A stretch of DNA of 64,000 bases, taken from NCBI RefSeq assembly GCF_000960475.2, contig NZ_JZDQ02000020.1, positions 1 through 64,000 on the forward strand, read 5' to 3'. The stretch is from Nocardioides luteus. Lineage in GTDB: Bacteria > Actinomycetota > Actinomycetes > Propionibacteriales > Nocardioidaceae. This document shows, in pieces, positions 1 through 64,000 of this stretch. Position numbers and translations under genes: made by a program. Under the pieces are notes generated by a model. That model was not told the DNA's origin. It worked only from the letters and a program-made list of their open reading frames with translations, and did not search any database. How positions within the stretch are numbered: position 1 is the first letter of the stretch; each line of letters begins with the position of its first letter.

Positions 1-755
1 CCGAGGTAGAGCTCGATCACCTTCGGGTCGTCGGCCAGCTCGCGGCCGGCGCCCGTGTAGGCGTTGCGGCCCTGGTCGAGGACGTAGCCGCGGTCGCAGA
101 TCTGCAGGCAGCGGCGGGCGTTCTGCTCGACCATCACGACCGAGACGCCGGCCTTGTTGATCTTGCGGGTCTGGACGAAGACCTCGTCCTGCATGACCGG
201 CGAGAGCCCCGCGGAGGGCTCGTCGAGCAGCAGTACCGACGGCTCCATCATCAGCGCCCGGCCCATCGCGACCATCTGGCGCTCACCGCCGGAGAGCCCG
301 CCGGCACGCTGCTTGCGCCGCTCGCCGAGGGCCGGGAAGATCCCGGTGACGAAGTCGAACCGCTCGGCGAACTTCTTCGGGGACTGGTAGCAGCCCATCT
401 CGAGGTTCTCCTCGATGGTCAGGCTCGGGAAGACGTTGTTCGTTTGCGGGACGAACCCGATCCCCCGGCTGACCAGCTCGTCGGCACGCTTGCCGGTGAT
501 GTCCTCACCCTTCAGCTTGACCGAGCCCTCATGGATCTTCACCAGGCCGAACAGCGCCTTGAGGAGCGTCGACTTGCCGGCTCCGTTGGGACCGATGATG
601 CCGACCAGCTCGCCGGGCTGGCAGTAGAGGTCGGTGTCGTTGAGGATGTTGACCCCGGGGAGGTAGCCGGCGATGAGCCCGTCGGCACGGAGCACCGCAC
701 CCTCGGCCTCGCTCAGGTGCTTCTCGCGGAACTTCTCCGCATCGGTGGACGTCAC
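1..755 (-). CDS. livF: Branched-chain amino-acid ABC transporter ATP-binding protein LivF (3' end cut by window)
   Basis: Second ATPase of a high-affinity branched-chain amino-acid importer, acting on the cytoplasmic face with LivG under the LivH/LivM channel. The translation shows Walker A (GPNGAGKST), the signature LSGGERQM and Walker B (LLLDEPSAGLSP), then the EQNARR switch region typical of LivF rather than LivG. About 251 residues are present and only the last few are lost at the window edge. The chosen GTG start overlaps the livG stop as GTGA, which implies translational coupling. It is the last visible gene of a livH-M-G-F operon running leftwards. No periplasmic binding protein gene is visible, so it may lie beyond the edge. 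Substrate specificity is inferred from family. Confidence 0.92.
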   Translation of the reverse strand, partial: MTSTDAEKFREKHLSEAEGAVLRADGLIAGYLPGVNILNDTDLYCQPGELVGIIGPNGAGKSTLLKALFGLVKIHEGSVKLKGEDITGKRADELVSRGIGFVPQTNNVFPSLTIEENLEMGCYQSPKKFAERFDFVTGIFPALGERRKQRAGGLSGGERQMVAMGRALMMEPSVLLLDEPSAGLSPVMQDEVFVQTRKINKAGVSVVMVEQNARRCLQICDRGYVLDQGRNAYTGAGRELADDPKVIELYL

Positions 756-1711
756 TTCGCCTCCTCCTCTTCGATCTCGGCCACGACCTCGGCCTCGAGC
801 GCCTCTTCGTCGAGCTCGCTCAGGTCGGTGTCGTGGTGGGCCCCGAGATAGGCGTCGATGACACGCTGGTCGGCCATGACCGAGTCCGGGGTGCCCTCAG
901 CGACGATCTTCCCCTGGGCCATCACGATCACCCAGTCGGAGATGTCGCGGACCATGTCCATGTCGTGCTCGACGAAGAGGACCGTGCGGCCCTCGTCGCG
1001 CAGCGACTTCACGTGGCCCAGCAGCGACTGCTTCAGGGCCGGGTTCACACCCGCCATCGGCTCGTCGAGCATGACCAGCTCCGGGTCGACCATGAGCGCA
1101 CGGGCCATCTCGAGCAGCTTGCGCTGGCCGCCGGAGAGCGACCCGGCGAAGTCCTCACGCTTCTTGTCGAGCAGGAACCGGGCGAGCAGCTCGTCGGCCT
1201 TCTTGGTGACCTCGTCCTCCTGGTTGCCCCACAGGAACTTGAACGGGGCGGTCCAGAACCGCTCACCCTTCTGCCCGGTGGCGCCCAGCCGCATGTTCTC
1301 GATCACGGTGAGCTTGGCCAGCACCTTGGTGAGCTGGAAGGTGCGCACCATCCCGAGGCGGGCGACCTTGTAGGGGGCGACGCCCTTGAGCGACTTCCCC
1401 TCCAGGCTCCAGGAGCCGGAGTTGGGCTGGTCGAAGCCGGTCAGCAGGTTGAAGAACGTCGTCTTCCCGGCCCCGTTGGGGCCGATCAGCGCGGTGATCG
1501 CACCACGCTGGATCTCGACGTGGTCGACGTCGACGGCGGTGAGCCCGCCGAACGTACGCGTGATGTTGTCGGCGACGACGATCGGGTCGGGCTTCTTGCT
1601 GCCCGGCTCCGTGCTCACCCCGACCAGGCCCGCGGGCCCGGTCTTGCTCATGTCGGCGTTCTTCTCTGCGTTGTTCTCTGCGTTCGTCTGGTCAGTCATG
1701 TCAGCGTCCAT
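752..1711 (-). CDS. livG: Branched-chain amino-acid ABC transporter ATP-binding protein LivG
   Basis: First ATPase of the LIV-type importer. Walker A GPNGAGKTT, signature LSGGQRKL, Walker B VMLDEPMAGVNP and the LFVEHDMDMV switch are all visible, the last being a LivG hallmark. The protein has 319 residues, longer than the usual 255, because of an Asn/Ala/Glu-rich N-terminal stretch of about 45 residues and an acidic C-terminal tail of about 30 residues rich in Glu. The ATG at 1711 overlaps the end of livM by 11 bases. A second in-frame ATG at 1699 sits just after the livM stop and is an alternative start. The gene lies in the livHMGF operon. Confidence 0.92.
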   Translation of the reverse strand: MDADMTDQTNAENNAEKNADMSKTGPAGLVGVSTEPGSKKPDPIVVADNITRTFGGLTAVDVDHVEIQRGAITALIGPNGAGKTTFFNLLTGFDQPNSGSWSLEGKSLKGVAPYKVARLGMVRTFQLTKVLAKLTVIENMRLGATGQKGERFWTAPFKFLWGNQEDEVTKKADELLARFLLDKKREDFAGSLSGGQRKLLEMARALMVDPELVMLDEPMAGVNPALKQSLLGHVKSLRDEGRTVLFVEHDMDMVRDISDWVIVMAQGKIVAEGTPDSVMADQRVIDAYLGAHHDTDLSELDEEALEAEVVAEIEEEEAK

Positions 1712-2693
1712 CGATCGCGATCTCCCTACGGTCGCCGAAGATCCCCTGGGGACGGAAGATCATCAGCAGCATGATGGCCAGACCCAGCACGATGTAGCGG
1801 ATCACACTGGCCTGGGTGTCGGTCATGATCACCGTCGGGATCCATCCGCCCTTACCGGCAGACTGGCTGAAGAACGAGCCCAGCCCCGCGATCAGGAACC
1901 AGAACAGGACCGATCCGACGACGGGGCCCAGCACCCGGGCGGCACCACCGAGGAGCAGCGCGGCGAAGGCGTAGAAGGTCATCAGCGTGGAGTAGTCGCT
2001 CGGAACCACGGAGGCCTGCTTGAGCGCCAGGAACATGCCGCCCAGACCACCGATGACGCCACCGAGCGCCAGCGCCTGCATCTTGTACGCGAAGACGTTC
2101 TTGCCCAGCGAGCGGACCGCGTCCTCGTCCTCACGGATCGAGCGGAGCACACGGCCCCACGGGCTGCGCATCAGTGCCCACACGAGCAGGCAGCAGAGCG
2201 CGACCAGGATCCAGCCGACGGTCAGCGACCACAGGTCGTTGCGACCGAACGAGATGATGCCCAGGTCGATGCCGCTGCTGTAGGGGTTGGCCTGCTGGAA
2301 CGGCCTGGCGTAGCCGTTGAGACCGTTGGAGCCACCGAAGGTCTCCTTCATCTCCACCGAGCCGAAGACGAACCGCAGCACCTCGGCCGCGGCGATCGTG
2401 ACGATCGCCAGATAGTCCGCACGCAGACGCAGCGTCGGCACACCCAGGATCACGGCGAGCACCAGCGGCGCCACCAGCGACATCACGATGCCGAGCCAGA
2501 ACGGCGCACCGAAGGTGACCACGGAGACGGCCAGGCCGTACGCACCCACCGCGACGAACCCGGCCTGCCCGAAGTTGAGCAGCCCGGTGTAGCCGAAGTG
2601 GATGTTGAGGCCGATCGCAGCCAGGGCGAAGACGATCGCCTGCGGGCCCAGCGCCTGCTGCAGCGCCGCCCGGAGAATGTCGAGAATGTCCAT
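1701..2693 (-). CDS. livM: Branched-chain amino-acid ABC transporter permease LivM
   Basis: Integral membrane permease, 330 residues with about nine or ten hydrophobic segments. It shows the LivM-type stretch HFGYTGLLNFGQAGFVAVGA near residue 35 and the EAA-like cytoplasmic loop around SPWGRVLRSIREDE, which contacts the ATPases. It ends in the short FRPQGIFG motif shared with LivH. The start is supported by an AGGAGA ribosome site about five bases upstream of the ATG. The gene begins eight bases after the livH stop and overlaps livG. The family transports Leu, Ile, Val or related compounds; the true substrate is not visible from sequence. Confidence 0.92.
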   Translation of the reverse strand: MDILDILRAALQQALGPQAIVFALAAIGLNIHFGYTGLLNFGQAGFVAVGAYGLAVSVVTFGAPFWLGIVMSLVAPLVLAVILGVPTLRLRADYLAIVTIAAAEVLRFVFGSVEMKETFGGSNGLNGYARPFQQANPYSSGIDLGIISFGRNDLWSLTVGWILVALCCLLVWALMRSPWGRVLRSIREDEDAVRSLGKNVFAYKMQALALGGVIGGLGGMFLALKQASVVPSDYSTLMTFYAFAALLLGGAARVLGPVVGSVLFWFLIAGLGSFFSQSAGKGGWIPTVIMTDTQASVIRYIVLGLAIMLLMIFRPQGIFGDRREIAIDGR

Positions 2694-2701
2694 TGTCTCT
2701 C

Positions 2702-4042
2702 CTACCCGAGCCGCTCTTTACGACCCAGGATGCCCTGGGGTCGCACCAGCAGGATCACGATCATGATCAGCAGCGGGCCGATCTCCTTGATCGAGGTGGG
2801 TACGCCGAACAGCGGCCCGAGCTCGTAGACGAGCCCGATCACCATCGAGCCCACCAGGGCACCCCAGATCGTGCCGAGACCACCCAGGGTGACCGCGGCG
2901 AGGATGACCAGCAGGATCCGCATGCCCATGAAGCTGTTGACCTGCAGCTGCATCGCGTAGAGCACACCGGACAGCGCGGTCAGCGCGCCACCGATCACCC
3001 ACGCGTTGGTGATGACGCCGTCGACCCGCAGTCCCGAGGACGCGGCCAGTGCCGGGTTGTCCGAGACCGCACGCATCGCCTTGCCCATCCGGCTCTTGGC
3101 CATCCACACGCACACCGCGGTGATGGTGACGATCGCGATGGCGACGATGATCGCCTCGCGGTCGGCGAGCGAGAGGCCGAGGTAGTACCAGTGCTGCTCG
3201 CGCTGCTGGCCGTTGTACTGCGACAGCGAGTGGGTCGAGGAGCCGTAGAAGTACTGGAACAGGTAGCGCAGGAAGATCGCCAGGCCGATCGAGATGATCA
3301 TCATCGCGATCAGGCCGGTTCCGCGGCGGCGCAGCGGACCCCACAGCACCTTGTCCTGGACGTAGCCACCCAGGCCACCGAGGACGACCGCGACGATGCC
3401 GGCCAGGATCACCGAGACCGAGGCGAGGCCGCCGGTCTTGAAGATCTGGTCGAAGCTCAGGGCCATCACGGCGCCGAAGGTGAGCATCTCACCATGGGCG
3501 AAGTTGGACAGGCCGGTCGTGCCGAAGATGAGCGAGAAGCCGAGGCCGGCCAGACACAGGACCAGGGCGAACACGATCCCCGCTCGCAGGTTCTGGGCGA
3601 AGTCCTTGACGAAGCTCGACTGCTCGCCGGCGGTGACCCCGATCGGGAAGATCGCTCGGTTGTTCGGGCCCTGGAAACGTACGGTGACGGTGACCTTGTC
3701 CTTGGTGTCCTCATCGAGGACGGTCCCTTCGGGGAGCGTCTTCTCGTCGAGGGTCACGGTGTACTTCCCGAGCTCCTCGACGACGATGGTCGCCACGCCC
3801 TTGTCGTCGGTGACGCCCTCACCGGCCTTCTTGCCGTCCTTGCTGACCTCGAGGGTCACTCCCGGGATCGGTTTCGGATTGCCTTGGGCATCCTTGTTGG
3901 CCTCGTCCTGAAGCGTCACCTGGATCGCGGTGGCGTCCGGCGGTGGGGTCTCGGTCGCCTGTGCGGCGACCGGGCTCCCCACCAACAGCACCATCAGCGC
4001 ACCGATGAGCGCGACGAGGACTCTGTAGAGCCGCTTGCGCAC
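2702..4042 (-). CDS. livH: LivH permease with a secreted N-terminal Ig-like domain
   Basis: Residues about 150-446 form a normal LivH permease: the conserved FGTTGLSNFAHGEMLTFGA stretch, an EAA-like loop SRMGKAMRAVSDNPALAA and a C-terminal RPQGILG motif. The first 150 residues are not part of a usual LivH of about 300 residues. They comprise a signal-peptide-like start (MRKRLYRVLVALIGALMVLL, Ala-rich cleavage region ending AAQA near residue 29) and a roughly 110-residue extracytoplasmic segment. That segment has a beta-sandwich pattern (PIPGVTLEVSKDGKKAGEGV, then GVATIVVEELGKYTVTLDE) recalling Cna-B or carboxypeptidase-regulatory-like folds. The GTG start follows AGGAG by eight bases. It is the first gene of livHMGF. 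The extra domain is seen directly; its fold and role are inferred. Confidence 0.88.
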   Translation of the reverse strand: MRKRLYRVLVALIGALMVLLVGSPVAAQATETPPPDATAIQVTLQDEANKDAQGNPKPIPGVTLEVSKDGKKAGEGVTDDKGVATIVVEELGKYTVTLDEKTLPEGTVLDEDTKDKVTVTVRFQGPNNRAIFPIGVTAGEQSSFVKDFAQNLRAGIVFALVLCLAGLGFSLIFGTTGLSNFAHGEMLTFGAVMALSFDQIFKTGGLASVSVILAGIVAVVLGGLGGYVQDKVLWGPLRRRGTGLIAMMIISIGLAIFLRYLFQYFYGSSTHSLSQYNGQQREQHWYYLGLSLADREAIIVAIAIVTITAVCVWMAKSRMGKAMRAVSDNPALAASSGLRVDGVITNAWVIGGALTALSGVLYAMQLQVNSFMGMRILLVILAAVTLGGLGTIWGALVGSMVIGLVYELGPLFGVPTSIKEIGPLLIMIVILLVRPQGILGRKERLG

Positions 4043-4072
4043 GTGGGTACTCCTGCCTGTGTGTCCTAAAGA

Positions 4073-4114
4073 CGGATCCTCGCACCAGCTGACGTCGCTG
4101 GTCGGCCGGATCCG
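4073..4114 (-). promoter_or_regulatory. Hairpin in the livH 5' leader
   Basis: Outer arms GGATCCG/CGGATCC enclose a second stem ACCAGC/GCTGGT with a seven-base loop. The element lies about 30 bases upstream of the livH start in the pdtaR-livH gap and is followed in the livH direction by a short T-containing run (TCTTT). It could be the pdtaR terminator or an attenuator for livHMGF. I recognise no named riboswitch. Confidence 0.4.
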
Positions 4115-4209
4115 CGCGGGCAGTCTAGGCCGACGTCACCCACGAACAAGCCACAGGTTGGCCCTCATCTGAGACCGCAACCGTTCTGTGACGTGCCGTT
4201 TACACGGAT

Positions 4210-4833
4210 TCAGGTACGTGGCCCGCTGACGCCGTGCTCGATGACGCCCTCGGCGACCTGGCGCATCGAGAGCCGCAGGTCCATCGCGGTCTTCTGGATC
4301 CACCGGAACGCCTCGGGCTCGCTCAGCGTCAGCCCCTCCTGCAGGATGCCCTTGGCCCGGTCGACCGCCTTGCGGGTCTCCAGCCGGTCGGTCAGACCGG
4401 CGACCTCCTTCTCGAGCTGGGCGAGCTCCTGGAAGCGGCTCACCGCCAGCTCGATCGCGGGCACCAGATCGGTGATGTTGAACGGCTTGACGAGGTAGGC
4501 CATCGCCCCCGCGTCCCGGGCCCGTTCCACCAGGTCGCGCTGGGAGAACGCGGTCAGCATGACCACCGGGGCGATCCGGTCGCGCGCGATCGCCTCCGCC
4601 GCCGCGATCCCGTCGAGCACCGGCATCTTCACGTCGAGGATCACCAGGTCGGGTCTGTGCTCGGTGGCCAGCTCGATGGCAGCCTTGCCGTCGCCGGCCT
4701 CACCGACGACCTCGTAACCCTCCTCGGTGAGCATCTCCTTGAGGTCCATCCTGATCAGGACTTCGTCCTCGGCGATGACGACCGTACGCCGCGCCTGGGT
4801 CTCCGGGGTGCTGCTGGGGTTGCTCTCCGTCAC
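4210..4833 (-). CDS. pdtaR: ANTAR-domain response regulator (PdtaR-like)
   Basis: Two-component response regulator that, in the Rv1626/PdtaR family, binds RNA hairpins through a C-terminal ANTAR domain to control antitermination or translation. The receiver domain occupies residues about 18-130, with acidic pocket AEDE, phospho-acceptor in LVILDVKMPVLDG, conserved Thr in VMLTAFS and Lys in YLVKPF. The ANTAR helices follow (ETRKAVDRAKGILQEGLTLSEPEAFRWIQ). The GTG at 4833 was chosen because a TAGTCT box ends six bases before it, fitting a leaderless transcript; an in-frame GTG at 4839 would lie upstream. It is monocistronic, between livH and the tRNA. The cognate kinase (PdtaS) is not in the window. 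Confidence 0.9.
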   Translation of the reverse strand: MTESNPSSTPETQARRTVVIAEDEVLIRMDLKEMLTEEGYEVVGEAGDGKAAIELATEHRPDLVILDVKMPVLDGIAAAEAIARDRIAPVVMLTAFSQRDLVERARDAGAMAYLVKPFNITDLVPAIELAVSRFQELAQLEKEVAGLTDRLETRKAVDRAKGILQEGLTLSEPEAFRWIQKTAMDLRLSMRQVAEGVIEHGVSGPRT

Positions 4834-4839
4834 GAGCAC

Positions 4840-4845
4840 AGACTA
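4840..4845 (-). promoter_or_regulatory. Putative -10 box of leaderless pdtaR
   Basis: TAGTCT on the minus strand followed by six bases and then the GTG start of pdtaR. This TANNNT-N6-start spacing is typical of actinobacterial leaderless mRNAs. No clear -35 was seen. Confidence 0.45.
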
Positions 4846-4910
4846 GGCCATCACGGGCACGTCCCGGTGCAGTGATTCCGCCCACGGTCCGGTAAGTTTG
4901 GCGAATGCCA

Positions 4911-4926
4911 GGCCCGCTCGCGGGCC
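4911..4926 (+). other. Short hairpin immediately upstream of the tRNA
   Basis: GGCCCG-CTCG-CGGGCC forms a perfect 6-bp stem with a four-base loop and ends five bases before the tRNA 5' end. It would lie in the precursor leader next to the RNase P site. A weak TAAGTT box at 4892-4897 could be the promoter -10. Confidence 0.4.
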
Positions 4927-4931
4927 GGAGA

Positions 4932-5007
4932 GCCCCGGTACTCCAACGGCAGAGAGGGCGGTCTCAAACACCGTATAGTGTCGGTTCGAATCCGACTCGG
5001 GGCACCA
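4932..5007 (+). tRNA. tRNA with CAA anticodon (Leu-type decoding), short variable loop
   Basis: A full cloverleaf of 73 bases plus encoded CCA can be folded by hand: acceptor GCCCCGG/TCGGGGC (one G-T), three-pair D stem CTC/GAG with loop CAACGGCAGA, anticodon stem GCGGT/ACCGT, loop CTCAAAC (anticodon CAA at 4965-4967), five-base variable loop ATAGT, T arm GTCGG-TTCGAAT-CCGAC, discriminator A. CAA reads UUG (Leu). The D loop has the GG-CAGA spacing seen in leucine tRNAs and A73 also fits Leu. Bacterial tRNA-Leu, however, normally has a long variable arm, and this one has the short class I form. A HTH/LAGLIDADG gene starts 53 bases behind the CCA. A tRNA identity other than Leu cannot be excluded. 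Confidence 0.85.
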
Positions 5008-5060
5008 GATTCGTTCGCACGTTCCATCGTGATGTCGGTGGTCGCAGGCAGACTACGACC

Positions 5061-5804
5061 GTGTACACAGCTCGTGTTCGCGCCGATGCGCTCGCGCTCC
5101 TCCGGCAGGGCGACTCGCTGTCGGCTGTGGCACGCGCGACAGGTGTCGCAAGATCCACCATCCGTGAGTGGAGGGACTGCGAGCCGCGCAACCGACCCGG
5201 CGCCTGCCCGCGGTGCGACGCACTGCCGATCGACCAGGAGGCGTACGCGGCTCTTCTCGGCTTCTACCTCGGCGACGGCCACATCGCGAGAGCCGCGCGC
5301 TACTACTTCATCCGGATCTCGTGCGACCTGGCCCATCCTCGGGTCATCGACGATGTAGTCGACCTGCTCGGCCGGATCAGGCCAGGCAGCAACGTATTCA
5401 TCGTCAGGAAGCCCGGCTGCGTGGACGTTCAGTTGAACTGGCAGCACTTGCCCTGCCTCTTCCCGCAGCACGGTCCCGGTCGCAAGCACGAGCGCAAGAT
5501 CGTGCTGGAGCCGTGGCAGCAGGACATCGTGTCAGCCCACCCCGGCCCGTTCCTCCGCGGGCTGTTCCATTCGGACGGTTGCCGAGTGGCGAACTGGGCG
5601 ACTCGGATCGTCGCCGGAAAGAAGAAGCGCTACGAGTACGGGCGCTGGCAGTTCGTCAACCACTCCGACGACATCCGCGACCTCTGCACCTGGGCGCTCG
5701 ACCTGGTCGGGATCCCCTGGCGCCAGTCCTCCTGGAAGACGATCAGCGTCTCGCGCCGCGAGGCGGTCGCGGCGCTCGACGCACTGATCGGTCCGAAGAC
5801 CTAG
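5061..5804 (+). CDS. HTH plus LAGLIDADG-type protein directly downstream of a tRNA
   Basis: A protein of 247 residues. Residues about 8-35 form a helix-turn-helix (LRQGDSLSAVARATGVARST followed by IREWRD), then a CPRC pair, then two LAGLIDADG-like blocks: ALLGFYLGDGHI near residue 70 and FLRGLFHSDGC near residue 165, each with the acidic residue used for metal-dependent DNA cleavage. A conserved middle block reads CLFPQHGPGRKHERKIVLEP. I know this architecture as a widespread, uncharacterised actinobacterial family. The open frame continues upstream through the tRNA, so the GTG at 5061, the first plausible start after it, was chosen. Co-transcription with the tRNA is likely. The stop overlaps the pyk stop on the other strand by four bases. 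Homing endonuclease or DNA-binding regulator are both possible. Confidence 0.75.
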   Translation: MYTARVRADALALLRQGDSLSAVARATGVARSTIREWRDCEPRNRPGACPRCDALPIDQEAYAALLGFYLGDGHIARAARYYFIRISCDLAHPRVIDDVVDLLGRIRPGSNVFIVRKPGCVDVQLNWQHLPCLFPQHGPGRKHERKIVLEPWQQDIVSAHPGPFLRGLFHSDGCRVANWATRIVAGKKKRYEYGRWQFVNHSDDIRDLCTWALDLVGIPWRQSSWKTISVSRREAVAALDALIGPKT

Positions 5805-7270
5805 CCCTTGCGCTCGTAGGCCGGCGCGACCTCGTTGATCGCGTCGCCGATGCGGTGGATGCGCAGGGCGTTGGTGGAGCCGGGGATGCCGGGAGGCGAG
5901 CCGGCGATGATGACGACGAGCTCGCCCTCCTCGACCCGGCCGAGCTTGAGCAGGTTCTCGTCGACCTGGCGGACCATCTCGTCGGTGTGCTCGACCTCGT
6001 CGGTGCGGAAGGTCTCGGTGCCCCAGCTGAGCGCGAGCTGGCTGCGTACGGCATCGGAGGGGGTGAAGGCGAGCAACGGGATCGCGCCGCGCAGCCGGGA
6101 GAGGCGGCGGGCGGAGTCGCCGGAGGTGGTGAAGGCGACCAGGTATTTCGCGCCGACCCGGTCGGCGACCTCGGCGGCGGCCTTGGCGATGACGCCGGAG
6201 CGGGTGTGCGGGTCCCAGTCGATGCGGCTGAGCTCGGCGGCGGCGGAGCCGTCCCGGGAGAGGGCGTGGCGCTCGGTGGCGGCGATGATGCGCGCCATGG
6301 TCTCGACGGTGTGGATCGGATACTCCCCCACGCTCGTCTCGGCGGAGAGCATCACCGCGTCGGCGCCGTCGAGGACGGCGTTGGCGACGTCGTTGGCCTC
6401 GGCGCGGGTGGGCGCCGGGTTGGAGATCATCGAGTCGAGCATCTGGGTGGCGACGATGACCGGCTTGGCGTTGAGGCGGGCCAGCTCGATGATCCGCTTC
6501 TGCAGGAACGGCACCTCCTCGAGCGGGCACTCCACGCCGAGGTCACCACGGGCGACCATGAACATGTCGAACGCGGCGATGACCTCGTCGAGGTTGTCGA
6601 TCGCCTGCGGCTTCTCGATCTTGGCGATGACCGGGACGACGCGCCCCTCCTCGTCCATGATCTTGCGGACGTCCTCGTAGTCCTTCGCGTTGCGCACGAA
6701 GCTGAGGGCGACCATGTCGACGCCCAGCTTGAGGGCGAACCGGAGGTCCTCCTCGTCCTTCTCGGACAGGGCCGGCACGGAGACGGCGACGCCGGGCAGG
6801 TTGATGCCCTTGTTGTTGGAGACCGGCCCACCGACCAGCACCTCGGTGTGGACGTCGGTGTCGTCGACCGCGGTGACCCGCAGGCGCAGCTTGCCGTCGT
6901 CGATCAGGATCGGGTCGCCGACCTTCACGTCGCCGGGCAGGCCCTTGTAGGTCGTCCCGCAGATCTTGTCGGTGCCGGTCACGTCCCGGGTGGTGATGGT
7001 CCAGGCCTGACCTCGGTGGAGCGTGGTCGATCCCTCCGCGAAGCGCTCGAGGCGGATCTTCGGGCCCTGCAGGTCGGCGAAGATGCCGACGCTGTGCCCG
7101 CTCGCCGCAGCCGCCTCCCGCACCAGCGCGTAGTTGCTGGAGTGGTCGTCGTGGGACCCATGGCTCATGTTCATCCGGGCCACGTCCATGCCTGCGTAGA
7201 CGAGCTCGCGGATGCGACGCTCCGTCCCGACGGCGGGTCCCAGGGTGCAGACGATCTTCGCTCTTCTCAC
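5801..7270 (-). CDS. pyk: Pyruvate kinase
   Basis: Converts phosphoenolpyruvate and ADP to pyruvate and ATP in glycolysis, in the cytoplasm. The protein has 489 residues, a normal length. Motifs seen: start KIVCTLGPA, MNMSHGSHDDH phosphate-binding loop, the catalytic Lys block VIAKIEKPQAI, MVARGDLGVECP, and TQMLDSMI. The effector-binding C-terminal domain is complete. The open frame extends 23 codons further upstream, but the GTG at 7270 matches the family N-terminus (VRRAKIVCTLGP) and has a TAGTCT box eight bases before it. Its 3' end overlaps the convergent HTH/LAGLIDADG gene by four bases (shared CTAG). Confidence 0.95.
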   Translation of the reverse strand: MRRAKIVCTLGPAVGTERRIRELVYAGMDVARMNMSHGSHDDHSSNYALVREAAAASGHSVGIFADLQGPKIRLERFAEGSTTLHRGQAWTITTRDVTGTDKICGTTYKGLPGDVKVGDPILIDDGKLRLRVTAVDDTDVHTEVLVGGPVSNNKGINLPGVAVSVPALSEKDEEDLRFALKLGVDMVALSFVRNAKDYEDVRKIMDEEGRVVPVIAKIEKPQAIDNLDEVIAAFDMFMVARGDLGVECPLEEVPFLQKRIIELARLNAKPVIVATQMLDSMISNPAPTRAEANDVANAVLDGADAVMLSAETSVGEYPIHTVETMARIIAATERHALSRDGSAAAELSRIDWDPHTRSGVIAKAAAEVADRVGAKYLVAFTTSGDSARRLSRLRGAIPLLAFTPSDAVRSQLALSWGTETFRTDEVEHTDEMVRQVDENLLKLGRVEEGELVVIIAGSPPGIPGSTNALRIHRIGDAINEVAPAYERKG

Positions 7271-7278
7271 GGGAGCCC

Positions 7279-7284
7279 AGACTA
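7279..7284 (-). promoter_or_regulatory. Putative -10 box of pyk
   Basis: TAGTCT, the same hexamer as upstream of pdtaR, lies eight bases before the pyk GTG. That predicts a leaderless or nearly leaderless message. Confidence 0.35.
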
Positions 7285-7514
7285 CCCCTCTGGATCGTTC
7301 AAACCAGCACCCGGACCACGTCCTGATCAGGCCGTTCATCCACGATTTTCGCCCTGGTCGACGTCGGATGTCGTCCCTCTACGCTGGGCCCGGCGCGAGG
7401 TCGCCGGCGGCTAGCCGCTCACCGCGGGCCCGGGCAATGCACGTGTGCCACAAACTCGTCGCCACAAGTGTGTACGAACTCTGTCGGATCCTCCGATCCG
7501 AGGGCTGAGACCCG

Positions 7515-7552
7515 ACTGGCCCGACACCTCCGAAGGGAGGTGCCGGGCCAGT
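7515..7552 (-). terminator. Strong hairpin terminator behind gltBD
   Basis: Arms of 16-17 bases (CTGGCCCGACACCTCC and GGAGGTGCCGGGCCAG) pair with one imperfect position around a GAAG loop, about 35 bases after the gltD stop. No T-run follows, which is usual for actinobacterial hairpin terminators. The rest of the 7271-7586 gap holds the pyk promoter and a small palindrome CGGATC-CTCC-GATCCG near 7483-7500. I see no gene there. Confidence 0.7.
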
Positions 7553-7586
7553 GGTCGGCACGCCGTTGTGCCTCGGCCTCTCGGCC

Positions 7587-9045
7587 TCAGACCATCAGCT
7601 GCCGGTCCGTCGGACGGATCGGCGCGGGCAGGTTGGTCGAGCCGGTCAGGTAGGTGTCGACCGCGGCCGCGGCAGCGCGGCCCTCGGCGATCGCCCACAC
7701 GATCAGCGACTGTCCGCGGCCCGCGTCACCGGCGACGTACACGCCGGGGACGGAGGTGGCGAAGGAGTCGTCGCGGGCGACGTTGCCGCGCGCGTCGTAC
7801 TCGACACCCAGCTGGGTGAGGAGGCCGTCCTTCTCCGGACCGGTGAAGCCCATCGCCAGCAGCACGAGGTCGGCGGGGATCTCCTTCTCGGTCCCCTCCT
7901 TCTCGGTCAGCTTGCCGTCGATGAACTCGACCTCGACGAGCTTGAGGGCGCGTACGCGGCCGTCCTCGGTGCCGAGGAACTCCTTGGTGGAGACCGCGTA
8001 GACCCGCTCGCCACCCTCCTCGTGCGCCGAGGCGACCCGGTAGGTCATCGGGTAGGTCGGCCACGGCTGGCTGTCGGGGCGCTCCTCCGGCGGGCGCGGC
8101 ATGATCTCCAGCTGGGTGATGGACTCCGCGCCCTGGCGGATCGCGGTGCCGAGACAGTCGGCGCCGGTGTCACCGCCACCGATGATGACCACGTGCTTGC
8201 CCTCGGCCAGGATCTGGTCGGGGACCGCCTCACCGATCGAGGCCCGGTTGGACTGCGGCAGGTACTCCATCGCCTGGTGGATCCCGTCGAGCTCACGCCC
8301 GGGGACGGGCAGGTCGCGGCCGACGGTCGAGCCGTTGGCCAGCACGATGGCGTCGTAGCGGTCGCGCAGCTGGGCGCCGGTGATGTCGGTGCCGACGTTG
8401 ACGCCCGGGCGGAAGACCGTGCCCTCGCGGCGCATCTGCGCCAGGCGCTGGTCGACCTGCGACTTCTCCATCTTGAACTCGGGGATGCCGTAGCGCAGCA
8501 GCCCGCCGATCTTGTCGGCCCGCTCGTAGACGGCCACGGTGTGGCCCGACCGGGTGAGCTGTTGGGCGGCGGCCAGGCCCGCGGGGCCGGAGCCGATCAC
8601 GGCGACCGCCTTGCCGGAGAGCCACTCGGGCGGCTGCGGCTTGACGTGGCCCGCGTCCCAGGCCTTGTCGATGATGGAGACCTCGATGTTCTTGATGGTC
8701 ACCGCGGGCTGGTTGATGCCCAGCACGCAGGCGGACTCGCACGGAGCCGGGCAGAGGCGACCGGTGAACTCGGGGAAGTTGTTGGTCGCGTGCAGACGCT
8801 CCGAGGCGCCCTCCCAGTCGTTGCGCCAGACCAGGTCGTTCCACTCGGGGATGATGTTGCCGAGCGGGCAGCCCTGGTGGCAGAACGGGATGCCGCAGTC
8901 CATGCAGCGCGAGGCCTGGGTGTTGATGATCGGCAGCAGGGTCTTGCCGATCTTGCCCGGGTAGACCTCGTGCCAGTCCTTGACCCGCTCGTCGACGGGA
9001 CGACGGGTCGCGACCTCGCGACCGTGCTTCAGGAAACCCTTCGGG

Positions 9046-9053
<8 letters not shown>
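7587..9053 (-). CDS. gltD: Glutamate synthase (NADPH) small subunit
   Basis: Passes electrons from NADPH through FAD and 4Fe-4S clusters to GltB for reductive synthesis of glutamate from 2-oxoglutarate and glutamine. The protein has 488 residues. Two N-terminal cysteine blocks are visible ([17 protein letters not shown] near residue 50 and [12 protein letters not shown] near residue 105). They are followed by a FAD-binding [13 protein letters not shown] and an NADPH-binding [11 protein letters not shown] Rossmann motif. The ATG at 9053 lies inside the end of gltB (eight-base overlap) and is preceded by GGAGG, so the subunits are probably co-translated. It is followed by a strong hairpin terminator. 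Confidence 0.95.
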
Positions 9054-13602
<4,549 letters not shown>

Positions 13603-13657
13603 CGGGATCTCCCGTCTGTCCGGGCTCGGGCACGCACCGACCGACGCAGCCCAATAA

Positions 13658-13695
13658 CTCCGGATTTTCGACTCTGCTTCGAGTCGAGTCCGGAG
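13658..13695 (-). promoter_or_regulatory. Two-tier hairpin in the gltB leader
   Basis: Outer stem CTCCGGA/TCCGGAG and inner stem CGACTC/GAGTCG, separated by an asymmetric bulge (four bases against two), lie 56-93 bases upstream of the gltB start. A TAACCT box at 13785-13790 could be the -10, giving a long 5' UTR that includes the hairpin. I see no match to a riboswitch I know. The rest of 13603-13879 shows no gene. Confidence 0.4.
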
Positions 13696-13879
13696 CGGGG
13701 GATGTCTGCGACAGGTGCGCGCGCCCTTGCGGGGATGAAACTGGCAATCTGCAGGGGACAGCGTTGGCCCGCGCGAGTGCGGCTAGGTTACCACTGTGTC
13801 ACGCGTAGGTTGCGAACGAGGGTCCATCGGCGGACACCCTCCCGCGGGGCGCGGCTTTGCGCCCAACATCTGCGTCTGA

Positions 13880-14842
13880 TCAGGCCTTTGTCGAGGATTC
13901 CTCGTCGTCGGTCCCGTTGTCGGCATCATCGCCGGCGGAGTCGTTCTCGGTCTCGATCTCGGTGTCGATCGCGGTGTCGTTGGCCGGGGCCTTGGCAGGA
14001 TCGCTGTAGACCTCGTCCTCGACCTTACCTCGGCCGGTGAAGGTGGCATACGCCCACCAGGCCGCGGCGAGCACGAACAGGATGATCGACATCCACTCGC
14101 TCCAGCGCAGGCCGAGCACGTTCGCCAGCTGCACGTTGTCGATGCGCAGGGTCTCGATGAGGCCGCGGCCCAGGCAGTAGGCCATCACGTAGAGGGCGAC
14201 CACGCGGCCGCCGCCCAGGCGCAGCTTCTTCTGCAGGTAGACGATCACGAAGAAGAGGACGATGTCCCAGCAGAACTCGTAGAGGAAGGTCGGGTGGAAC
14301 GTGGTGCCGACCGGGAACTGGCTGGGCCCGTCGGGGTAGCGCGACGGGTCGATCTCCAGACCCCAGGGCAGGTCGGTGGGCCGGCCGAAGAGCTCCTGGT
14401 TGAACCAGTTGCCCCAGCGGCCGATACCCATCGCGAGCAGGCAGGTCGGGGCGATGGTGTCCAGCAGCGGGACGATCTTGATGCCCTTGGACCTCGCCCC
14501 GATGATGGCACCCACGGCACCGAGCGCGATCGCACCCCACACCCCGAGCCCGCCACGCCAGATGTAGAGCGCCTCGATCGGGTGGGCGCCCTCGCTGAAG
14601 TAGAGCTGCCAGTCGGTGATGACGTGGTAGAACCGCCCGCCGACCAGGCCGAACGGCACCGCCCACAGCGCGATGTCCTGGATGTCGCCGGCCCGGCCAC
14701 CGCGGGCCTGCCAGCGCTTCTCCGAGACCCAGACGGCGACGATGATGCCGAGGATGATCGCGAAGGCGTAGCCGCGCAGCGGGATCGGTCCCAGCCAGAG
14801 CACACCTTCGGCCGGGCTGGGGATGGACATCGGGAGCATCAT
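13880..14842 (-). CDS. lgt: Prolipoprotein diacylglyceryl transferase
   Basis: Membrane enzyme that transfers diacylglycerol from phosphatidylglycerol to the lipobox cysteine of prolipoproteins. About seven hydrophobic segments are visible. Family motifs seen: PIPLRGYAFAIILG near the N-terminus and the Lgt signature GIGRWGNWFNQELFG around residue 145, including the essential Arg and Asn/Glu. The C-terminus has an acidic cytoplasmic tail of about 45 residues (Asp/Glu/Asn/Thr-rich), common in actinobacterial Lgt. The start overlaps the SCO1-like gene stop as ATGA. It lies last in the trpCBA-SCO1-lgt run. The protein has 320 residues. Confidence 0.95.
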   Translation of the reverse strand: MMLPMSIPSPAEGVLWLGPIPLRGYAFAIILGIIVAVWVSEKRWQARGGRAGDIQDIALWAVPFGLVGGRFYHVITDWQLYFSEGAHPIEALYIWRGGLGVWGAIALGAVGAIIGARSKGIKIVPLLDTIAPTCLLAMGIGRWGNWFNQELFGRPTDLPWGLEIDPSRYPDGPSQFPVGTTFHPTFLYEFCWDIVLFFVIVYLQKKLRLGGGRVVALYVMAYCLGRGLIETLRIDNVQLANVLGLRWSEWMSIILFVLAAAWWAYATFTGRGKVEDEVYSDPAKAPANDTAIDTEIETENDSAGDDADNGTDDEESSTKA

Positions 14843-15456
14843 GCGGCGCTTACTTCCTCAAGAAGATGGTGGATGTCGTCGGCGAACTGCTTGGGCGAGG
14901 TGTTCATCGACCACACCACCCTCGCCTCTCCCCCGTAGACGGCGGAGACGTGGGTGTCGTGGACCCCGAGATCGTAGCCCCCGCTGGGTAGCCGGTCGGC
15001 CTCCCCTATGTAGAGCCGCATCGACTCGGCCAGGGTGACGATGTCCTTCAGGTCACCGGTGAGACCGACGAAGTCCTTGCCGTAGCGGTCCAGGTACTTG
15101 CGCAGGACCTTCTGGGAGTCGCGCGCGGGGTCGGTGGTGACGAACACGACCTCGACCTTGTCCCGGTCGGCGGCGTCGAGACGGGTCAGGGCAGCGGCCA
15201 GGCTCGACATCACCAGCGGGCACTCGTCGGGACAGCTGGTGTAGCCGTAGAAGACCAGGGTCAGCGGCTTGTCGACATCCTCGGCCAGCGAGAAGGGCCG
15301 GCCCTCGGTGTCGGTCAGGGTGGTGTCGGAGAGCTGGTAGGGGGTGTGCTCCTGCCCGGTCATCGCCGAGGCCGGCGCTTGGCCGGTCCCGGCGGCGCCG
15401 CAGCCGGTGAGGATCCCCACGAGGACGAGCAGGACAGGAAGAGCGAGGAACCTCAA
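14839..15456 (-). CDS. SCO1/SenC-type thioredoxin-fold lipoprotein
   Basis: A protein of 205 residues. A hydrophobic signal ends in the lipobox LTGC near residue 18, so it is probably an Lgt substrate anchored outside the membrane. The SCO1/SenC domain carries the copper-binding pair CPDEC in FYGYTSCPDECPLVM and the distal His in DLGVHDTHVSAVY. The family delivers copper to the CuA centre of cytochrome c oxidase or acts as a thiol-disulfide chaperone. The TTG start was chosen because it overlaps the trpA stop (TTGA) and has GGGAG about ten bases upstream; there is no ATG. Its position between trpA and lgt is unusual. Confidence 0.85.
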   Translation of the reverse strand: MRFLALPVLLVLVGILTGCGAAGTGQAPASAMTGQEHTPYQLSDTTLTDTEGRPFSLAEDVDKPLTLVFYGYTSCPDECPLVMSSLAAALTRLDAADRDKVEVVFVTTDPARDSQKVLRKYLDRYGKDFVGLTGDLKDIVTLAESMRLYIGEADRLPSGGYDLGVHDTHVSAVYGGEARVVWSMNTSPKQFADDIHHLLEEVSAA

Positions 15457-16246
15457 CGCGCGCGGACTCCCGCGGCCAGGTCCTCGGTCAGGCTCGCCAG
15501 CGCCTTGAGCGCCGCCTGCTCGTCGGAGCGGTTGTCCAGCAGCGTACGCACGAAGGCGGAGCCGACGATGACACCGTCGGCGTACGCTGCCATCTCGGCG
15601 GCCTGGGCACCGTTGCTGACGCCGAGGCCGACGCCGATGGGGAGGTCGGTGGTCGTGCGGGTGCGGGCGACCAGCGGGGCGGCCAGGTCGGAGGTCTTGG
15701 CGCGGGCGCCGGTGACCCCCATGACCGCGGTGGCGTAGACGAAGCCCCGGCACTGGGCCGTGGTCATCGCGATCCGCTCGTCGGTGCTGCTCGGCGCGAC
15801 CAGGAAGACCTTGTCGAGATCGCGGGCGTCCGCGGCCTCGATCCACTCCTGGGCGAAGTCGGGGGTGATGTCGGGCGTGATCAGACCCGCACCGCCGGCG
15901 TCCTGCAGCTGCTGGGCGAAGCGGTCCACGCCACGCCGCTCGATCGGGTTCCAGCTGGTCATGATCAGCGTCGGCACCCCGGTCGAGGCGACGGCCTCGA
16001 CGACGCGGACCACGTCGTCGACACGTACGCCGCCGTCGAGCGCCTGCTGCACGGCGTCCTGAATCGTGGGGCCGTCCATGACCGGGTCGGAGTAGGGCAG
16101 CCCGATCTCGATGATGTCGCAGCCGGCCTCGACCATCGTGGTCAGCGCCTCGATCGAGCCCTCGACCGACGGGAAGCCCGCCGGCAGGTAGCCGACCAGG
16201 GCGGCGCGGTTCTCCGCCTTCGCCTTCTCGAACGCTACCGACGTGC

Positions 16247-16250
<4 letters not shown>
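15453..16250 (-). CDS. trpA: Tryptophan synthase alpha subunit
   Basis: Cleaves indole-3-glycerol phosphate to indole and glyceraldehyde 3-phosphate and passes indole through a tunnel to TrpB. The protein has 265 residues. The catalytic Glu block [19 protein letters not shown], which also holds the catalytic Asp, is present, as are ITPDITPD and the phosphate loop [12 protein letters not shown]. The start overlaps the trpB stop as ATGA and the stop overlaps the SCO1-like gene, consistent with one transcript. Confidence 0.96.
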
Positions 16251-17491
<1,241 letters not shown>

Positions 17492-17510
17492 GGCTGTGTC
17501 TGCTCTCGGC

Positions 17511-18293
17511 CTAGCCTTGGATTCCGGTGAACTCGGCGACCGTGCCTTGCGGGTCGCCGTGCTTGACCAGCGCCTCGCCGACCAGGACCGCGCGGGCCCC
17601 CTCGGAGACGTGGCGCTTGACATCGGTGGTGGTGAAGATGCCGGACTCGGCGACCTTCACCCGGTCCTCGGGGATGAGGGGGGCGATCCGCCCGAAGAGG
17701 TCCTGGTCGATCTCCAGGGTCTTCAGGTTGCGCGCGTTGACGCCGATCAGCTCGGCGCCCAGCTCGACCGCGCGGGCGACCTCGGCCTCGTCGTGGGTCT
17801 CGACCAGCACGGTCAGCCCGAGCTCACGCGCCTGGTCGTAGAGGCGGCGCAGGGTGTCGTCGTCCAGCGCGGCCACGATCAGCAGCGCCAGGTCGGCGCC
17901 GGCGGCACGGGCCTCCAGCAGCTGGTAGGACTCGACGATGAAGTCCTTGCGCAGGATCGGGGTGTCCACGGCCGCACGGACCGCGACCAGATCGGCGAGC
18001 GAGCCTCCGAAACGGCGCTCCTCGGTGAGCACCGAGATCGCGGCGGCGCCGCCGGCGGCGTACTTCGCGGCCAGCTCGGCCGGGTCGGGGATGTCGGCCA
18101 GAGCGCCCTTGGAGGGGCTCTTCCGCTTCACCTCGGCGATCACGCTGCTGCCCGGCGCACGGAAGTGCGGCATCGGGTCGCGAGGCGCGTCGACGTCGGC
18201 CAGCCGGGCCCGCAGGTCGGCCTCGGACACCGCCTCCTGGCGCTTGGCCAGGTCCAGACGTACGCCGTCGATGATCTTTTCGAGCACCGACAT
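17511..18293 (-). CDS. trpC: Indole-3-glycerol phosphate synthase
   Basis: Closes the indole ring from CdRP in tryptophan synthesis. The protein has 260 residues and is a TIM barrel. Seen: [13 protein letters not shown] with the catalytic Lys, [12 protein letters not shown], a Glu near [16 protein letters not shown], and [11 protein letters not shown]. The ATG at 18293 has AGAGG seven bases upstream. It is the first gene of trpCBA-SCO1-lgt, divergent from the DUF4190 gene across a 147-base gap that contains a 15-base palindrome. No Trp-codon run for a leader peptide was found in that gap. Confidence 0.95.
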
Positions 18294-18383
18294 GTTTAAA
18301 CCTCTCGTTTCCGGGTAAGACCCACGTGCAAAGCCTCTCACCCGAACCGTGACACGCCCGATTTGGCGCCACAGTGCGGGCGG

Positions 18384-18398
18384 GAAACGTTACGTTTC
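18384..18398. promoter_or_regulatory. 15-base palindrome between trpC and the DUF4190 gene
   Basis: GAAACGT-T-ACGTTTC is a perfect inverted repeat with a one-base spacer. It lies 43 bases upstream of the DUF4190 start and 91 bases upstream of trpC, in the only control region between the divergent genes. It overlaps a possible TACGTT -10 for the plus-strand gene. Operator-like; the binding protein is unknown. Confidence 0.4.
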
Positions 18399-18440
18399 TC
18401 CCATCTCAACCCAACTCGCCTGACTTTGGAGGTCAGACAC

Positions 18441-18776
18441 ATGAGCTACGGAACTCCGCCGCCACCGCCGCCGTATGGTTCGCCGGCACCCGGGCAGCCC
18501 GGCCAGCCGGCTGGCAACAACAAGAAGGCGATCTGGGCACTTGTCCTTGGCATTCTCGGTTGTGTCTGCTGTGGTTTCTTCACCGGTATCCCGGCGATCA
18601 TCCTGGGCAAGATCGCCCAGAACGAGATCGACGCCTCCGGTGGCGCGCAGGGCGGTCGTGGCATGGCCACCGCCGGCTTCATCCTCGGCATCGTCGCCGT
18701 GGTCCTCGGCATCATCGGCATCATCCTGAACCTCTCCGGTGCGCTCGACTTCAGCGGCAGCACCAGCACCTACTGA
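18441..18776 (+). CDS. DUF4190-type small membrane protein
   Basis: A protein of 111 residues. A Pro/Gly-rich cytoplasmic head (PPPPPPYGSPAPGQPGQPAG) is followed by two hydrophobic helices with the DUF4190 pattern: a first helix containing GILGCVCCGFFTGIPAIILG and, after a short polar loop with NEID, a second containing GFILGIVAVVLGIIGIIL. The family has no known biochemical function. A GGAGG site lies about eight bases upstream of the ATG. It is divergent from trpC and ends at a perfect palindromic terminator, so it is probably monocistronic. Confidence 0.8.
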   Translation: MSYGTPPPPPPYGSPAPGQPGQPAGNNKKAIWALVLGILGCVCCGFFTGIPAIILGKIAQNEIDASGGAQGGRGMATAGFILGIVAVVLGIIGIILNLSGALDFSGSTSTY

Positions 18777-18793
18777 GCCCCGGCTCGGAAATC

Positions 18794-18829
18794 AGCAAGG
18801 CCCCCGGCGGATCCGCCGGGGGCCTTGCT
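18794..18829. terminator. Perfect 36-base palindrome, bidirectional terminator
   Basis: Two 18-base arms (AGCAAGGCCCCCGGCGGA and its complement) with no spacer lie between the convergent DUF4190 and HGxxPAAW genes. The GC-rich core and convergent context indicate termination for both strands. Confidence 0.8.
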
Positions 18830-18840
18830 GTCTCACAGGC

Positions 18841-19041
18841 TCAGTGTGACTCGACGTTGAAGCCGAGCTTGGAGAGCACGATGAAGAGCAGCCCACCGCC
18901 GACGGTGACGGCCACGCCGATCCAGAAGACGAACCAGCTGATCGGGTCGAGCATCATGGCGACGCTGCCGATCAGGAAGCCGAGGAGGCCGACCGCGACT
19001 GCGATCCAGGCTGCCGGGGTGTTGCCGTGGCTGGCGGACAT
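18841..19041 (-). CDS. HGxxPAAW family small membrane protein
   Basis: A protein of 66 residues with the eponymous motif HGNTPAAW at residues 5-12, then two hydrophobic helices (VAVGLLGFLIGSVAMML and WIGVAVTVGGGLLFIVL). This family is actinobacterial and commonly sits between the Trp-operon-associated membrane gene and trpC, as here, but no function is known. It follows the TIGR02234-type gene by 44 bases on the same strand. Confidence 0.85.
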   Translation of the reverse strand: MSASHGNTPAAWIAVAVGLLGFLIGSVAMMLDPISWFVFWIGVAVTVGGGLLFIVLSKLGFNVESH

Positions 19042-19085
19042 GCGATGACTCCTCTACGAGTTCTCTGTGCTTGGCTGCAGTGTAT

Positions 19086-19634
19086 TCATTGATCCCCCGC
19101 TGTCGGGTCCCGACCCTCGTCCAACGACTTCCAGACGTCGATCGTGGACTGTTCCTCGAGGGGTTTCTGCGCCGGCTTGGCGTCGGCCGGGGCGTCGTAC
19201 TTCCGGCCCATCTCGGGCCACGACGGCGCCTGACGTACGGCCACGACGGCTGCCGCCACGGTCAGGACCGCGCCGAGGAGCGCGAGGTAGGGCCAGGGCG
19301 TGGTGGCGTGTTCCGTCTCGCCCCAGACCACCTTGGAGTCGATCGCCCGGCCGAGCGCGTCGATCCCGGCGTGACCGAAGAAGGTGATGACCACGCCGAT
19401 CCCGGCCAGGCCGGCGAGGACGGCCACCAGGCGGCGTACGAGGCCTCGGGTGACCAGCACGACGCCCCAGGCCGCGAGGGCGACCAGGGCCAGGCCGGTG
19501 GTGGCCGGTGAGTCGTTGAGGTCCGCCGGCATCTGCGCCGGCGCGGTGACCTTCACCCACTCGTTGGAGCCCGCCCAGGCGGCGAGGGCCGCGCCGGCCA
19601 GGCCGGCGGTGACGGTGGGGCCGAAGGACCTCAC
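19086..19634 (-). CDS. Trp biosynthesis-associated membrane protein (TIGR02234 type)
   Basis: A protein of 182 residues with four hydrophobic segments (residues about 7-20, 47-62, 66-85 and 118-137). The first loop has [12 protein letters not shown] and a polar C-terminal tail ends in [10 protein letters not shown]. The family is defined by its location in actinobacterial trp operons and lacks a known function. Here the start overlaps the hisI stop by four bases (ATGA), whereas trpE often precedes it in relatives; trpE is absent from this position. Confidence 0.82.
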
Positions 19635-19972
19635 GAGATCAGGCCGGCGTCGAAGCAGGTGTGGTCACCGGTGTGACAGGCGGGGCCCTCCTGGTCGACC
19701 TTGAGCAGGATCGTGTCGCCGTCGCAGTCGAGGCGGACCTCCTTGACGTACTGCCGGTGGCCGGAGGTCTCCCCCTTGACCCAGTACTCCTGCCGGCTGC
19801 GGGACCAGTAGGTCGCCCGGCCCGTGGCGAGCGTGCGCGCCAGGGCCTCGTCGTCCATGTAGCCGAGCATCAGCACCTCGCCGGTGTCATGCTGCTGCGC
19901 CACCGCGGGCACCAGCCCGTCGGGGTTGCGCTTGAGGCGGTCGGCGATGGCGGGGTCCAGTCCCTCGCTCAT
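19631..19972 (-). CDS. hisI: Phosphoribosyl-AMP cyclohydrolase
   Basis: Third step of histidine synthesis, opening the purine ring of PR-AMP using zinc. The protein has 113 residues. Seen: [30 protein letters not shown], the metal-binding [13 protein letters not shown], and the Cys pair in [12 protein letters not shown]. The ATG at 19972 fits the family N-terminus; an in-frame GTG 15 bases upstream is closer to a GGAGG sequence and is an alternative. This his gene is separated from hisF by about 7 kb. Confidence 0.92.
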
Positions 19973-20161
19973 GGGTCCAGTAGTCACGCCTCCAGTATCC
20001 CGCTGAGCAACAGTACGGACACAACCGGCATGTCGTGACGTTAATCGGAGGCCCCCGAAGTCGCGGGCTGGCACACTCTCCCGGTCATCTGGGCCGGGTC
20101 TCGGTACGGCCCTGTCAGCCGACCCTCAGGGTCGACTATTCAAACTGGAGAACACCGCACC

Positions 20162-20419
20162 ATGGCTAACCCCACCCCGCAGCCGGCACCGGCGAAGCAG
20201 ACCGACACCAGCGCCCTCGTGATCGGCATCCTGGTCACGATCTTCTGCTGCCTGCCCTTCGGCATCGTCTCGATCGTCAAGGCCGTCCAGGGTGACGCCG
20301 AGGGCGCCAAGAAGTGGGGCCTCATCGGGGCCATCACCGGCGTCGTCGTGATCGTCCTCTACATCATCGCCTCGGTCGTCCTGGGCGTCGGCATGGCCGC
20401 CCAGTCGGGGAGCATGTGA
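20162..20419 (+). CDS. CD225/dispanin-like small membrane protein
   Basis: A protein of 85 residues. A short Pro-rich head is followed by ALVIGILVTIFCCLPFGIVS, whose CCLPFGI core and following IVKAVQGD match the CD225/dispanin family, then a second helix (IGAITGVVVIVLYIIASVVL). Bacterial members have no settled function; eukaryotic ones alter membrane properties. GGAG lies 11 bases upstream of the ATG. The downstream DUF2752 gene starts inside its stop codon (GTGA), so the two are probably made together. Confidence 0.8.
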   Translation: MANPTPQPAPAKQTDTSALVIGILVTIFCCLPFGIVSIVKAVQGDAEGAKKWGLIGAITGVVVIVLYIIASVVLGVGMAAQSGSM

Positions 20420-20835
20420 TCACCACACCCTCACGGGTGCGCGCGGGGCTCGTCCCACTGGCCGTCGTGGCCGGCGGGGCGGGCCTCGCGGCCGTCTTCG
20501 CGACCTCTCCCGGGCTGGTCGCCTACGTTCCGCCGTGCCCGATCCACGCGCTCACCGGCATCGACTGCCCCGGCTGCGGGATGACGCGCGGCACGATGTC
20601 GCTGCTCGCCGGTGACGTCGGCGGCGCGATCGGCCACAACGCGCTGATGTTCCTGCTCGGGGTTCCGCTGCTCGCGCTGCTCTGGTTCTTCTGGCTCCGC
20701 GGCCGCGTCGGCGGCCGCCCCGCGCCCGCTTGGGCGCGCTCCCGCGCCGCGCTCTACGCCTGGCTGGCGCTGACTCTCGTCTTCACGGTCGTCCGCAACC
20801 TGCCCTGGGGGCCGTTCACGGTGCTGGCGGCCTGA
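20416..20835 (+). CDS. DUF2752 membrane protein
   Basis: A protein of 139 residues. The DUF2752 hallmark is PPCPIHALTGIDCPGCGMTRGTM in two parts: a first Cys in PCPIH and then DCPGCGMTR. The three cysteines and the Arg are conserved in the family. Hydrophobic segments flank it (residues about 12-32, 72-92 and 107-127). The function is unknown. It is translationally coupled to the dispanin-like gene upstream; its stop abuts the stop of the convergent ABC exporter gene with no spacer. Confidence 0.82.
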   Translation: MITTPSRVRAGLVPLAVVAGGAGLAAVFATSPGLVAYVPPCPIHALTGIDCPGCGMTRGTMSLLAGDVGGAIGHNALMFLLGVPLLALLWFFWLRGRVGGRPAPAWARSRAALYAWLALTLVFTVVRNLPWGPFTVLAA

Positions 20836-22653
20836 TCAGCTGCCCTGCTGGGCGACCCAGGAGGCGTGCAGGCGTGCGTACGTGGAGCCGGTCTGCGCGA
20901 CCAGCTCGCGGTGCGGGCCGCGCTGGGCGAGGTGGCCGGCGTCGACGACGATCACCTCGTCGGCCGCCTCGGCGGTGGAGAGGCGATGGGCGATGGTGAC
21001 CGAGGTGCGGCCGCTCATCAGGCGCTCGAGGGCCCGGTTGATCCGCATCTCCAGACGCGGGTCGACGGCCGAGGTGGCCTCGTCGAGGACCAGCAGGTCG
21101 GGATCGGCGAGCTGGGCGCGCAGCAGCGCCACGAGCTGCCGCTCGCCGGCCGAGAGCGACTCGCCGCGCTGCCCGACGCGGGTGCGCACACCGTCGGGGA
21201 GGCCGGCGAGCCAGTCCCCCAGGCCGAGCACCCGAGCCGCCTCCTCGATCTCCGCGTCGGTCGCGTCCAGCCGTCCGTAGCGGACGTTCTCGGCGAGGGT
21301 GGAGTCGAAGAGGAAGCCCTCCTGCGGGACGAGCACGACGCTGGTGCGCAGCGAGGCGTTGCCGATGTCGCGTACGTCGACGCCGTCGAGGCTCACCCTC
21401 CCCGAGGTCACGTCCATCACCCGGGTGAGCAGCTTGGCGATCGTCGACTTCCCCGAGCCGGTCTCCCCGACCACGGCGACCCGGCTGCCGGGCGCGATCT
21501 CGAAGGAGATGTCGTGCAGGACCGGACGGCCGCCGGGGTAGGCGAAGGTGACGTCGTCGAACTCGATCGAGAGCGGGCCGCGGGGCAGGACCGCCCCGGC
21601 AGCCCCCGGGTCGACGAGGTCCGCGGGCGTGTCCAGGATCCCGATCGTGCGCCGCCAGGAAGCGATCGCGTTCTGCGCGTCGGTGAGGATCTGCGTACCC
21701 ATCTGGACCGGGCCCACGAACAGCGTCACCAGGAACGCGAACGCCAGGATCTCGCCGACGCTCAGCTCGCCGCCGGTTCCGCGATAGGCCAGGGCGAGCA
21801 GCACGCCGCCGACGATCACCCCGGCGTTGGCGAGGCCGCCGGAGAGGCCACCGAGGCTGAAGAAGATCGAGGTGTAGGCCTGTGCCTTGGTCTGGGCGGC
21901 GCTGGTGGCATCGATCTCGCGGTCGATGCGCTCCTGGGTGCGGTCCTCCACGGCGTACGCCTTGACCACGGCCGCCCCGACGACCGGCTCGGAGACCGCG
22001 GAGAGCATCTTGGCGACCTGGCGGCGGGAGAGCGTGTAGGCCGCGGACAGCTTGCGCTGGAAGAACCGCAGGCTGAGGAAGAGCGGACCGAAGCAGAGCC
22101 ACACCAGGATCGCGAGCTGCCAGGAGTAGACCACCATCACGACGGTGGCGATCAGCATCTGCCCGACGCTGACGATGAAGAGCAGCCCGCCGAAGACGAT
22201 GAACTGGCTGACCTGGTCGACGTCGCTGGTCACCCGCGAGACCAGCGCCCCACGGTGTTCGGTCGACTGGGTGAGCATCGGCAGGTCGTGGACGTGCCGG
22301 AAGGCCTTGGTACGCAGCGTGGCCAGGCCCCGCTCGGCGGCGGTGAAGAGCCGGCTCGTCATCAGGAACGACGCGACGCCCGTGACGGCGATGGCGACTA
22401 CCGCGACGAGGCCGGCCCGCACGACGTAGCCGAGGTCGGGGCCGTCCGGGCCGCTCAACCCGTTGTCGAGCGTCTGCTGGACCACGACGGGCACGACGAC
22501 CTGGCCGATGCTGGCGATCACGGCCAGCGCGAAGGTGCCGCGGATGCCCTCGACCAGCTCCGGGGAGTGCTTGATGCCCCGGCGGATGGTCTCGAAGGCG
22601 CCGAGGTCCTCGCCGCTGCCGACCCGGGTCTCGGGCTCGAGAGTCGCGGTCAC
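20836..22653 (-). CDS. ABC exporter, fused membrane and ATPase domains (second subunit)
   Basis: A protein of 605 residues. A type IV exporter membrane domain of six helices (residues about 40-330) is followed by a nucleotide-binding domain with Walker A GETGSGKST, Q-loop LVPQEGF, signature LSAGERQL, Walker B LLVLDEATSAVD and the His switch TIAHRLS. The signature has Ala and Glu in place of the usual LSGGQ. The GTG start overlaps the stop of the upstream paralogous gene (GTGA), so the two likely form a heterodimeric exporter. The substrate cannot be read from sequence; drugs, lipids or peptides are possible. Confidence 0.9.
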   Translation of the reverse strand: MTATLEPETRVGSGEDLGAFETIRRGIKHSPELVEGIRGTFALAVIASIGQVVVPVVVQQTLDNGLSGPDGPDLGYVVRAGLVAVVAIAVTGVASFLMTSRLFTAAERGLATLRTKAFRHVHDLPMLTQSTEHRGALVSRVTSDVDQVSQFIVFGGLLFIVSVGQMLIATVVMVVYSWQLAILVWLCFGPLFLSLRFFQRKLSAAYTLSRRQVAKMLSAVSEPVVGAAVVKAYAVEDRTQERIDREIDATSAAQTKAQAYTSIFFSLGGLSGGLANAGVIVGGVLLALAYRGTGGELSVGEILAFAFLVTLFVGPVQMGTQILTDAQNAIASWRRTIGILDTPADLVDPGAAGAVLPRGPLSIEFDDVTFAYPGGRPVLHDISFEIAPGSRVAVVGETGSGKSTIAKLLTRVMDVTSGRVSLDGVDVRDIGNASLRTSVVLVPQEGFLFDSTLAENVRYGRLDATDAEIEEAARVLGLGDWLAGLPDGVRTRVGQRGESLSAGERQLVALLRAQLADPDLLVLDEATSAVDPRLEMRINRALERLMSGRTSVTIAHRLSTAEAADEVIVVDAGHLAQRGPHRELVAQTGSTYARLHASWVAQQGS

Positions 22654-24434
22654 TGGACGGTCTCCGGGGTCTCGTAGGCGTTCACCAGGCGGGCGTAGGA
22701 CTCGTCGCGGGCGAGCAGCTCGGTGTGGGTGCCGCGGTCGCGGATGCGGCCGTCCTCGAGGTGGACCACCTCGTCGGCGAGCGCGATCGTGGCCTTGCGG
22801 TAGGCGACCACGACGAGGCTGGTGTCGCCGGCGTCGCTCCGCAGCGCGGCGAGGATGCGCTGCTCGACCTCGGGGTCGACCGCCGAGGTCGCGTCGTCGA
22901 GGATCAGGAGCCGTGGGCGGCGTACGAGCGCTCTGGCCAGGGCCAGGCGTTGCCGTTGCCCGCCGGAGAGGCTCGCCCCGCGCTCGCCGAGGGTGGTGTC
23001 GAGGCCGTTCGGCAGCGCGGCGACGAAGCCGTCGGCCTGCGCCGCCTTGAGCGCGGACCAGACCTCGTCGTCGGTGACGTCGGCGCCGAGGGTGACGTTG
23101 CCGCGCACGGAGTCGTCGAAGACGAAGGCGGTCTGCGGCACCAGCGCCGCCACCCGGGCCCACTCCCCCGCGCCCAGGTCGCGCAGGTCGGTGTCGTCCA
23201 GGGTGATCCGGCCGTCGTCGGGATCGACCAGCCGGGCCAGCAGCATGGTCAGGGTGCTCTTGCCCGAGGCGGTCTCGCCGACGATCGCGACCGTACGGCC
23301 CGGCTCGACCTCGAAGTCGACACCGTCGAGGAGCGTGGGACCGTCGGCGTAGGCGTAGGAGACGCCGTCGACCCGCAGGCGCGCGCCGGTCGCCTCGCGG
23401 CTGGTCCTCGCGGTCCCGTAGGCCAGGCGGCCGGTGGCCTCCAGCACCCGCTGCACCCGCCGGTAGCCGACGACGCTGCGCGGGAACTCGCCCAGCAGCC
23501 ACCCGAAGGAGCGGATCGGGAAGGCCACGATGGTGAGCAGGAAGCCGATCTGGACGACGTCACCGGGCTCCGCGGCACCGCTGGATACACGACCCACGCC
23601 GACGGCCAGCACGGCGAGGACGCCGACGTTGGGCAGCGCGGCCAGGACCGGGTCGAAGGCCGCGCGGAGCCGGCCGGCGTGGATGTTGACGTCGCGCAGC
23701 TCCCGCGCCTTGTCCTGGAAGCGGGTGGTCTCCTCGGCCTCGCGCCCCAGGGTCTTGACGACGAGGGCACCGTCGAAGGACTCGTGCGCGATCCCGGAGA
23801 GCTCGGCACGCAGCTGCTGGGCGCGGGTCATCAACGGCGAGGAGAAGCGCTGGTAGACGAGGTTGGCGACGACGACCGCCGGGAAGACGAGGATGGCGAC
23901 CGAGGCCAGCACGACGTCGGTCCAGAACATCTGCCCGACCGCGATCACCATCATCGCGACCGTGCCGACGGCCATCGGCAGCGGCGCGATCGGCGCCCAG
24001 GACGCCTCGACGTCGGAGTTGGCGTTGGAGAGCAGCTGACCGGTCGGGTGCCGGTGGTGCCAGGCGAGCGGAAGCGCCAGATACTGCCGGGTGACCGCGC
24101 GCCGCGAGTGGGCCTGCATCCGGAACTGCATCACCCCGGCCCCCAGCCGGCGCGCCACCACGCCGACCGCGCGCAGGATCGCGACAGCGACGAAGAGCCC
24201 GATCACTGCCCACAACCAGCCGGCGCCGATCTCGCCGTCGCGCAGCGCCGGGACCAGGACGTGGTCGGTGGACCAGCCCAGCACCCAGGCGTCGGCGACG
24301 GTCAGTGCGCCGAAGAGCGCGGACCCGAGGGTCGAGAGGGTGAAGACTCCCCACTCGCGCCGGATGGCGACTCCGAGAACCTTGAACCCATCGGTCGTGG
24401 TGGCCCGCTGGGGTGTTGGTTCATCGTCGCTCAT
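22650..24434 (-). CDS. ABC exporter, fused membrane and ATPase domains (first subunit)
   Basis: A protein of 594 residues, same architecture as its neighbour. Its nucleotide-binding domain has Walker A GETASGKST, a canonical LSGGQRQR signature and Walker B LLILDDATSAVD, where the catalytic Glu after Walker B is replaced by Asp. The switch region reads VVVAYRKATIA rather than a canonical His switch. Such a degenerate site paired with a canonical one is usual in heterodimeric exporters. A TAGGCT box lies ten bases upstream of the ATG. It is divergent from the TIGR03085 gene across a short AT-rich gap. Confidence 0.9.
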   Translation of the reverse strand: MSDDEPTPQRATTTDGFKVLGVAIRREWGVFTLSTLGSALFGALTVADAWVLGWSTDHVLVPALRDGEIGAGWLWAVIGLFVAVAILRAVGVVARRLGAGVMQFRMQAHSRRAVTRQYLALPLAWHHRHPTGQLLSNANSDVEASWAPIAPLPMAVGTVAMMVIAVGQMFWTDVVLASVAILVFPAVVVANLVYQRFSSPLMTRAQQLRAELSGIAHESFDGALVVKTLGREAEETTRFQDKARELRDVNIHAGRLRAAFDPVLAALPNVGVLAVLAVGVGRVSSGAAEPGDVVQIGFLLTIVAFPIRSFGWLLGEFPRSVVGYRRVQRVLEATGRLAYGTARTSREATGARLRVDGVSYAYADGPTLLDGVDFEVEPGRTVAIVGETASGKSTLTMLLARLVDPDDGRITLDDTDLRDLGAGEWARVAALVPQTAFVFDDSVRGNVTLGADVTDDEVWSALKAAQADGFVAALPNGLDTTLGERGASLSGGQRQRLALARALVRRPRLLILDDATSAVDPEVEQRILAALRSDAGDTSLVVVAYRKATIALADEVVHLEDGRIRDRGTHTELLARDESYARLVNAYETPETVQ

Positions 24435-24509
24435 CTCGAGGTAAAGCCTAGGTCAGCACCCTGGCTGCGACGAATTTTTTTGGTTCCCCTGCCGGCCAGG
24501 ACGGCTCGA

Positions 24510-24515
24510 TAGGGT
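24510..24515 (+). promoter_or_regulatory. Putative -10 box of the leaderless TIGR03085 gene
   Basis: TAGGGT is followed by seven bases and GTG. This spacing favours the GTG at 24523 as start, over the GTG at 24514 that would overlap the box. Confidence 0.4.
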
Positions 24516-24522
24516 GCAGCTC

Positions 24523-25146
24523 GTGCCTTCCTTCGCGCGCGCCGAGCGCATCGCCCTGTGTGACACCGCCGTCTCCCTCGGGCCGGCGGCCCCGACGCTG
24601 TGCGAGGGGTGGCAGGTCAAGGACCTGCTGGTGCATCTGCTGGTCCGCGAGCGTCGCCCGTGGGCCGCGGCGGGAATCGTCCTGCCGCCGCTCGCGCCGG
24701 TGCTGAGGAAGGCGGAGGCTGCGTACGCCGTCCAGCCGCTGGAGGCTCTGGCCGCCCGCCTGCGCGACCCGAAGGGCACCCCGTTCGCGCTCGGGCCGAT
24801 CGAGAAGGCGGTCAACACCGTCGAGTTCTTCGTCCACCACGAGGATCTGCGTCGCGCCCAGCCGAGCTGGGAGCCGCGTACGCTGCCCGCCGCTGCCGAG
24901 CGTGACCTCTGGCGCACCCTGAAGCTGCTCGGCAAGGGCCTGGTCCGCTCCGCCGGGACCCCGGTGGTCGTCAGCAACGGCACCGACACCTCCACCCTCC
25001 GCGCCGGCGAGGAGCCGGTCACCGTCACCGGGCCGGTCGGCGAGCTCCTGCTCTTCTGCTTCGGGCGTCACCAGGTGCGGGGCCTGACCTTCGACGGTCC
25101 GGCCGAGCGGATCACGCAGCTGGAGAACGCCAGTCTCGGGTTCTGA
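24523..25146 (+). CDS. TIGR03085 family protein (DinB/mycothiol-dependent fold)
   Basis: A protein of 207 residues. Seen: an N-terminal four-helix segment with TLCEGWQVKDLLVHLLVRERRPW, where the His is a likely metal ligand, NTVEFFVHHEDLRRAQP with two further His residues, and a C-terminal SCP2-like region ending LLFCFGRHQV. This matches the DinB-like, mycothiol-linked TIGR03083/TIGR03085 group, whose members bind a divalent metal with three His. The reaction is unknown. The start was chosen from the leaderless promoter spacing. It is followed at once by the convergent Uma2 remnant. Confidence 0.78.
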   Translation: MPSFARAERIALCDTAVSLGPAAPTLCEGWQVKDLLVHLLVRERRPWAAAGIVLPPLAPVLRKAEAAYAVQPLEALAARLRDPKGTPFALGPIEKAVNTVEFFVHHEDLRRAQPSWEPRTLPAAAERDLWRTLKLLGKGLVRSAGTPVVVSNGTDTSTLRAGEEPVTVTGPVGELLLFCFGRHQVRGLTFDGPAERITQLENASLGF

Positions 25147-25149
25147 TCC

Positions 25150-25590
25150 TCAGAGGATCTTGTGGAGGTCGATCCGGACCGTGCCGTAGCCCACGACGAC
25201 CACCGACCCGACCGGGTCGGAGTCGTTCAGCTCGAGCGTGACGTCCCAGCCGGTCTCGGCGTTGCTGAGCACGGTGAGCGAGCGGAGCTCGCGGTCGACG
25301 ATCCAGTACTGCTCCGCGCCTGCGACGCGGTACTCCTCGGGCTTGCGGAACAGATCTCGGAGCGGGTCGAGGGTGAGAGAACCTCGACGACGATGAGCGG
25401 TGGCTGCTCGGCCCACTGCCCCTTCTCCTCGGCCCGGAGGACGAGGACGTCCGGGATCCGGCGGCTCATGCCCGTACGGAGCCCGGCCTCCGCGATGGCG
25501 GTCAGGTCCGGAAAGGTGTTGGCGAGCAGCACGAGGATGCGGCTGCCGGCGGCCTGGTGCGGGATCTCGCCCGGGGGGCTCCCGATGTGA
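25150..25590 (-). pseudogene. Uma2-family nuclease-like gene, frameshifted and 5'-truncated
   Basis: Two frames give adjoining parts of one Uma2 protein. One frame has HQAAGSRILVLLANTFPDL and, later, RRIPDVLVLRAEEKG and PPLIVVEVLSPSTRSE. The other continues with DLFRKPEEYRVAGAEQYWIV and the C-terminus. The junction near 25370 reads GAGATC where GAGGATC would restore SED-LFRKPEEY, so a single G appears lost. Upstream of GEIPHQ the usual N-terminal domain (RYELIDG-type) is not found. Uma2 proteins have a PD-(D/E)XK-like fold and are usually of unknown role. A sequencing error could explain the shift but not the missing N-terminus. Confidence 0.7.
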
Positions 25591-25656
25591 CGTCCGTAAC
25601 CTCCACGCGCCTCCAGACGTTATCCCCGATGACCGAGTCCCCCAGGAGGTCACCCG

Positions 25657-27069
25657 ATGCGTCGTCGTGCGGTAGCAGCCACCGTCGCCATGCTCTTCGT
25701 CCTCTCGCTCACCCAGGCCGCGCCGGCGATGAGCGCGAGCCGGGAGCTACGGGACGTGATGGTCGTGGGCAACAACTGGGACGGGACGGCGTCGATCGTC
25801 GATGCCCGCAGCCTCGAGGTGCTGCGTAAGGACATCGACCTGGTTCCGGACAAGGACGAGGAGATCGCCGCGATCCACCAGGACCCCGAGAGGCTGGCCT
25901 ACTACTACCTGGTCCGCTACGGCCCCGGTGAGGGCAACGACCAGCTCGTGGACGACATGTTCACGACCCGGGACGGCAGACTGCTGGCGGTCTCGCGTCC
26001 CAGCCTCGCCGACGTGGTCTGGATCGACATCGAGAAGGCGCTCGCCGGCTCGCCGGACTCCATCGTGGTCGAACAGCAGATGGACGGGCACCGCACCGAC
26101 CACATGGGCCTCTCCCCCGACGGCACCCGCTTGCTGGTCTCGGACTCGACGTCCCGCTCGGTGCACGAGTACTGGATGGGCGGCGCCGACGACCCGCGGA
26201 CCGGCGAGCGGCTGCGTACCTTCGAGTCGGGCGAGACTCCCCACGAGAACAACTACTCCCGCGACGGCTCCCGGATCTTCCACGCCTCCATCGGCCGCGT
26301 CTACCTGCCCGGCGACCAGAAGGAGCTCTCGCTCGACCAGCTCGGCCTCGGCCCGATCGCCGGCACCATCCCCGGCACCGACCTGCTGCCGCCGATCAAG
26401 ATCGGCCCGCTCCACGACGCGATCAAGGGCGACCGCTGGTTCGAGATCGTCGACGAGTCCAGCTTCGAGATCTCCCAGCGCTGGGAGATGGGCAAGGAGC
26501 TGGAGGAGGCCGGCTACCCCTCGATCTCCTCGGCCGTACGTCCCATGGCGGTCGCGCCCGGCGAGCGGTTCATCTACTTCCAGATGTCCTTCCTGCACGG
26601 TCTCGTCGAGTTCGACACCCAGGCGGCCGACATCGACGGCAAGGTCGGCTACTCCACCGGCTCCATCGAGGAGCCTCGCACCGGCGCCGTCACGCGCGTC
26701 ATCCCGCTGCCCAAGCGCACCCAGCTACCGCGCGAGCTCTACGTCAACGACTCCGCCCACCACGGGCTCTCGATCGACGCCCAGGGCAAGACGCTGTGCG
26801 CGGCCGGCACGATGGACGACTACGTCGCACTGGTCGACCGTGCGACGGGTGACTACGCGACCCTCGATGAGGAGACGACCGGGCACTACTACGGCAAGCC
26901 CTACTGGACCACCGAAGGGCTCGGCAACACCTGCTGGGCGTCGCTGTCGGACGCCGACGCCGTCGCGGTCATCGACTTCCGCACCGGCGAGGAGCTCGCC
27001 TACCTCGACGTCGGCAACCACCCCCAGCGCGTACGCCACGGCCAGATCCCGGATGCGCTGTTGAGCTAG
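25657..27069 (+). CDS. Secreted beta-propeller (YncE/YVTN-like) protein
   Basis: A protein of 470 residues. A signal peptide is clear: MRRRAVAATVAMLFVLSLTQ followed by an AAPAMSA cleavage region. The mature part repeats the propeller pattern of DGTASIVDARSLEVL, MGLSPDGTRLLVSDSTSRSV, NNYSRDGSRIFHASIGRVYL, HHGLSIDAQGKTLCAAG and DAVAVIDFRTGEELAYLDVG. This fits a YVTN-type beta-propeller of six or seven blades. No catalytic motif is recognised; many relatives are annotated simply as secreted or serine/threonine-repeat proteins. AGGAGG precedes the ATG by seven bases. It is monocistronic with a hairpin terminator behind it. Confidence 0.72.
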   Translation: MRRRAVAATVAMLFVLSLTQAAPAMSASRELRDVMVVGNNWDGTASIVDARSLEVLRKDIDLVPDKDEEIAAIHQDPERLAYYYLVRYGPGEGNDQLVDDMFTTRDGRLLAVSRPSLADVVWIDIEKALAGSPDSIVVEQQMDGHRTDHMGLSPDGTRLLVSDSTSRSVHEYWMGGADDPRTGERLRTFESGETPHENNYSRDGSRIFHASIGRVYLPGDQKELSLDQLGLGPIAGTIPGTDLLPPIKIGPLHDAIKGDRWFEIVDESSFEISQRWEMGKELEEAGYPSISSAVRPMAVAPGERFIYFQMSFLHGLVEFDTQAADIDGKVGYSTGSIEEPRTGAVTRVIPLPKRTQLPRELYVNDSAHHGLSIDAQGKTLCAAGTMDDYVALVDRATGDYATLDEETTGHYYGKPYWTTEGLGNTCWASLSDADAVAVIDFRTGEELAYLDVGNHPQRVRHGQIPDALLS

Positions 27070-27074
27070 TCGGC

Positions 27075-27093
27075 GGCGGGGCATTTCCCCGCC
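27075..27093. terminator. Hairpin between the propeller gene and hisF
   Basis: GGCGGGG-CATTT-CCCCGCC has seven perfect pairs, overlapped at its right edge by the palindrome CCGCCATGGCGG (27090-27101). It lies between convergent genes and could terminate both. Confidence 0.6.
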
Positions 27094-27121
27094 ATGGCGG
27101 GAATTTGCCGCGCGGGACCCC

Positions 27122-27883
27122 TCAGCGAACCGGCGCGCCGGCGCCGGAGAGCGCCTGCTTGACCTCGCCGATCCGGACCTTGCCGAAGTGGAAGATCGTG
27201 GCCGCGAGGACGGCATCCGCGCCGGCCTCGACCGCGGGCGGGAAGTGCTCGGCCTTACCGGCGCCGCCGGAGGCGATGACCGGGACGGTCACCTCGCTGC
27301 GTACGGCCTTGATCAGGTCGATGTCGAAGCCGTCCTCGGTGCCGTCGGCGTCCATCGCGTTGAGGAGGATCTCGCCGGCGCCGAGCTCGACGGCCTTCGC
27401 CGCCCACTCGATCGCGTCGATCCCGGCAGACTTGCGGCCGCCATGGGTGGTGACCTCGAAACCGGAGTCGGTCCCCGGCGCGCGTCGGGCGTCGACGGAG
27501 AGCACCAGGACCTGGTTGCCGAACCGGTCGGCGATCTCGGCGATCAGCTCGGGGCGGACGATGGCCGCGGTGTTGACCGCGATCTTGTCCGCGCCGGCGC
27601 GGAGCATCCGGTCGACATCCTCCACGCTGCGGATCCCGCCGCCGACGGTGAGCGGGATGAAGACCTGCTCAGCGGTGCGGGTGACGATCTCGAGGGTCGT
27701 CGCGCGTCCCTCGTGGGAGGCGGAGATGTCGAGGAAGGTGAGCTCGTCGGCGCCCTCCTTGTCGTAGGTCGCGGCCAGCTCCACCGGGTCGCCGGCGTCG
27801 CGCAGCTCCTTGAAGTTGATCCCCTTGACCACGCGACCGGCGTCGACGTCGAGGCACGGGATGACGCGTACGGCAAGACTCAT
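27122..27883 (-). CDS. hisF: Imidazole glycerol phosphate synthase cyclase subunit
   Basis: Forms IGP and AICAR from PRFAR using ammonia delivered by HisH. The protein has 253 residues and is a beta-alpha barrel. Catalytic Asp in [12 protein letters not shown] (about residue 11) and in VLSVDARR (about 133) are present, as are the phosphate loops VGGGIRS and ASGGAG. The ATG overlaps the hisA stop as ATGA. Its partner hisH lies about 13 kb away, so the two halves of this enzyme are not co-transcribed. Confidence 0.95.
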
Positions 27884-28629
27884 GACTGGTCTCCGCGCTG
27901 CCGGCCGAGGGTGAGGTCGAGCGCGTCGGCGAGGTCGAGGGAGCCGGTGTAGAGCGCCGTGCCGGCGATCGCGCCCTCGACGCCGATCTCCACCAGGCCC
28001 ATCAGCGCCTCGATGTCGTCGATCGTGGTCACTCCCCCGCTCGCCACGACCGGGCGGTCGGTGGCCTCGCAGACCGCGCGGAGCAGGTCGAGGTTGGGGC
28101 CCTGGAGCATGCCGTCCTTGTTGACGTCGGTGACGACGTAGCGCGCGCAGCCCTCGGAGTCGAGCCGGGCGAGGGTCTCGTAGAGGTCGCCGCCGTCCTT
28201 GGTCCAGCCGCGCGCGGCGAGGGTGCGGCCGCGTACGTCCAGGCCCACCGCGACCCGGTCGCCGTAGGTCGCGATCGCCTTGCGGGTCCACTCCGGGTTC
28301 TCCAGGGCGGCGGTGCCGATGTTGACGCGGCGGCAGCCGGTCGCCATCGCGGCCTCGAGCGACTCGTCGTCGCGGATGCCACCGCTCATCTCGACCTTGA
28401 TGTCGAGCTTGCCGACGATCCCGGCCAGGATCTCGCGGTTGTTGCCGTGGCCGAACGCGGCGTCGAGGTCCACCAGATGGATCCACTCGGCGCCGGTCTC
28501 CTGCCACCTCAGCGCGGCCTCGAAGGGATCGCCGAACCGCTTCTCCGACCCGTCCACGCCCTGGACCAGCTGCACCGCCTGCCCGCCCTTCACATCGACG
28601 GCCGGCAGGAGCTCGAGGTAGTCACCCAT
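27880..28629 (-). CDS. priA: HisA isomerase, probably bifunctional PriA (HisA/TrpF)
   Basis: A protein of 249 residues, a ProFAR isomerase barrel with [15 protein letters not shown] (catalytic Asp about residue 11), [23 protein letters not shown], the second catalytic Asp in [15 protein letters not shown], and ASGGVTT. In many Actinobacteria this protein also does the phosphoribosylanthranilate isomerase step of tryptophan synthesis (PriA). No trpF is visible with trpCBA here, consistent with dual use. That dual role is inferred from the phylum, not from a residue test. A TAGGAT box lies seven bases before the ATG, suggesting a leaderless message. It heads hisA-hisF. Confidence 0.92.
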
Positions 28630-28636
28630 GGGGACG

Positions 28637-28642
28637 ATCCTA
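28637..28642 (-). promoter_or_regulatory. Putative -10 box of leaderless hisA-hisF
   Basis: TAGGAT on the minus strand, then seven bases, then the hisA ATG. It shows the hisAF pair has its own promoter, separate from the other his genes. Confidence 0.45.
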
Positions 28643-28696
28643 TGTTCTGTACGCCGCCACCCCTGCCCCGCGGTCCGGGTGCGAGACGGTCCGCTC

Positions 28697-29416
28697 TCAG
28701 CGGGGCGCCAGCACCTCGAACTCGTACGCGTCCGGGTCGGTCATGCGCGCCCACCGACCGTCACTGCCGATCTCGGTGACCAACGTGGCGCCGAGCTCTT
28801 CGAGGCGGCGGATCTCGGCGGCCGGCTCGGTGTCCTCGGGGGCGATCAGGTCGAAGCGGAACCGGTCCCGGGGCCCGCGCGGCACCGGCGGCGGCCCGCC
28901 CCAGGCGACCTTGGCGCTGCCGGACGGGGTCGCAACCGCGGTCTCGCCGTCCTGGTCCCAGACCAGCGGCCAGCCGAGCGCAGCGCTCCAGAACAGCCCG
29001 TTCTCCCGGGATCCGTCGGCCGCGACCTCGCCGAGGAATCCGGTGCCGGCCAGCCAGCTGTTGCCTGCCGGGATCACGCAGAGCTCGTTGCCCTCCGGGT
29101 CGCCGAGCACGATGTGGTCCTCCTCCGGCAGCTGTCCGACGTCGAGGTGGGTCGCGCCGAGCCCGATCAGCCGGTCCACGGTCCGCTGCTGGTCCTGCGG
29201 CAGCGCGCTGGTCAGATGCAGGTGATGCGGGTTCGCCAGCGTCTTCGGCGCGTCCGTGGGCAGGAACCGGATCCGGAGGTCGTCGTCCGTACGCGGCAGC
29301 AGCCTGATCTCCTCGCCGCTGGCTTCGGGCTCTCGATCCAGCACCGCCGCCCAGAACTCCGCGACCCGCTCCGGGTCGTTGGCATCGATGCAGATCCCGA
29401 ACCGCCGAGGTGTCAT
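28697..29416 (-). CDS. VOC (glyoxalase/bleomycin-resistance fold) protein
   Basis: A protein of 239 residues with two tandem VOC modules. The first has [32 protein letters not shown] and [12 protein letters not shown]; the second begins [19 protein letters not shown] and ends [12 protein letters not shown]. The DPEGNE-type motif and the FW-hxxxLG pattern are the family hallmarks. Such two-module proteins are often single-chain dioxygenase-like or resistance proteins; the substrate is unknown. The ATG at 29416 begins the first conserved strand directly. It shares strand with hisA but is 67 bases upstream of it. Confidence 0.82.
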
Positions 29417-29517
29417 GCCCGCAACGTACGGCGGGGGCGAGACGGCGCACAATCGGTTTCCGCCGGGGCGGTCAGAACTCGCTGTCCCGACAGGCGCGGC
29501 GGCGACATGATGACCCC

Positions 29518-29931
29518 ATGACAGAGGTGAGGGTGTTCCATGACGTTCCCGGCCGTGCGGCGGCCGTGTTCCGTGCTTTCACGGACGCCGACCTGCTACG
29601 CACCTGGTGGTGGCCGCATCTCCCCGACGCGACGTACGCCGTCGACCCTGTGCCAGGAGGCGAGATCGCCGTCGCCTCGCCTGGTGCCGGAATCGGGTTC
29701 CGCGGCGCCTTCGTGGAGGTGACCGCACCGACCCGGCTCGCCTTCACCTGGACCTGGGTCGACGACCCGGAGACCGACACCGTCGAGGTGGTCATGACCC
29801 CACTCACGCCTGACACGACCCGCGTGCTGGTCACCCACACCTGCTCCTCCGACTCCGCGGCAGGGCTCGAGCAGGGCTGGAGCGACGTCCTGGGTCGGCT
29901 TGCGGCCCGCCCGATCAGCCAGGCACGCTGA
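29518..29931 (+). CDS. SRPBCC (AHSA1-like) domain protein
   Basis: A protein of 137 residues. Seen: RVFHDVPGRAAAVFRAFTDA, then LLRTWWWPH and GGEIAVASPGAGIGFRGAFV, TRLAFTWTWVDDPETDTVEV and a C-terminal helix GLEQGWSDVLGRL. This is the START-like AHSA1 pattern, a helix-grip fold that binds small hydrophobic ligands or acts as an Hsp90-activator-like module. The ligand is unknown. It is divergent from the VOC gene and converges on a second SRPBCC gene. Confidence 0.8.
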   Translation: MTEVRVFHDVPGRAAAVFRAFTDADLLRTWWWPHLPDATYAVDPVPGGEIAVASPGAGIGFRGAFVEVTAPTRLAFTWTWVDDPETDTVEVVMTPLTPDTTRVLVTHTCSSDSAAGLEQGWSDVLGRLAARPISQAR

Positions 29932-29958
29932 CCCAGGCTCACTGAGGCGGATGACCTC

Positions 29959-30426
29959 TCAGCCGGCGTCTGCGCCACGCACGACGCGATCCAGGTTGGC
30001 CAGCCCTTTTTCCATGTCGGGCGCGATCGCCTTCTCCATCGAGTAGAACCTGAGCATCAGGCCCATCACGCCGCTCACCGAGCCGGTGTGGGTCCAGGTC
30101 AGCCGGGTGCCGTCGGCGACGGTGGCCAGGTCGAAGATCACCGTGCTGTGGCTCTTGAAGGGCTTCAGGAACTCCAGCGCCACCTCGATGTGGTCGGGCC
30201 TCGACTCGATGATCTCCATCGCGCCGGCACCCGCGCGCTTGTTGCCCGACCAGGCATAGCGGGCGCCGACCCCGGAGTCCGCACCCGAGTAGGTGCGCGT
30301 CATGTCCGGGTCGAGCTCCTCCCACGGCGACCAGGACGGCCACTCGTGGAAGTCGTCGAGCAGCGCGTGCACACGGCCGATGTCGCCGGGCAGGACCCCG
30401 GAGCGGGAGACCTCGTAGTCGGTCAT
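29959..30426 (-). CDS. SRPBCC family protein (polyketide cyclase-like)
   Basis: A protein of 155 residues. The N-terminus IGRVHALLDDFHEWPSWSPW with EELDPDM is the classical coenzyme Q-binding/polyketide-cyclase START pattern, followed by GARYAWSGNKRAGAGAMEI, STVIFDLATVADGTRLTWTH and a final helix MEKGLANLDRVV. No catalytic residue is recognisable. Its start is one base from the stop of the upstream isochorismatase-like gene, so it is probably in an operon with that gene and the DUF664 gene. Confidence 0.82.
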   Translation of the reverse strand: MTDYEVSRSGVLPGDIGRVHALLDDFHEWPSWSPWEELDPDMTRTYSGADSGVGARYAWSGNKRAGAGAMEIIESRPDHIEVALEFLKPFKSHSTVIFDLATVADGTRLTWTHTGSVSGVMGLMLRFYSMEKAIAPDMEKGLANLDRVVRGADAG

Positions 30427-30427
30427 G

Positions 30428-31090
30428 TCATGACAGTACGCCCGTGGAGACGAGTTCGAGAACGTCCTTGGTGCTGCGTACGTCTCCGAAGGTGCGATAG
30501 ATGGTGGTCAGCGTGGCGTTGTGGGAGTCGTCGTCGCGTCCCGCGGTGGCGTCGGCGACCAGGATCGTGCGATATCCCAGCGTGGCAGCGTCGCGCGCCG
30601 TGCCGGCGACGCAGACCTCGGTGAGGGTGCCGGTGACGACGACGTTCTCGATGCCACGCTCCCGAAGCTGGTCGTGCAACGTCGAGCTGCCCGGAAAGAG
30701 TGCGCTCGTCGCGGTCTTCTCGACGAGCAGGTCGCCGTCGCGTGCCTCCAGCCCCGGTCCGAGGCGGCCCGCGATCGGTCCGTCCCCACTGCTGTGCCGG
30801 AACATCTCCGCGATGTCCTCGCCGAGGAACTCCCGCGCCCACGTCGTCGGCCCTGGATCGCCCGGCACGATCCACGCGACGGCGCCGCCGGCGCCGCGCA
30901 GGGCATCGGCGAGCAGACGTACGTTCGGCGTGATCGCGGCACAGATCGGGTTCGCCTCGAAGAAGAACGGGACGAGGTCGACGACGAGCAGCGCGGTCCG
31001 GGACGGGTCGAGGCTCTCATAGGCGTGACGTCTGCCCCGTCGAGCTTCCTGCCGGGCGTACTCACGCTCGGGGATCGCCCACCTGTGCAC
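30428..31090 (-). CDS. Isochorismatase-family cysteine hydrolase
   Basis: A protein of 220 residues with the Asp-Lys-Cys triad: Asp in ALLVVDLVPFFFE (about residue 38), Lys in LLVEKTATSALFPG (about 125) and Cys in GTLTEVCVAGTARDA (about 160), preceded by the cis-peptide motif VVVTGTLTEVC. The family hydrolyses amides such as nicotinamide, N-carbamoyl compounds or isochorismate; which one here is not decidable. The GTG start directly abuts the stop of the upstream DUF664 gene. The N-terminal 25 residues are basic and outside the catalytic fold. Confidence 0.85.
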   Translation of the reverse strand: MHRWAIPEREYARQEARRGRRHAYESLDPSRTALLVVDLVPFFFEANPICAAITPNVRLLADALRGAGGAVAWIVPGDPGPTTWAREFLGEDIAEMFRHSSGDGPIAGRLGPGLEARDGDLLVEKTATSALFPGSSTLHDQLRERGIENVVVTGTLTEVCVAGTARDAATLGYRTILVADATAGRDDDSHNATLTTIYRTFGDVRSTKDVLELVSTGVLS

Positions 31091-31594
31091 TTACTGGCCC
31101 TCCCCGGCGGTCTCGGGGTTGACGCCGACCGAGCCGTCGATCGTCTCGCGGAGGATGTCGGCGTGGCGGGTGGCGTCGCAGAGGCGGGCGGCCATGACGT
31201 TGAAGAGCATGACCCGCTCGTCCCACCACGGGACGTAGCCGCGGGCGTCGATGGGGAGCGCGTCGATCGTGGCGTCCACGTGCGCGCTGACGAGCTCGTA
31301 GAGGTCGAGGATGTCCGCGCGGCCCTCGTGCTCCGTGGCCCGGTGGGTGGAGTCCCACCACCCATCGGCGTCCCAGGGTGGCAGGTCGAGCGGCGGCGTA
31401 CGGTCGAAGCCCTCGCCGAAGTAGCGGGCGTCGGAGAGGGCGTTGTGCTTGACCAGTCCGAGAAGGTTGGTGCCGGTCGGGGTCATCGGGCGGCGGATGT
31501 CGTCCTCCGGCAGTCCCTCGACCTTCCACACCAGCGCCGCCCGGACGCCACGGAGCTTGTCGTGCAGGTGGGCCTTCGCGAAGTCGTCGATCAC
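31091..31594 (-). CDS. DUF664/DinB-like protein, probable N-terminal frameshift
   Basis: About 167 residues from the GTG at 31594. Seen: LRGVRAALVWKVEGLPEDDI, RRPMTPTGTNLLGLVKHNAL, GRADILDLYELVSAHVDATI and a C-terminal RHADILRETIDG. These match the DUF664 branch of the DinB-like metal-binding proteins linked to thiol chemistry. A short upstream frame (31591-31656) with its own leaderless-type TAGGGT box encodes MAVMTTWTDVVPRAFVEGGA plus Arg and ends in TGA overlapping this GTG. One extra G would join the frames smoothly. Either the gene is frameshifted or it is translated by reinitiation at CGGTGATC. Confidence 0.65.
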   Translation of the reverse strand: MIDDFAKAHLHDKLRGVRAALVWKVEGLPEDDIRRPMTPTGTNLLGLVKHNALSDARYFGEGFDRTPPLDLPPWDADGWWDSTHRATEHEGRADILDLYELVSAHVDATIDALPIDARGYVPWWDERVMLFNVMAARLCDATRHADILRETIDGSVGVNPETAGEGQ

Positions 31595-31656
31595 CGCGCG
31601 CCACCCTCGACGAAAGCTCTCGGAACCACATCGGTCCAGGTTGTCATGACAGCCAT
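31591..31656 (-). other. Short upstream frame of the DUF664 gene
   Basis: A 21-codon frame begins at an ATG six bases behind TAGGGT (31663-31668), the leaderless pattern seen elsewhere in the window, and stops in a TGA that overlaps the downstream GTG by two bases. It reads like the lost N-terminus of the DUF664 protein. Confidence 0.45.
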
Positions 31657-32045
31657 CGGCCCACCCTAGCCAGAGCAGCGCGAGCCGGCGGGGCTCTTCG
31701 CCCGGGGCGGGCCGGCGCGGCGCCGGGTTCTTCGCGTCGCCCAGACCTCGATGCCGTGCAGCGGGCGCTCGATCAGGAACCTCCATCTCACCTGGGCAAA
31801 CACCCTGGAACGAGTTGCGGATGAGCACCACACGGAAGCCGCCGCCAGACATCGGGGAAACCTCTTTCCCGCATGCCCCCATGGGTATTCATGGCGTTGA
31901 AAGCGGATAGAGACAGTGGGCAATCGGTGCATCCCTTTGATTGGGTATACGGCCCATTTCTTCCGATTCTCGGGTTGCGCCGCGCGGTTCCAATTCCTAT
32001 CGGCGCTCGGGCCTACCAACAGCCTCCATCCGAAGGAAACCAGCC
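31657..32045. other. Long intergenic control region ahead of the pilus operon
   Basis: About 390 bases with no supported gene. The left part holds the DUF664 promoter. A small hairpin GGGAAA-CCTC-TTTCCC occurs near 31855-31870. The right 130 bases are noticeably more AT-rich than the surroundings and include a possible TATACG -10, and GAAGGA lies about eight bases before the pilA ATG. This suggests a dedicated pilus promoter and a 5' UTR of appreciable length. Confidence 0.5.
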
Positions 32046-32408
32046 ATGCTTCAGAACACCCTCGCCCGTGCCCGTCAGGCCCGCCGCGACGACAGTGGAT
32101 TCACTCTCATCGAGCTCGTGATCGTCATCCTCATCCTCGGCGTCCTCGCCGGGGTCGTGGTCTTCTCCGTCCGCGGCATCAACGACCGCGGCGCGGTTGC
32201 CGCGTGCAAGACCGAGATCCGCACCGTGGAGACCGCCGTCGAGGCGTTCTACGCCAGGACCAACGGCTACCCGAACGCGATGACCGATCTCACCGCCGGT
32301 GCCAACCAGTTCCTTCACTCCGCCCCGGAGTACGTGGCCCTGGCGCCTGCCAACGACGGCACGCTCGTGCTCACTGCGGCCGCGCCCGCCGGATGCCCCG
32401 CCCCGTGA
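32046..32408 (+). CDS. pilA: Major type IV pilin-like prepilin
   Basis: A protein of 120 residues with a class III signal: an 18-residue basic leader, then the prepilin peptidase site G-FTLIELVIVILILGV with Glu at mature position 5. The long N-terminal helix is followed by TEIRTVETAVEAFYARTNGY and a short globular part with two cysteines (AACKTE and GCPAP) that could form the pilin D-loop disulfide. It is the first gene of the pilus operon and is separated from pilT by 77 bases, so it may be expressed at a higher level. Substrate of the prepilin peptidase at 39915. Confidence 0.9.
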   Translation: MLQNTLARARQARRDDSGFTLIELVIVILILGVLAGVVVFSVRGINDRGAVAACKTEIRTVETAVEAFYARTNGYPNAMTDLTAGANQFLHSAPEYVALAPANDGTLVLTAAAPAGCPAP

Positions 32409-32485
32409 TCTGACCTGATCGGGAGGGCCGCGACCCAGCGGCCCTCCCCCGGCACGACCTCCACTCCAACAAACCAGGGGCACCC

Positions 32486-33592
32486 ATGCAGACCACCCTC
32501 GAACCAGGCAGCCGGGTCGACCAGCTGCTCGCCGCCGTCTGGCAGGCAGGCGGCACGGACCTCCTCCTCTCGGTCGGCCTCCCGCCGATGCTGCGGATCG
32601 ACGGCATCCTCACCCCCGCGCCGGGCACGGACGTACTGACCGCCGAGGACACCGACGCGCTCCTGGCCGAGGTCCTGACACCGGCGCAGGCGACGGCCTG
32701 GAAAGACCGGCACGAGTACGACTTCTCCTTCTCCTGGCGCGAGCACGCCCGGATCCGCGGCAACGCGTTCACCCAGCGCGGGCTCAGCACCGTGGCGCTG
32801 CGGATGATCCCGCGCGCGATCCCCACCCCCGACGCCCTCGGCCTGCCGCCCGCGCTGCGCGCTCTGGCGCTGCGCCACCAGGGCCTCATCCTGATGACCG
32901 GCCCGACCGGGTCCGGCAAGTCGACCACCCTCGCCTCGCTCATCGACCTGATCAACACCAGCCGCGGCTGCCACATCATCACCGTCGAGGACCCGATCGA
33001 GTACGTCCACGACCACAAGGTCGCCGCGGTCAACCAGCGGGAGGTCGGCACCGACACCGCCACCTTCCCCGACGCACTGCGCAGCGTGCTCCGCGAGGAC
33101 CCCGACGTACTCCTGGTCGGCGAGATGCGCGACCTGGAGTCGATCCGGTTCGCGCTCACCGTCGCCGAGACCGGCCACCTGGTGTTCGCGACCCTGCACA
33201 CCAACGACACCGCCCAGTCGATCGGCCGGATGATCGACGTCTTCCCCGCCGAGCAGCAGGCCCAGATCCGCGTCCAGCTCGCCGCCGCGCTCAGCTGCGT
33301 CGTCTACCAGCGGCTGATCCCGAAGATCGGAGGCGGGATGACCGCAGCGTACGAGATGCTCGTCGCCACCCCCGCGGTCCGCAATCTCATCAAGGAGGGC
33401 AAGACCCACCAGCTGCGCAACAGCCTCGTCACCGGGGCCCGCGACGGGATGGTCACCCTCGAGCAGTCGCTCTCCCGCCTGGTCCAGGAAGGCACCGTGG
33501 CGGCGGAGGAGGCGCTCGCGCGCAGCCTCTACCCGCAGGACATCGAGACCCGCCCGCGCTACGCGACCTCACTGAGGAGCGTGACCCGATGA
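32486..33592 (+). CDS. pilT: Type IV pilus retraction ATPase PilT
   Basis: A hexameric ATPase of 368 residues that depolymerises the pilus from the cytoplasm. N-terminal PAS-like domain with TDLLLSVGLPPMLRIDG, Walker A GPTGSGKST, Asp box ITVEDPIEYVH, Walker B VLLVGEMRDLESI and His box TGHLVFATLHTND. The C-terminal AVRNLIKEGKTHQL corresponds to the AIRNLIRE motif specific to PilT, distinguishing it from PilB. The stop overlaps the pilB start as ATGA. Its presence predicts retractile pili (twitching or DNA uptake). Confidence 0.92.
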   Translation: MQTTLEPGSRVDQLLAAVWQAGGTDLLLSVGLPPMLRIDGILTPAPGTDVLTAEDTDALLAEVLTPAQATAWKDRHEYDFSFSWREHARIRGNAFTQRGLSTVALRMIPRAIPTPDALGLPPALRALALRHQGLILMTGPTGSGKSTTLASLIDLINTSRGCHIITVEDPIEYVHDHKVAAVNQREVGTDTATFPDALRSVLREDPDVLLVGEMRDLESIRFALTVAETGHLVFATLHTNDTAQSIGRMIDVFPAEQQAQIRVQLAAALSCVVYQRLIPKIGGGMTAAYEMLVATPAVRNLIKEGKTHQLRNSLVTGARDGMVTLEQSLSRLVQEGTVAAEEALARSLYPQDIETRPRYATSLRSVTR

Positions 33593-35337
33593 GGATCCGT
33601 TCCTCGCGCCACGACGAGCCGGCGCCGACCGCACCCGCCACCCAGATCGGCGCGGACGATCGGCTCGCCGCCCTCCTGGTCTCCTCGCGCCGACTCGCTC
33701 CCCACCAGATCGATGCCGTCCGCAGCAGAGGTGGCGACGGCACCCTCGCCGAGCGGCTGATCGCTGCCGGGGAGATCAGCGACGAGGACCTGGCCCGTGC
33801 GATCGCGGACCACTACGGCGCCGAGACGATCGACTTCCGGCGTACGTCTCCGCAACCCGACGCCGTCGCGCTGCTCGGCGCCGACCAGGCCCGTACGCTG
33901 CGGGCGGTCCCCCTCGCGGCCGACGCGCACCGGGTCTTCCTCGCCGTCGTGGACCCCTCGCCCGAGCACCTGGCCCGGATCGGTGCCGCCGTCGGCCGGC
34001 CGGTCGTCGGGCTCGTCGCCACGCACCGTGCCCTCGACCTTGCTCTGGCGAGCGCCTACAAGGCGACCCAGGGGGTCGGCAGCCAGATCCAGGCCTTCGA
34101 GACCCGCGACGCCCTGCGCCGTGAGGCGACCGGCCTGGACGGCACCCAGGCCAACGAGGACGCACCGGTCGTGCGGGTCGTGCAGATGGTGATCACCCAG
34201 GGGCTGCGCGACCGCGCCTCCGACATCCACATCGAGCCGTACGGAGATCGGGTCCGGGTCCGCTACCGCATCGACGGCGCCCTCACCGACGTCCTGGACC
34301 TGCCCGGGTCGATCGGTCCCGCGGTGGTGAGCCGGATCAAGATCCTCGGCGGGATGAACATCGTCGAGCGGCGCCGGCCCCAGGACGGCCAGATCTCGAT
34401 GGTCGTCGAGGGGCGCGAGGTCGACATCCGGGTCGCCACCACGGCCGTCGTCGGCGGCGAGAAGATCGTCCTGCGGCTCCTCGACAAGTCCCGGTCGCTG
34501 TTCGAGCTGCAGCAGCTCGGCATGCCTGCGGGCCTCGCCGAGCGCTACCGCCGGCTCATCCACGCCCCCTTCGGGATGGTGATCTGCGCCGGCCCGACCG
34601 GTGGCGGCAAGACCACCACGCTGTACGCCTCGCTCGGCGAGGTGAACACGACCGAGCGCAACATCATGACGATCGAGGACCCCGTCGAGTACACCTTCGA
34701 CTCGATCAATCAGATCCAGATCAACGAGCAGGCCGGGATCACCTTCGCCGGCGGCCTGAAGTCCATCCTGCGCCAGGACCCGGACATCATCCTGGTCGGC
34801 GAGATCCGAGACGTCGACACCGCCCGCATCGCGGTCCAGTCGGCCCTCACCGGACACCTCGTGCTCTCCTCGTTGCACGCGACCGAGGCGGTCTCGGCGC
34901 TCTACCGGCTCGTCGACATGGGCGTGGAGACGTTCCTGATCGCCTCCTCGGTGACCGCGGTCGTCGCCCAGCGCCTGGTCCGCCGAAGCTGCACCAGCTG
35001 CCTCGAGCCGTACCAGCCCTCGCCCGACGAGCTCGCCTTCCTGCGCAGCTTCGGCGACCCGGAGGCCGACGCCACCGCCGACCGGTTCCTGCGCGGCACC
35101 GGCTGCCACCTGTGCGCCCACACCGGCTACCTCGACCGCATCGGCGTCTACGAGCTCCTCACCGTCACCGACGAGGTGCGAGAGCTCCTCATCGACCGGG
35201 CACCGCACGAGGAGATGCGCAAGCTCGCTCGCAGCCAGGGCATGCGCACCCTCCAGGAGCAGGCGGTCCAGCTCGTCCGCGAGGGCACCACCACCGCGGC
35301 CGAAGTCATGCGCTCGATCTACGTCGCAGGAGTCTGA
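33589..35337 (+). CDS. pilB: Type IV pilus assembly ATPase PilB
   Basis: A protein of 582 residues. N-terminal MshEN/T2SSE-N domain with the paired LAERLIAAGEISDEDLARAI pattern, then the extension-ATPase core: SDIHIEPYGDRVRVRYRIDG, Walker A GPTGGGKTT, Asp box MTIEDPVEYTFD, Walker B IILVGEIRDVDTA and TGHLVLSSLHAT. A zinc-binding tetracysteine is formed by CTSC (about residue 466) and CHLC (about 507), typical of GspE/PilB. It powers pilin polymerisation with PilC. Overlaps pilT; pilC starts two bases after its stop. Confidence 0.93.
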   Translation: MRIRSSRHDEPAPTAPATQIGADDRLAALLVSSRRLAPHQIDAVRSRGGDGTLAERLIAAGEISDEDLARAIADHYGAETIDFRRTSPQPDAVALLGADQARTLRAVPLAADAHRVFLAVVDPSPEHLARIGAAVGRPVVGLVATHRALDLALASAYKATQGVGSQIQAFETRDALRREATGLDGTQANEDAPVVRVVQMVITQGLRDRASDIHIEPYGDRVRVRYRIDGALTDVLDLPGSIGPAVVSRIKILGGMNIVERRRPQDGQISMVVEGREVDIRVATTAVVGGEKIVLRLLDKSRSLFELQQLGMPAGLAERYRRLIHAPFGMVICAGPTGGGKTTTLYASLGEVNTTERNIMTIEDPVEYTFDSINQIQINEQAGITFAGGLKSILRQDPDIILVGEIRDVDTARIAVQSALTGHLVLSSLHATEAVSALYRLVDMGVETFLIASSVTAVVAQRLVRRSCTSCLEPYQPSPDELAFLRSFGDPEADATADRFLRGTGCHLCAHTGYLDRIGVYELLTVTDEVRELLIDRAPHEEMRKLARSQGMRTLQEQAVQLVREGTTTAAEVMRSIYVAGV

Positions 35338-35339
35338 CC

Positions 35340-36545
35340 ATGCCCAAGTACGCCTATGTCGGCGTCACGACCGACGGCCGCCCGGTCAAGGGAACGCAGC
35401 GGGCCGCCAGTCGATCCGATGCCGAGGTCTCCCTCTACGACCAGCAGCTGCACCAGCTGCGGGTGAGCGAGAAGAAGAGCCTGTGGCAGTACGAGATCTC
35501 CGGGCCCCGGATCAAGCGCGAGGAGGTCATGCACCTCTCCCGCCAGATCGCCGCGTTCCTCCGCGCCGGGCTGCCCATCCTGGAGGCGGTGCACACCATC
35601 GGCGCCGAGAGCGAGAACTCCTCGATGCGACGGATGATGAACCGGATCGAGGACGGTCTGCGCTCCGGTGAACGCTTCTCGGACTGCCTCGAGGAGTTCC
35701 CCAAGGTCTTCCCGCCGTTCTACCGGAGCATCGTGCGCTCGGCGGAGTCCACCGGTGAGCTCGACGTCGTCCTGGCGCGGCTCTCCCGCTACATCGAGCG
35801 CGACCTGCAGGCCCGCCGCAAGATCAAGTCCGCGCTGACCTACCCGATCGTCGTGGCCGCGATGTCGGTGGTGACCGTCGTGGTGCTCGCCGTCTACGTA
35901 CTGCCGAAGTTCGAGGAGTTCTTCGTCGACCTCGACGCCACACTCCCCCTTCCCACCCGGATCCTGCTCGCCGTCACCGGCTTCCTCGGACACTGGTGGT
36001 GGCTGCTGTGCCTGGTTCTCGGCGCGGTGTCTCTGCTCTACGTGGTCATCACCCGGACCAGGCGCGGCAAGTACGCGCGGGACGCGCTGCTGCTCAGGAT
36101 CCCGGTGCTCGGCGATGCCATCACGTACGCGCTGGTGGAGCGGTTCTGCCGGGTCCTCGGCTCGATGGTCAGCGCCGGCGTCAACCTGACCGAGTCGCTC
36201 GCCGTCACCACCGACGCGCTGCGCAACCGCGTCTACGTCAAGCGTCTCGGTGCGGTGGCCGAGCAGATGCTCGAAGGGCAGGGGATCGCCGGGCCGCTGG
36301 CACGTACCGGCCTGTTTCCCGCGACCGCGACGCAGATGCTGCGGGTCGGCGAGGACACCGGGTCCCTCGACACCCAGCTCGAGGTCACCGGCGGCTACTT
36401 CGAGACCGAGCTCGACTACAAGATCGCGAAGCTCACCGCGCTGTTCGAGCCGATCGTCATCGTCACGATGGGGCTCGTGGTCGGGTTCGTCGCCGTCGCC
36501 CTGGTCTCGGCCATGTACGGCGTGTTCACCCAGGTCGAGATGTGA
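35340..36545 (+). CDS. pilC: Type IV pilus inner-membrane platform protein PilC
   Basis: A protein of 401 residues with two GspF domains: the first has LSRQIAAFLRAGLPILEAVH and STGELDVVLARLSRYIERD, the second has CRVLGSMVSAGVNLTESLAV and GEDTGSLDTQLEVTGGYFE. Three membrane helices are visible (about residues 175-195, 220-240 and 370-392). It anchors the PilB/PilT ATPases and builds the pilus base. It lies in the pil operon immediately after pilB. Confidence 0.93.
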   Translation: MPKYAYVGVTTDGRPVKGTQRAASRSDAEVSLYDQQLHQLRVSEKKSLWQYEISGPRIKREEVMHLSRQIAAFLRAGLPILEAVHTIGAESENSSMRRMMNRIEDGLRSGERFSDCLEEFPKVFPPFYRSIVRSAESTGELDVVLARLSRYIERDLQARRKIKSALTYPIVVAAMSVVTVVVLAVYVLPKFEEFFVDLDATLPLPTRILLAVTGFLGHWWWLLCLVLGAVSLLYVVITRTRRGKYARDALLLRIPVLGDAITYALVERFCRVLGSMVSAGVNLTESLAVTTDALRNRVYVKRLGAVAEQMLEGQGIAGPLARTGLFPATATQMLRVGEDTGSLDTQLEVTGGYFETELDYKIAKLTALFEPIVIVTMGLVVGFVAVALVSAMYGVFTQVEM

Positions 36546-36554
36546 GGTCGGGAC

Positions 36555-37022
36555 GTGAACGTGCCATGGCACAGTGACCGGGGCGAGACGCTCGTGGAGG
36601 TGCTGGTCGCCGTCTCGATCCTCGGCATCGCCGGGGTCGCGGTCGTGACCGGGCTCCAGATGAGCATCACCTCCTCCGACATCCATCGCAAGCAGACCAC
36701 CGGGGGCGCCTACGCGCGCAGCTACGCCGAGTCGATCCAGGACTACGTCGCCGCTGCTGCCGACCGCTACGTCCCGTGCGCCGGAGCGAACGCCTACAGC
36801 CCGGCCACGGTCGGGTTCACGGTGCCGGCCGGCTACACCGCCGAGCAGGCGCTGGCCAAGCGGGTGCCGCCCGACGGCGGCGCCGCCGGCGCCTGCTCGG
36901 GCAACGACACCGGTGTCCAGCAGATCGAGATCACCCTCTCTGCGTCCGACGGCCGGGCGGCCGAACGGCTCACGGTGCTGCTGCGCAGACCGTGCGGCCC
37001 GAGGATGGCGATGTGCGGATGA
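36555..37022 (+). CDS. Minor prepilin, PilV/GspI-like
   Basis: A protein of 155 residues. A ten-residue leader ends in the cleavage site G-ETLVEVLVAVSILGIAG, with Glu at mature position 5 and the ETLVEVL variant usual for PilV/GspI minor pilins. The mature part contains a helix SYAESIQDYVAAAADRY and three cysteines in the globular half. The GTG start was chosen because it gives the shortest leader; no ATG is available. The stop overlaps the next minor pilin gene as ATGA. Confidence 0.82.
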   Translation: MNVPWHSDRGETLVEVLVAVSILGIAGVAVVTGLQMSITSSDIHRKQTTGGAYARSYAESIQDYVAAAADRYVPCAGANAYSPATVGFTVPAGYTAEQALAKRVPPDGGAAGACSGNDTGVQQIEITLSASDGRAAERLTVLLRRPCGPRMAMCG

Positions 37023-37672
37023 GCCGGCGCCGCGACCCCGCCGCCGAGGCCGGGTTCACCCTCATCGAGCTGGTCGTCACCGTCGCCATCGTCGGTGTCG
37101 TCGTCACGGCTCTCACCGGTGTGGTGCTCAGCTACCTGCGCAACACCGTCGACACCCAGGCCCGCCTCTCGGAGTCGCACGACGTCCAGTTCGTCTCCGC
37201 CTACTGGCAGCGCGACGTCGCCAGCATCGGCGTCCGCTCCTCGTCCTACGACACCGCCACCCACAGCTTCCCGCTGACCCAGTCCGTCGATCTCCCCGCC
37301 TGCCCGCTGACCGGGGACGCAGCCGGGGCGACCCCGGCCGCGACGCTGGCCTGGAGCGAGCACGACTCGCTGACCTCCACGGACCCCGGCACGACGGTGA
37401 AGGTCACCTACGCCTACCAGTCCTCGGCCGAGGGCGGCCGGCTCTACCGCGTACGGTGCGGCAGCCGGCCTGCCACCGTCGAGGTCGCCGACCGCCTCGC
37501 CGATGCTCCCGTCCTGGCCTGTGCAAACGGCGCCGGCGACAGCATCTCCTGCACCGGGTCCGGTGACGACGTACCTGTCGTCGTGACCCTCGCGCTGTCC
37601 ATCCACGACAGCACCGGCATCGACCTCCCCACCTACGCCGCGACCCTCCTGGGCGAACGGAGACAGACATGA
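37019..37672 (+). CDS. Minor prepilin, PilW/GspJ-like
   Basis: A protein of 217 residues with leader MSRRRDPAAEAG and the site G-FTLIELVVTVAIVGVVV with Glu at mature position 5. The globular part has four cysteines (PACPLT, VRCGS, LACANG, ISCTG). Size and position between the PilV-like gene and the large tip-like protein match PilW/GspJ. It overlaps both neighbours by four bases, so the three are expected to be made in step as a minor-pilin complex. Confidence 0.82.
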   Translation: MSRRRDPAAEAGFTLIELVVTVAIVGVVVTALTGVVLSYLRNTVDTQARLSESHDVQFVSAYWQRDVASIGVRSSSYDTATHSFPLTQSVDLPACPLTGDAAGATPAATLAWSEHDSLTSTDPGTTVKVTYAYQSSAEGGRLYRVRCGSRPATVEVADRLADAPVLACANGAGDSISCTGSGDDVPVVVTLALSIHDSTGIDLPTYAATLLGERRQT

Positions 37673-39918
37673 CCCGCCCACGCCCGCGCCTGCGGCCCCG
37701 ACAGCGACTCGGCAGCGACGACGGAGCGATCCTCGTGTTCGCACTGATCATCGTCACGACCGTGGCCCTCGTCGTCGGCACCGTCCTGGTACGCGGAGAC
37801 GGCTCCCTCCGCGCCACCGTGGCGCTGCGCGAGGTCGCCGGCTCCACCTACGCCGCCGACGGAGCGGCCCAGGTCGCCATCAACGACCTGCGCACCGGCC
37901 ACTGGGGCGGAACCGCCACCGAGCCGGCCGACTGGGCTTTCGACAACTCCGACGACGGCACCGGCTGCTTCGGCGCGAACAGCGACACCGACGGCAATCC
38001 CGCCAACGACGCCGTCGGCACCCTCGACCTCTCGAACTTCTACCCGGCGTCGGCCGCCAGCGGCGACGGGCCGACCTCCGCGAGGGTCGAGTGCGTCGCG
38101 GAGGACTCCACCGGGGCCCAGGGCTCACCGGTGCCGATCACCAATCAGAACAAGCCCGGCAACGCCATCCTCACCCTCGGCACCGGCGGCGAGACCGGCC
38201 TCACCTCGAGCGCGAGCGGAGGCAACTCGCTGCGGGTGCACGGCGGCGTCTGGTCCAACTCGGACATCTCGGTGACCAACGGCGACATCGTGAGCAGCAC
38301 CTCCATCCGGGCCCACACCGGCTGCGCACCCACCTCGGCCCTCCACGCGCCCGTGGTCGACTGCTCCTCAGGGACCGTGGCCGACCCCGGATACCCCAGC
38401 GACCCGAGCGTGACCGGCACCGGCGTACCGCCGCTGCGGACCCCACCGACCAGCTGCCCCGCGGTCGTCACCTTCGAGCCCGGCTACTACGACGACGCCG
38501 CGGCCCTGAACAACCTGACCAACCGGAACGCCTGCCGCGACAGCGTCTTCTGGTTCAGGCCCGGCACCTACTACTTCGACTTCCACAACGGCACCAACGA
38601 CCCGATGTACGACAGCGACACCAACGGCGGCGGTGGCAGCGAGTGGAACGTCAGCGTCGGTGCCCTGATCGCGGGCGACCCCGTCGGCGACAGCCTCACC
38701 AACCCGCGCTTCCCCGCGGACGGGAACTGCCGCAACCCCATCGACGACGTGACCACGCAAGGAGTCCAGTTCCTCTTCGGCGGCGAGAGCCGCCTGCGGG
38801 TCGACGGCGGCGCGAACGTCGAGATCTGCGGCAGCTACCACGGCGACCGGCCCCCGATCGCTCTCTACGGGCTCAGGACCGGCACCTCCACGAGGACCTC
38901 CTTCACCGAGGCCTCCGGTGACGACGGGGACCCGTTGACGACCAGCGGTACGCCGAGCGTGACCCCGGCCGGCAGCGACAACACCTTCACCGGAGCGACC
39001 GCCCCTGCGCTCCGCGACGCCGGCAACGGCTCAGCCACCTGGTTCCGGCCCAACGGTGGGGCCACCACGGTCTCCCGCACCGTCACCATGAACGGCTTCG
39101 CCCCACCGGCGACGATCCCGAGGGGGTCGGTCGTGAAGGACGCTCGGCTCCTCGTCCGCCACAAGGCCTCGCAGAACAACGCCGGCACCGCCTCGACCAT
39201 CACCCTCACCCCGGCCGGCGGCACTGCCTTGGGCCCGTTCAACCTGGACCGCCCCGGGACGCTCACCACCCAGACGGTCGACCTGCGCACGCAGCAACCC
39301 ACCGTGTTCAACGCGCTGCAGCGGGCCGTGCACGGCAACGGCTACACCGGCGCGAAGGTCGACTTCACCGGCACCATCGCCAGGAACCTCGGCGCCGCCG
39401 CGACCGTCGAGCTCGATGCCGTACGCCTCGAGCTGGAGCTCTACCTCCCGCAGTTCCGCGCCCAGTCCGACGCCGGTCTGGGGGCCGGCAACTGCCTGAG
39501 GCTCGGCGGCGGCTGCAACCTCATCGGGGTCGGCCCCTCCGGCGGCAGCTACCACGGCGTCTTCTACGTCCAGGGCACCACCTACACGCCGACGACGCGG
39601 ATCCAGCTCAACCTCAGCAACCTGCAGCAGGCCGAGGTGTTCCGGTTCGGTGTCATCTCCCGCTCGCTGGACTTCTCCACCCAGGGGAACCCGACCTTCC
39701 AGGACGCCGTCATCCAGCTCCCCGACAACTCGCCGGGATGGGGGTTCAACGGCACCCTGGTCCAGCTCAAGGTGTTCGTGTGTCCCGACTCCCCCACCTG
39801 CGCACCGAGCCCCGGAAGGCTGGCGCTCACCACGCGCGTCCAGCTCTGGGACCCGAGCGGTTCTCCCGCGCCGGGTAGACGCCAGGTCAGCGTCCTGAGC
39901 TGGAGCCACACCCGATGA
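37669..39918 (+). CDS. Large Cys-rich PilX/GspK-like surface protein of the pilus operon
   Basis: A protein of 749 residues. A basic leader ends in DDG-AILVFALIIVTTVALV, a prepilin-like helix in which mature position 5 is Phe, not Glu; lack of Glu5 is characteristic of GspK and some PilX tip pilins. The rest is extracellular: Gly/Ser/Thr/Asn-rich, with at least 14 cysteines (for example GCFGANS, VECVAED, TGCAPT, NACRDS, GNCLRLGGGCN, VCPDSPTCAPS), and a beta-rich segment around residues 420-600 (VVKDARLLVRHKAS, VELDAVRLELELYL). I recognise no adhesin domain by name. Tip or adhesin function is inferred from position and topology. Confidence 0.72.
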   Translation: MTRPRPRLRPRQRLGSDDGAILVFALIIVTTVALVVGTVLVRGDGSLRATVALREVAGSTYAADGAAQVAINDLRTGHWGGTATEPADWAFDNSDDGTGCFGANSDTDGNPANDAVGTLDLSNFYPASAASGDGPTSARVECVAEDSTGAQGSPVPITNQNKPGNAILTLGTGGETGLTSSASGGNSLRVHGGVWSNSDISVTNGDIVSSTSIRAHTGCAPTSALHAPVVDCSSGTVADPGYPSDPSVTGTGVPPLRTPPTSCPAVVTFEPGYYDDAAALNNLTNRNACRDSVFWFRPGTYYFDFHNGTNDPMYDSDTNGGGGSEWNVSVGALIAGDPVGDSLTNPRFPADGNCRNPIDDVTTQGVQFLFGGESRLRVDGGANVEICGSYHGDRPPIALYGLRTGTSTRTSFTEASGDDGDPLTTSGTPSVTPAGSDNTFTGATAPALRDAGNGSATWFRPNGGATTVSRTVTMNGFAPPATIPRGSVVKDARLLVRHKASQNNAGTASTITLTPAGGTALGPFNLDRPGTLTTQTVDLRTQQPTVFNALQRAVHGNGYTGAKVDFTGTIARNLGAAATVELDAVRLELELYLPQFRAQSDAGLGAGNCLRLGGGCNLIGVGPSGGSYHGVFYVQGTTYTPTTRIQLNLSNLQQAEVFRFGVISRSLDFSTQGNPTFQDAVIQLPDNSPGWGFNGTLVQLKVFVCPDSPTCAPSPGRLALTTRVQLWDPSGSPAPGRRQVSVLSWSHTR

Positions 39919-40700
39919 GCGGGGTGAGCGCGGTGCTGGTCGCCGCCGTCTGTGCCGCGTACGGGCTCGCGGTCGGCTCGTTCCTCAACGTCGTCGCCCA
40001 CCGGGTCCCCCGTGGGGTCTCGGTCGTGCGACCGCGCTCGGCGTGCCCGCGGTGCGGTACGCCGATCCGGGCCCGGCACAACGTCCCGGTGCTCGGCTGG
40101 CTGCTCCTGCGCGGACGCTGCTACGACTGCGGCGAGCCGATCAGCGTGCGCTACCCGCTGGTCGAGGCGGGCACCGGAGCGCTGTTCGCGGTCGCCGGGC
40201 TCCGGTTCGCCGACCGGCCGTCCCTCCTCGCGGCCTACCTCGTCTTCGCGGCCGTCGCGATGGCACTCGCGCTCATCGACCTCGATGTCCGGCGGCTGCC
40301 GAACGCGATCGTGCTCCCGGCCTACCCGCTCCTCGCGGCCCTCCTCGTCCTCGGGGCCGACGACGACGCCCTGAGCAGAGCGGGGATCGGGGCGCTGGTC
40401 CTGTTCGGGTTCTTCCTCACCATCGCGCTCATCGCACCCCGCGGGATCGGGTTCGGTGACGTGAAGCTCGCCGGGGTCATCGGCGGCATGACCGCCTATC
40501 TCTCCTGGGGCGCCTTCCTGACCGCTGCCTTCGGCGCCTTCCTGCTCGGGGCGGTCGCGGGCATCGCCCTGATCCTGGGCCGAGGGGCACGGGGCAAGAC
40601 CGCGATGCCGTTCGGCCCCTTCATGCTCGTGGCCGCCTGGGCATCCATCCTGGGCGCGAGCGGGCTCGGCGAGGTCTACCTCGACCTGATCGGGCTGTGA
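39915..40700 (+). CDS. pilD: Prepilin peptidase / N-methyltransferase
   Basis: A protein of 261 residues. It has the N-terminal methyltransferase-associated segment GSFLNVVAHRVPRG, the zinc-binding Cys pairs CPRC and CYDC, and the two aspartates of the aspartic peptidase in ALIDLDVRRLPN and GFGDVKLAG. About seven membrane segments. It cleaves the leaders of the four prepilin-like proteins encoded upstream and methylates the new N-terminus. It is the last gene of the operon and overlaps the previous gene by four bases. Confidence 0.93.
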   Translation: MSGVSAVLVAAVCAAYGLAVGSFLNVVAHRVPRGVSVVRPRSACPRCGTPIRARHNVPVLGWLLLRGRCYDCGEPISVRYPLVEAGTGALFAVAGLRFADRPSLLAAYLVFAAVAMALALIDLDVRRLPNAIVLPAYPLLAALLVLGADDDALSRAGIGALVLFGFFLTIALIAPRGIGFGDVKLAGVIGGMTAYLSWGAFLTAAFGAFLLGAVAGIALILGRGARGKTAMPFGPFMLVAAWASILGASGLGEVYLDLIGL

Positions 40701-40721
40701 CCGCGCACACCGGCCGACCGC

Positions 40722-41054
40722 CTATCTGCGGAACAGCAGCGTGTAGACCACCGGCGCGGCCAGCACCGACCCGATGGCCGCGAAGACCGTCGTGCCGATG
40801 TCCTCGGTGACGAGATAGACGAGTGCGTCGAGGAGGAGCAGGACGACGACCAGGATCCGTACGTTGCGCCGCCGGCGCTCCGCGAGCGCGCTGAGCTGCC
40901 GGGGCCGGCGAGCCGGCACCCACCCGAGGAGCCGCTCCCGCCGCGCCCGGCGTTCGGCGGACCTGGCGGCCCGGGCGGCACGCTCCTCGGCGGCCTGGGC
41001 GGCCAGCCGCTCGCGCTCGGCGCGCGCCTTCGCGCGGGCCCCGGCCTGGGCCAC
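40722..41054 (-). CDS. Small membrane protein with basic coiled head, behind hisH
   Basis: A protein of 110 residues. The first 65 residues are Arg/Ala/Glu-rich and likely form a charged helix (AKARAERERLAAQAAEERAA). Two hydrophobic segments follow (ILVVVLLLLDALVYLV and TVFAAIGSVLAAPVVYTLLF). It starts one base after the hisH stop on the same strand, so it is probably co-transcribed with hisDCBH. I do not recognise a named family; similar small proteins occur beside hisH in relatives, as far as I recall. Confidence 0.7.
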   Translation of the reverse strand: MAQAGARAKARAERERLAAQAAEERAARAARSAERRARRERLLGWVPARRPRQLSALAERRRRNVRILVVVLLLLDALVYLVTEDIGTTVFAAIGSVLAAPVVYTLLFRR

Positions 41055-41055
41055 C

Positions 41056-41700
41056 TCAGGCGGCCTTCAGCGACTGCACCCAGTTGCGCAGCACCGCGGC
41101 ACCGGCGTCGCCGGACTTCTCCGGGTGGAACTGGGTGGCGCTCAGCGGGCCGTTCTCGACGGCCGCGACGAACCGGTCCCCACCGTGCTCGGCCCAGGTG
41201 ACCAGCGGGGCGACGGTGCGGTCGTTGGTGACCAGGGTCCAGTCGCGCACGCCGTAGGAGTGCACGAAGTAGAACCGCTCCTTCTCGACACCGGCGAACA
41301 GCGACGAGCCGTCGGGGACGTCGAGCGTGTTCCAGCCCATGTGAGGCACGATCGGCGCCTGGATCCGCTCGACGACACCCGGCCACTCACCGCAGCCCTC
41401 GGTCTCGACGCCGTGCTCGATGCCGGTCTCGAAGAGGATCTGCATCCCGACGCAGATGCCCATCACCGGCCGCCCGCCGGCGAGCCGCCGGGCGATGATC
41501 CGCTCGCCGCGGATCGCCCGCAGGCCCTTCATGCACGCCTCGAAGGCGCCCACGCCCGGCACCAGCAGCCCGTCGGCCGCCATCGCGGCGTCGAGGTCAC
41601 CGGTCAGCTCGACCGTGGCACCGGCGCGCTCGACGGCGCGGACGGCGGAGCGTACGTTGCCCGAGCCGTAGTCGAGCACGACGACCGAAGGCGCAGTCAC
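41056..41700 (-). CDS. hisH: Imidazole glycerol phosphate synthase glutaminase subunit
   Basis: A class I glutamine amidotransferase of 214 residues that feeds ammonia to HisF. Nucleophile Cys in [11 protein letters not shown] (about residue 81), His/Glu in [10 protein letters not shown] (about 193), oxyanion region PGVGAF, and the HisH-specific VPHMGWN. The GTG start overlaps the hisB stop as GTGA. HisF is about 13 kb away, so assembly of the complex relies on two transcripts. Confidence 0.95.
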
Positions 41701-42308
41701 AGGGCACCCTTCGTCGACGGGATCCCGGTCTCGCGCGGGTCGTAGGCGATCGCGTCGCGGAAGGCCCGTGCGAACGCCTTGAACTGCGTCTCCACGATGT
41801 GGTGCGGCTCGCGCCCGGCGAGCACGTTGACGTGCATCGTCAGGTGGGCGTGGTGGGCGATGGAGTCGAAGACGTGCTGGGTCAGGGAGCCGAGGTAGGG
41901 CACCCCGGAGCCGCCGAGGAGCACATAAGCCTGGCCCTCCGGCTCACCGGTGTGGACCGAGTAGGGCCGCCCGGAGACGTCCACGACGCAGCGTACGAGC
42001 GCCTCGTCCAGCGGGACGGTCGCGTCGCCGTAGCGGCGGATGCCCTTCTTGTCGCCCAGCGCCTCGCGCAGCGCCTGGCCGAGCACGATCGCGGTGTCCT
42101 CGACGGTGTGGTGGGCATCGATGTGCACGTCGCCCTCGGAGTGGACGGTCAGGTCGACCAGCGAGTGGCGACCGAACGCGGTCAGCATGTGGTCGTAGAA
42201 CCCGACGCCGGTGGAGACGTCGACCCGTCCGGTGCCGTCGAGGTTCACCTCGACGACGACCTTCGACTCCGAGGTCTCCCGTTCGATCCGCGCGGTGCGT
42301 GCGGTCAT
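41697..42308 (-). CDS. hisB: Imidazoleglycerol-phosphate dehydratase
   Basis: A protein of 203 residues, the monofunctional form without the phosphatase domain found in enterics. Manganese-binding His motifs: [41 protein letters not shown] and EPHHIVE. It removes water from IGP to give imidazole acetol phosphate. The ATG overlaps the hisC stop by four bases. A separate histidinol phosphatase gene is not visible in the window. Confidence 0.96.
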
Positions 42309-43402
42309 GCTCGTGCTCCGTTCACATCGGTCAAAGCGTGCTTGAAAGCGTCCATCTCCTGCGGGGTGCCGACCGAGACCCGCAGCCATCCCTCGGGCCC
42401 GGTCTCGCGGATCAGCACGCCACGGTCGAGCAGCCCCCGCCAGACCGCGTGCCGGTCGGCGTAGCGCCCGAAGAGGACGAAGTTGGCGTCCGAGTCGGCC
42501 ACCTCGAGGCCCTCGGCGCGCAGCCAGTCGACCAGCGCGTCCCGCTCCTCGCGGAGCTCGGCCACGTAGCCCAACAGCTCGGGCGCGTGCCGCAGGGCCG
42601 CGCTCGCTGCCGCCTGGGTCACCGCGGAGAGGTGGTAGGGCAGGCGTACGACGCGGATCGCGTCACAGATCGCCGGGTCGGCCGCCAGGTAGCCGAGCCG
42701 CAGCCCGGCTCCGGCGAACGCCTTCGACATCGTGCGGGTGACCACCAGGTTGCGGTGGCGGTCGAGCAGCTCGAGCGCCGATGGCACGCCGCTGCGCCGG
42801 AACTCGCCGTAGGCCTCGTCGACCACGACGATCCCGGCCTCACCGACCGCCTCGCACAGCGCGGTGACCGTCTCCGGCGGCAGCGCGGTGCCGGTGGGGT
42901 TGTTGGGGCTCGGCAGCAGCACGACGTGGGGCCGGGTCTCCTCGACCAGCGCCCGGGCCTTCTCCAGGTCGATCGCGAAGTCGGTCTCGCGGTGTCCGAC
43001 GACCCACTCGGTGTTGGTGTCGCGGGCGTACTCCGGATACATCGAGTAGGTCGGCGCGAAGCTGATCGCGGTGCGACCCGGGCCACCGAATGCCTGCAGC
43101 AGCTGCAGCATCACCTCGTTGGACCCGTTGGCCGCCCACACCTGCTCCGGCGTGATCTCCGCCTTGGGGACGTCGGAGCGGAGGTACGCCGCCAGCCCCT
43201 CCCGCAACGCCACGAACTCGCGGTCGGGATAGCGGTTGAGGTTGCGCGCCGCGGCCCCGACGCTCGCCGCGATGTCGGCGACCGTCTCCGCAGAGGGCTG
43301 GTAGGGGTTCTCGTTGACGTTGAGCTGGACCGGGACGTCCAGCTGCGGAGCGCCGTAGGGCTCGATCCCGGCGAGCTCTTCCCGGATCGGGGGCCAGCTC
43401 AT
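42305..43402 (-). CDS. hisC: Histidinol-phosphate aminotransferase
   Basis: A PLP aminotransferase of 365 residues (fold type I). Seen: [47 protein letters not shown] and the PLP lysine in [17 protein letters not shown], then a conserved C-terminal Arg in [10 protein letters not shown]. It converts imidazole acetol phosphate to histidinol phosphate. The ATG overlaps hisD by four bases; part of hisDCBH. Confidence 0.95.
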
Positions 43403-44700
43403 GAGGTGAACCTCACCGACACGGCGGCGCCGTGGCCCGGCAGGTCCTCGGCCTCGGCGAGCGTGACCACGTGGTCCTTGACCGCCGCCAGTCCCTCGCG
43501 GGAGTAGTCGACGACGTGGATCGACTTGGTGAAGGCGCGCACCGAGAGACCCGAGGAGTGGCAGGCGCAGCCACCGGTGGGCAGCACGTGGTTGGACCCG
43601 GCGCAGTAGTCGCCGAGCGAGACCGGGGCGTAGGAGCCGACGAAGATCGCGCCGGCGTTGCGGATCCGGCCGGCGACCCGGGCCGCGTCGGCGGTGTGGA
43701 TCTCGAGGTGCTCGGCGGCGTAGGCGTTGACGACGTCGACGCCCTGGTCGATGTCGTCGACGAGCACGATGCCCGACTGCGCACCGGTCAGCGACGTACG
43801 GATCCGCTCGACGTGCTTGGTCACCGCGACCTGCTTCTCGAGCTCGGCCTCGACGTCGGCGGCGAGCGTCTCGGAGTCCGTGACCAGCACGGAGGCGGCC
43901 AGGGGGTCGTGCTCGGCCTGGGAGATCAGGTCGGCGGCGACGTAGGCAGCCTCGGCGGTGTCGTCGGCGAGGATCGCGATCTCGGTCGGGCCGGCCTCGG
44001 AGTCGATCCCGACCTGGCCCTTGAGCAGGCGCTTCGCGGTGACGACGTAGATGTTGCCGGGGCCGGTCACCATGTCGACGCGCTCGCACGGGTCGACCCC
44101 GTAGGCGAACATGGCGATCGCCTGGGCGCCACCGACGGCGTAGACCTCGTCCACGCCCAGCAGCGCGCACGCGGCCAGGATGGTGGGCTGCGGCAGCCCG
44201 CCGAACTCCTTCTGAGGCGGCGAGGCGAGCGCGATCGAGGGCACTCCGGCGACCTGCGCCGGGACGACGTTCATCAGGACCGAGGAGACCAGCGGCGCCA
44301 GACCACCGGGCACGTAGAGCCCCACGCGCCCCACCGGCACCTTGCGGTGCGTCACCCGGGCACCGGGCGCCAGGTCGGTGACCGCGTCCTCCTCGAGCTC
44401 GGCGGCACAGGTCGTACGCAGCCGGGCGATCGACTCCTCGAGCCCGGCCCGGATCGCCGGGTCCAGCTCGTCGAGGGCCTTGGTCAGCGCGGCTGCCGGG
44501 ACCCGGATGTCGTCGACACGCACGCCGTCGAACTTCTCGGAGAACTCGGTGATCGCCTCCGCGCCTCGCTCGCGGACGGCGTCGATGATCGGCTGCACCG
44601 CATGAGTGGCCGCCTCGATGTCGAACTCGGCGCGCGGCACGGCGGCGCGGTAGTCGACGGTGCCTCTGTCGGCACCCCTCAGGTCGATGCGGCGGATCAT
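43399..44700 (-). CDS. hisD: Histidinol dehydrogenase
   Basis: A zinc- and NAD-dependent enzyme of 433 residues making the last two oxidations to histidine. Seen: [54 protein letters not shown] and the zinc/catalytic region [26 protein letters not shown] box lies six bases upstream of the ATG, the leaderless pattern. It is the first gene of hisDCBH plus the small membrane gene. Confidence 0.96.
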
Positions 44701-44706
44701 GCCTCA

Positions 44707-44712
44707 AGTCTA
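44707..44712 (-). promoter_or_regulatory. Putative -10 box of leaderless hisD
   Basis: TAGACT on the minus strand, six bases before the hisD ATG. This predicts that the hisDCBH message starts at or next to the start codon, leaving no leader for attenuation. Confidence 0.45.
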
Positions 44713-44826
44713 CGAGTCGGCGGGCCCCGGAGCCGATCTGCCGACGCCACGTGGACGCGGCCCGGAGGCGCATACGGCGCCCGGATCCGGGTACCCGGAC
44801 CACTGACCCACCAAAGGAGGATCGCC

Positions 44827-45615
44827 ATGGCACGCCCTGGACTTTTCCACCGCGAGAACAAGCATGCCGACGAGAGCTACCCCGAGGCCGACGTGAACCA
44901 CGCCGAGACGCGTGATCCCTATCCCGGAGGCCCTGCGGTCGTCGGCCACGACGACAACGTCGAGCGCGCACACCGGGCCAACGACGGAGTCAGCCACCTG
45001 CGAACCGACCCCGATACGGGCCGCGACGCAGGCCCCGACACGGACAGCGCCGAGCACTACCGCCACGCCGAGGACGGGCGTCGCGCCGCGCTGCACGACA
45101 CCTACGGCGGCATCAACTGGGGAGCCTGCTTCTTCGGCTGGCTCGTCGCGGTCGGCGTCACCGTCCTGCTCGCAGCCATCATCAGCGCCGTCGCCTCCGC
45201 GGTCGGCGTCAACGAGAACCTGACCCGGACCGACCTGGAGTCGATGGCCGACTCGGCCGGCATCGCCGCCGCCATCACACTCGCCGTGGTGATGTTCATC
45301 GGCTACTACGCCGGAGGGTACGTCGCCGCCCGGATGTCCCGCTTCGATGCGCGTCGTCAGGGTCTGGGCGTGTGGATCGTGGCCATCGTGGTGATGATCG
45401 TCGCGGCCGTCGCCGGTGCCCTGTTCGGCTCGAGCTACGACATCATGCAGCGGATCGACCTGCCGAACGTCGGCCTGAGCACCGACCAGCTCGGCCTGGG
45501 CGCCGTGATCGCCGGCGTGGTGCTCCTGGTCGTGATGCTCGTCGGGGCGCTCCTCGGCGCCGCCACCGGGCAGCGCTACCACACCAAGATCGACCGGGCG
45601 GCGTACGACTTCTGA
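44827..45615 (+). CDS. Membrane protein with acidic His/Asp-rich N-terminal tail
   Basis: A protein of 262 residues. The first 95 residues are polar, rich in Asp, Glu, His and Arg (DADSE-type and [20 protein letters not shown] stretches) and likely disordered. Four hydrophobic helices follow: [60 protein letters not shown] and [20 protein letters not shown]. No named family recognised. The ATG has an excellent AAAGGAGG site six bases upstream, suggesting strong translation. It is divergent from hisD and is closed by a GC-rich hairpin, so probably monocistronic. Confidence 0.72.
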
Positions 45616-45648
45616 CCCTCTCGGAACGATCACAGGTGGACATACCGT

Positions 45649-45680
45649 GGGGTTCGCGGGCGCACGCGCCCGCGAGCCCC
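45649..45680 (+). terminator. GC-rich hairpin terminator
   Basis: Left arm GGGGTTCGCGGGCG and right arm CGCCCGCGAGCCCC pair around a four-base loop, including one G-T. It lies between the four-helix membrane gene and the LON-domain gene, with the promoter of the latter beginning two bases behind it. Confidence 0.6.
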
Positions 45681-45681
45681 C

Positions 45682-45687
45682 TAGGTT
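45682..45687 (+). promoter_or_regulatory. Putative -10 box of the leaderless LON-domain gene
   Basis: TAGGTT followed by exactly six bases and the GTG at 45694. Confidence 0.45.
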
Positions 45688-45693
45688 GGTCCC

Positions 45694-46356
45694 GTGAATG
45701 AGCGACTTCCGATGTTCCCGCTCAATGCGGTCCTGTTTCCCGGTGTGACGCTCCCCCTGCGCGTCTTCGAGGACCGCTACCGCGCGATGGTGCACCACCT
45801 GCTGCGCCAGGAAGAGGAGGACCGCCACTTCGGCTCGGTCGCGATCCGCGAGGGCTACGAGGTCGGTGAGACCGGCGCCCAGTCGCTCTACCGTGTCGGC
45901 GTCAAGCTGCTGATCACCGAGGTGGAGCACCACAGCGACGGCTCCTTCGACCTCGAGGTGCTCGCCGTGGACCGGATCCGGATGGACAGCCTGGTCAGCT
46001 CCGGCGACTTCCCCGTCGCCGACGTCGAGGACCTCCCCGAGGACCACGTCACCGTCCCGAGCGCTGTCGTCGACACCGCGCGGGCGACCTTCACCGCCTA
46101 CCGAGCCGCGCTGCTGGAGTTCCGCGACGACCCGTTCACCGGGTCGCTCCCCAAGGACCCGGAGTTCCTCTCCTGGACGATCTCGGCCACCACTCCCCTG
46201 CCGATGCCCGACCGGCAGGCGCTCCTGGAGGCCCCCGACGCCGGCGTACGTCTCGGCATGGCCACCGACCTGCTCCGCGCCGAGCTCAAGGCGATGAACG
46301 TGATCCCCTCGCTGCCCGCGACCGAGGTCGCCCGCACGAAGTGGTCCCCCAACTGA
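45694..46356 (+). CDS. LON N-terminal (substrate-binding) domain protein
   Basis: A protein of 220 residues. The N-terminus MFPLNAVLFPGVTLPLRVFE then DRYRAMVHHLL is the classical LON_substr_bdg start, followed by VAIREGYEVGE and a helical C-terminal half. There is no AAA+ or serine-lysine protease domain, so it is not Lon protease. Such stand-alone domains are common in Actinobacteria and of unknown role, possibly in substrate selection. The GTG start is supported by a leaderless-type promoter. It overlaps the YbaK-like gene by one base (TGATG), indicating coupling. Confidence 0.87.
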   Translation: MNERLPMFPLNAVLFPGVTLPLRVFEDRYRAMVHHLLRQEEEDRHFGSVAIREGYEVGETGAQSLYRVGVKLLITEVEHHSDGSFDLEVLAVDRIRMDSLVSSGDFPVADVEDLPEDHVTVPSAVVDTARATFTAYRAALLEFRDDPFTGSLPKDPEFLSWTISATTPLPMPDRQALLEAPDAGVRLGMATDLLRAELKAMNVIPSLPATEVARTKWSPN

Positions 46357-46856
46357 TGGCGAAGAAGCAGGCCGGGAAGAGAGCGACCGGCGGCACCCCG
46401 GCGACCGTCGCCCTCACCCAGGCCGGCATCGACTACACCCTCCACCCCTACGAGCACGACCCGCGCGCCGAGTCCTACGGGCTGGAGGCCGCGGAGGCCC
46501 TGGGCGTCGAGCCGAAGCGGGTCTTCAAGACGCTGATGGCCTCCCTCGACGGGAAGCTCGTCGTCGGCATCGTCCCCGTCACCGGCCAGCTCGACCTCAA
46601 GGCGCTGGCCCGGGCGCTGGGCGGCTCGAAGGCGCAGATGGCCGAGGTGACCGCGGCCGAGCGCGCCACCGGCTACGTCGCCGGCGGCATCTCTCCCGTC
46701 GGCCAGAAGCGTCCGCACCCGACGGTCCTGGACGAGTCGGCCATGACGTACGAGACCGTCTACGTCTCCGGCGGCCGCCGCGGCCTCGACCTCGAGCTCG
46801 CCCCGACGGACCTGATCGAGATCACCGACGCCACCACCGCCCCGATCGCCAGATGA
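46356..46856 (+). CDS. ybaK: YbaK-type Cys-tRNA(Pro) deacylase
   Basis: A trans-editing protein of 166 residues that hydrolyses Cys mischarged on tRNA-Pro (and similar). Seen: TLHPYEHDPRAESYGLEAAEALG, the catalytic-site lysine in RVFKTLMASLDG, LDLKALARALGGSKAQMA and GYVAGGISPVGQKR, then the ESAMTYETVYVSGGRRGLDL end. The length is normal. It is coupled to the LON-domain gene upstream and ends next to a group of inverted repeats. Confidence 0.9.
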   Translation: MAKKQAGKRATGGTPATVALTQAGIDYTLHPYEHDPRAESYGLEAAEALGVEPKRVFKTLMASLDGKLVVGIVPVTGQLDLKALARALGGSKAQMAEVTAAERATGYVAGGISPVGQKRPHPTVLDESAMTYETVYVSGGRRGLDLELAPTDLIEITDATTAPIAR

Positions 46857-46860
46857 CCCC

Positions 46861-46925
46861 GCCGAGTCGGCTCGTCATGACGCGCCGACTCGGCGCTGGA
46901 TCCTGTCAGGACGAGCCGACTCGTC
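46861..46925. terminator. Overlapping inverted repeats with alternative pairings
   Basis: GCCGAGTCGGC (46861-46871) pairs with GCCGACTCGGC (46884-46894). GACGAG-CCGA-CTCGTC forms a hairpin near 46909-46924. The first element's GAGTCGGCTCGTC (46864-46876) is also complementary to the downstream GACGAGCCGACTC. The element lies between convergent ybaK and the DUF3352 gene and probably terminates both. Confidence 0.55.
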
Positions 46926-46928
46926 AGC

Positions 46929-48443
46929 TCAGTCGAGCGTGAGGCGAGCCAGGCCGCGCGAGACGTCGCCGTCCAGGTAGGCGCTGAAGCCGAGCTGGCC
47001 GAGGGCCTCGATGTCGTCGGCGACCTCGGGAGCCTCGGCGTTGACCACCTTGTCGAGGCCGTCGAAGTCGACGTAGACCACGGCCGAGGCGTCATCGGCC
47101 TTCGGCACCGCGTTCTCGAACTTCTTCGTGCCCGCCAGACCACCGTCGGCGAGGAGGTCCTTGCCGTAGTCGCCCATCGCGACCGTGGTCATGTCGCCCT
47201 CGCTGTCGACACTCACCATGCCCGCACCGAAGCCCGCGGTCAGGTCGCCGACGAACTTGTCGACCCCGTCCGAGTCGGCTCCGTCGAGCTTGAGACCGAG
47301 CTGCAGGCCGTCGGGAGCGCTGAGGTCGACCTGGCCGAGCGCGAGCGCGAAGCTGTCACCGAAAAGCTTCTCCAGGTCGCCCGGCGCCATGCCGAACATC
47401 TGGGTGAACTGGTCGTCGACCCCGCTCCCCGCCAGACCGGTCGAGAGCCAGCCATCGGCAGGGTTCATCGCGATCACCGCGGTGGTGTCCTTCGGCAGGG
47501 TCCCGGCGACGGTGCCCGCCTCCGCGCCCTTGGCCTCCTCGGTCACCGACGAAGCGCCCTCGAGCTCGAAGGCGCCCTCCTCCGCGCGGAGGGTGAACGC
47601 CGCACCCTCGAAGTCCTTCAACGCCGTGGACAGCGCGTCGGCCAGCTCCGTGGCGTCGGGCATCGGGGCCGCCCCGGCCATCGGACTCTCGGCCAGATCA
47701 CCGCCGGCCTCGTCGAACGCGCCGCTCGCGACCACAGCGGCCAGCACGTCGGGAAGCTCCTCCGAGACGTACGACGTGACGAACCCGGTCCCGCCGACGT
47801 CGCCGGTCCACTTCGCGAAGCCGGCGTCGTCGGCAAGCGTGCCCTTCTCGGCAGCCTTCTGGATCGCGGCAAGGTCCTCGTCGGTCTCCGCCACGAGCGC
47901 CCAGCCGTCGGAGACGGACCAGGCGGCCCCCGACCCGGCGCACTCGGCAAGCTTCGGCAGGCCCTTCTCGGCATCGGACTCGTCGGTGACCTGGAGCGCG
48001 AAGGCGAACCTGGGCTGCTCCCCGTTGGGTACGACTCCGACCGCAGCCTTGTAGCCGAGCCACGGCTCGAGGTCCTTGCCGAAGTCGAGCTCGTCACAGG
48101 ACTTCGCGAAGAGCGACCTGCGTGGGTCCTGGCCCTCCTCGAGGTCGAGCTCCTTCTCGACCGAGGGCAGCTTGCGCAGGAGGGGCACCGCGTCCTTGGC
48201 CTCGGTGAGGTCGATCTCGGTGTAGATCGCCGTCGATGCGGGGAACGCCTCCGCCGGCGAGCCGCCGGCCTTGCTCAGCGCCACCGCGGTCACAGTGCCG
48301 GCGCCGGCGAGGACGGCCACGCCGAGGAGCGCTCCGGCTCCGATGATCAGCGGTTTCTTGCTCTTACCGGCAGAGTTCTCGCCGAGCTCGAGGATCTCTG
48401 TCGCCGGCGCAGACGGCGTCTGGCCGGGGGTCGTTTCGGACAT
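46929..48443 (-). CDS. DUF3352 family membrane-anchored protein
   Basis: A protein of 504 residues. A polar N-terminus of 28 residues leads to one membrane helix (KPLIIGAGALLGVAVLAGAG followed by TVTAVALS), then a large extracytoplasmic part starting with the family-typical PAEAFPASTAIYTEIDLTEA. Repeated segments of the form TTAVIAMNP, FALALGQVDL and SAVVYVDFDGL are seen. The family is actinobacterial, surface-facing and uncharacterised. Many Glu and Asp residues make it acidic. The preceding 90 bases separate it from the next minus-strand gene. Confidence 0.8.
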   Translation of the reverse strand: MSETTPGQTPSAPATEILELGENSAGKSKKPLIIGAGALLGVAVLAGAGTVTAVALSKAGGSPAEAFPASTAIYTEIDLTEAKDAVPLLRKLPSVEKELDLEEGQDPRRSLFAKSCDELDFGKDLEPWLGYKAAVGVVPNGEQPRFAFALQVTDESDAEKGLPKLAECAGSGAAWSVSDGWALVAETDEDLAAIQKAAEKGTLADDAGFAKWTGDVGGTGFVTSYVSEELPDVLAAVVASGAFDEAGGDLAESPMAGAAPMPDATELADALSTALKDFEGAAFTLRAEEGAFELEGASSVTEEAKGAEAGTVAGTLPKDTTAVIAMNPADGWLSTGLAGSGVDDQFTQMFGMAPGDLEKLFGDSFALALGQVDLSAPDGLQLGLKLDGADSDGVDKFVGDLTAGFGAGMVSVDSEGDMTTVAMGDYGKDLLADGGLAGTKKFENAVPKADDASAVVYVDFDGLDKVVNAEAPEVADDIEALGQLGFSAYLDGDVSRGLARLTLD

Positions 48444-48533
48444 CAGTCACTTCCAGGCTCTGTCGGCCGGCACCGATGCCGACCGTCCAACCTGGCGAAT
48501 CTACGTCGAACGTCCGCGGACTGTCCGTCGAAT

Positions 48534-49148
48534 TTACCTTTCGGTCCCATCCGCGTGATCGGCGCCCTCGCGGGGCGCCCACATCAGGAAGATCACCATC
48601 AGCGCCAGCATCGCCGAACCCGGGACGAGCAGGACCAGCCACGGCGAGGCGAGCTGGAAGCTGTCCTGGATCACGGTGCCGTTGGCGGCACCCTTGGCGA
48701 GCCCCTGGGGGTCCTCGGGCGAGAGCAGGGAGGTGACGAGCAGCATCAGGCCACCGCCGATGGCACCGCCGACCGTCACCGCCGCGAGGGTGACGAGCTC
48801 GGAGCGGATCAGCCAGACCGCCGCCGCGATCCCGACCAGCAGACCGAGCACGATCGCGCAGACCGAGAACCACCCGGTCGCGGCGAAGACACCCTGGTCG
48901 ATGTTCTGCCCGATGGTGGGCGGGTCGATCGAGATGAGTCCCCGGTACCACTTGCCGTCGAGCACCATCCCGGTCGGCGGGGTCCACAGCGTCGCCGCGG
49001 CCAGACCGGCGACCAGGCCGCCGACCACGAAGGCGACCACGATGATGGCGGCCTGGACCAGCACCGGGCGGGACAGGTCGGGGCGGGCGGGGCGGCGGCC
49101 GGTCTCGTCGAGAGCGGGCGGCGGCGGCACGATCAGATTGTCAGGCAT
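48534..49148 (-). CDS. Membrane protein with four hydrophobic helices, next to dnaE
   Basis: A protein of 204 residues. A Pro-rich head (IVPPPPALDETGRRP) is followed by helices around residues 32-55 (AAIIVVAFVVGGLVAGLAAA), 91-113, 118-142 and 165-188. The second loop includes DGKWYRGLISIDPPT. No named family recognised. Its start overlaps the end of dnaE by 16 bases, so it may be translated from the dnaE message. Confidence 0.7.
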   Translation of the reverse strand: MPDNLIVPPPPALDETGRRPARPDLSRPVLVQAAIIVVAFVVGGLVAGLAAATLWTPPTGMVLDGKWYRGLISIDPPTIGQNIDQGVFAATGWFSVCAIVLGLLVGIAAAVWLIRSELVTLAAVTVGGAIGGGLMLLVTSLLSPEDPQGLAKGAANGTVIQDSFQLASPWLVLLVPGSAMLALMVIFLMWAPREGADHADGTER

Positions 49149-52100
49149 CCTGGTCCGAGGAGGTGTTTGAGGTCGGCGAACAGCTCGGGAGTCGGTGCCA
49201 CCCGCAGCCGGTCATCGAGCTTCATGACCCGGGTCGCGTCCCGTGTCATCAACCGTAGCCTGACCTCGGCTACGCCGGGGTAGGTGGTCAGTACGTCGCG
49301 CAGCGAGGCGATCACCTGCGGCGTGCACCGCGTCGACGGCAGCGAGATCACCACCGGTCCCCCGGCGGCACCGGGACCACCGGTCAGGTCGGGGACGGTG
49401 ACCTCCTGGCCACGCAGCTCGGGCTGGTCCTTGTCGCGGGAGAGCTGGCCCTTGACCCGGATGATCGAGTCCTCGACCAGATGCGGCGCGGCCAGCTGGT
49501 AGGACGACGGGAAGAGCAGCACCTCGACCGAGCCCTCGAGGTCCTCCAGCGTCACCGTCGCCCAGGCGTCGCCCTTCTTGGTGATGCGCCGGTTGACGTT
49601 GGTGACCAGCCCGGAGACCGTCACGGTGCTGTTGTGCGGCCGGGACTCGTCGGTCATCAGCTGACCGATGGTGCAGTCGGTGCCGTTGGCCAGGACGTGC
49701 TCGAGCCCCATCAGCGGATGGTCGGAGACGTAGAGGCCGAGCATCTCGCGCTCGTGTCCGAGCAGGGTCATCTTGTCCCACTCGTCCATCTCGGGGATGG
49801 TCACCGAGATCCCGAAGTCGCCGCCGTCGGCCTCGTCGAGGCCGCCGAAGAGCGAGTCCTGGCCGATCGCCTCGTTGCGCTTGATGTCGACGTACTGGTC
49901 CACCGCGGTCTCGTGGATCGCCACCAGCGCGCGGCGCAGGTGCTTCATGTCGTCGAAGGCACCGGCCTTGATCAGCGACTCGATCACGCGCTTGTTGCAG
50001 ACCCGGTCGGGCACCTTGGCGAGGAAGTCGTTGAAGTCCTCGAAACGGCCCTTCTCGGTGCGTGCCTCGACGATCCCGTCGACCACCTGGGCACCGACGT
50101 TGCGGACCGCGGTGAGGCCGAAGCGGATGTCGGTGCCGACCGCGGTGAAGTCGTGGGAGGACTCGTTGACGTCGGGCGGCAGGACCGCGATCTTCATCCG
50201 GCGACACTCGTTGAGGTAGATCGCCATCTTGTCCTTGTCGTTCTTGACCGAGGTCAAGAGCGCCGCCATGTATTCGGTCGGGTAGTTGGCCTTGAGATAG
50301 GCGGTCCAGTAGGTGACCACGCCGTAGGCCGCCGAGTGCGACTTGTTGAACGCGTAGTCGGAGAACGGGAGCAGGATCTCCCAGATGGTGTCGATCGCAC
50401 TCTGCGAGTAGCCGCGCTCGAGCATGCCGGCCTGGAACCCGGCGTACTGCTTGTCGAGCTCGGCCTTCTTCTTCTTGCCCATCGCGCGGCGCAGGTTGTC
50501 CGCCTGTCCCAGCGAGAACCCCGCCAGGACCTGGGCGATCGACATCACCTGCTCCTGATAGACGATCAGGCCGTACGTCTCCCCCAGCACCTCCGCGAGC
50601 GGCTCCTCGAGCTCGGGGTGGATCGGCACGATCGGCTCGCGGCCGTTCTTGCGGTGGGCGTACTTGTTGTGGGAGTCGGCACCCATCGGGCCCGGCCGGT
50701 AGAGCGCGGAGACCGCGGTGATGTCGGCGAAGCGGTCGGGCAGCATCGACCGCAGCAGCGCGCGCATGCCACCACCATCGAGCTGGAAGACGCCGAGCGT
50801 GTCGCCGCGCTGCATCAGCTCGTAGGTCGGCTTGTCGTCGAAGGGGACCTCCTCGAGCACCAGGTCGATGTCGCGGTTGGCCCGGATGTTGGCGAGCGCG
50901 TCCTCGAGGGTGTGGAGGTTGGAGAGGCCCAGGAAGTCCATCTTGACCAGGCCGAGCGACTCACAGGTCGGGTACTCGAACTGGGTGACGACCTGGCCGT
51001 CCTGCTTGGGCTCCATCAGCGGGACGATGTCGATGATCGGCTCGGAGGCCATGATCACGCCCGCCGCGTGGATGCCGGTCTGCCGGATCTGGCCCTCGAG
51101 ACCGAGCGCGGTCTCGTAGATCTTGCGGACGTCGGGATCGGTGTCGTGCAGGGCGCGGAAGTCGCCGCCCTCGCCGTAGCGCTTGTGGTCGGGGTTGAAG
51201 AGCTCCTTGAGCGGCACGCCCTTGCCCATCACGTCGGGCGGCAGCGCCTTGGTGATCCGGTCGCCGATCGCGAAGCCGTGGTCGAGGATGCGGGCGGCGT
51301 CCTTGATCGCCTGCTTGGCCTTGATCCGCCCGAAGGTGGCGATCTGGGCGACCTTCTCCGCGCCGTACTTCTCCGTGACGTACTTGATCGTCTCGCCGCG
51401 ACGGTGGTCGTCGAAGTCGATGTCGAAGTCGGGCATCGAGGGACGCTCGGGGTTGAGGAACCGCTCGAAGAAGAGTCCGTGCTCGAGCGGGTCCAGATCG
51501 GTGATCTTCAGCGCGTACGCCACGATCGAGCCCGCACCCGAACCACGGCCCGGGCCGATCCGGATGCCGTTGTTCTTCGACCACTGGATGAAGTCGGCGA
51601 CCACGAGGAAGTAGCCCGGGTAGCCCTTCTGCAAGATGACGTCGATCTCGAACTCGACGCGGTCCTTGACCTCCTGGGTCAGCTTCTCACCCGGGTAGCG
51701 GAGCTCGATGCCGCGCCAGGTCTCCTTGCGCAGCCAGGACTCCTCGGTCTCGCCCTCGGGGATGTCGGCGCGGGCCATGTAGCCACCGGTCGACTCGGTG
51801 AACTCGACGTCGCAGCGCTCGGCGATCAGCAGGGTGTTGTCACAGGCCTCGATCAGGCCCTGACTCCCCCACAGCTCGCGCATCTCGGCGGCGGACTTGA
51901 TGTAGTAGCCGCTGCCCTCGAACGCGAACCGCTTGCCGCCCTTGGAGTAGGGCGGCTCGGTCATCCGGCTGCCGGACTGGACGCACAGCAGCGCCTCGTG
52001 GGCGGCCGCGTCCTCGGGGTTGTTGTAGTGGGAGTCGTTGGTGGCGACCGGGCGGATGCCCATCGTCTTGCCCAGCTTGAGCAGGTCGTCACGGACCCGC

Positions 52101-52717
52101 TTCTCGATGGAGATGCCGTGGTCCATCAGCTCCAGGAAGACGTTGTCCTTCCCGAAGATGTCCTGCAGCTCTCCGGCCTCCTTGAGCGCTTCCTCCCACT
52201 GGCCCAGGCGCAGCCGGGTCTGGATCGCGCCCGAAGGACAGCCGGTGGAGACGATGATCCCCTTGGAGTGCTCGGCGAGGATCTCCTTGTCCATCCGGGG
52301 CTTGAAGTAGTAGCCCTCGAGGCTGGAGCGCGAGGAGAGCCGGAAGAGGTTGTGCATGCCCTCGGTGTTCTCGGCCCACATCGTCATGTGGGTGTAGGCG
52401 CCACCACCCGAGACGTCGTCGCCGCCCTCCTGCGCCGCATCGCCCTTGCCCCACCGCACCCGCTTGCGCTCCGAGCGCGGGGTGTTGGGCGTGATGTAGG
52501 CCTCGATGCCGATGATCGGCTTGACGTCGTGGGCCTTCGCCTTCTTCCAGAAGTCGTAGGCACCGTGCATGTTGCCGTGGTCGGTCATCGCGATCGCCGG
52601 CATCTCGAGCTCGCTGGTCCGCTTGAACAGACCGTCGAGAAGCGAGGCACCGTCCAGCATCGAGTATTCGGTGTGGACGTGCAGGTGGACGAAGGAGTCC
52701 TTGGAGCCGGCCGCCAT
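49133..52717 (-). CDS. dnaE: DNA polymerase III alpha subunit
   Basis: The replicative polymerase, 1194 residues. The PHP domain opens at once (FVHLHVHTEYSMLDGAS, MTDHGNMHGAYDF), followed by the polymerase core with the catalytic aspartates in MPDFDIDFDDHRRGE and a further Asp in PLMEPKQDGQ-side palm region, GRGSGAGSIVAYAL, helix-hairpin-helix and OB-fold domains. The OB part is visible at VSGLVTNVNRRITKKGDAWA. The size and PHP type are those of actinobacterial DnaE1. The ATG is preceded by a Glu-coding GGAGGG region on the minus strand. Divergent from mmuM. Confidence 0.96.
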   Translation of the reverse strand: MAAGSKDSFVHLHVHTEYSMLDGASLLDGLFKRTSELEMPAIAMTDHGNMHGAYDFWKKAKAHDVKPIIGIEAYITPNTPRSERKRVRWGKGDAAQEGGDDVSGGGAYTHMTMWAENTEGMHNLFRLSSRSSLEGYYFKPRMDKEILAEHSKGIIVSTGCPSGAIQTRLRLGQWEEALKEAGELQDIFGKDNVFLELMDHGISIEKRVRDDLLKLGKTMGIRPVATNDSHYNNPEDAAAHEALLCVQSGSRMTEPPYSKGGKRFAFEGSGYYIKSAAEMRELWGSQGLIEACDNTLLIAERCDVEFTESTGGYMARADIPEGETEESWLRKETWRGIELRYPGEKLTQEVKDRVEFEIDVILQKGYPGYFLVVADFIQWSKNNGIRIGPGRGSGAGSIVAYALKITDLDPLEHGLFFERFLNPERPSMPDFDIDFDDHRRGETIKYVTEKYGAEKVAQIATFGRIKAKQAIKDAARILDHGFAIGDRITKALPPDVMGKGVPLKELFNPDHKRYGEGGDFRALHDTDPDVRKIYETALGLEGQIRQTGIHAAGVIMASEPIIDIVPLMEPKQDGQVVTQFEYPTCESLGLVKMDFLGLSNLHTLEDALANIRANRDIDLVLEEVPFDDKPTYELMQRGDTLGVFQLDGGGMRALLRSMLPDRFADITAVSALYRPGPMGADSHNKYAHRKNGREPIVPIHPELEEPLAEVLGETYGLIVYQEQVMSIAQVLAGFSLGQADNLRRAMGKKKKAELDKQYAGFQAGMLERGYSQSAIDTIWEILLPFSDYAFNKSHSAAYGVVTYWTAYLKANYPTEYMAALLTSVKNDKDKMAIYLNECRRMKIAVLPPDVNESSHDFTAVGTDIRFGLTAVRNVGAQVVDGIVEARTEKGRFEDFNDFLAKVPDRVCNKRVIESLIKAGAFDDMKHLRRALVAIHETAVDQYVDIKRNEAIGQDSLFGGLDEADGGDFGISVTIPEMDEWDKMTLLGHEREMLGLYVSDHPLMGLEHVLANGTDCTIGQLMTDESRPHNSTVTVSGLVTNVNRRITKKGDAWATVTLEDLEGSVEVLLFPSSYQLAAPHLVEDSIIRVKGQLSRDKDQPELRGQEVTVPDLTGGPGAAGGPVVISLPSTRCTPQVIASLRDVLTTYPGVAEVRLRLMTRDATRVMKLDDRLRVAPTPELFADLKHLLGPGCLTI

Positions 52718-52860
52718 TGGCGTGAAGCCCTCCTCGAGGTCGAACGTGGAACGGTGGGCGCAGGGGCCCGTTCGACGTGCGCACGGACAACCTGGGGGAA
52801 GGGCTTCAGCCTACCTTTCGCCACCGACAAGATGGGGACCCAGGCCGCACGGAGCCGGGA

Positions 52861-52866
52861 TATCGT
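52861..52866 (+). promoter_or_regulatory. Putative -10 box of leaderless mmuM
   Basis: TATCGT, then six bases, then the ATG of the homocysteine methyltransferase gene. The spacing supports the ATG at 52873 over the adjacent GTG at 52876. Confidence 0.45.
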
Positions 52867-52872
52867 CTGGTC

Positions 52873-53757
52873 ATGGTGACGATCCTCGACGGCGGCCTGT
52901 CCAACGCGCTCGAAGCACGCGGTCACGATGTCTCCGGCGCCCTGTGGACGGCCCGGCTCCTCGACGAGTCCCCGGCGGAGATAGCGGCTGTCCACCGCGC
53001 CTACTACGCCGCCGGCGCCGACGTCGCCACCACCGCCAGCTACCAGGCCAGCGTCCCCGGTTTCGTGGAGGCCGGGATGACCCAGACGTACGCCACCGAG
53101 CTGCTGCGCCGCAGCGTCCGCGTCGCTCGCGAGGTGGCCGAGGAGGCCCCCGGACGCCTGGTCGCCGCCTCGATCGGACCCTACGGCGCCTACCTGGCCG
53201 ACGGGTCGGAGTACCGCGGCCGCTACGGCGTCCCCGCGTCCGTGCTGCGTGACTTCCACGCGCCCCGGCTGGCGCTGCTGGAGACCGAGGACCCCGACCT
53301 CATCGCTGTCGAGACCATCCCGGACATCGAGGAGGCCGAGGTGCTCGTCGACCTCCTCGACGACATCGGTCTCCCGGTCTGGTTCTCCTACTCCTGCGCC
53401 GGCACCCGCACCCGCGCCGGCCAGCCACTGGCCGACGCCCTGGCGCTGGCCGCCGGCATCCGCTCCGTGGTCGCCGTCGGCGTCAACTGCTGCGACCCGG
53501 CCGACGTCCCCGCCGCCATCCAGCTGGCCGTCGCCACCGGCGAGCCCGCCGTCGTCTACCCCAACACCGGCGAGACCTACGCCGACGGCGCCTGGACCGG
53601 CACCCCTCACTTCCGCCCCGGCGAGGCCCTCTCCTGGGCCCGGGCCGGCGCGACGTACATCGGCGGCTGCTGCCGCGTCGGCCCCGCCGAGATCGCCCTC
53701 ATCGCCTCCGAGATGTCCCACCTGCAGGCCGAGGCGTCAGGTACGTCGGCCGAGTAG
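52873..53757 (+). CDS. mmuM: Homocysteine S-methyltransferase
   Basis: A barrel enzyme of 294 residues that makes methionine from homocysteine using S-methylmethionine or S-adenosylmethionine. Seen: ILDGGLSNALEARG at the start, TTASYQASVPGF, ASIGPYGAYLADGSEY, AVETIPDIEEA, and the zinc cysteines in AVGVNCCDP (about residue 217) and IGGCCRVGP (about 281-282). No cobalamin domain is present, consistent with MmuM. It is apparently monocistronic, divergent from dnaE. Confidence 0.92.
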   Translation: MVTILDGGLSNALEARGHDVSGALWTARLLDESPAEIAAVHRAYYAAGADVATTASYQASVPGFVEAGMTQTYATELLRRSVRVAREVAEEAPGRLVAASIGPYGAYLADGSEYRGRYGVPASVLRDFHAPRLALLETEDPDLIAVETIPDIEEAEVLVDLLDDIGLPVWFSYSCAGTRTRAGQPLADALALAAGIRSVVAVGVNCCDPADVPAAIQLAVATGEPAVVYPNTGETYADGAWTGTPHFRPGEALSWARAGATYIGGCCRVGPAEIALIASEMSHLQAEASGTSAE

Positions 53758-53842
53758 GCACCGACGTGCCATCTCCGCCGACGCTGGTGACGTCTCGGCC
53801 GTTCTGCCTCCGCGCCGGTCCTCCGCATGCCACACTCTCGCC

Positions 53843-54256
53843 GTGCCGCAGCCCTCTGACTCCACATCGAAGCCGGACACGACTCGGGTCCGCTGGGTCC
53901 TGGTCGTGGTCATCGTGGTCACGTTCGGGCTCCATCTAGCCGACCCGCAGTGGCTCTCGGAGTCGCAGTCCACATCACTTGCGGCGCTGGCCTTGATCGC
54001 CATCGGAGCTCTGTGGCAGGTCGTACGCGCCAACGACCCCTCGGATCGGCTCCTCGGCTTCAGCCTTCTCATGCTCGCGGCGGTTCTTCTCGGACTGATG
54101 CCCGGCGTCGAGATGGCCGATCCTCCCGACGCATTCCGCAGCATCTTCGTGCTCGTCGGTCCACCGGTCGGCATGATCCTCGCCGACCCATGGCTGCGGC
54201 GTACACCTCGGATCGGCACCGACTCGGTCGCCACCAGGGACGATTCGGCCGCATGA
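53843..54256 (+). CDS. Small membrane protein, function unknown
   Basis: A protein of 137 residues. Four hydrophobic stretches: WVLVVVIVVTFGLHLA, LAALALIAIGALWQVV, LLGFSLLMLAAVLLGL and IFVLVGPPVGMILA. No recognised family or motif. The GTG at 53843 is the first start after a 85-base gap behind mmuM that gives a typical polar head before the first helix; no good ribosome site is visible. It is followed by a triple-hairpin region and convergent genes. Confidence 0.55.
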   Translation: MPQPSDSTSKPDTTRVRWVLVVVIVVTFGLHLADPQWLSESQSTSLAALALIAIGALWQVVRANDPSDRLLGFSLLMLAAVLLGLMPGVEMADPPDAFRSIFVLVGPPVGMILADPWLRRTPRIGTDSVATRDDSAA

Positions 54257-54287
54257 GCTGCCATCTCGGCCGACAGAAGTGAACCCT

Positions 54288-54340
54288 CCGCGCTTCGCGC
54301 GGTCACTCCCTCGCTCGGTGCGAGCGGACGAGCAAGCTCG
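54288..54340. terminator. Three consecutive short hairpins
   Basis: CCGCGC-TTC-GCGCGG (54288-54302), CGCTCG-GTG-CGAGCG (54312-54326) and CGAGC-AA-GCTCG (54329-54340) occur within 53 bases between convergent genes. They could act as a composite bidirectional terminator or be a dispersed repeat. Confidence 0.5.
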
Positions 54341-54368
54341 CCGCTCGACCTCGCTCCGGTCGTCTCGG

Positions 54369-54845
54369 CTAGGGCCAGGCCATCCGTACGTCGGGGGTCT
54401 TCTCCTGGTTGGCGGAGCCGTCGGTGTGCTCGACCTCACGCAGCCCGTGGCGGGCGTAGAAGGCTCGCGCGGGTGTGTTCATCTCGAAGACCCACAGGCC
54501 GAAGCCGTCGGGGGCCAGCGACTTCACCAGGTCGAGCAGCATGGTGCCGAGGCCGGTGCCCTGTGCGCGGGGATCGACGAAGAGGTCGTCGAGCCAGGTC
54601 GGGGTGAAGGCGGCGAAGGCCGAGACGGCTCCGGCGACCTCCGCGACCCAGACCTGCGACCCCTTCTGGGGCGCGAGCACCTTGACCGCGAGCCACTCCC
54701 GGATGTCCGACTCGGGGTAGATCGGCGCCGGCATCGGCGCGGCGGCCCGAGCCTCGATGTAGGTGCGGACGATGTCGTCGATGTCCTCCCGCTGCGCGGG
54801 GCGGAGCACCGCCTCGGTGGGAGTCACGGATTCAGTGCTGTTCAC
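54369..54845 (-). CDS. GNAT family N-acetyltransferase
   Basis: A protein of 158 residues. Seen: [20 protein letters not shown] at the N-terminus, [16 protein letters not shown], the acetyl-CoA-binding motif [21 protein letters not shown] with its Q/R-x-x-G-x-G/A core, and the terminal [21 protein letters not shown]. The substrate is unknown. GTG at 54845 overlaps the end of the pseudouridine synthase gene by 14 bases; a GTG at 54827 is the alternative. It is last in lspA-rluD-GNAT. Confidence 0.87.
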
Positions 54846-55773
54846 GGATCCAGGCGAGCGCGTGCTGGAGGTCGTCGGGGTAGGTCGACTCGAAGGTGAC
54901 GTACTCACCGGTCTCCGGGTGTTCGAAACCGAGCTTCACCGCGTGCAGCCACTGCCGCTCGATCCCGACGCGACGCGCCAGGGCGGGGTCGGCGCCGTAG
55001 GTGAGGTCGCCGACGCACGGGTGCTTCAGGGCCGACATGTGGACGCGGATCTGGTGGGTGCGCCCGGTCTCGAGGTGGATCTGGAGCAGCGAGGCGAACC
55101 GATGCGCCTCGAGCGTCTCGTAGTGGGTCACCGAGTGACGCCCGTCGGCACGGACGGCGAACTTGTAGTCGTACTTCGGGTTGCGCCCGATCGGCGCGTC
55201 GATCGTGCCCTCGAGCGGGTCCGGGTGTCCCTGGACCAGGGCGTGGTAGGTCTTGTCGACCGTACGCTGCCGGAACGCGTTCTTGAGGACGGAGTAGGCG
55301 TGCTCGGACTTGGCGATCACCATCACTCCGGAGGTGCCGACGTCGAGACGCTGGACGATGCCCTCGCGCTCCTTGGCCCCCGAGGTGGAGATCCGGAAGC
55401 CGGCCGCGGCGAGGTGGCCGACGACCGTCTGCCCCTGCCAGCCGGGCGAGGGGTGCACGGCCACGCCGACCGGCTTGTCGATCACCACGAAGGCGTCGTC
55501 GTCGTAGATGATCTTGATGCCCTCGACGATCTCGGGCTTGATCTCGAGGGGGTCGGCCTGCGACGGGATGGTGGCGTCGAGCATCGACCCGGCGCTGACC
55601 CGGTCGCTCTTGGCCACCACCGAGCCGTCGACGGTCACCAGACCCTCGGCGATCAGCTCCGCCGCGCGGGTGCGGGAGAGGCCGAAGAGCCGCGCCATCG
55701 CGGCATCGACCCGCTCCCCCTCCAGGCCGTCGGGAACGAGCAGCGTGCGCTGGTCGGCGTGGCCGAAGTTCAC
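54832..55773 (-). CDS. RluD-type 23S rRNA pseudouridine synthase
   Basis: A protein of 313 residues. N-terminal S4 RNA-binding domain ([24 protein letters not shown]), then the RluA/RluD catalytic core with [17 protein letters not shown] containing the nucleophilic Asp, [17 protein letters not shown], and [18 protein letters not shown]. These identify the RluA/C/D family; the exact uridines modified cannot be read, though RluD-like (1911/1915/1917) is usual for this form beside lspA. The GTG start overlaps the lspA stop as GTGA. Confidence 0.9.
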
Positions 55774-56366
55774 CTGGCCTCGCCCTCGGCGTTGTTCTGC
55801 GGCTTGCCCTTGGACCTGCCGTCGACCGATCCGTCGAGCCCGATCCCCCTGAACGAGAGGATCACGATCAGCACCGCGGCCACGTTGATGCACATGTCGG
55901 CGACGTTGAAGATCGGCCAGTTGGGCAGCTGCAGGAAGTCGACCACGTGCCCGACGTAGAACCCCGGTTCACGCAGCAGCCGGTCGATCAGATTGCCGCT
56001 GATGCCGGCGACCAGGATGCCGAGCGCGAACGCCCAGCCCCGGTGGCGCACCCGGCGGGCGAACCAGATCACGCCGATCGTGGCCACGATCGAGAGCGTC
56101 GTGAAGAACCAGGTGAACCCGGTCCCCGTCGAGAAGGCCGCTCCGGGGTTGCGGATGATGTTGAGCTGCAGCACGGAGCCGATCAGCTCCTGCGGCTGCC
56201 CAGGAACGAGCGTCGCGACCGCCCAGAGCTTCGTGATCTGGTCGATGACCAGCAGAAACACTGCGACGGCCGCGAACTCTGCCCACCGAACAGGACGCAC
56301 GTGGGACTCAGGACCGGTGTGTGCGTCGCTCAGCGACGCTCCTCGCGCTGCTTGCATGTCATGCAC
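55770..56366 (-). CDS. lspA: Lipoprotein signal peptidase
   Basis: An aspartic membrane protease that removes signal peptides after Lgt has lipidated the prolipoprotein. Four hydrophobic helices. Conserved segments: [33 protein letters not shown] with the first catalytic Asp and [11 protein letters not shown] with the second. The ATG at 56366 gives 198 residues and a 37-base overlap with the upstream zinc-finger gene. ATG 56357 or a GTG nearer the first helix are alternatives. The C-terminal polar tail is about 25 residues long. Coupled to the pseudouridine synthase gene. Confidence 0.92.
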
Positions 56367-56758
56367 AGTGTGGCACGCGGGAACGCCATGAGCCGCATCT
56401 TGCCGATCGGCTCCCCGCAGGACTCACAGATGCCGTACGTCCCGTCCTCGAGGTATCCCAGGACACGCTCGATCTGGGCCAGCTTGTCCTTCTCGCTGTT
56501 GACCACGGTCAGCTCGTGGTCGCGCTCGAAGCTGGTCGCGCCCATGTCGGCCTGGTCCTGGCCGGCTCCGTCGCCGGAGTCCTTCATCAGGCCGGAGAGC
56601 TCGGCCTCGAGAGCGGTGAGCACCTCGAGGCTGTGGGCCCTCATCTCGTGGAGCTCGTCGATGACCTCGTTGAGCTCATCCTTGGTCCACGGGTCCTCGC
56701 CGTCCTTGACCTTCAGCTGGTCAGGAGAGACGACGGTCTTGGTTGCTTTCTTAGGCAC
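56330..56758 (-). CDS. TraR/DksA C4-type zinc-finger protein
   Basis: A protein of 142 residues. A long charged helical part (WTKDELNEVIDELHEMRAHS, then a second helix with SEKDKLAQIERVLGYL) precedes a zinc finger with the four cysteines of CESCGEP and CMTCK. DksA/TraR proteins insert a coiled coil into the RNA polymerase secondary channel and tune initiation. The coiled-coil tip carries Asp/Gly residues (DSGDGAGQDQADMG). Known actinobacterial members next to lspA are of the same size. The start is the only ATG before the first helix. Confidence 0.88.
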   Translation of the reverse strand: MPKKATKTVVSPDQLKVKDGEDPWTKDELNEVIDELHEMRAHSLEVLTALEAELSGLMKDSGDGAGQDQADMGATSFERDHELTVVNSEKDKLAQIERVLGYLEDGTYGICESCGEPIGKMRLMAFPRATLCMTCKQREERR

Positions 56759-56817
56759 GGCACTCGCTTTCTGGTGTGAGACACGGCCCCCCGGGCCGCA
56801 CGGTGGTCAAGGTTTGG

Positions 56818-56946
56818 CTAGGCGCTCGCCGCGGCCACCGACGTGGAAGCCATGACTGCGAGGCTGGTATTCCCAGAAAGCTCGGACGGCATCACGTGGA
56901 CGCGCCCGACGGTCGCGACGACGCGACCGCTCATAGGTACGGACAT
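56818..56946 (-). CDS. Possible 42-residue small protein with strong ribosome site
   Basis: The frame starts at an ATG preceded by GGAGAAAGGGG with a five-base spacer, one of the best ribosome sites in the window. It reads MSVPMSGRVVATVGRVHVMP followed by a Ser/Ala-rich half ending VAAASA. Third positions are about 80% G or C, lower than in neighbouring genes but not random. It lies alone in the 460-base gap between the TraR/DksA-like gene and divIVA. No family recognised. Overlapping frames on both strands are open too, so coding is not certain. Confidence 0.35.
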   Translation of the reverse strand: MSVPMSGRVVATVGRVHVMPSELSGNTSLAVMASTSVAAASA

Positions 56947-57163
56947 GGAGTCCCCTTTCTCCTGCCATCACTTCGCGCCGCCGAGTCGGTGCGGAGTGCG
57001 TGCCCGGAATGTAGCCCGGGATTCGGCTCTGCTCAACTAACACACCGAAACTGCACTCATATTGGTCCGCAGCGCGGAAAAACCGGGCAATCCTCTTACA
57101 AGACCCGCCTCACCTGCTACAACGCGTTCCTTCGCCGTACCCGCTGGACGGCGCGAACATGCG

Positions 57164-57198
57164 CATCGGCCGGCCCCGCGACGCGGGACCGGCCGATG
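57164..57198 (-). terminator. Hairpin terminator behind divIVA
   Basis: CATCGGCCGGCCCCGC and GCGGGACCGGCCGATG pair with one imperfect position around a short loop, about 20 bases after the divIVA stop on the minus strand. Confidence 0.6.
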
Positions 57199-57218
57199 GA
57201 AGCCTGACTACGAGGACC

Positions 57219-57986
57219 TCAGCCCTCGTCCTCCCCCAGGATGGAACGCAGACGCTTGGGCGCCGGGCCCGACTCGTTGACAGCGGCGGCCATCACGGGC
57301 GCCTGTGACTCGGCCGAGTTGTTGAGCGCGTCGAGCTGCTGCGTGAAGTAGCTCTTCAGGCGCGAACGGTACTCACGCTCGAAGTTGCGCAGGGTGTCGA
57401 CCTCGGTGGTCAGGTTGTCCTTCTCACGCTCCAGCTCGCCGAAGAGCTGCTGGCGACGCTCGGCGGTCTCGCTGTCGAGCATCTGCGCACGAGTGCGCGC
57501 GTCCGCCTCCATGCGGTCGGCCTTCGCCTTCGACTCGGCCTCGAGGCGCTCGGCCTTGGTGCGGGCCTCGCCGACGATCTTGTCGGCGTCGTTCTTGGCC
57601 GTGTCGATGAGCGCGTCGTGGTTGCGCGTGGCCAGCTCGAGCAGGCGCGCGGCGGCGTTGGACGCCTCCGGCACGGTCTCGACCCGGATCGTCTCGATGC
57701 CGCCGGTCTGCGGTGCCTCCTGGTACATCGGCATCTGGTGCGAGACCGGCTCAGGGGCCGGCATCGGCTCAGGCGCAGGCGGCTCGGGAGCCATCGGGAA
57801 GGACGGACCCCCACCCGACTGCGCAGATGCCAACTTCCCGCGAAGGTCGTCGTTCTCCCGGGTGAGACGTGCCAGTTCGGCCTCGACCTCGTCGAGGAAC
57901 TGGTCCACCTCGCCCATGTCGTAGCCCTCGCGGAGCCGGACGGGAGTAAAGCGCTTGTTGCTCACGTCCTCTGGCGTCAGCGGCAT
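57219..57986 (-). CDS. divIVA: DivIVA/Wag31 polar growth protein
   Basis: A coiled-coil protein of 255 residues that marks curved membrane at poles and recruits the wall-synthesis machinery in Actinobacteria. N-terminal membrane-binding domain MPLTPEDVSNKRFTPVRLRE then GYDMGEVDQFLDEVEAEL, a first coiled coil, a Pro/Met-rich linker (residues about 65-95), and a long second coiled coil rich in Ala/Glu/Lys/Arg (KAERLEAESKAKADRMEADA). The ATG at 57986 fits the family start MPLTP; an ATG 12 bases upstream is the alternative. It is the last gene of the ftsZ-side cluster. Confidence 0.92.
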   Translation of the reverse strand: MPLTPEDVSNKRFTPVRLREGYDMGEVDQFLDEVEAELARLTRENDDLRGKLASAQSGGGPSFPMAPEPPAPEPMPAPEPVSHQMPMYQEAPQTGGIETIRVETVPEASNAAARLLELATRNHDALIDTAKNDADKIVGEARTKAERLEAESKAKADRMEADARTRAQMLDSETAERRQQLFGELEREKDNLTTEVDTLRNFEREYRSRLKSYFTQQLDALNNSAESQAPVMAAAVNESGPAPKRLRSILGEDEG

Positions 57987-58138
57987 GACCTCACCCATTC
58001 ATTACTCGGTTGACTCAGACGTACGGACTGCACCGCCGGGGGGCGGCATCAGGTAATGCTGTCGAAACTCTAGCGCCTGTCCGTAGACGCGCCAGATGCG
58101 GACCGCATCCAGGCACCTACGAGCAGGTGTCGAAGGCC

Positions 58139-58624
58139 TCAGCTCTGGTTGAAGAAGCCGCCCTCAACGATCCTCTGCTTGGCCTCAGCCGTGACCGAAA
58201 CGTTCGCAGGTGAGATAAGAAACACCTTGTTGGTGACCCTCTCGATGTTCCCATAGGTAGCAAAGATCAGGCCCGCCGCAAAGTCGACAAGCCGCTTTGC
58301 GTCAGCATCATTCATCTCAGTGAGGTTCATGATCACTGGCGTGCCGTCGCGATAGTTCTCGCCGACCTGACGCGCTTCGTTGTAGGACGTCGGAGTCAGC
58401 GTGATGATCTTGGAAAGCTCTGCCACTGCAGGCACCACCGTTGCTCGTCGCCGCTCGGAAAGGTCAGCCACCGGGGCCGGGCGCGCCTGCTTCGACCGCA
58501 CCGGCGCCTTGACGGGCTCGTGGGAGCGGGTCTCGTCGTCGTCACCCTCGTAGACATCGTCGTCATAGCCCGTGTCCTCGAGCAGGCCGAGGTATTCACC
58601 GAACCTGCGCATCGCGCCGCTCAT
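58139..58624 (-). CDS. sepF: SepF cell-division protein
   Basis: A protein of 161 residues that tethers FtsZ to the membrane. N-terminal amphipathic start (MRRFGEYLGLLED), acidic linker (DDDVYEGDDDETR), and the conserved C-terminal domain with IITLTPTSYNEARQVGENYR, PVIMNLTEMNDADAKRLVDF and FNQS end. Codon use and base composition are somewhat less GC-rich than its neighbours. The gap to divIVA is only 152 bases, too short for the yggT gene that normally sits there. Confidence 0.92.
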   Translation of the reverse strand: MSGAMRRFGEYLGLLEDTGYDDDVYEGDDDETRSHEPVKAPVRSKQARPAPVADLSERRRATVVPAVAELSKIITLTPTSYNEARQVGENYRDGTPVIMNLTEMNDADAKRLVDFAAGLIFATYGNIERVTNKVFLISPANVSVTAEAKQRIVEGGFFNQS

Positions 58625-58663
58625 GTGTGTCCCACCTTCCCCAAAGTATTGCTGTCCGAGACA

Positions 58664-59368
58664 TTACTTGACAGTCGGCCTCTGTCCGAGGACCGCAGAC
58701 CCGACACGTACGTGTGTCGCGCCATGGGCGATCGCCTGCTCCAGGTCGCCGCTCATCCCCGCCGACAGCACCGTCGCCTCGGGATATTCGACCAGGAAGT
58801 CCTCCCGGATCCGCGCCAGCCGGACGAAGGCCGGCTCCGGATCCTCACCCAGAGGAGCGACCGCCATCAGGCCCCGCAGCCGGAGACCGTCGGTCTCCAC
58901 GACCGCAGCGGCGAGGTCGCGTACGTCACCGGGATCCGCCCCGGCACGGCCCTCTCGTCCAGGCGGGTCGAGGGAGACCTGCAGGAGCACGTCGAGGATC
59001 TGGCCGCGCTCCCCCGCGCCGCGGCTGAGCCGGGGAAGCAGCGAGGCGCGGTCGACCGACTCGACCACGTCCGCGTAGGCCGCGACCGCGGCCGCCTTGT
59101 TGGACTGGAGCCCTCCGATGTAGTGCCAGCGCAGCCCGAGGTCTGCGCACTCGGCCGCCTTGGCCGACGCCTCCTGGTGGCGGTTCTCACCGACGTCGGT
59201 GACACCGAGACCGGCCAGGATGCGTACGTCGGAGGCGGGGAAGAACTTGGTGACCACGACCAGCTGGACGTCCTCGGCCGGACGGCCGGCGGCCTTGGCC
59301 GCCGTCGCGATCCGCTCGCGGGTCTCGGCGAGCCCCGCGGCGATCTCATCGGTGCGGCTGGTCGCCAT
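58664..59368 (-). CDS. yggS: YggS-type PLP homeostasis protein
   Basis: A PLP-binding barrel protein of 234 residues of the alanine-racemase-like fold, involved in keeping free PLP and amino-acid pools in balance. The PLP lysine is in LVVVTKFFPASDV (about residue 41), followed by GENRHQEASAK, WHYIGGLQSNKA, and the phosphate-binding LSAGMSGDLEQAIAHGATHV and RVGSAVLG. In most relatives the last motif reads MGMS-D; here it is AGMSGD. It shares one base with the pgeF stop (TGATG) in the ftsZ-pgeF-yggS-sepF run. Confidence 0.92.
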   Translation of the reverse strand: MATSRTDEIAAGLAETRERIATAAKAAGRPAEDVQLVVVTKFFPASDVRILAGLGVTDVGENRHQEASAKAAECADLGLRWHYIGGLQSNKAAAVAAYADVVESVDRASLLPRLSRGAGERGQILDVLLQVSLDPPGREGRAGADPGDVRDLAAAVVETDGLRLRGLMAVAPLGEDPEPAFVRLARIREDFLVEYPEATVLSAGMSGDLEQAIAHGATHVRVGSAVLGQRPTVK

Positions 59369-60078
59369 CAGGCACCGCGCAGCCGGATCAGGGCGCCCAG
59401 CGACATGCCGGCGCCGTCACGGCGGTAGGAGTAGAGGTCCTCCGACTCGCGGGTGCAGCGGCTGGCGTCGACCGTCTCGACGCCCTCACGGGCCAGCTGG
59501 GCGAGCACACCGGCGCCGACGTCGAGGCTGGGGGTGCCCCAGCTCGTGGTGGCGCGGGTGGCCGGCTCGATCGCGGCGATCTCCTCCTGCAACTCGGCAG
59601 GCACCTCGTAGCACTTGCCGCACACGTGCGGTCCGACCCAGGCCATGATCCGGGTCGCGCCGAGAGCGCGCATCCGGGCGATCGTCGCGGGCACCACCCC
59701 GACCGCCATCCCCTTGCGTCCGGCGTGGGCGGCGCCGATGACCCCGGCGGCCTCGTCCGCGAACAGCACGGGTACGCAGTCGGCGGTGCGGACCAGCAGC
59801 ACCAGGTCACGCTCCGTGGTGACGATGCCGTCCGCCTCGGGGCGGGTGCCGCACTCCGCGTCGGCGACCGCGTTGCCGTGGACCTGGTAGAGGTCGGCGA
59901 AGGGTGCGCCATCGGCGAAGTCAGCCAGGAGCAGGCGGTGGTTCTCCGCCTTCGCCTCCGGCGAGCCCGAGCCGTTGACCGCCAGGTTGAGCTCGGCGTA
60001 CGGAGCAGGGCTGACCCCGCCGTACCTGTCGGTGAACGCCAGGTCGACGAGGCCTGCTGAGGCTCGGAAGGAATACAC
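59368..60078 (-). CDS. pgeF: Peptidoglycan editing factor / purine nucleoside phosphorylase-like (YfiH)
   Basis: A Cu-oxidase_4/laccase-domain protein of 236 residues. The zinc ligands are in YQVHGNAV (His), VRTADCVPVLFAD (Cys) and IGAAHAGRKGMAVG (His). The family is described as multicopper-like purine nucleoside phosphorylase or as an enzyme removing wrongly incorporated serine from peptidoglycan precursors. The GTG start leads straight into the first strand (MYSFRASAGLVDLAFTDRYG). It sits 25 bases behind ftsZ. Confidence 0.9.
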   Translation of the reverse strand: MYSFRASAGLVDLAFTDRYGGVSPAPYAELNLAVNGSGSPEAKAENHRLLLADFADGAPFADLYQVHGNAVADAECGTRPEADGIVTTERDLVLLVRTADCVPVLFADEAAGVIGAAHAGRKGMAVGVVPATIARMRALGATRIMAWVGPHVCGKCYEVPAELQEEIAAIEPATRATTSWGTPSLDVGAGVLAQLAREGVETVDASRCTRESEDLYSYRRDGAGMSLGALIRLRGA

Positions 60079-60103
60079 GTGGGGGCCTTACTTCACGCTG
60101 TGC

Positions 60104-61339
60104 TTACTTGAGGAAATCGGGAACGTCGAGCTCATCATCGCTGAACTGCACGCTGGGGGCGGGCTTCTTGGCGACCGGAGCGGGCTCGGCCGGCGGGGTC
60201 GCCGGCGGAGGTGTGGCCGGCGCGGCCGGCGCGGGCTTGGCGGGCTTGGCCGGGGGCTCCTCGGCCTCCTCGGTGCGCCGGGACGCGACCGCGGTGGCCA
60301 CCGCGGCGGTCTCACCGTTGTTGGCGGACTGGGAGCCGGTGGAGCGGCCCTGGACGCTGCCGAGCGCCGAGGCGCCCTCGCGTCGCTTGGGCATGCCACC
60401 GTCGAAGCCGGCGGCGATGACGGTGACCCGGACCTCGTCGCCGAGCGCGTCGTCGATGGTCGCGCCGAAGATGATGTTGGCCTCCTGGTGGACCGCGTCG
60501 GCGACCAGCGCGGCGGCCTCGTTGATCTCGAAGAGACCGAGGTCGGAGCCGCCGGCGATCGAGAGCAGCACGCCGTGGGCGCCGTCGATGGATGCCTCCA
60601 GCAGGGGCGAGGAGACGGCCATCTCGGCGGCCTCGACGCTGCGGTTGTCACCGCGCGCGGACCCGATACCCATCAGCGCCGAGCCGGCGTTGGACATGAC
60701 CGACTTCACGTCGGCGAAGTCGAGGTTGATCAGACCCGGGGTCGTGATCAGGTCGGTGATGCCGGAGACACCCTGCAGCAGCACCTGGTCGGCCTGGCGG
60801 AAGGCGTCCATCACCGAGACGTTGCGGTCCGAGATCGACAGCAGCCGGTCGTTGGGGATGACGATGAGGGTGTCGACCTCCTCGCGGAGCTTGCTGATGC
60901 CCTCCTCGGCGGAGTTGGCGCGACGACGGCCCTCGAAGGCGAACGGGCGGGTCACCACACCGATGGTCAGCGCACCGAGGCTGCGGGCGATGCGGGCCAC
61001 GACCGGGGCGCCACCGGTGCCGGTGCCGCCACCCTCGCCGGCGGTCACGAAGACCATGTCGGCGCCCTTGATGACCTCTTCGATCTCGTCGGCGTGGTCC
61101 TCGGCGGCGCTCTCCCCCACGCTCGGGTTGGCGCCGGCGCCGAGGCCGCGGGTGAGCTCGCGACCGATGTCGAGCTTGACGTCGGCGTCGCTCATCAGCA
61201 GCGCCTGGGCGTCGGTGTTGATGGCGATGAACTCGACCCCCTTGAGGCCGACCTCGATCATCCGGTTGACAGCGTTGACGCCGCCGCCACCGATGCCGAC
61301 GACCTTGATGATCGCCAGATAGTTCTGTGCAGCTCCCAC
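60104..61339 (-). CDS. ftsZ: Cell division GTPase FtsZ
   Basis: The tubulin homologue that forms the Z ring, 411 residues. Seen: [18 protein letters not shown], the tubulin signature [16 protein letters not shown]7 loop region [20 protein letters not shown] with the catalytic Asp, a Pro/Ala-rich C-terminal linker and the terminal FtsZ tail [11 protein letters not shown] that binds SepF and FtsW. The open frame continues 16 codons upstream, but the GTG at 61339 has AAGGGG eight bases before it and begins [15 protein letters not shown], the family start. Preceded by a region with two inverted repeats. Confidence 0.96.
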
Positions 61340-61377
61340 GGTGGTCGCCCCTTCGATCGCTGGTTGTTCCTGACGGC

Positions 61378-61423
61378 GGGTTCTCAACCCTTACCCTCAA
61401 CCTGAGGGTTATAGTTATGTCAA
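61378..61423 (-). promoter_or_regulatory. ftsZ upstream region with two inverted repeats and TTGACA
   Basis: On the ftsZ strand TTGACATAACTATAACC is followed by ACCCTCA-GGT-TGAGGGT (61393-61409) and GGGTT-GAG-AACCC (61378-61390). TTGACA (61418-61423) fits a -35 hexamer. I recall closely similar sequences ahead of ftsZ in other Actinobacteria. The hairpins would lie at or just after the transcription start, 40-70 bases before the ftsZ start codon. Confidence 0.5.
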
Positions 61424-61563
61424 CCTCACCGTTCTCAGAACAGTAGGCAGACGTACGTCCTCAAACTGGCAGGACACGCGGATGCGGATCAGTTGTGCCG
61501 ATCTCGTGCCATCCGGTAGGCGCACTGTGGCAGAGCCATCCGGTGGACGAGCCCGGCAAAGGA

Positions 61564-62475
61564 TCAGTCGACGCTCTTGCTCGTGACGGGCTGGCCCGGC
61601 ACGGAGACGTCGTAGCGGGCCACGTCGGGCTCCGCCTTCATCAACGCGACGAGCACGTCGGCCTTGGTGTCGGACTGGGCACTGCTCCCCCACACCACCC
61701 GCTTCTCGTTGCGCAGCTCGAGCGAGATCGAGTCGACGGTGGTCACCTCGACGTGGTCGACCTTCTTGGCGAGGTCGGCCGGGAGCGCCGAGGCCACCGC
61801 GGCGGCCTCGCTGAGCGCGTCGGAGTTGGTGCCGGTCACGGTGTTCACCATCGGCAGGCCCGGCGGCGCCTTCTTGTAGTCCCAGAAGACGGTCCCGGTC
61901 TCGTCCAGCGCCCGCAGTCGCCCGCCGATGGAGACGACGGCCACCGGCGTACGTTCGGTGACGTCGACCCGGATCTTGTCGGGCCACTCGCGCGAGACGT
62001 TGACCGAGCGCACCATCGACAGCCCGTTGAGCACCCGCACCTGCACGGCCTCCAGGTCGGCGGTGGCCAGCGGCTCCCCGACCGGGACGGCGGCGAACTC
62101 GACGACCTCCTTGGCGCTGGTCATCTTCATCGTGCCGTGCACCGAGGTGCCCTTGACCTGCAGCCAGGTCGAGAAGTAGACCGCCCAGATCCCGCCGATC
62201 AGGAGCGCGATGACCAAGGTGCCGACGATGAGGTAGCGCCACGCCAGCCAGCGCCGGCGCCACTGGCGCCGGGCGAAGGCCTTGCGGCTCTTGAGCGTCG
62301 CGGCGTCGACGGCCGGCCGCTCGGACTCCGGCTCCGACTCCGTCTCTGCACCCGACCCGGATCCGGCCCTGGCCTCCTCCGAGTCCAGGTCGAGCTCGCG
62401 CTCCCCGGACGCCGACCGGGCGATCTCCAGGGCCTCGGCGATCTCCGTGTCCGCGCCGGACCCGTCCTCCCCCAT
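61564..62475 (-). CDS. ftsQ: Cell division protein FtsQ
   Basis: A bitopic divisome protein of 303 residues. The cytoplasmic head of about 78 residues is Ser/Glu-rich and acidic (ETESEPESERP), followed by a basic patch RRQWRRRWLAWRY, one membrane helix (LIVGTLVIALLIGGIWAVYF) and a POTRA domain starting LQVKGTSVHGTMKMTSAKEV with the conserved SREWPDKIRVDVTERTPVAV. The FtsQ domain completes the C-terminus. It begins 17 bases after the murC stop and is separated from ftsZ by 224 bases, so ftsZ has its own promoter. Confidence 0.92.
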   Translation of the reverse strand: MGEDGSGADTEIAEALEIARSASGERELDLDSEEARAGSGSGAETESEPESERPAVDAATLKSRKAFARRQWRRRWLAWRYLIVGTLVIALLIGGIWAVYFSTWLQVKGTSVHGTMKMTSAKEVVEFAAVPVGEPLATADLEAVQVRVLNGLSMVRSVNVSREWPDKIRVDVTERTPVAVVSIGGRLRALDETGTVFWDYKKAPPGLPMVNTVTGTNSDALSEAAAVASALPADLAKKVDHVEVTTVDSISLELRNEKRVVWGSSAQSDTKADVLVALMKAEPDVARYDVSVPGQPVTSKSVD

Positions 62476-62492
62476 GCTCGCCTCCCCCAGCG

Positions 62493-63911
62493 TTACTGCT
62501 CAGCCGTACGTAGCCTGGCGAGCACCATCGGGCCCACCTCGGTCACGGTACCTGCCCCGAGGGTCAGAACCAGGTCACCCGGACGGGCGCGGCGGGCCAG
62601 CTCGGTGGCGGCCTCCTCGAGCCCGGCGACGCTGACGACCCGGTCCGGCGGCAGCGGCACGGCGTCGGCGACGAGCTTGCCGGTGACCTCGGGGTCGTAG
62701 TCCTCGCGGGCCAGGTAGACGTCGAGGACGACGACCTCGTCGGCGGCGCCGAGCACACGGCCCATCTCCTCGCCGAAGATCCGGGTGCGGGAGACCATGT
62801 GCGGCTGGAAGGCGACGACGAGCCGCCCCTCCCCTGCCACGGACCGGCCGGAGACGAGGTCGCCGGCGATCTCGGAGGGGTGGTGGGCGTAGGAGTCGTA
62901 GACGCGTACGCCTGCGGCCTCTCCCTTGCGCTCCATCCGCCGCCGGGTGCCGGTGAACGACTCCAGCCCCGCCTTGAGCAGGTCGAAGGAGTGGCCCAGA
63001 CGCAGCCCGACGGTGAGCGCGGCCAGTGCGTCGGCGACATAGTGGCGGCCGGGGATCTGCAGCGTGATCCGGCCGAGCTCGTTCAAACCGTCGACGACGG
63101 TGAAGGAGGAGGTGGTGCCCTCCAGGACGATGTCGACGGCACGCACGTCGGCCAGCTCCGACTCACCGACGCCGATGAAGCGGCGGCCGAGCGAGTGGGC
63201 GACGTGGCGCAGGTCGGCGGCGCCGGGGTCGTCGATGACCGCGACCAGGAACCCGTCGGGGGCCAGCCGTCCCACGAACTGGGCGAAGCCCTCGCGGTAG
63301 GCCTCCTCGGTGCCCCACTGGTCGAGGTGGTCGGCCTCGACGTTGGTGACGACCGCTGCGTAGGGCTTGTAGACCAGGAAGGCGCCGTCGGACTCGTCGG
63401 CCTCGGCCACGAACAGGTCGCTGGAGCCCTCCGCGGCGTTGGTACCCGACGCGGCCAGCTCGCCACCGACGGTGTAGGTCGGCGCGGCGCCGGCCGCCTG
63501 CAGGGAGACGGTCAGCAGGGAGGTCGTGGTGGTCTTGCCGTGCGTGCCGGCGACGGCGAGGACGCGACGGCCCTCCATCACCGAGGCGAGGCCGGCCGAG
63601 CGCGGGTAGATCCGCAGGCCCTTCTCGACGGCCGCGACGTACTCGGGGTTGTCCTCGCGGATCGCCGTGGAGACGATCAGCGTGTCGACGCCGTCGACCT
63701 GGGAGGCCTCGTGACCGACGTAGACGGTCGCGCCCTCCTCGCGCAGCGCGGCCACCATCGAGGAGTCGGCGCCGTCGCTGCCGGAGACCTCGATCCCGCG
63801 GGCCAGCATGACCCGGGCGATCGCGGACAGGCCCGCGCCGCCGATGCCGATGAAGTGGACCCGGCCCAGCTGCTCGGCGGGAAGGATGTGCTCGGGAACC
63901 GGAACTCTCAT
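62493..63911 (-). CDS. murC: UDP-N-acetylmuramate--L-alanine ligase
   Basis: Adds L-Ala to UDP-MurNAc, first of the Mur ligases. The protein has 472 residues. Rossmann domain with VHFIGIGGAGLSAIARVML and GIEVSGSDGADS, ATP loop VAGTHGKTTTTSLL, VEADHLDQW, SYAHHPSEI and FQPHMVSRT. The ATG at 63911 leads directly into the family start (MRVPVPEHILPAEQLGRVHF). The 89 bases behind it to the window edge hold no visible gene; the last 35 contain GAGCGAGCGCAAGCGAGC-type repeats. murG or another mur gene may follow upstream outside the window. Confidence 0.95.
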   Translation of the reverse strand: MRVPVPEHILPAEQLGRVHFIGIGGAGLSAIARVMLARGIEVSGSDGADSSMVAALREEGATVYVGHEASQVDGVDTLIVSTAIREDNPEYVAAVEKGLRIYPRSAGLASVMEGRRVLAVAGTHGKTTTTSLLTVSLQAAGAAPTYTVGGELAASGTNAAEGSSDLFVAEADESDGAFLVYKPYAAVVTNVEADHLDQWGTEEAYREGFAQFVGRLAPDGFLVAVIDDPGAADLRHVAHSLGRRFIGVGESELADVRAVDIVLEGTTSSFTVVDGLNELGRITLQIPGRHYVADALAALTVGLRLGHSFDLLKAGLESFTGTRRRMERKGEAAGVRVYDSYAHHPSEIAGDLVSGRSVAGEGRLVVAFQPHMVSRTRIFGEEMGRVLGAADEVVVLDVYLAREDYDPEVTGKLVADAVPLPPDRVVSVAGLEEAATELARRARPGDLVLTLGAGTVTEVGPMVLARLRTAEQ

Positions 63912-64000
63912 GCCGCCACCTCCGTCGAGACGAAGCAAGGGTACGGATGCGGCGGCATGTTGCACTGAATCGCCGCTCGCTTGCGCTCGCTCATCGGGAT

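Follow-up and report, generated by a model that had tools for sequence, protein, structure and literature searches.

How does a bacterium come to read a leucine codon with a tRNA that lacks the long variable arm of its kind? tRNA genes count as some of the slowest to change, and bacterial tRNA-Leu is regarded as having a nearly fixed long arm. The window analysed here, a stretch of 64,000 nucleotides from the soil bacterium Nocardioides luteus, carries on its forward strand at positions 4932–5007 a gene that ARAGORN calls tRNA-Leu(caa) and that Rfam RF00005 matches over 4932–5004 (52.2 bits, E = 2.5e-8). It consists of 73 bases followed by an encoded CCA. Direct reading gives a 7-bp acceptor stem, U33, A37, A73 and a T-stem of GTCGG/CCGAC, with the anticodon CAA at 4965–4967, from position 34 of the tRNA, and a variable loop of five bases, ATAGT, at 4975–4979, which is also seen in the alignments. 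A first-pass annotation had described this 73-base CAA tRNA with U33, A37, A73 and the ATAGT loop, and all three lines of evidence (ARAGORN, Rfam and direct reading) bear it out; that observation stood, while the endonuclease gene next to the tRNA, treated below, had gone unmentioned. The window tRNA has in common with class II bacterial tRNA-Leu the leucine anticodon, A73, the locus and the reading of UUG as leucine. Unlike them, it has the five-base loop in place of the long arm that marks class II tRNA-Leu, and its D stem differs, having three pairs and a C13·A22 mismatch.

This mismatch is common to all 36 class I Leu(CAA) genes examined in Nocardioidaceae, and pairs 10–25 and 11–24 of the D stem are preserved in the same 36 genes through compensated changes. 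Free folding of the 76 bases was unremarkable (z −1.2) and did not return the whole cloverleaf. When 40 loci were searched with a covariance model made from 16 class I Leu(UAA) genes, the window tRNA scored 84.7 bits, far above the other tRNAs of its genome, of which the next were its own Leu(UAA) with 60.1 bits and a tRNA with 55.1. The body of the window tRNA is likely to be that of a class I leucine tRNA family which replaces the ordinary class II gene in situ. The idea that a base error hides a long arm was not upheld, because 65 of 149 Nocardioidaceae genomes match the same class I layout, so the shape is not an assembly error.

The genome assembly (5.76 Mb in 86 contigs, 97.9% complete) has 48 tRNA matches, only one of which has the anticodon CAA, and the 76-base sequence occurs in it a single time. 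According to ARAGORN, the other leucine tRNAs are class II Leu(CAG), Leu(GAG) and Leu(UAG), together with one odd Leu(UAA) of 79 bases, which completes the inventory of leucine tRNAs that the first-pass annotation had called for. That annotation had named a separate class II Leu(CAA) elsewhere as a result that would support an odd role; no occurrence of the class II Leu(CAA) pattern was found through the genome, and the two forms are mutually exclusive in the family. A hidden second gene was also rejected on the ground that single-contig, 100% complete genomes of the genus (e.g. G029) likewise have class I alone. One LeuRS gene lies above the family cut-off. As a side observation, the lowest tRNA score of the genome (40.1 bits) belongs to a tRNA-Gln(UUG) of 80 bases with a long variable region (L046, G000:C36:53999-54077), and N. 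turkmenicus and Nocardioides sp. YR527 each have a match with the same score.

We then asked what UUG encodes, using alignment columns from three genes of the loci gathered: those for the response regulator (RR), pyruvate kinase and the endonuclease. In class I genomes 74 of 105 UUG codons fall in Leu-majority columns, as do 54 of 64 in class II genomes; the class I share (70%) is somewhat lower (p = 0.04), with the remainder mostly in Val and Ile columns. For comparison, the Leu-majority shares of other codons in class I genomes are 87% for CUC, 84% for CUG, 3% for GUG and 15% for AUG. The column comparison for class I genomes favoured no amino acid other than leucine at UUG. It thus gives no support to a tRNA charged with a different amino acid, one option of the first reading. 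PDB alignments added little to rejecting it: of the UUG codons of DnaE, 821 aligns with Leu and 362 with Cys or Glu, codon 422 of pyruvate kinase aligns with Leu or Ile, and a third UUG-containing gene queried against the PDB gave no match. UUG is a rare codon: in a crude gene list it accounts for 71 of 1587 leucine codons, 44 of the 71 lying in three spurious-looking frames. A purely non-translational role, another early suggestion, is unlikely because the class I and class II forms exclude each other. The option of a genuine short-armed leucine tRNA held: the gene is the sole Leu(CAA) among the 48, and UUG behaves as leucine. Sequence comparison thus supports a functional leucine tRNA that alone in the cell carries anticodon CAA and is presumably charged by LeuRS.

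The two body plans occupy one locus. Among the 149 Nocardioidaceae genomes, the Leu(CAA) patterns were class I only in 65, class II only in 71, neither in 13 (mostly incomplete assemblies) and both in none; the class II pattern matched 72 genomes, one match (G081) being discounted since no tRNA could be seen there by eye. Each of 27 named genomes of Nocardioides, Streptomyces and related genera has exactly one Leu(CAA), which is class I in 16 and class II in 11. In the window, the left neighbour (4210–4839, reverse strand) is a reading frame kept in relatives, a response regulator that we take to be ANTAR/PdtaR-like. The conserved right neighbour (5801–7339, reverse strand) is recognised from its reading frame, its relatives and a PDB match as pyruvate kinase, convergent with the endonuclease gene. 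Among the loci read, one or both of these genes flank Leu(CAA) in 30 of 30 with the class I form and in 28 of 30 with the class II form. The class I pattern was also found in 23 of 346 Actinomycetota genomes from several families, one of them presumably mycobacteria, and often again near an RR-like gene. On the sequences compared, the class I shape is a recurrent allele, repeatedly exchanged with class II at one chromosomal spot. At Streptomyces class I loci (for instance among L081, L085, L089 and L168-L173), a short CCTTCGATTCCAAGG-like inverted repeat stands 3' of the tRNA and is followed by a terminator-like hairpin; the repeat is mostly missing after class II tRNAs of Streptomyces.

Directly downstream of the window tRNA lies a gene for a protein of 247 amino acids (5061–5804, forward strand; GTG start assigned from relatives, stop codon 5802–5804), with relatives, Pfam, alignment and a structural model all indicating a helix-turn-helix (HTH) joined to a LAGLIDADG fold. 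The N-terminal HTH covers residues 4–40 (5070–5180, forward strand; Pfam HTH_23, 1.3e-7) and appears as helices in the model. By alignment, the two LAGLIDADG motifs, both on the forward strand, are LLGFYLGDGHI with Asp72 (5253–5285) and FLRGLFHSDG with Asp172 (5550–5579). Both aspartates are invariant in 41 of 41 aligned relatives, an alignment that took intact copies only and excluded seven short or broken and two altered ones. The window protein itself falls slightly below the cut-off of Pfam LAGLIDADG_3, which 35 of the 41 proteins match at E 0.01. The AlphaFold model (mean pLDDT 91.8) found LAGLIDADG endonucleases as its best Foldseek matches (I-Tsp061I, 2.2e-8), and VIA Z was about 16 to I-DmoI (159 residues) and 15.7 to WhiA. 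The fold and the two acidic motifs are common to I-DmoI and other monomeric LAGLIDADG homing endonucleases; unlike I-DmoI, the window protein lies outside any intron or intein, has the extra N-terminal HTH and neighbours a tRNA-Leu gene. By its motifs and predicted fold, it is probably a homing endonuclease. Two further features of this interval were seen. A GTCGGTGG-like motif (5040–5050) between the tRNA and the endonuclease start recurs in many endonuclease-holding Nocardioidaceae loci, and the reading frame of the endonuclease extends upstream without a stop across the tRNA gene (4905–5804), as at several other loci, probably an effect of high G+C.

The endonuclease family is closely linked to tRNA genes. 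When a database was scanned with the window protein, 28 relatives came up, of which 27 have tRNA-Leu(CAA) directly upstream; the remaining one (L079) is cut by a contig end. In the 346 Actinomycetota genomes a profile search found 28 copies, the window copy included, spread over 27 of the genomes, and all 28 lie 4–117 bases from a tRNA: 27 from tRNA-Leu (21 CAA, 3 UAG, 2 CAG and 1 UAA) and one from tRNA-Trp(CCA). The chance that one locus falls within 1 kb of a tRNA-Leu is about 0.3%, assuming about five Leu genes per 4 Mb. The copies stand 3' of the tRNA in 16 cases and 5' in 12, on either strand. Since the tRNA gene is the constant feature of these loci, we infer that it is the target of the endonuclease. 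Presence of the nuclease is patchy: 107 Leu(CAA) loci have 48 near full-length copies, 8 fragments and 51 without any, one locus (L049) has the gene inverted, and 35 of 70 class I genes are currently without nuclease. In Streptomyces, similar endonucleases adjoin both class I and class II tRNAs (e.g. L085 and L090), therefore the enzyme alone does not fix the class. Moreover, a class-specific N-terminal half was considered as proof that the protein reads the tRNA and was rejected: it holds among intact proteins of Nocardioidaceae (11 linked to class I against 9 linked to class II) and fails in Streptomyces, and it is explicable by linkage because the N-terminal half stands nearer the tRNA.

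How often the class changes was judged on a protein tree of RR and pyruvate kinase from 107 loci. The tree needs 28 class changes, at least 10 of them forced by well-supported branches; it is weakly resolved, with 52 of 104 inner branches open, and its loci were gathered by class-specific searches. Shuffled class labels needed 30.9 changes on average, and 70 of 500 shuffles were as low as 28. The class label on the flanking-gene tree is thus close to random. Among disjoint nearest pairs of loci, the class differs in 13 of 22 with a nuclease copy or remnant at both loci, in 5 of 10 with one at a single locus and in 2 of 14 with none at either (13/22 against 2/14, Fisher p = 0.014).

The changes are also local. 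Nocardioides sp. YR527 is the nearest relative by flanking proteins (RR 98.6% and pyruvate kinase 97.6% identical); at its locus the tRNA is class II and the endonuclease gene is broken. DNA identity between the two is about 95% until about position 4880, then drops and is regained near 5700; the diverged stretch (approximately 4893–5650, between flanks of about 95% identity) takes in the tRNA and most of the endonuclease gene. N. turkmenicus has an RR that is 100% identical and a class I Leu(CAA), yet its tRNA is just 76% identical. A comparison of 47 tRNA genes with those of N. turkmenicus found 38 identical and the others at least 92.5% so, except Leu(CAA) with 76% and Leu(UAA) with 63%. 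Against YR527, 37 are identical, and those below 90% are Leu(CAA), Leu(UAA), Thr(UGU) (67%), Val(UAC) (76%) and Leu(UAG). In 40 of 45 close locus pairs the RR coding sequence is better conserved than the tRNA. The diverged tRNA-Val(UAC) of YR527 (L195) stands near Trp and Asn tRNAs, perhaps in a foreign cluster, and no nuclease was seen among the listed reading frames around it.

A second, unrelated nuclease family accompanies other changing tRNAs. The Leu(UAA) of the window genome adjoins a gene for a 162-aa HNH protein (Pfam HNH_3). At the same locus N. turkmenicus has a class I Leu(UAA) in opposite orientation and no HNH gene; the flanks are 94% identical, and between them lie 729 bases in the window genome versus 109 in N. 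turkmenicus. A 78-base version of Leu(UAA) with the HNH gene is also present in another member of the genus (L304) and in another family (L303). We read the sequences as a Leu(UAA) and HNH cassette that would have replaced the relative's tRNA at this locus. HNH relatives are present in 59 of 394 genomes of the class (77 match rows); 59 loci were read, most other rows being second copies near a read locus, and each of the 59 has a tRNA within 1 kb of the HNH gene. For the 39 fuller matches these are 38 Leu (35 UAG, 3 UAA) and one Arg, and the 35 Leu(UAG) comprise 19 class I and 16 class II. The 20 partial matches, considered as a generic negative control, did not serve as one, all of them being beside tRNAs as well: 17 Thr(UGU), 2 Leu(UAG) and one Arg(GCG). 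In YR527, an HNH_3 gene lies 33 bases downstream of the diverged Thr(UGU), which shares 93.6% identity with the window genome in its downstream flank and has an upstream flank that is not conserved. Two tandem HNH genes stand by tRNA-Leu(UAG) in many Streptomyces-like genomes (L305-L320 region).

Phages and viral contigs contain similar neighbours. A search with the window protein matched none of 72,556 plasmid and 50,697 phage records. The LAGLIDADG profile found seven distant relatives in tRNA arrays of viral contigs, of which two (L364 and L365) look like near copies; a tRNA lies within 161 bases or overlaps in all seven, the nearest tRNA is Leu in six, and three are accompanied by a class I-sized Leu(CAA). 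In Gordonia phage GodonK, an HNH gene begins three bases after a 76-base tRNA-Leu (codon CUA), with a 75-base tRNA-Leu for UUG close by, and Rhodococcus phage Francesca has a tRNA-Leu(taa) 38 bases before an HNH gene. In Mycobacterium phage Bonray (L300), class I-sized Leu(GAG) of 74 bases and Leu(CAA) of 75 bases stand side by side. In view of these nuclease–tRNA neighbours, phages may be a source of such cassettes. The available text of PMC6582537 describes a cluster of tRNAs, phage-like in character, that includes an HNH gene as well as a tRNA-Leu(TAG) with a short loop.

Taken together, we think it likely that homing-endonuclease cassettes replace tRNA genes while carrying a substitute tRNA, presumably by cutting. 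The replacement unit would be a short cassette consisting of a tRNA gene and a free-standing homing endonuclease. The endonuclease would cut the resident tRNA gene of a recipient without the cassette, and recombination within the conserved flanks would mend the break with the incoming cassette as template. The incoming tRNA would be too different from the resident one to be cut and would still read the codon, so that the cell survives the loss of its own tRNA gene. The nuclease would then decay and disappear, while the new tRNA would stay until another round begins. Cutting, a cut site, the resistance of the carried tRNA and the direction of transfer are what we infer here; no cut site of the endonuclease was found. 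About even chances may be given to the wider proposal of cleave-and-rescue, by which homing endonucleases of two or more families (LAGLIDADG and HNH) in Actinomycetota and their phages specialise on rare-codon tRNA genes, destroy the resident gene and install a reshaped, cut-resistant tRNA of the same decoding, with repeated rounds flipping leucine tRNAs between class II and class I.

The arrangement agrees with intronless homing in that the nuclease gene lies beside and not inside its supposed target, with patchy and decayed copies. In the accessible accounts of T-even phages (SegB, T4 tRNA region), a small nuclease gene near tRNA genes biases the inheritance of its own tract; unlike that system as described there, the present one concerns bacterial chromosomes, LAGLIDADG and HNH types and single essential-codon tRNA genes, with the resident tRNA replaced. 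In tRNA-dependent lysogeny (Guerrero-Bustamante and Hatfull 2024, PMC10865867), as far as the available text goes, a mobile element knocks out a tRNA gene of its host and supplies a substitute of the same isotype; it does so with an integrase and a whole prophage, whereas here the element would be a one-gene nuclease and the substitute stands at the site of the lost tRNA. The available portions of PMC7609411 and PMC4932002 do not describe tRNA replacement by nuclease cassettes, and no report of tRNA replacement by homing-endonuclease cassettes was found in the published papers searched, few of which were from subscription journals.

Homing is supported by the exclusion of the two forms at one locus, the commoner class change where a nuclease is present, the two unrelated nuclease families, the decay of the nucleases and the local tracts. 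Against it stand the two nuclease-free pairs out of 14 that differ in class, the many class I genes now without a nuclease, the diverged Val(UAC) and Thr(UGU) of YR527 and the fact that Streptomyces enzymes accompany tRNAs of either class. Since the codons of Leu(CAA), Leu(UAA) and Thr(UGU) are rare, relaxed constraint may also contribute to the diversity. An unlikely alternative, though the strongest of the rivals, is that the diversity of tRNA alleles serves to evade RNases that cut tRNAs (toxins, anticodon nucleases, phage defence), with the endonuclease genes as passengers. It would suit the class I-sized tRNA-Leu of phages (Bonray 74 and 75 bases, GodonK 76 and 75), and cleavage-resistant phage tRNAs are a known theme in the accessible parts of PMC13096335 and PMC10865867. 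However, it predicts neither two nuclease families directly beside the changing tRNAs nor more class changes where nuclease copies exist. Slightly less probable is ordinary horizontal transfer without nuclease-driven homing, in which tRNA genes act as insertion hot spots and linked genes travel by homologous recombination. tRNA genes are indeed well-known integration sites, and the flanks are conserved enough for recombination, but the frames listed by the tRNA, in a non-systematic set of loci, show no integrase and only the small nuclease, and the tRNA body, normally very conserved, is the part that has diverged more than the adjacent coding sequence in those 40 of 45 close pairs. A domesticated DNA-binding regulator of the tRNA or pyruvate kinase gene is the least probable: WhiA, a transcription factor of actinobacteria, also combines an HTH with a LAGLIDADG fold and is as similar in VIA Z as many endonucleases are, but the window protein differs from WhiA in its N-terminal HTH, in motif acids invariant throughout the 41 intact copies and in a patchy, decaying gene (51 of 107 loci empty), which moreover stands on either side and either strand of tRNA genes at different loci and has relatives in viral contigs.

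Under the preferred reading of replacement by homing-endonuclease cassettes, the cell's only reader for a codon alters its body plan between near relatives, and this alteration is linked to selfish-looking nucleases. If the cutting is true, these cassettes would be natural drives that bear a rescue copy of the gene they destroy. They would also readily supply leucine tRNAs that are unusual yet functional, along with nucleases specific for tRNA genes, and would give a reason for the high diversity of some tRNA genes in actinobacteria and their phages.
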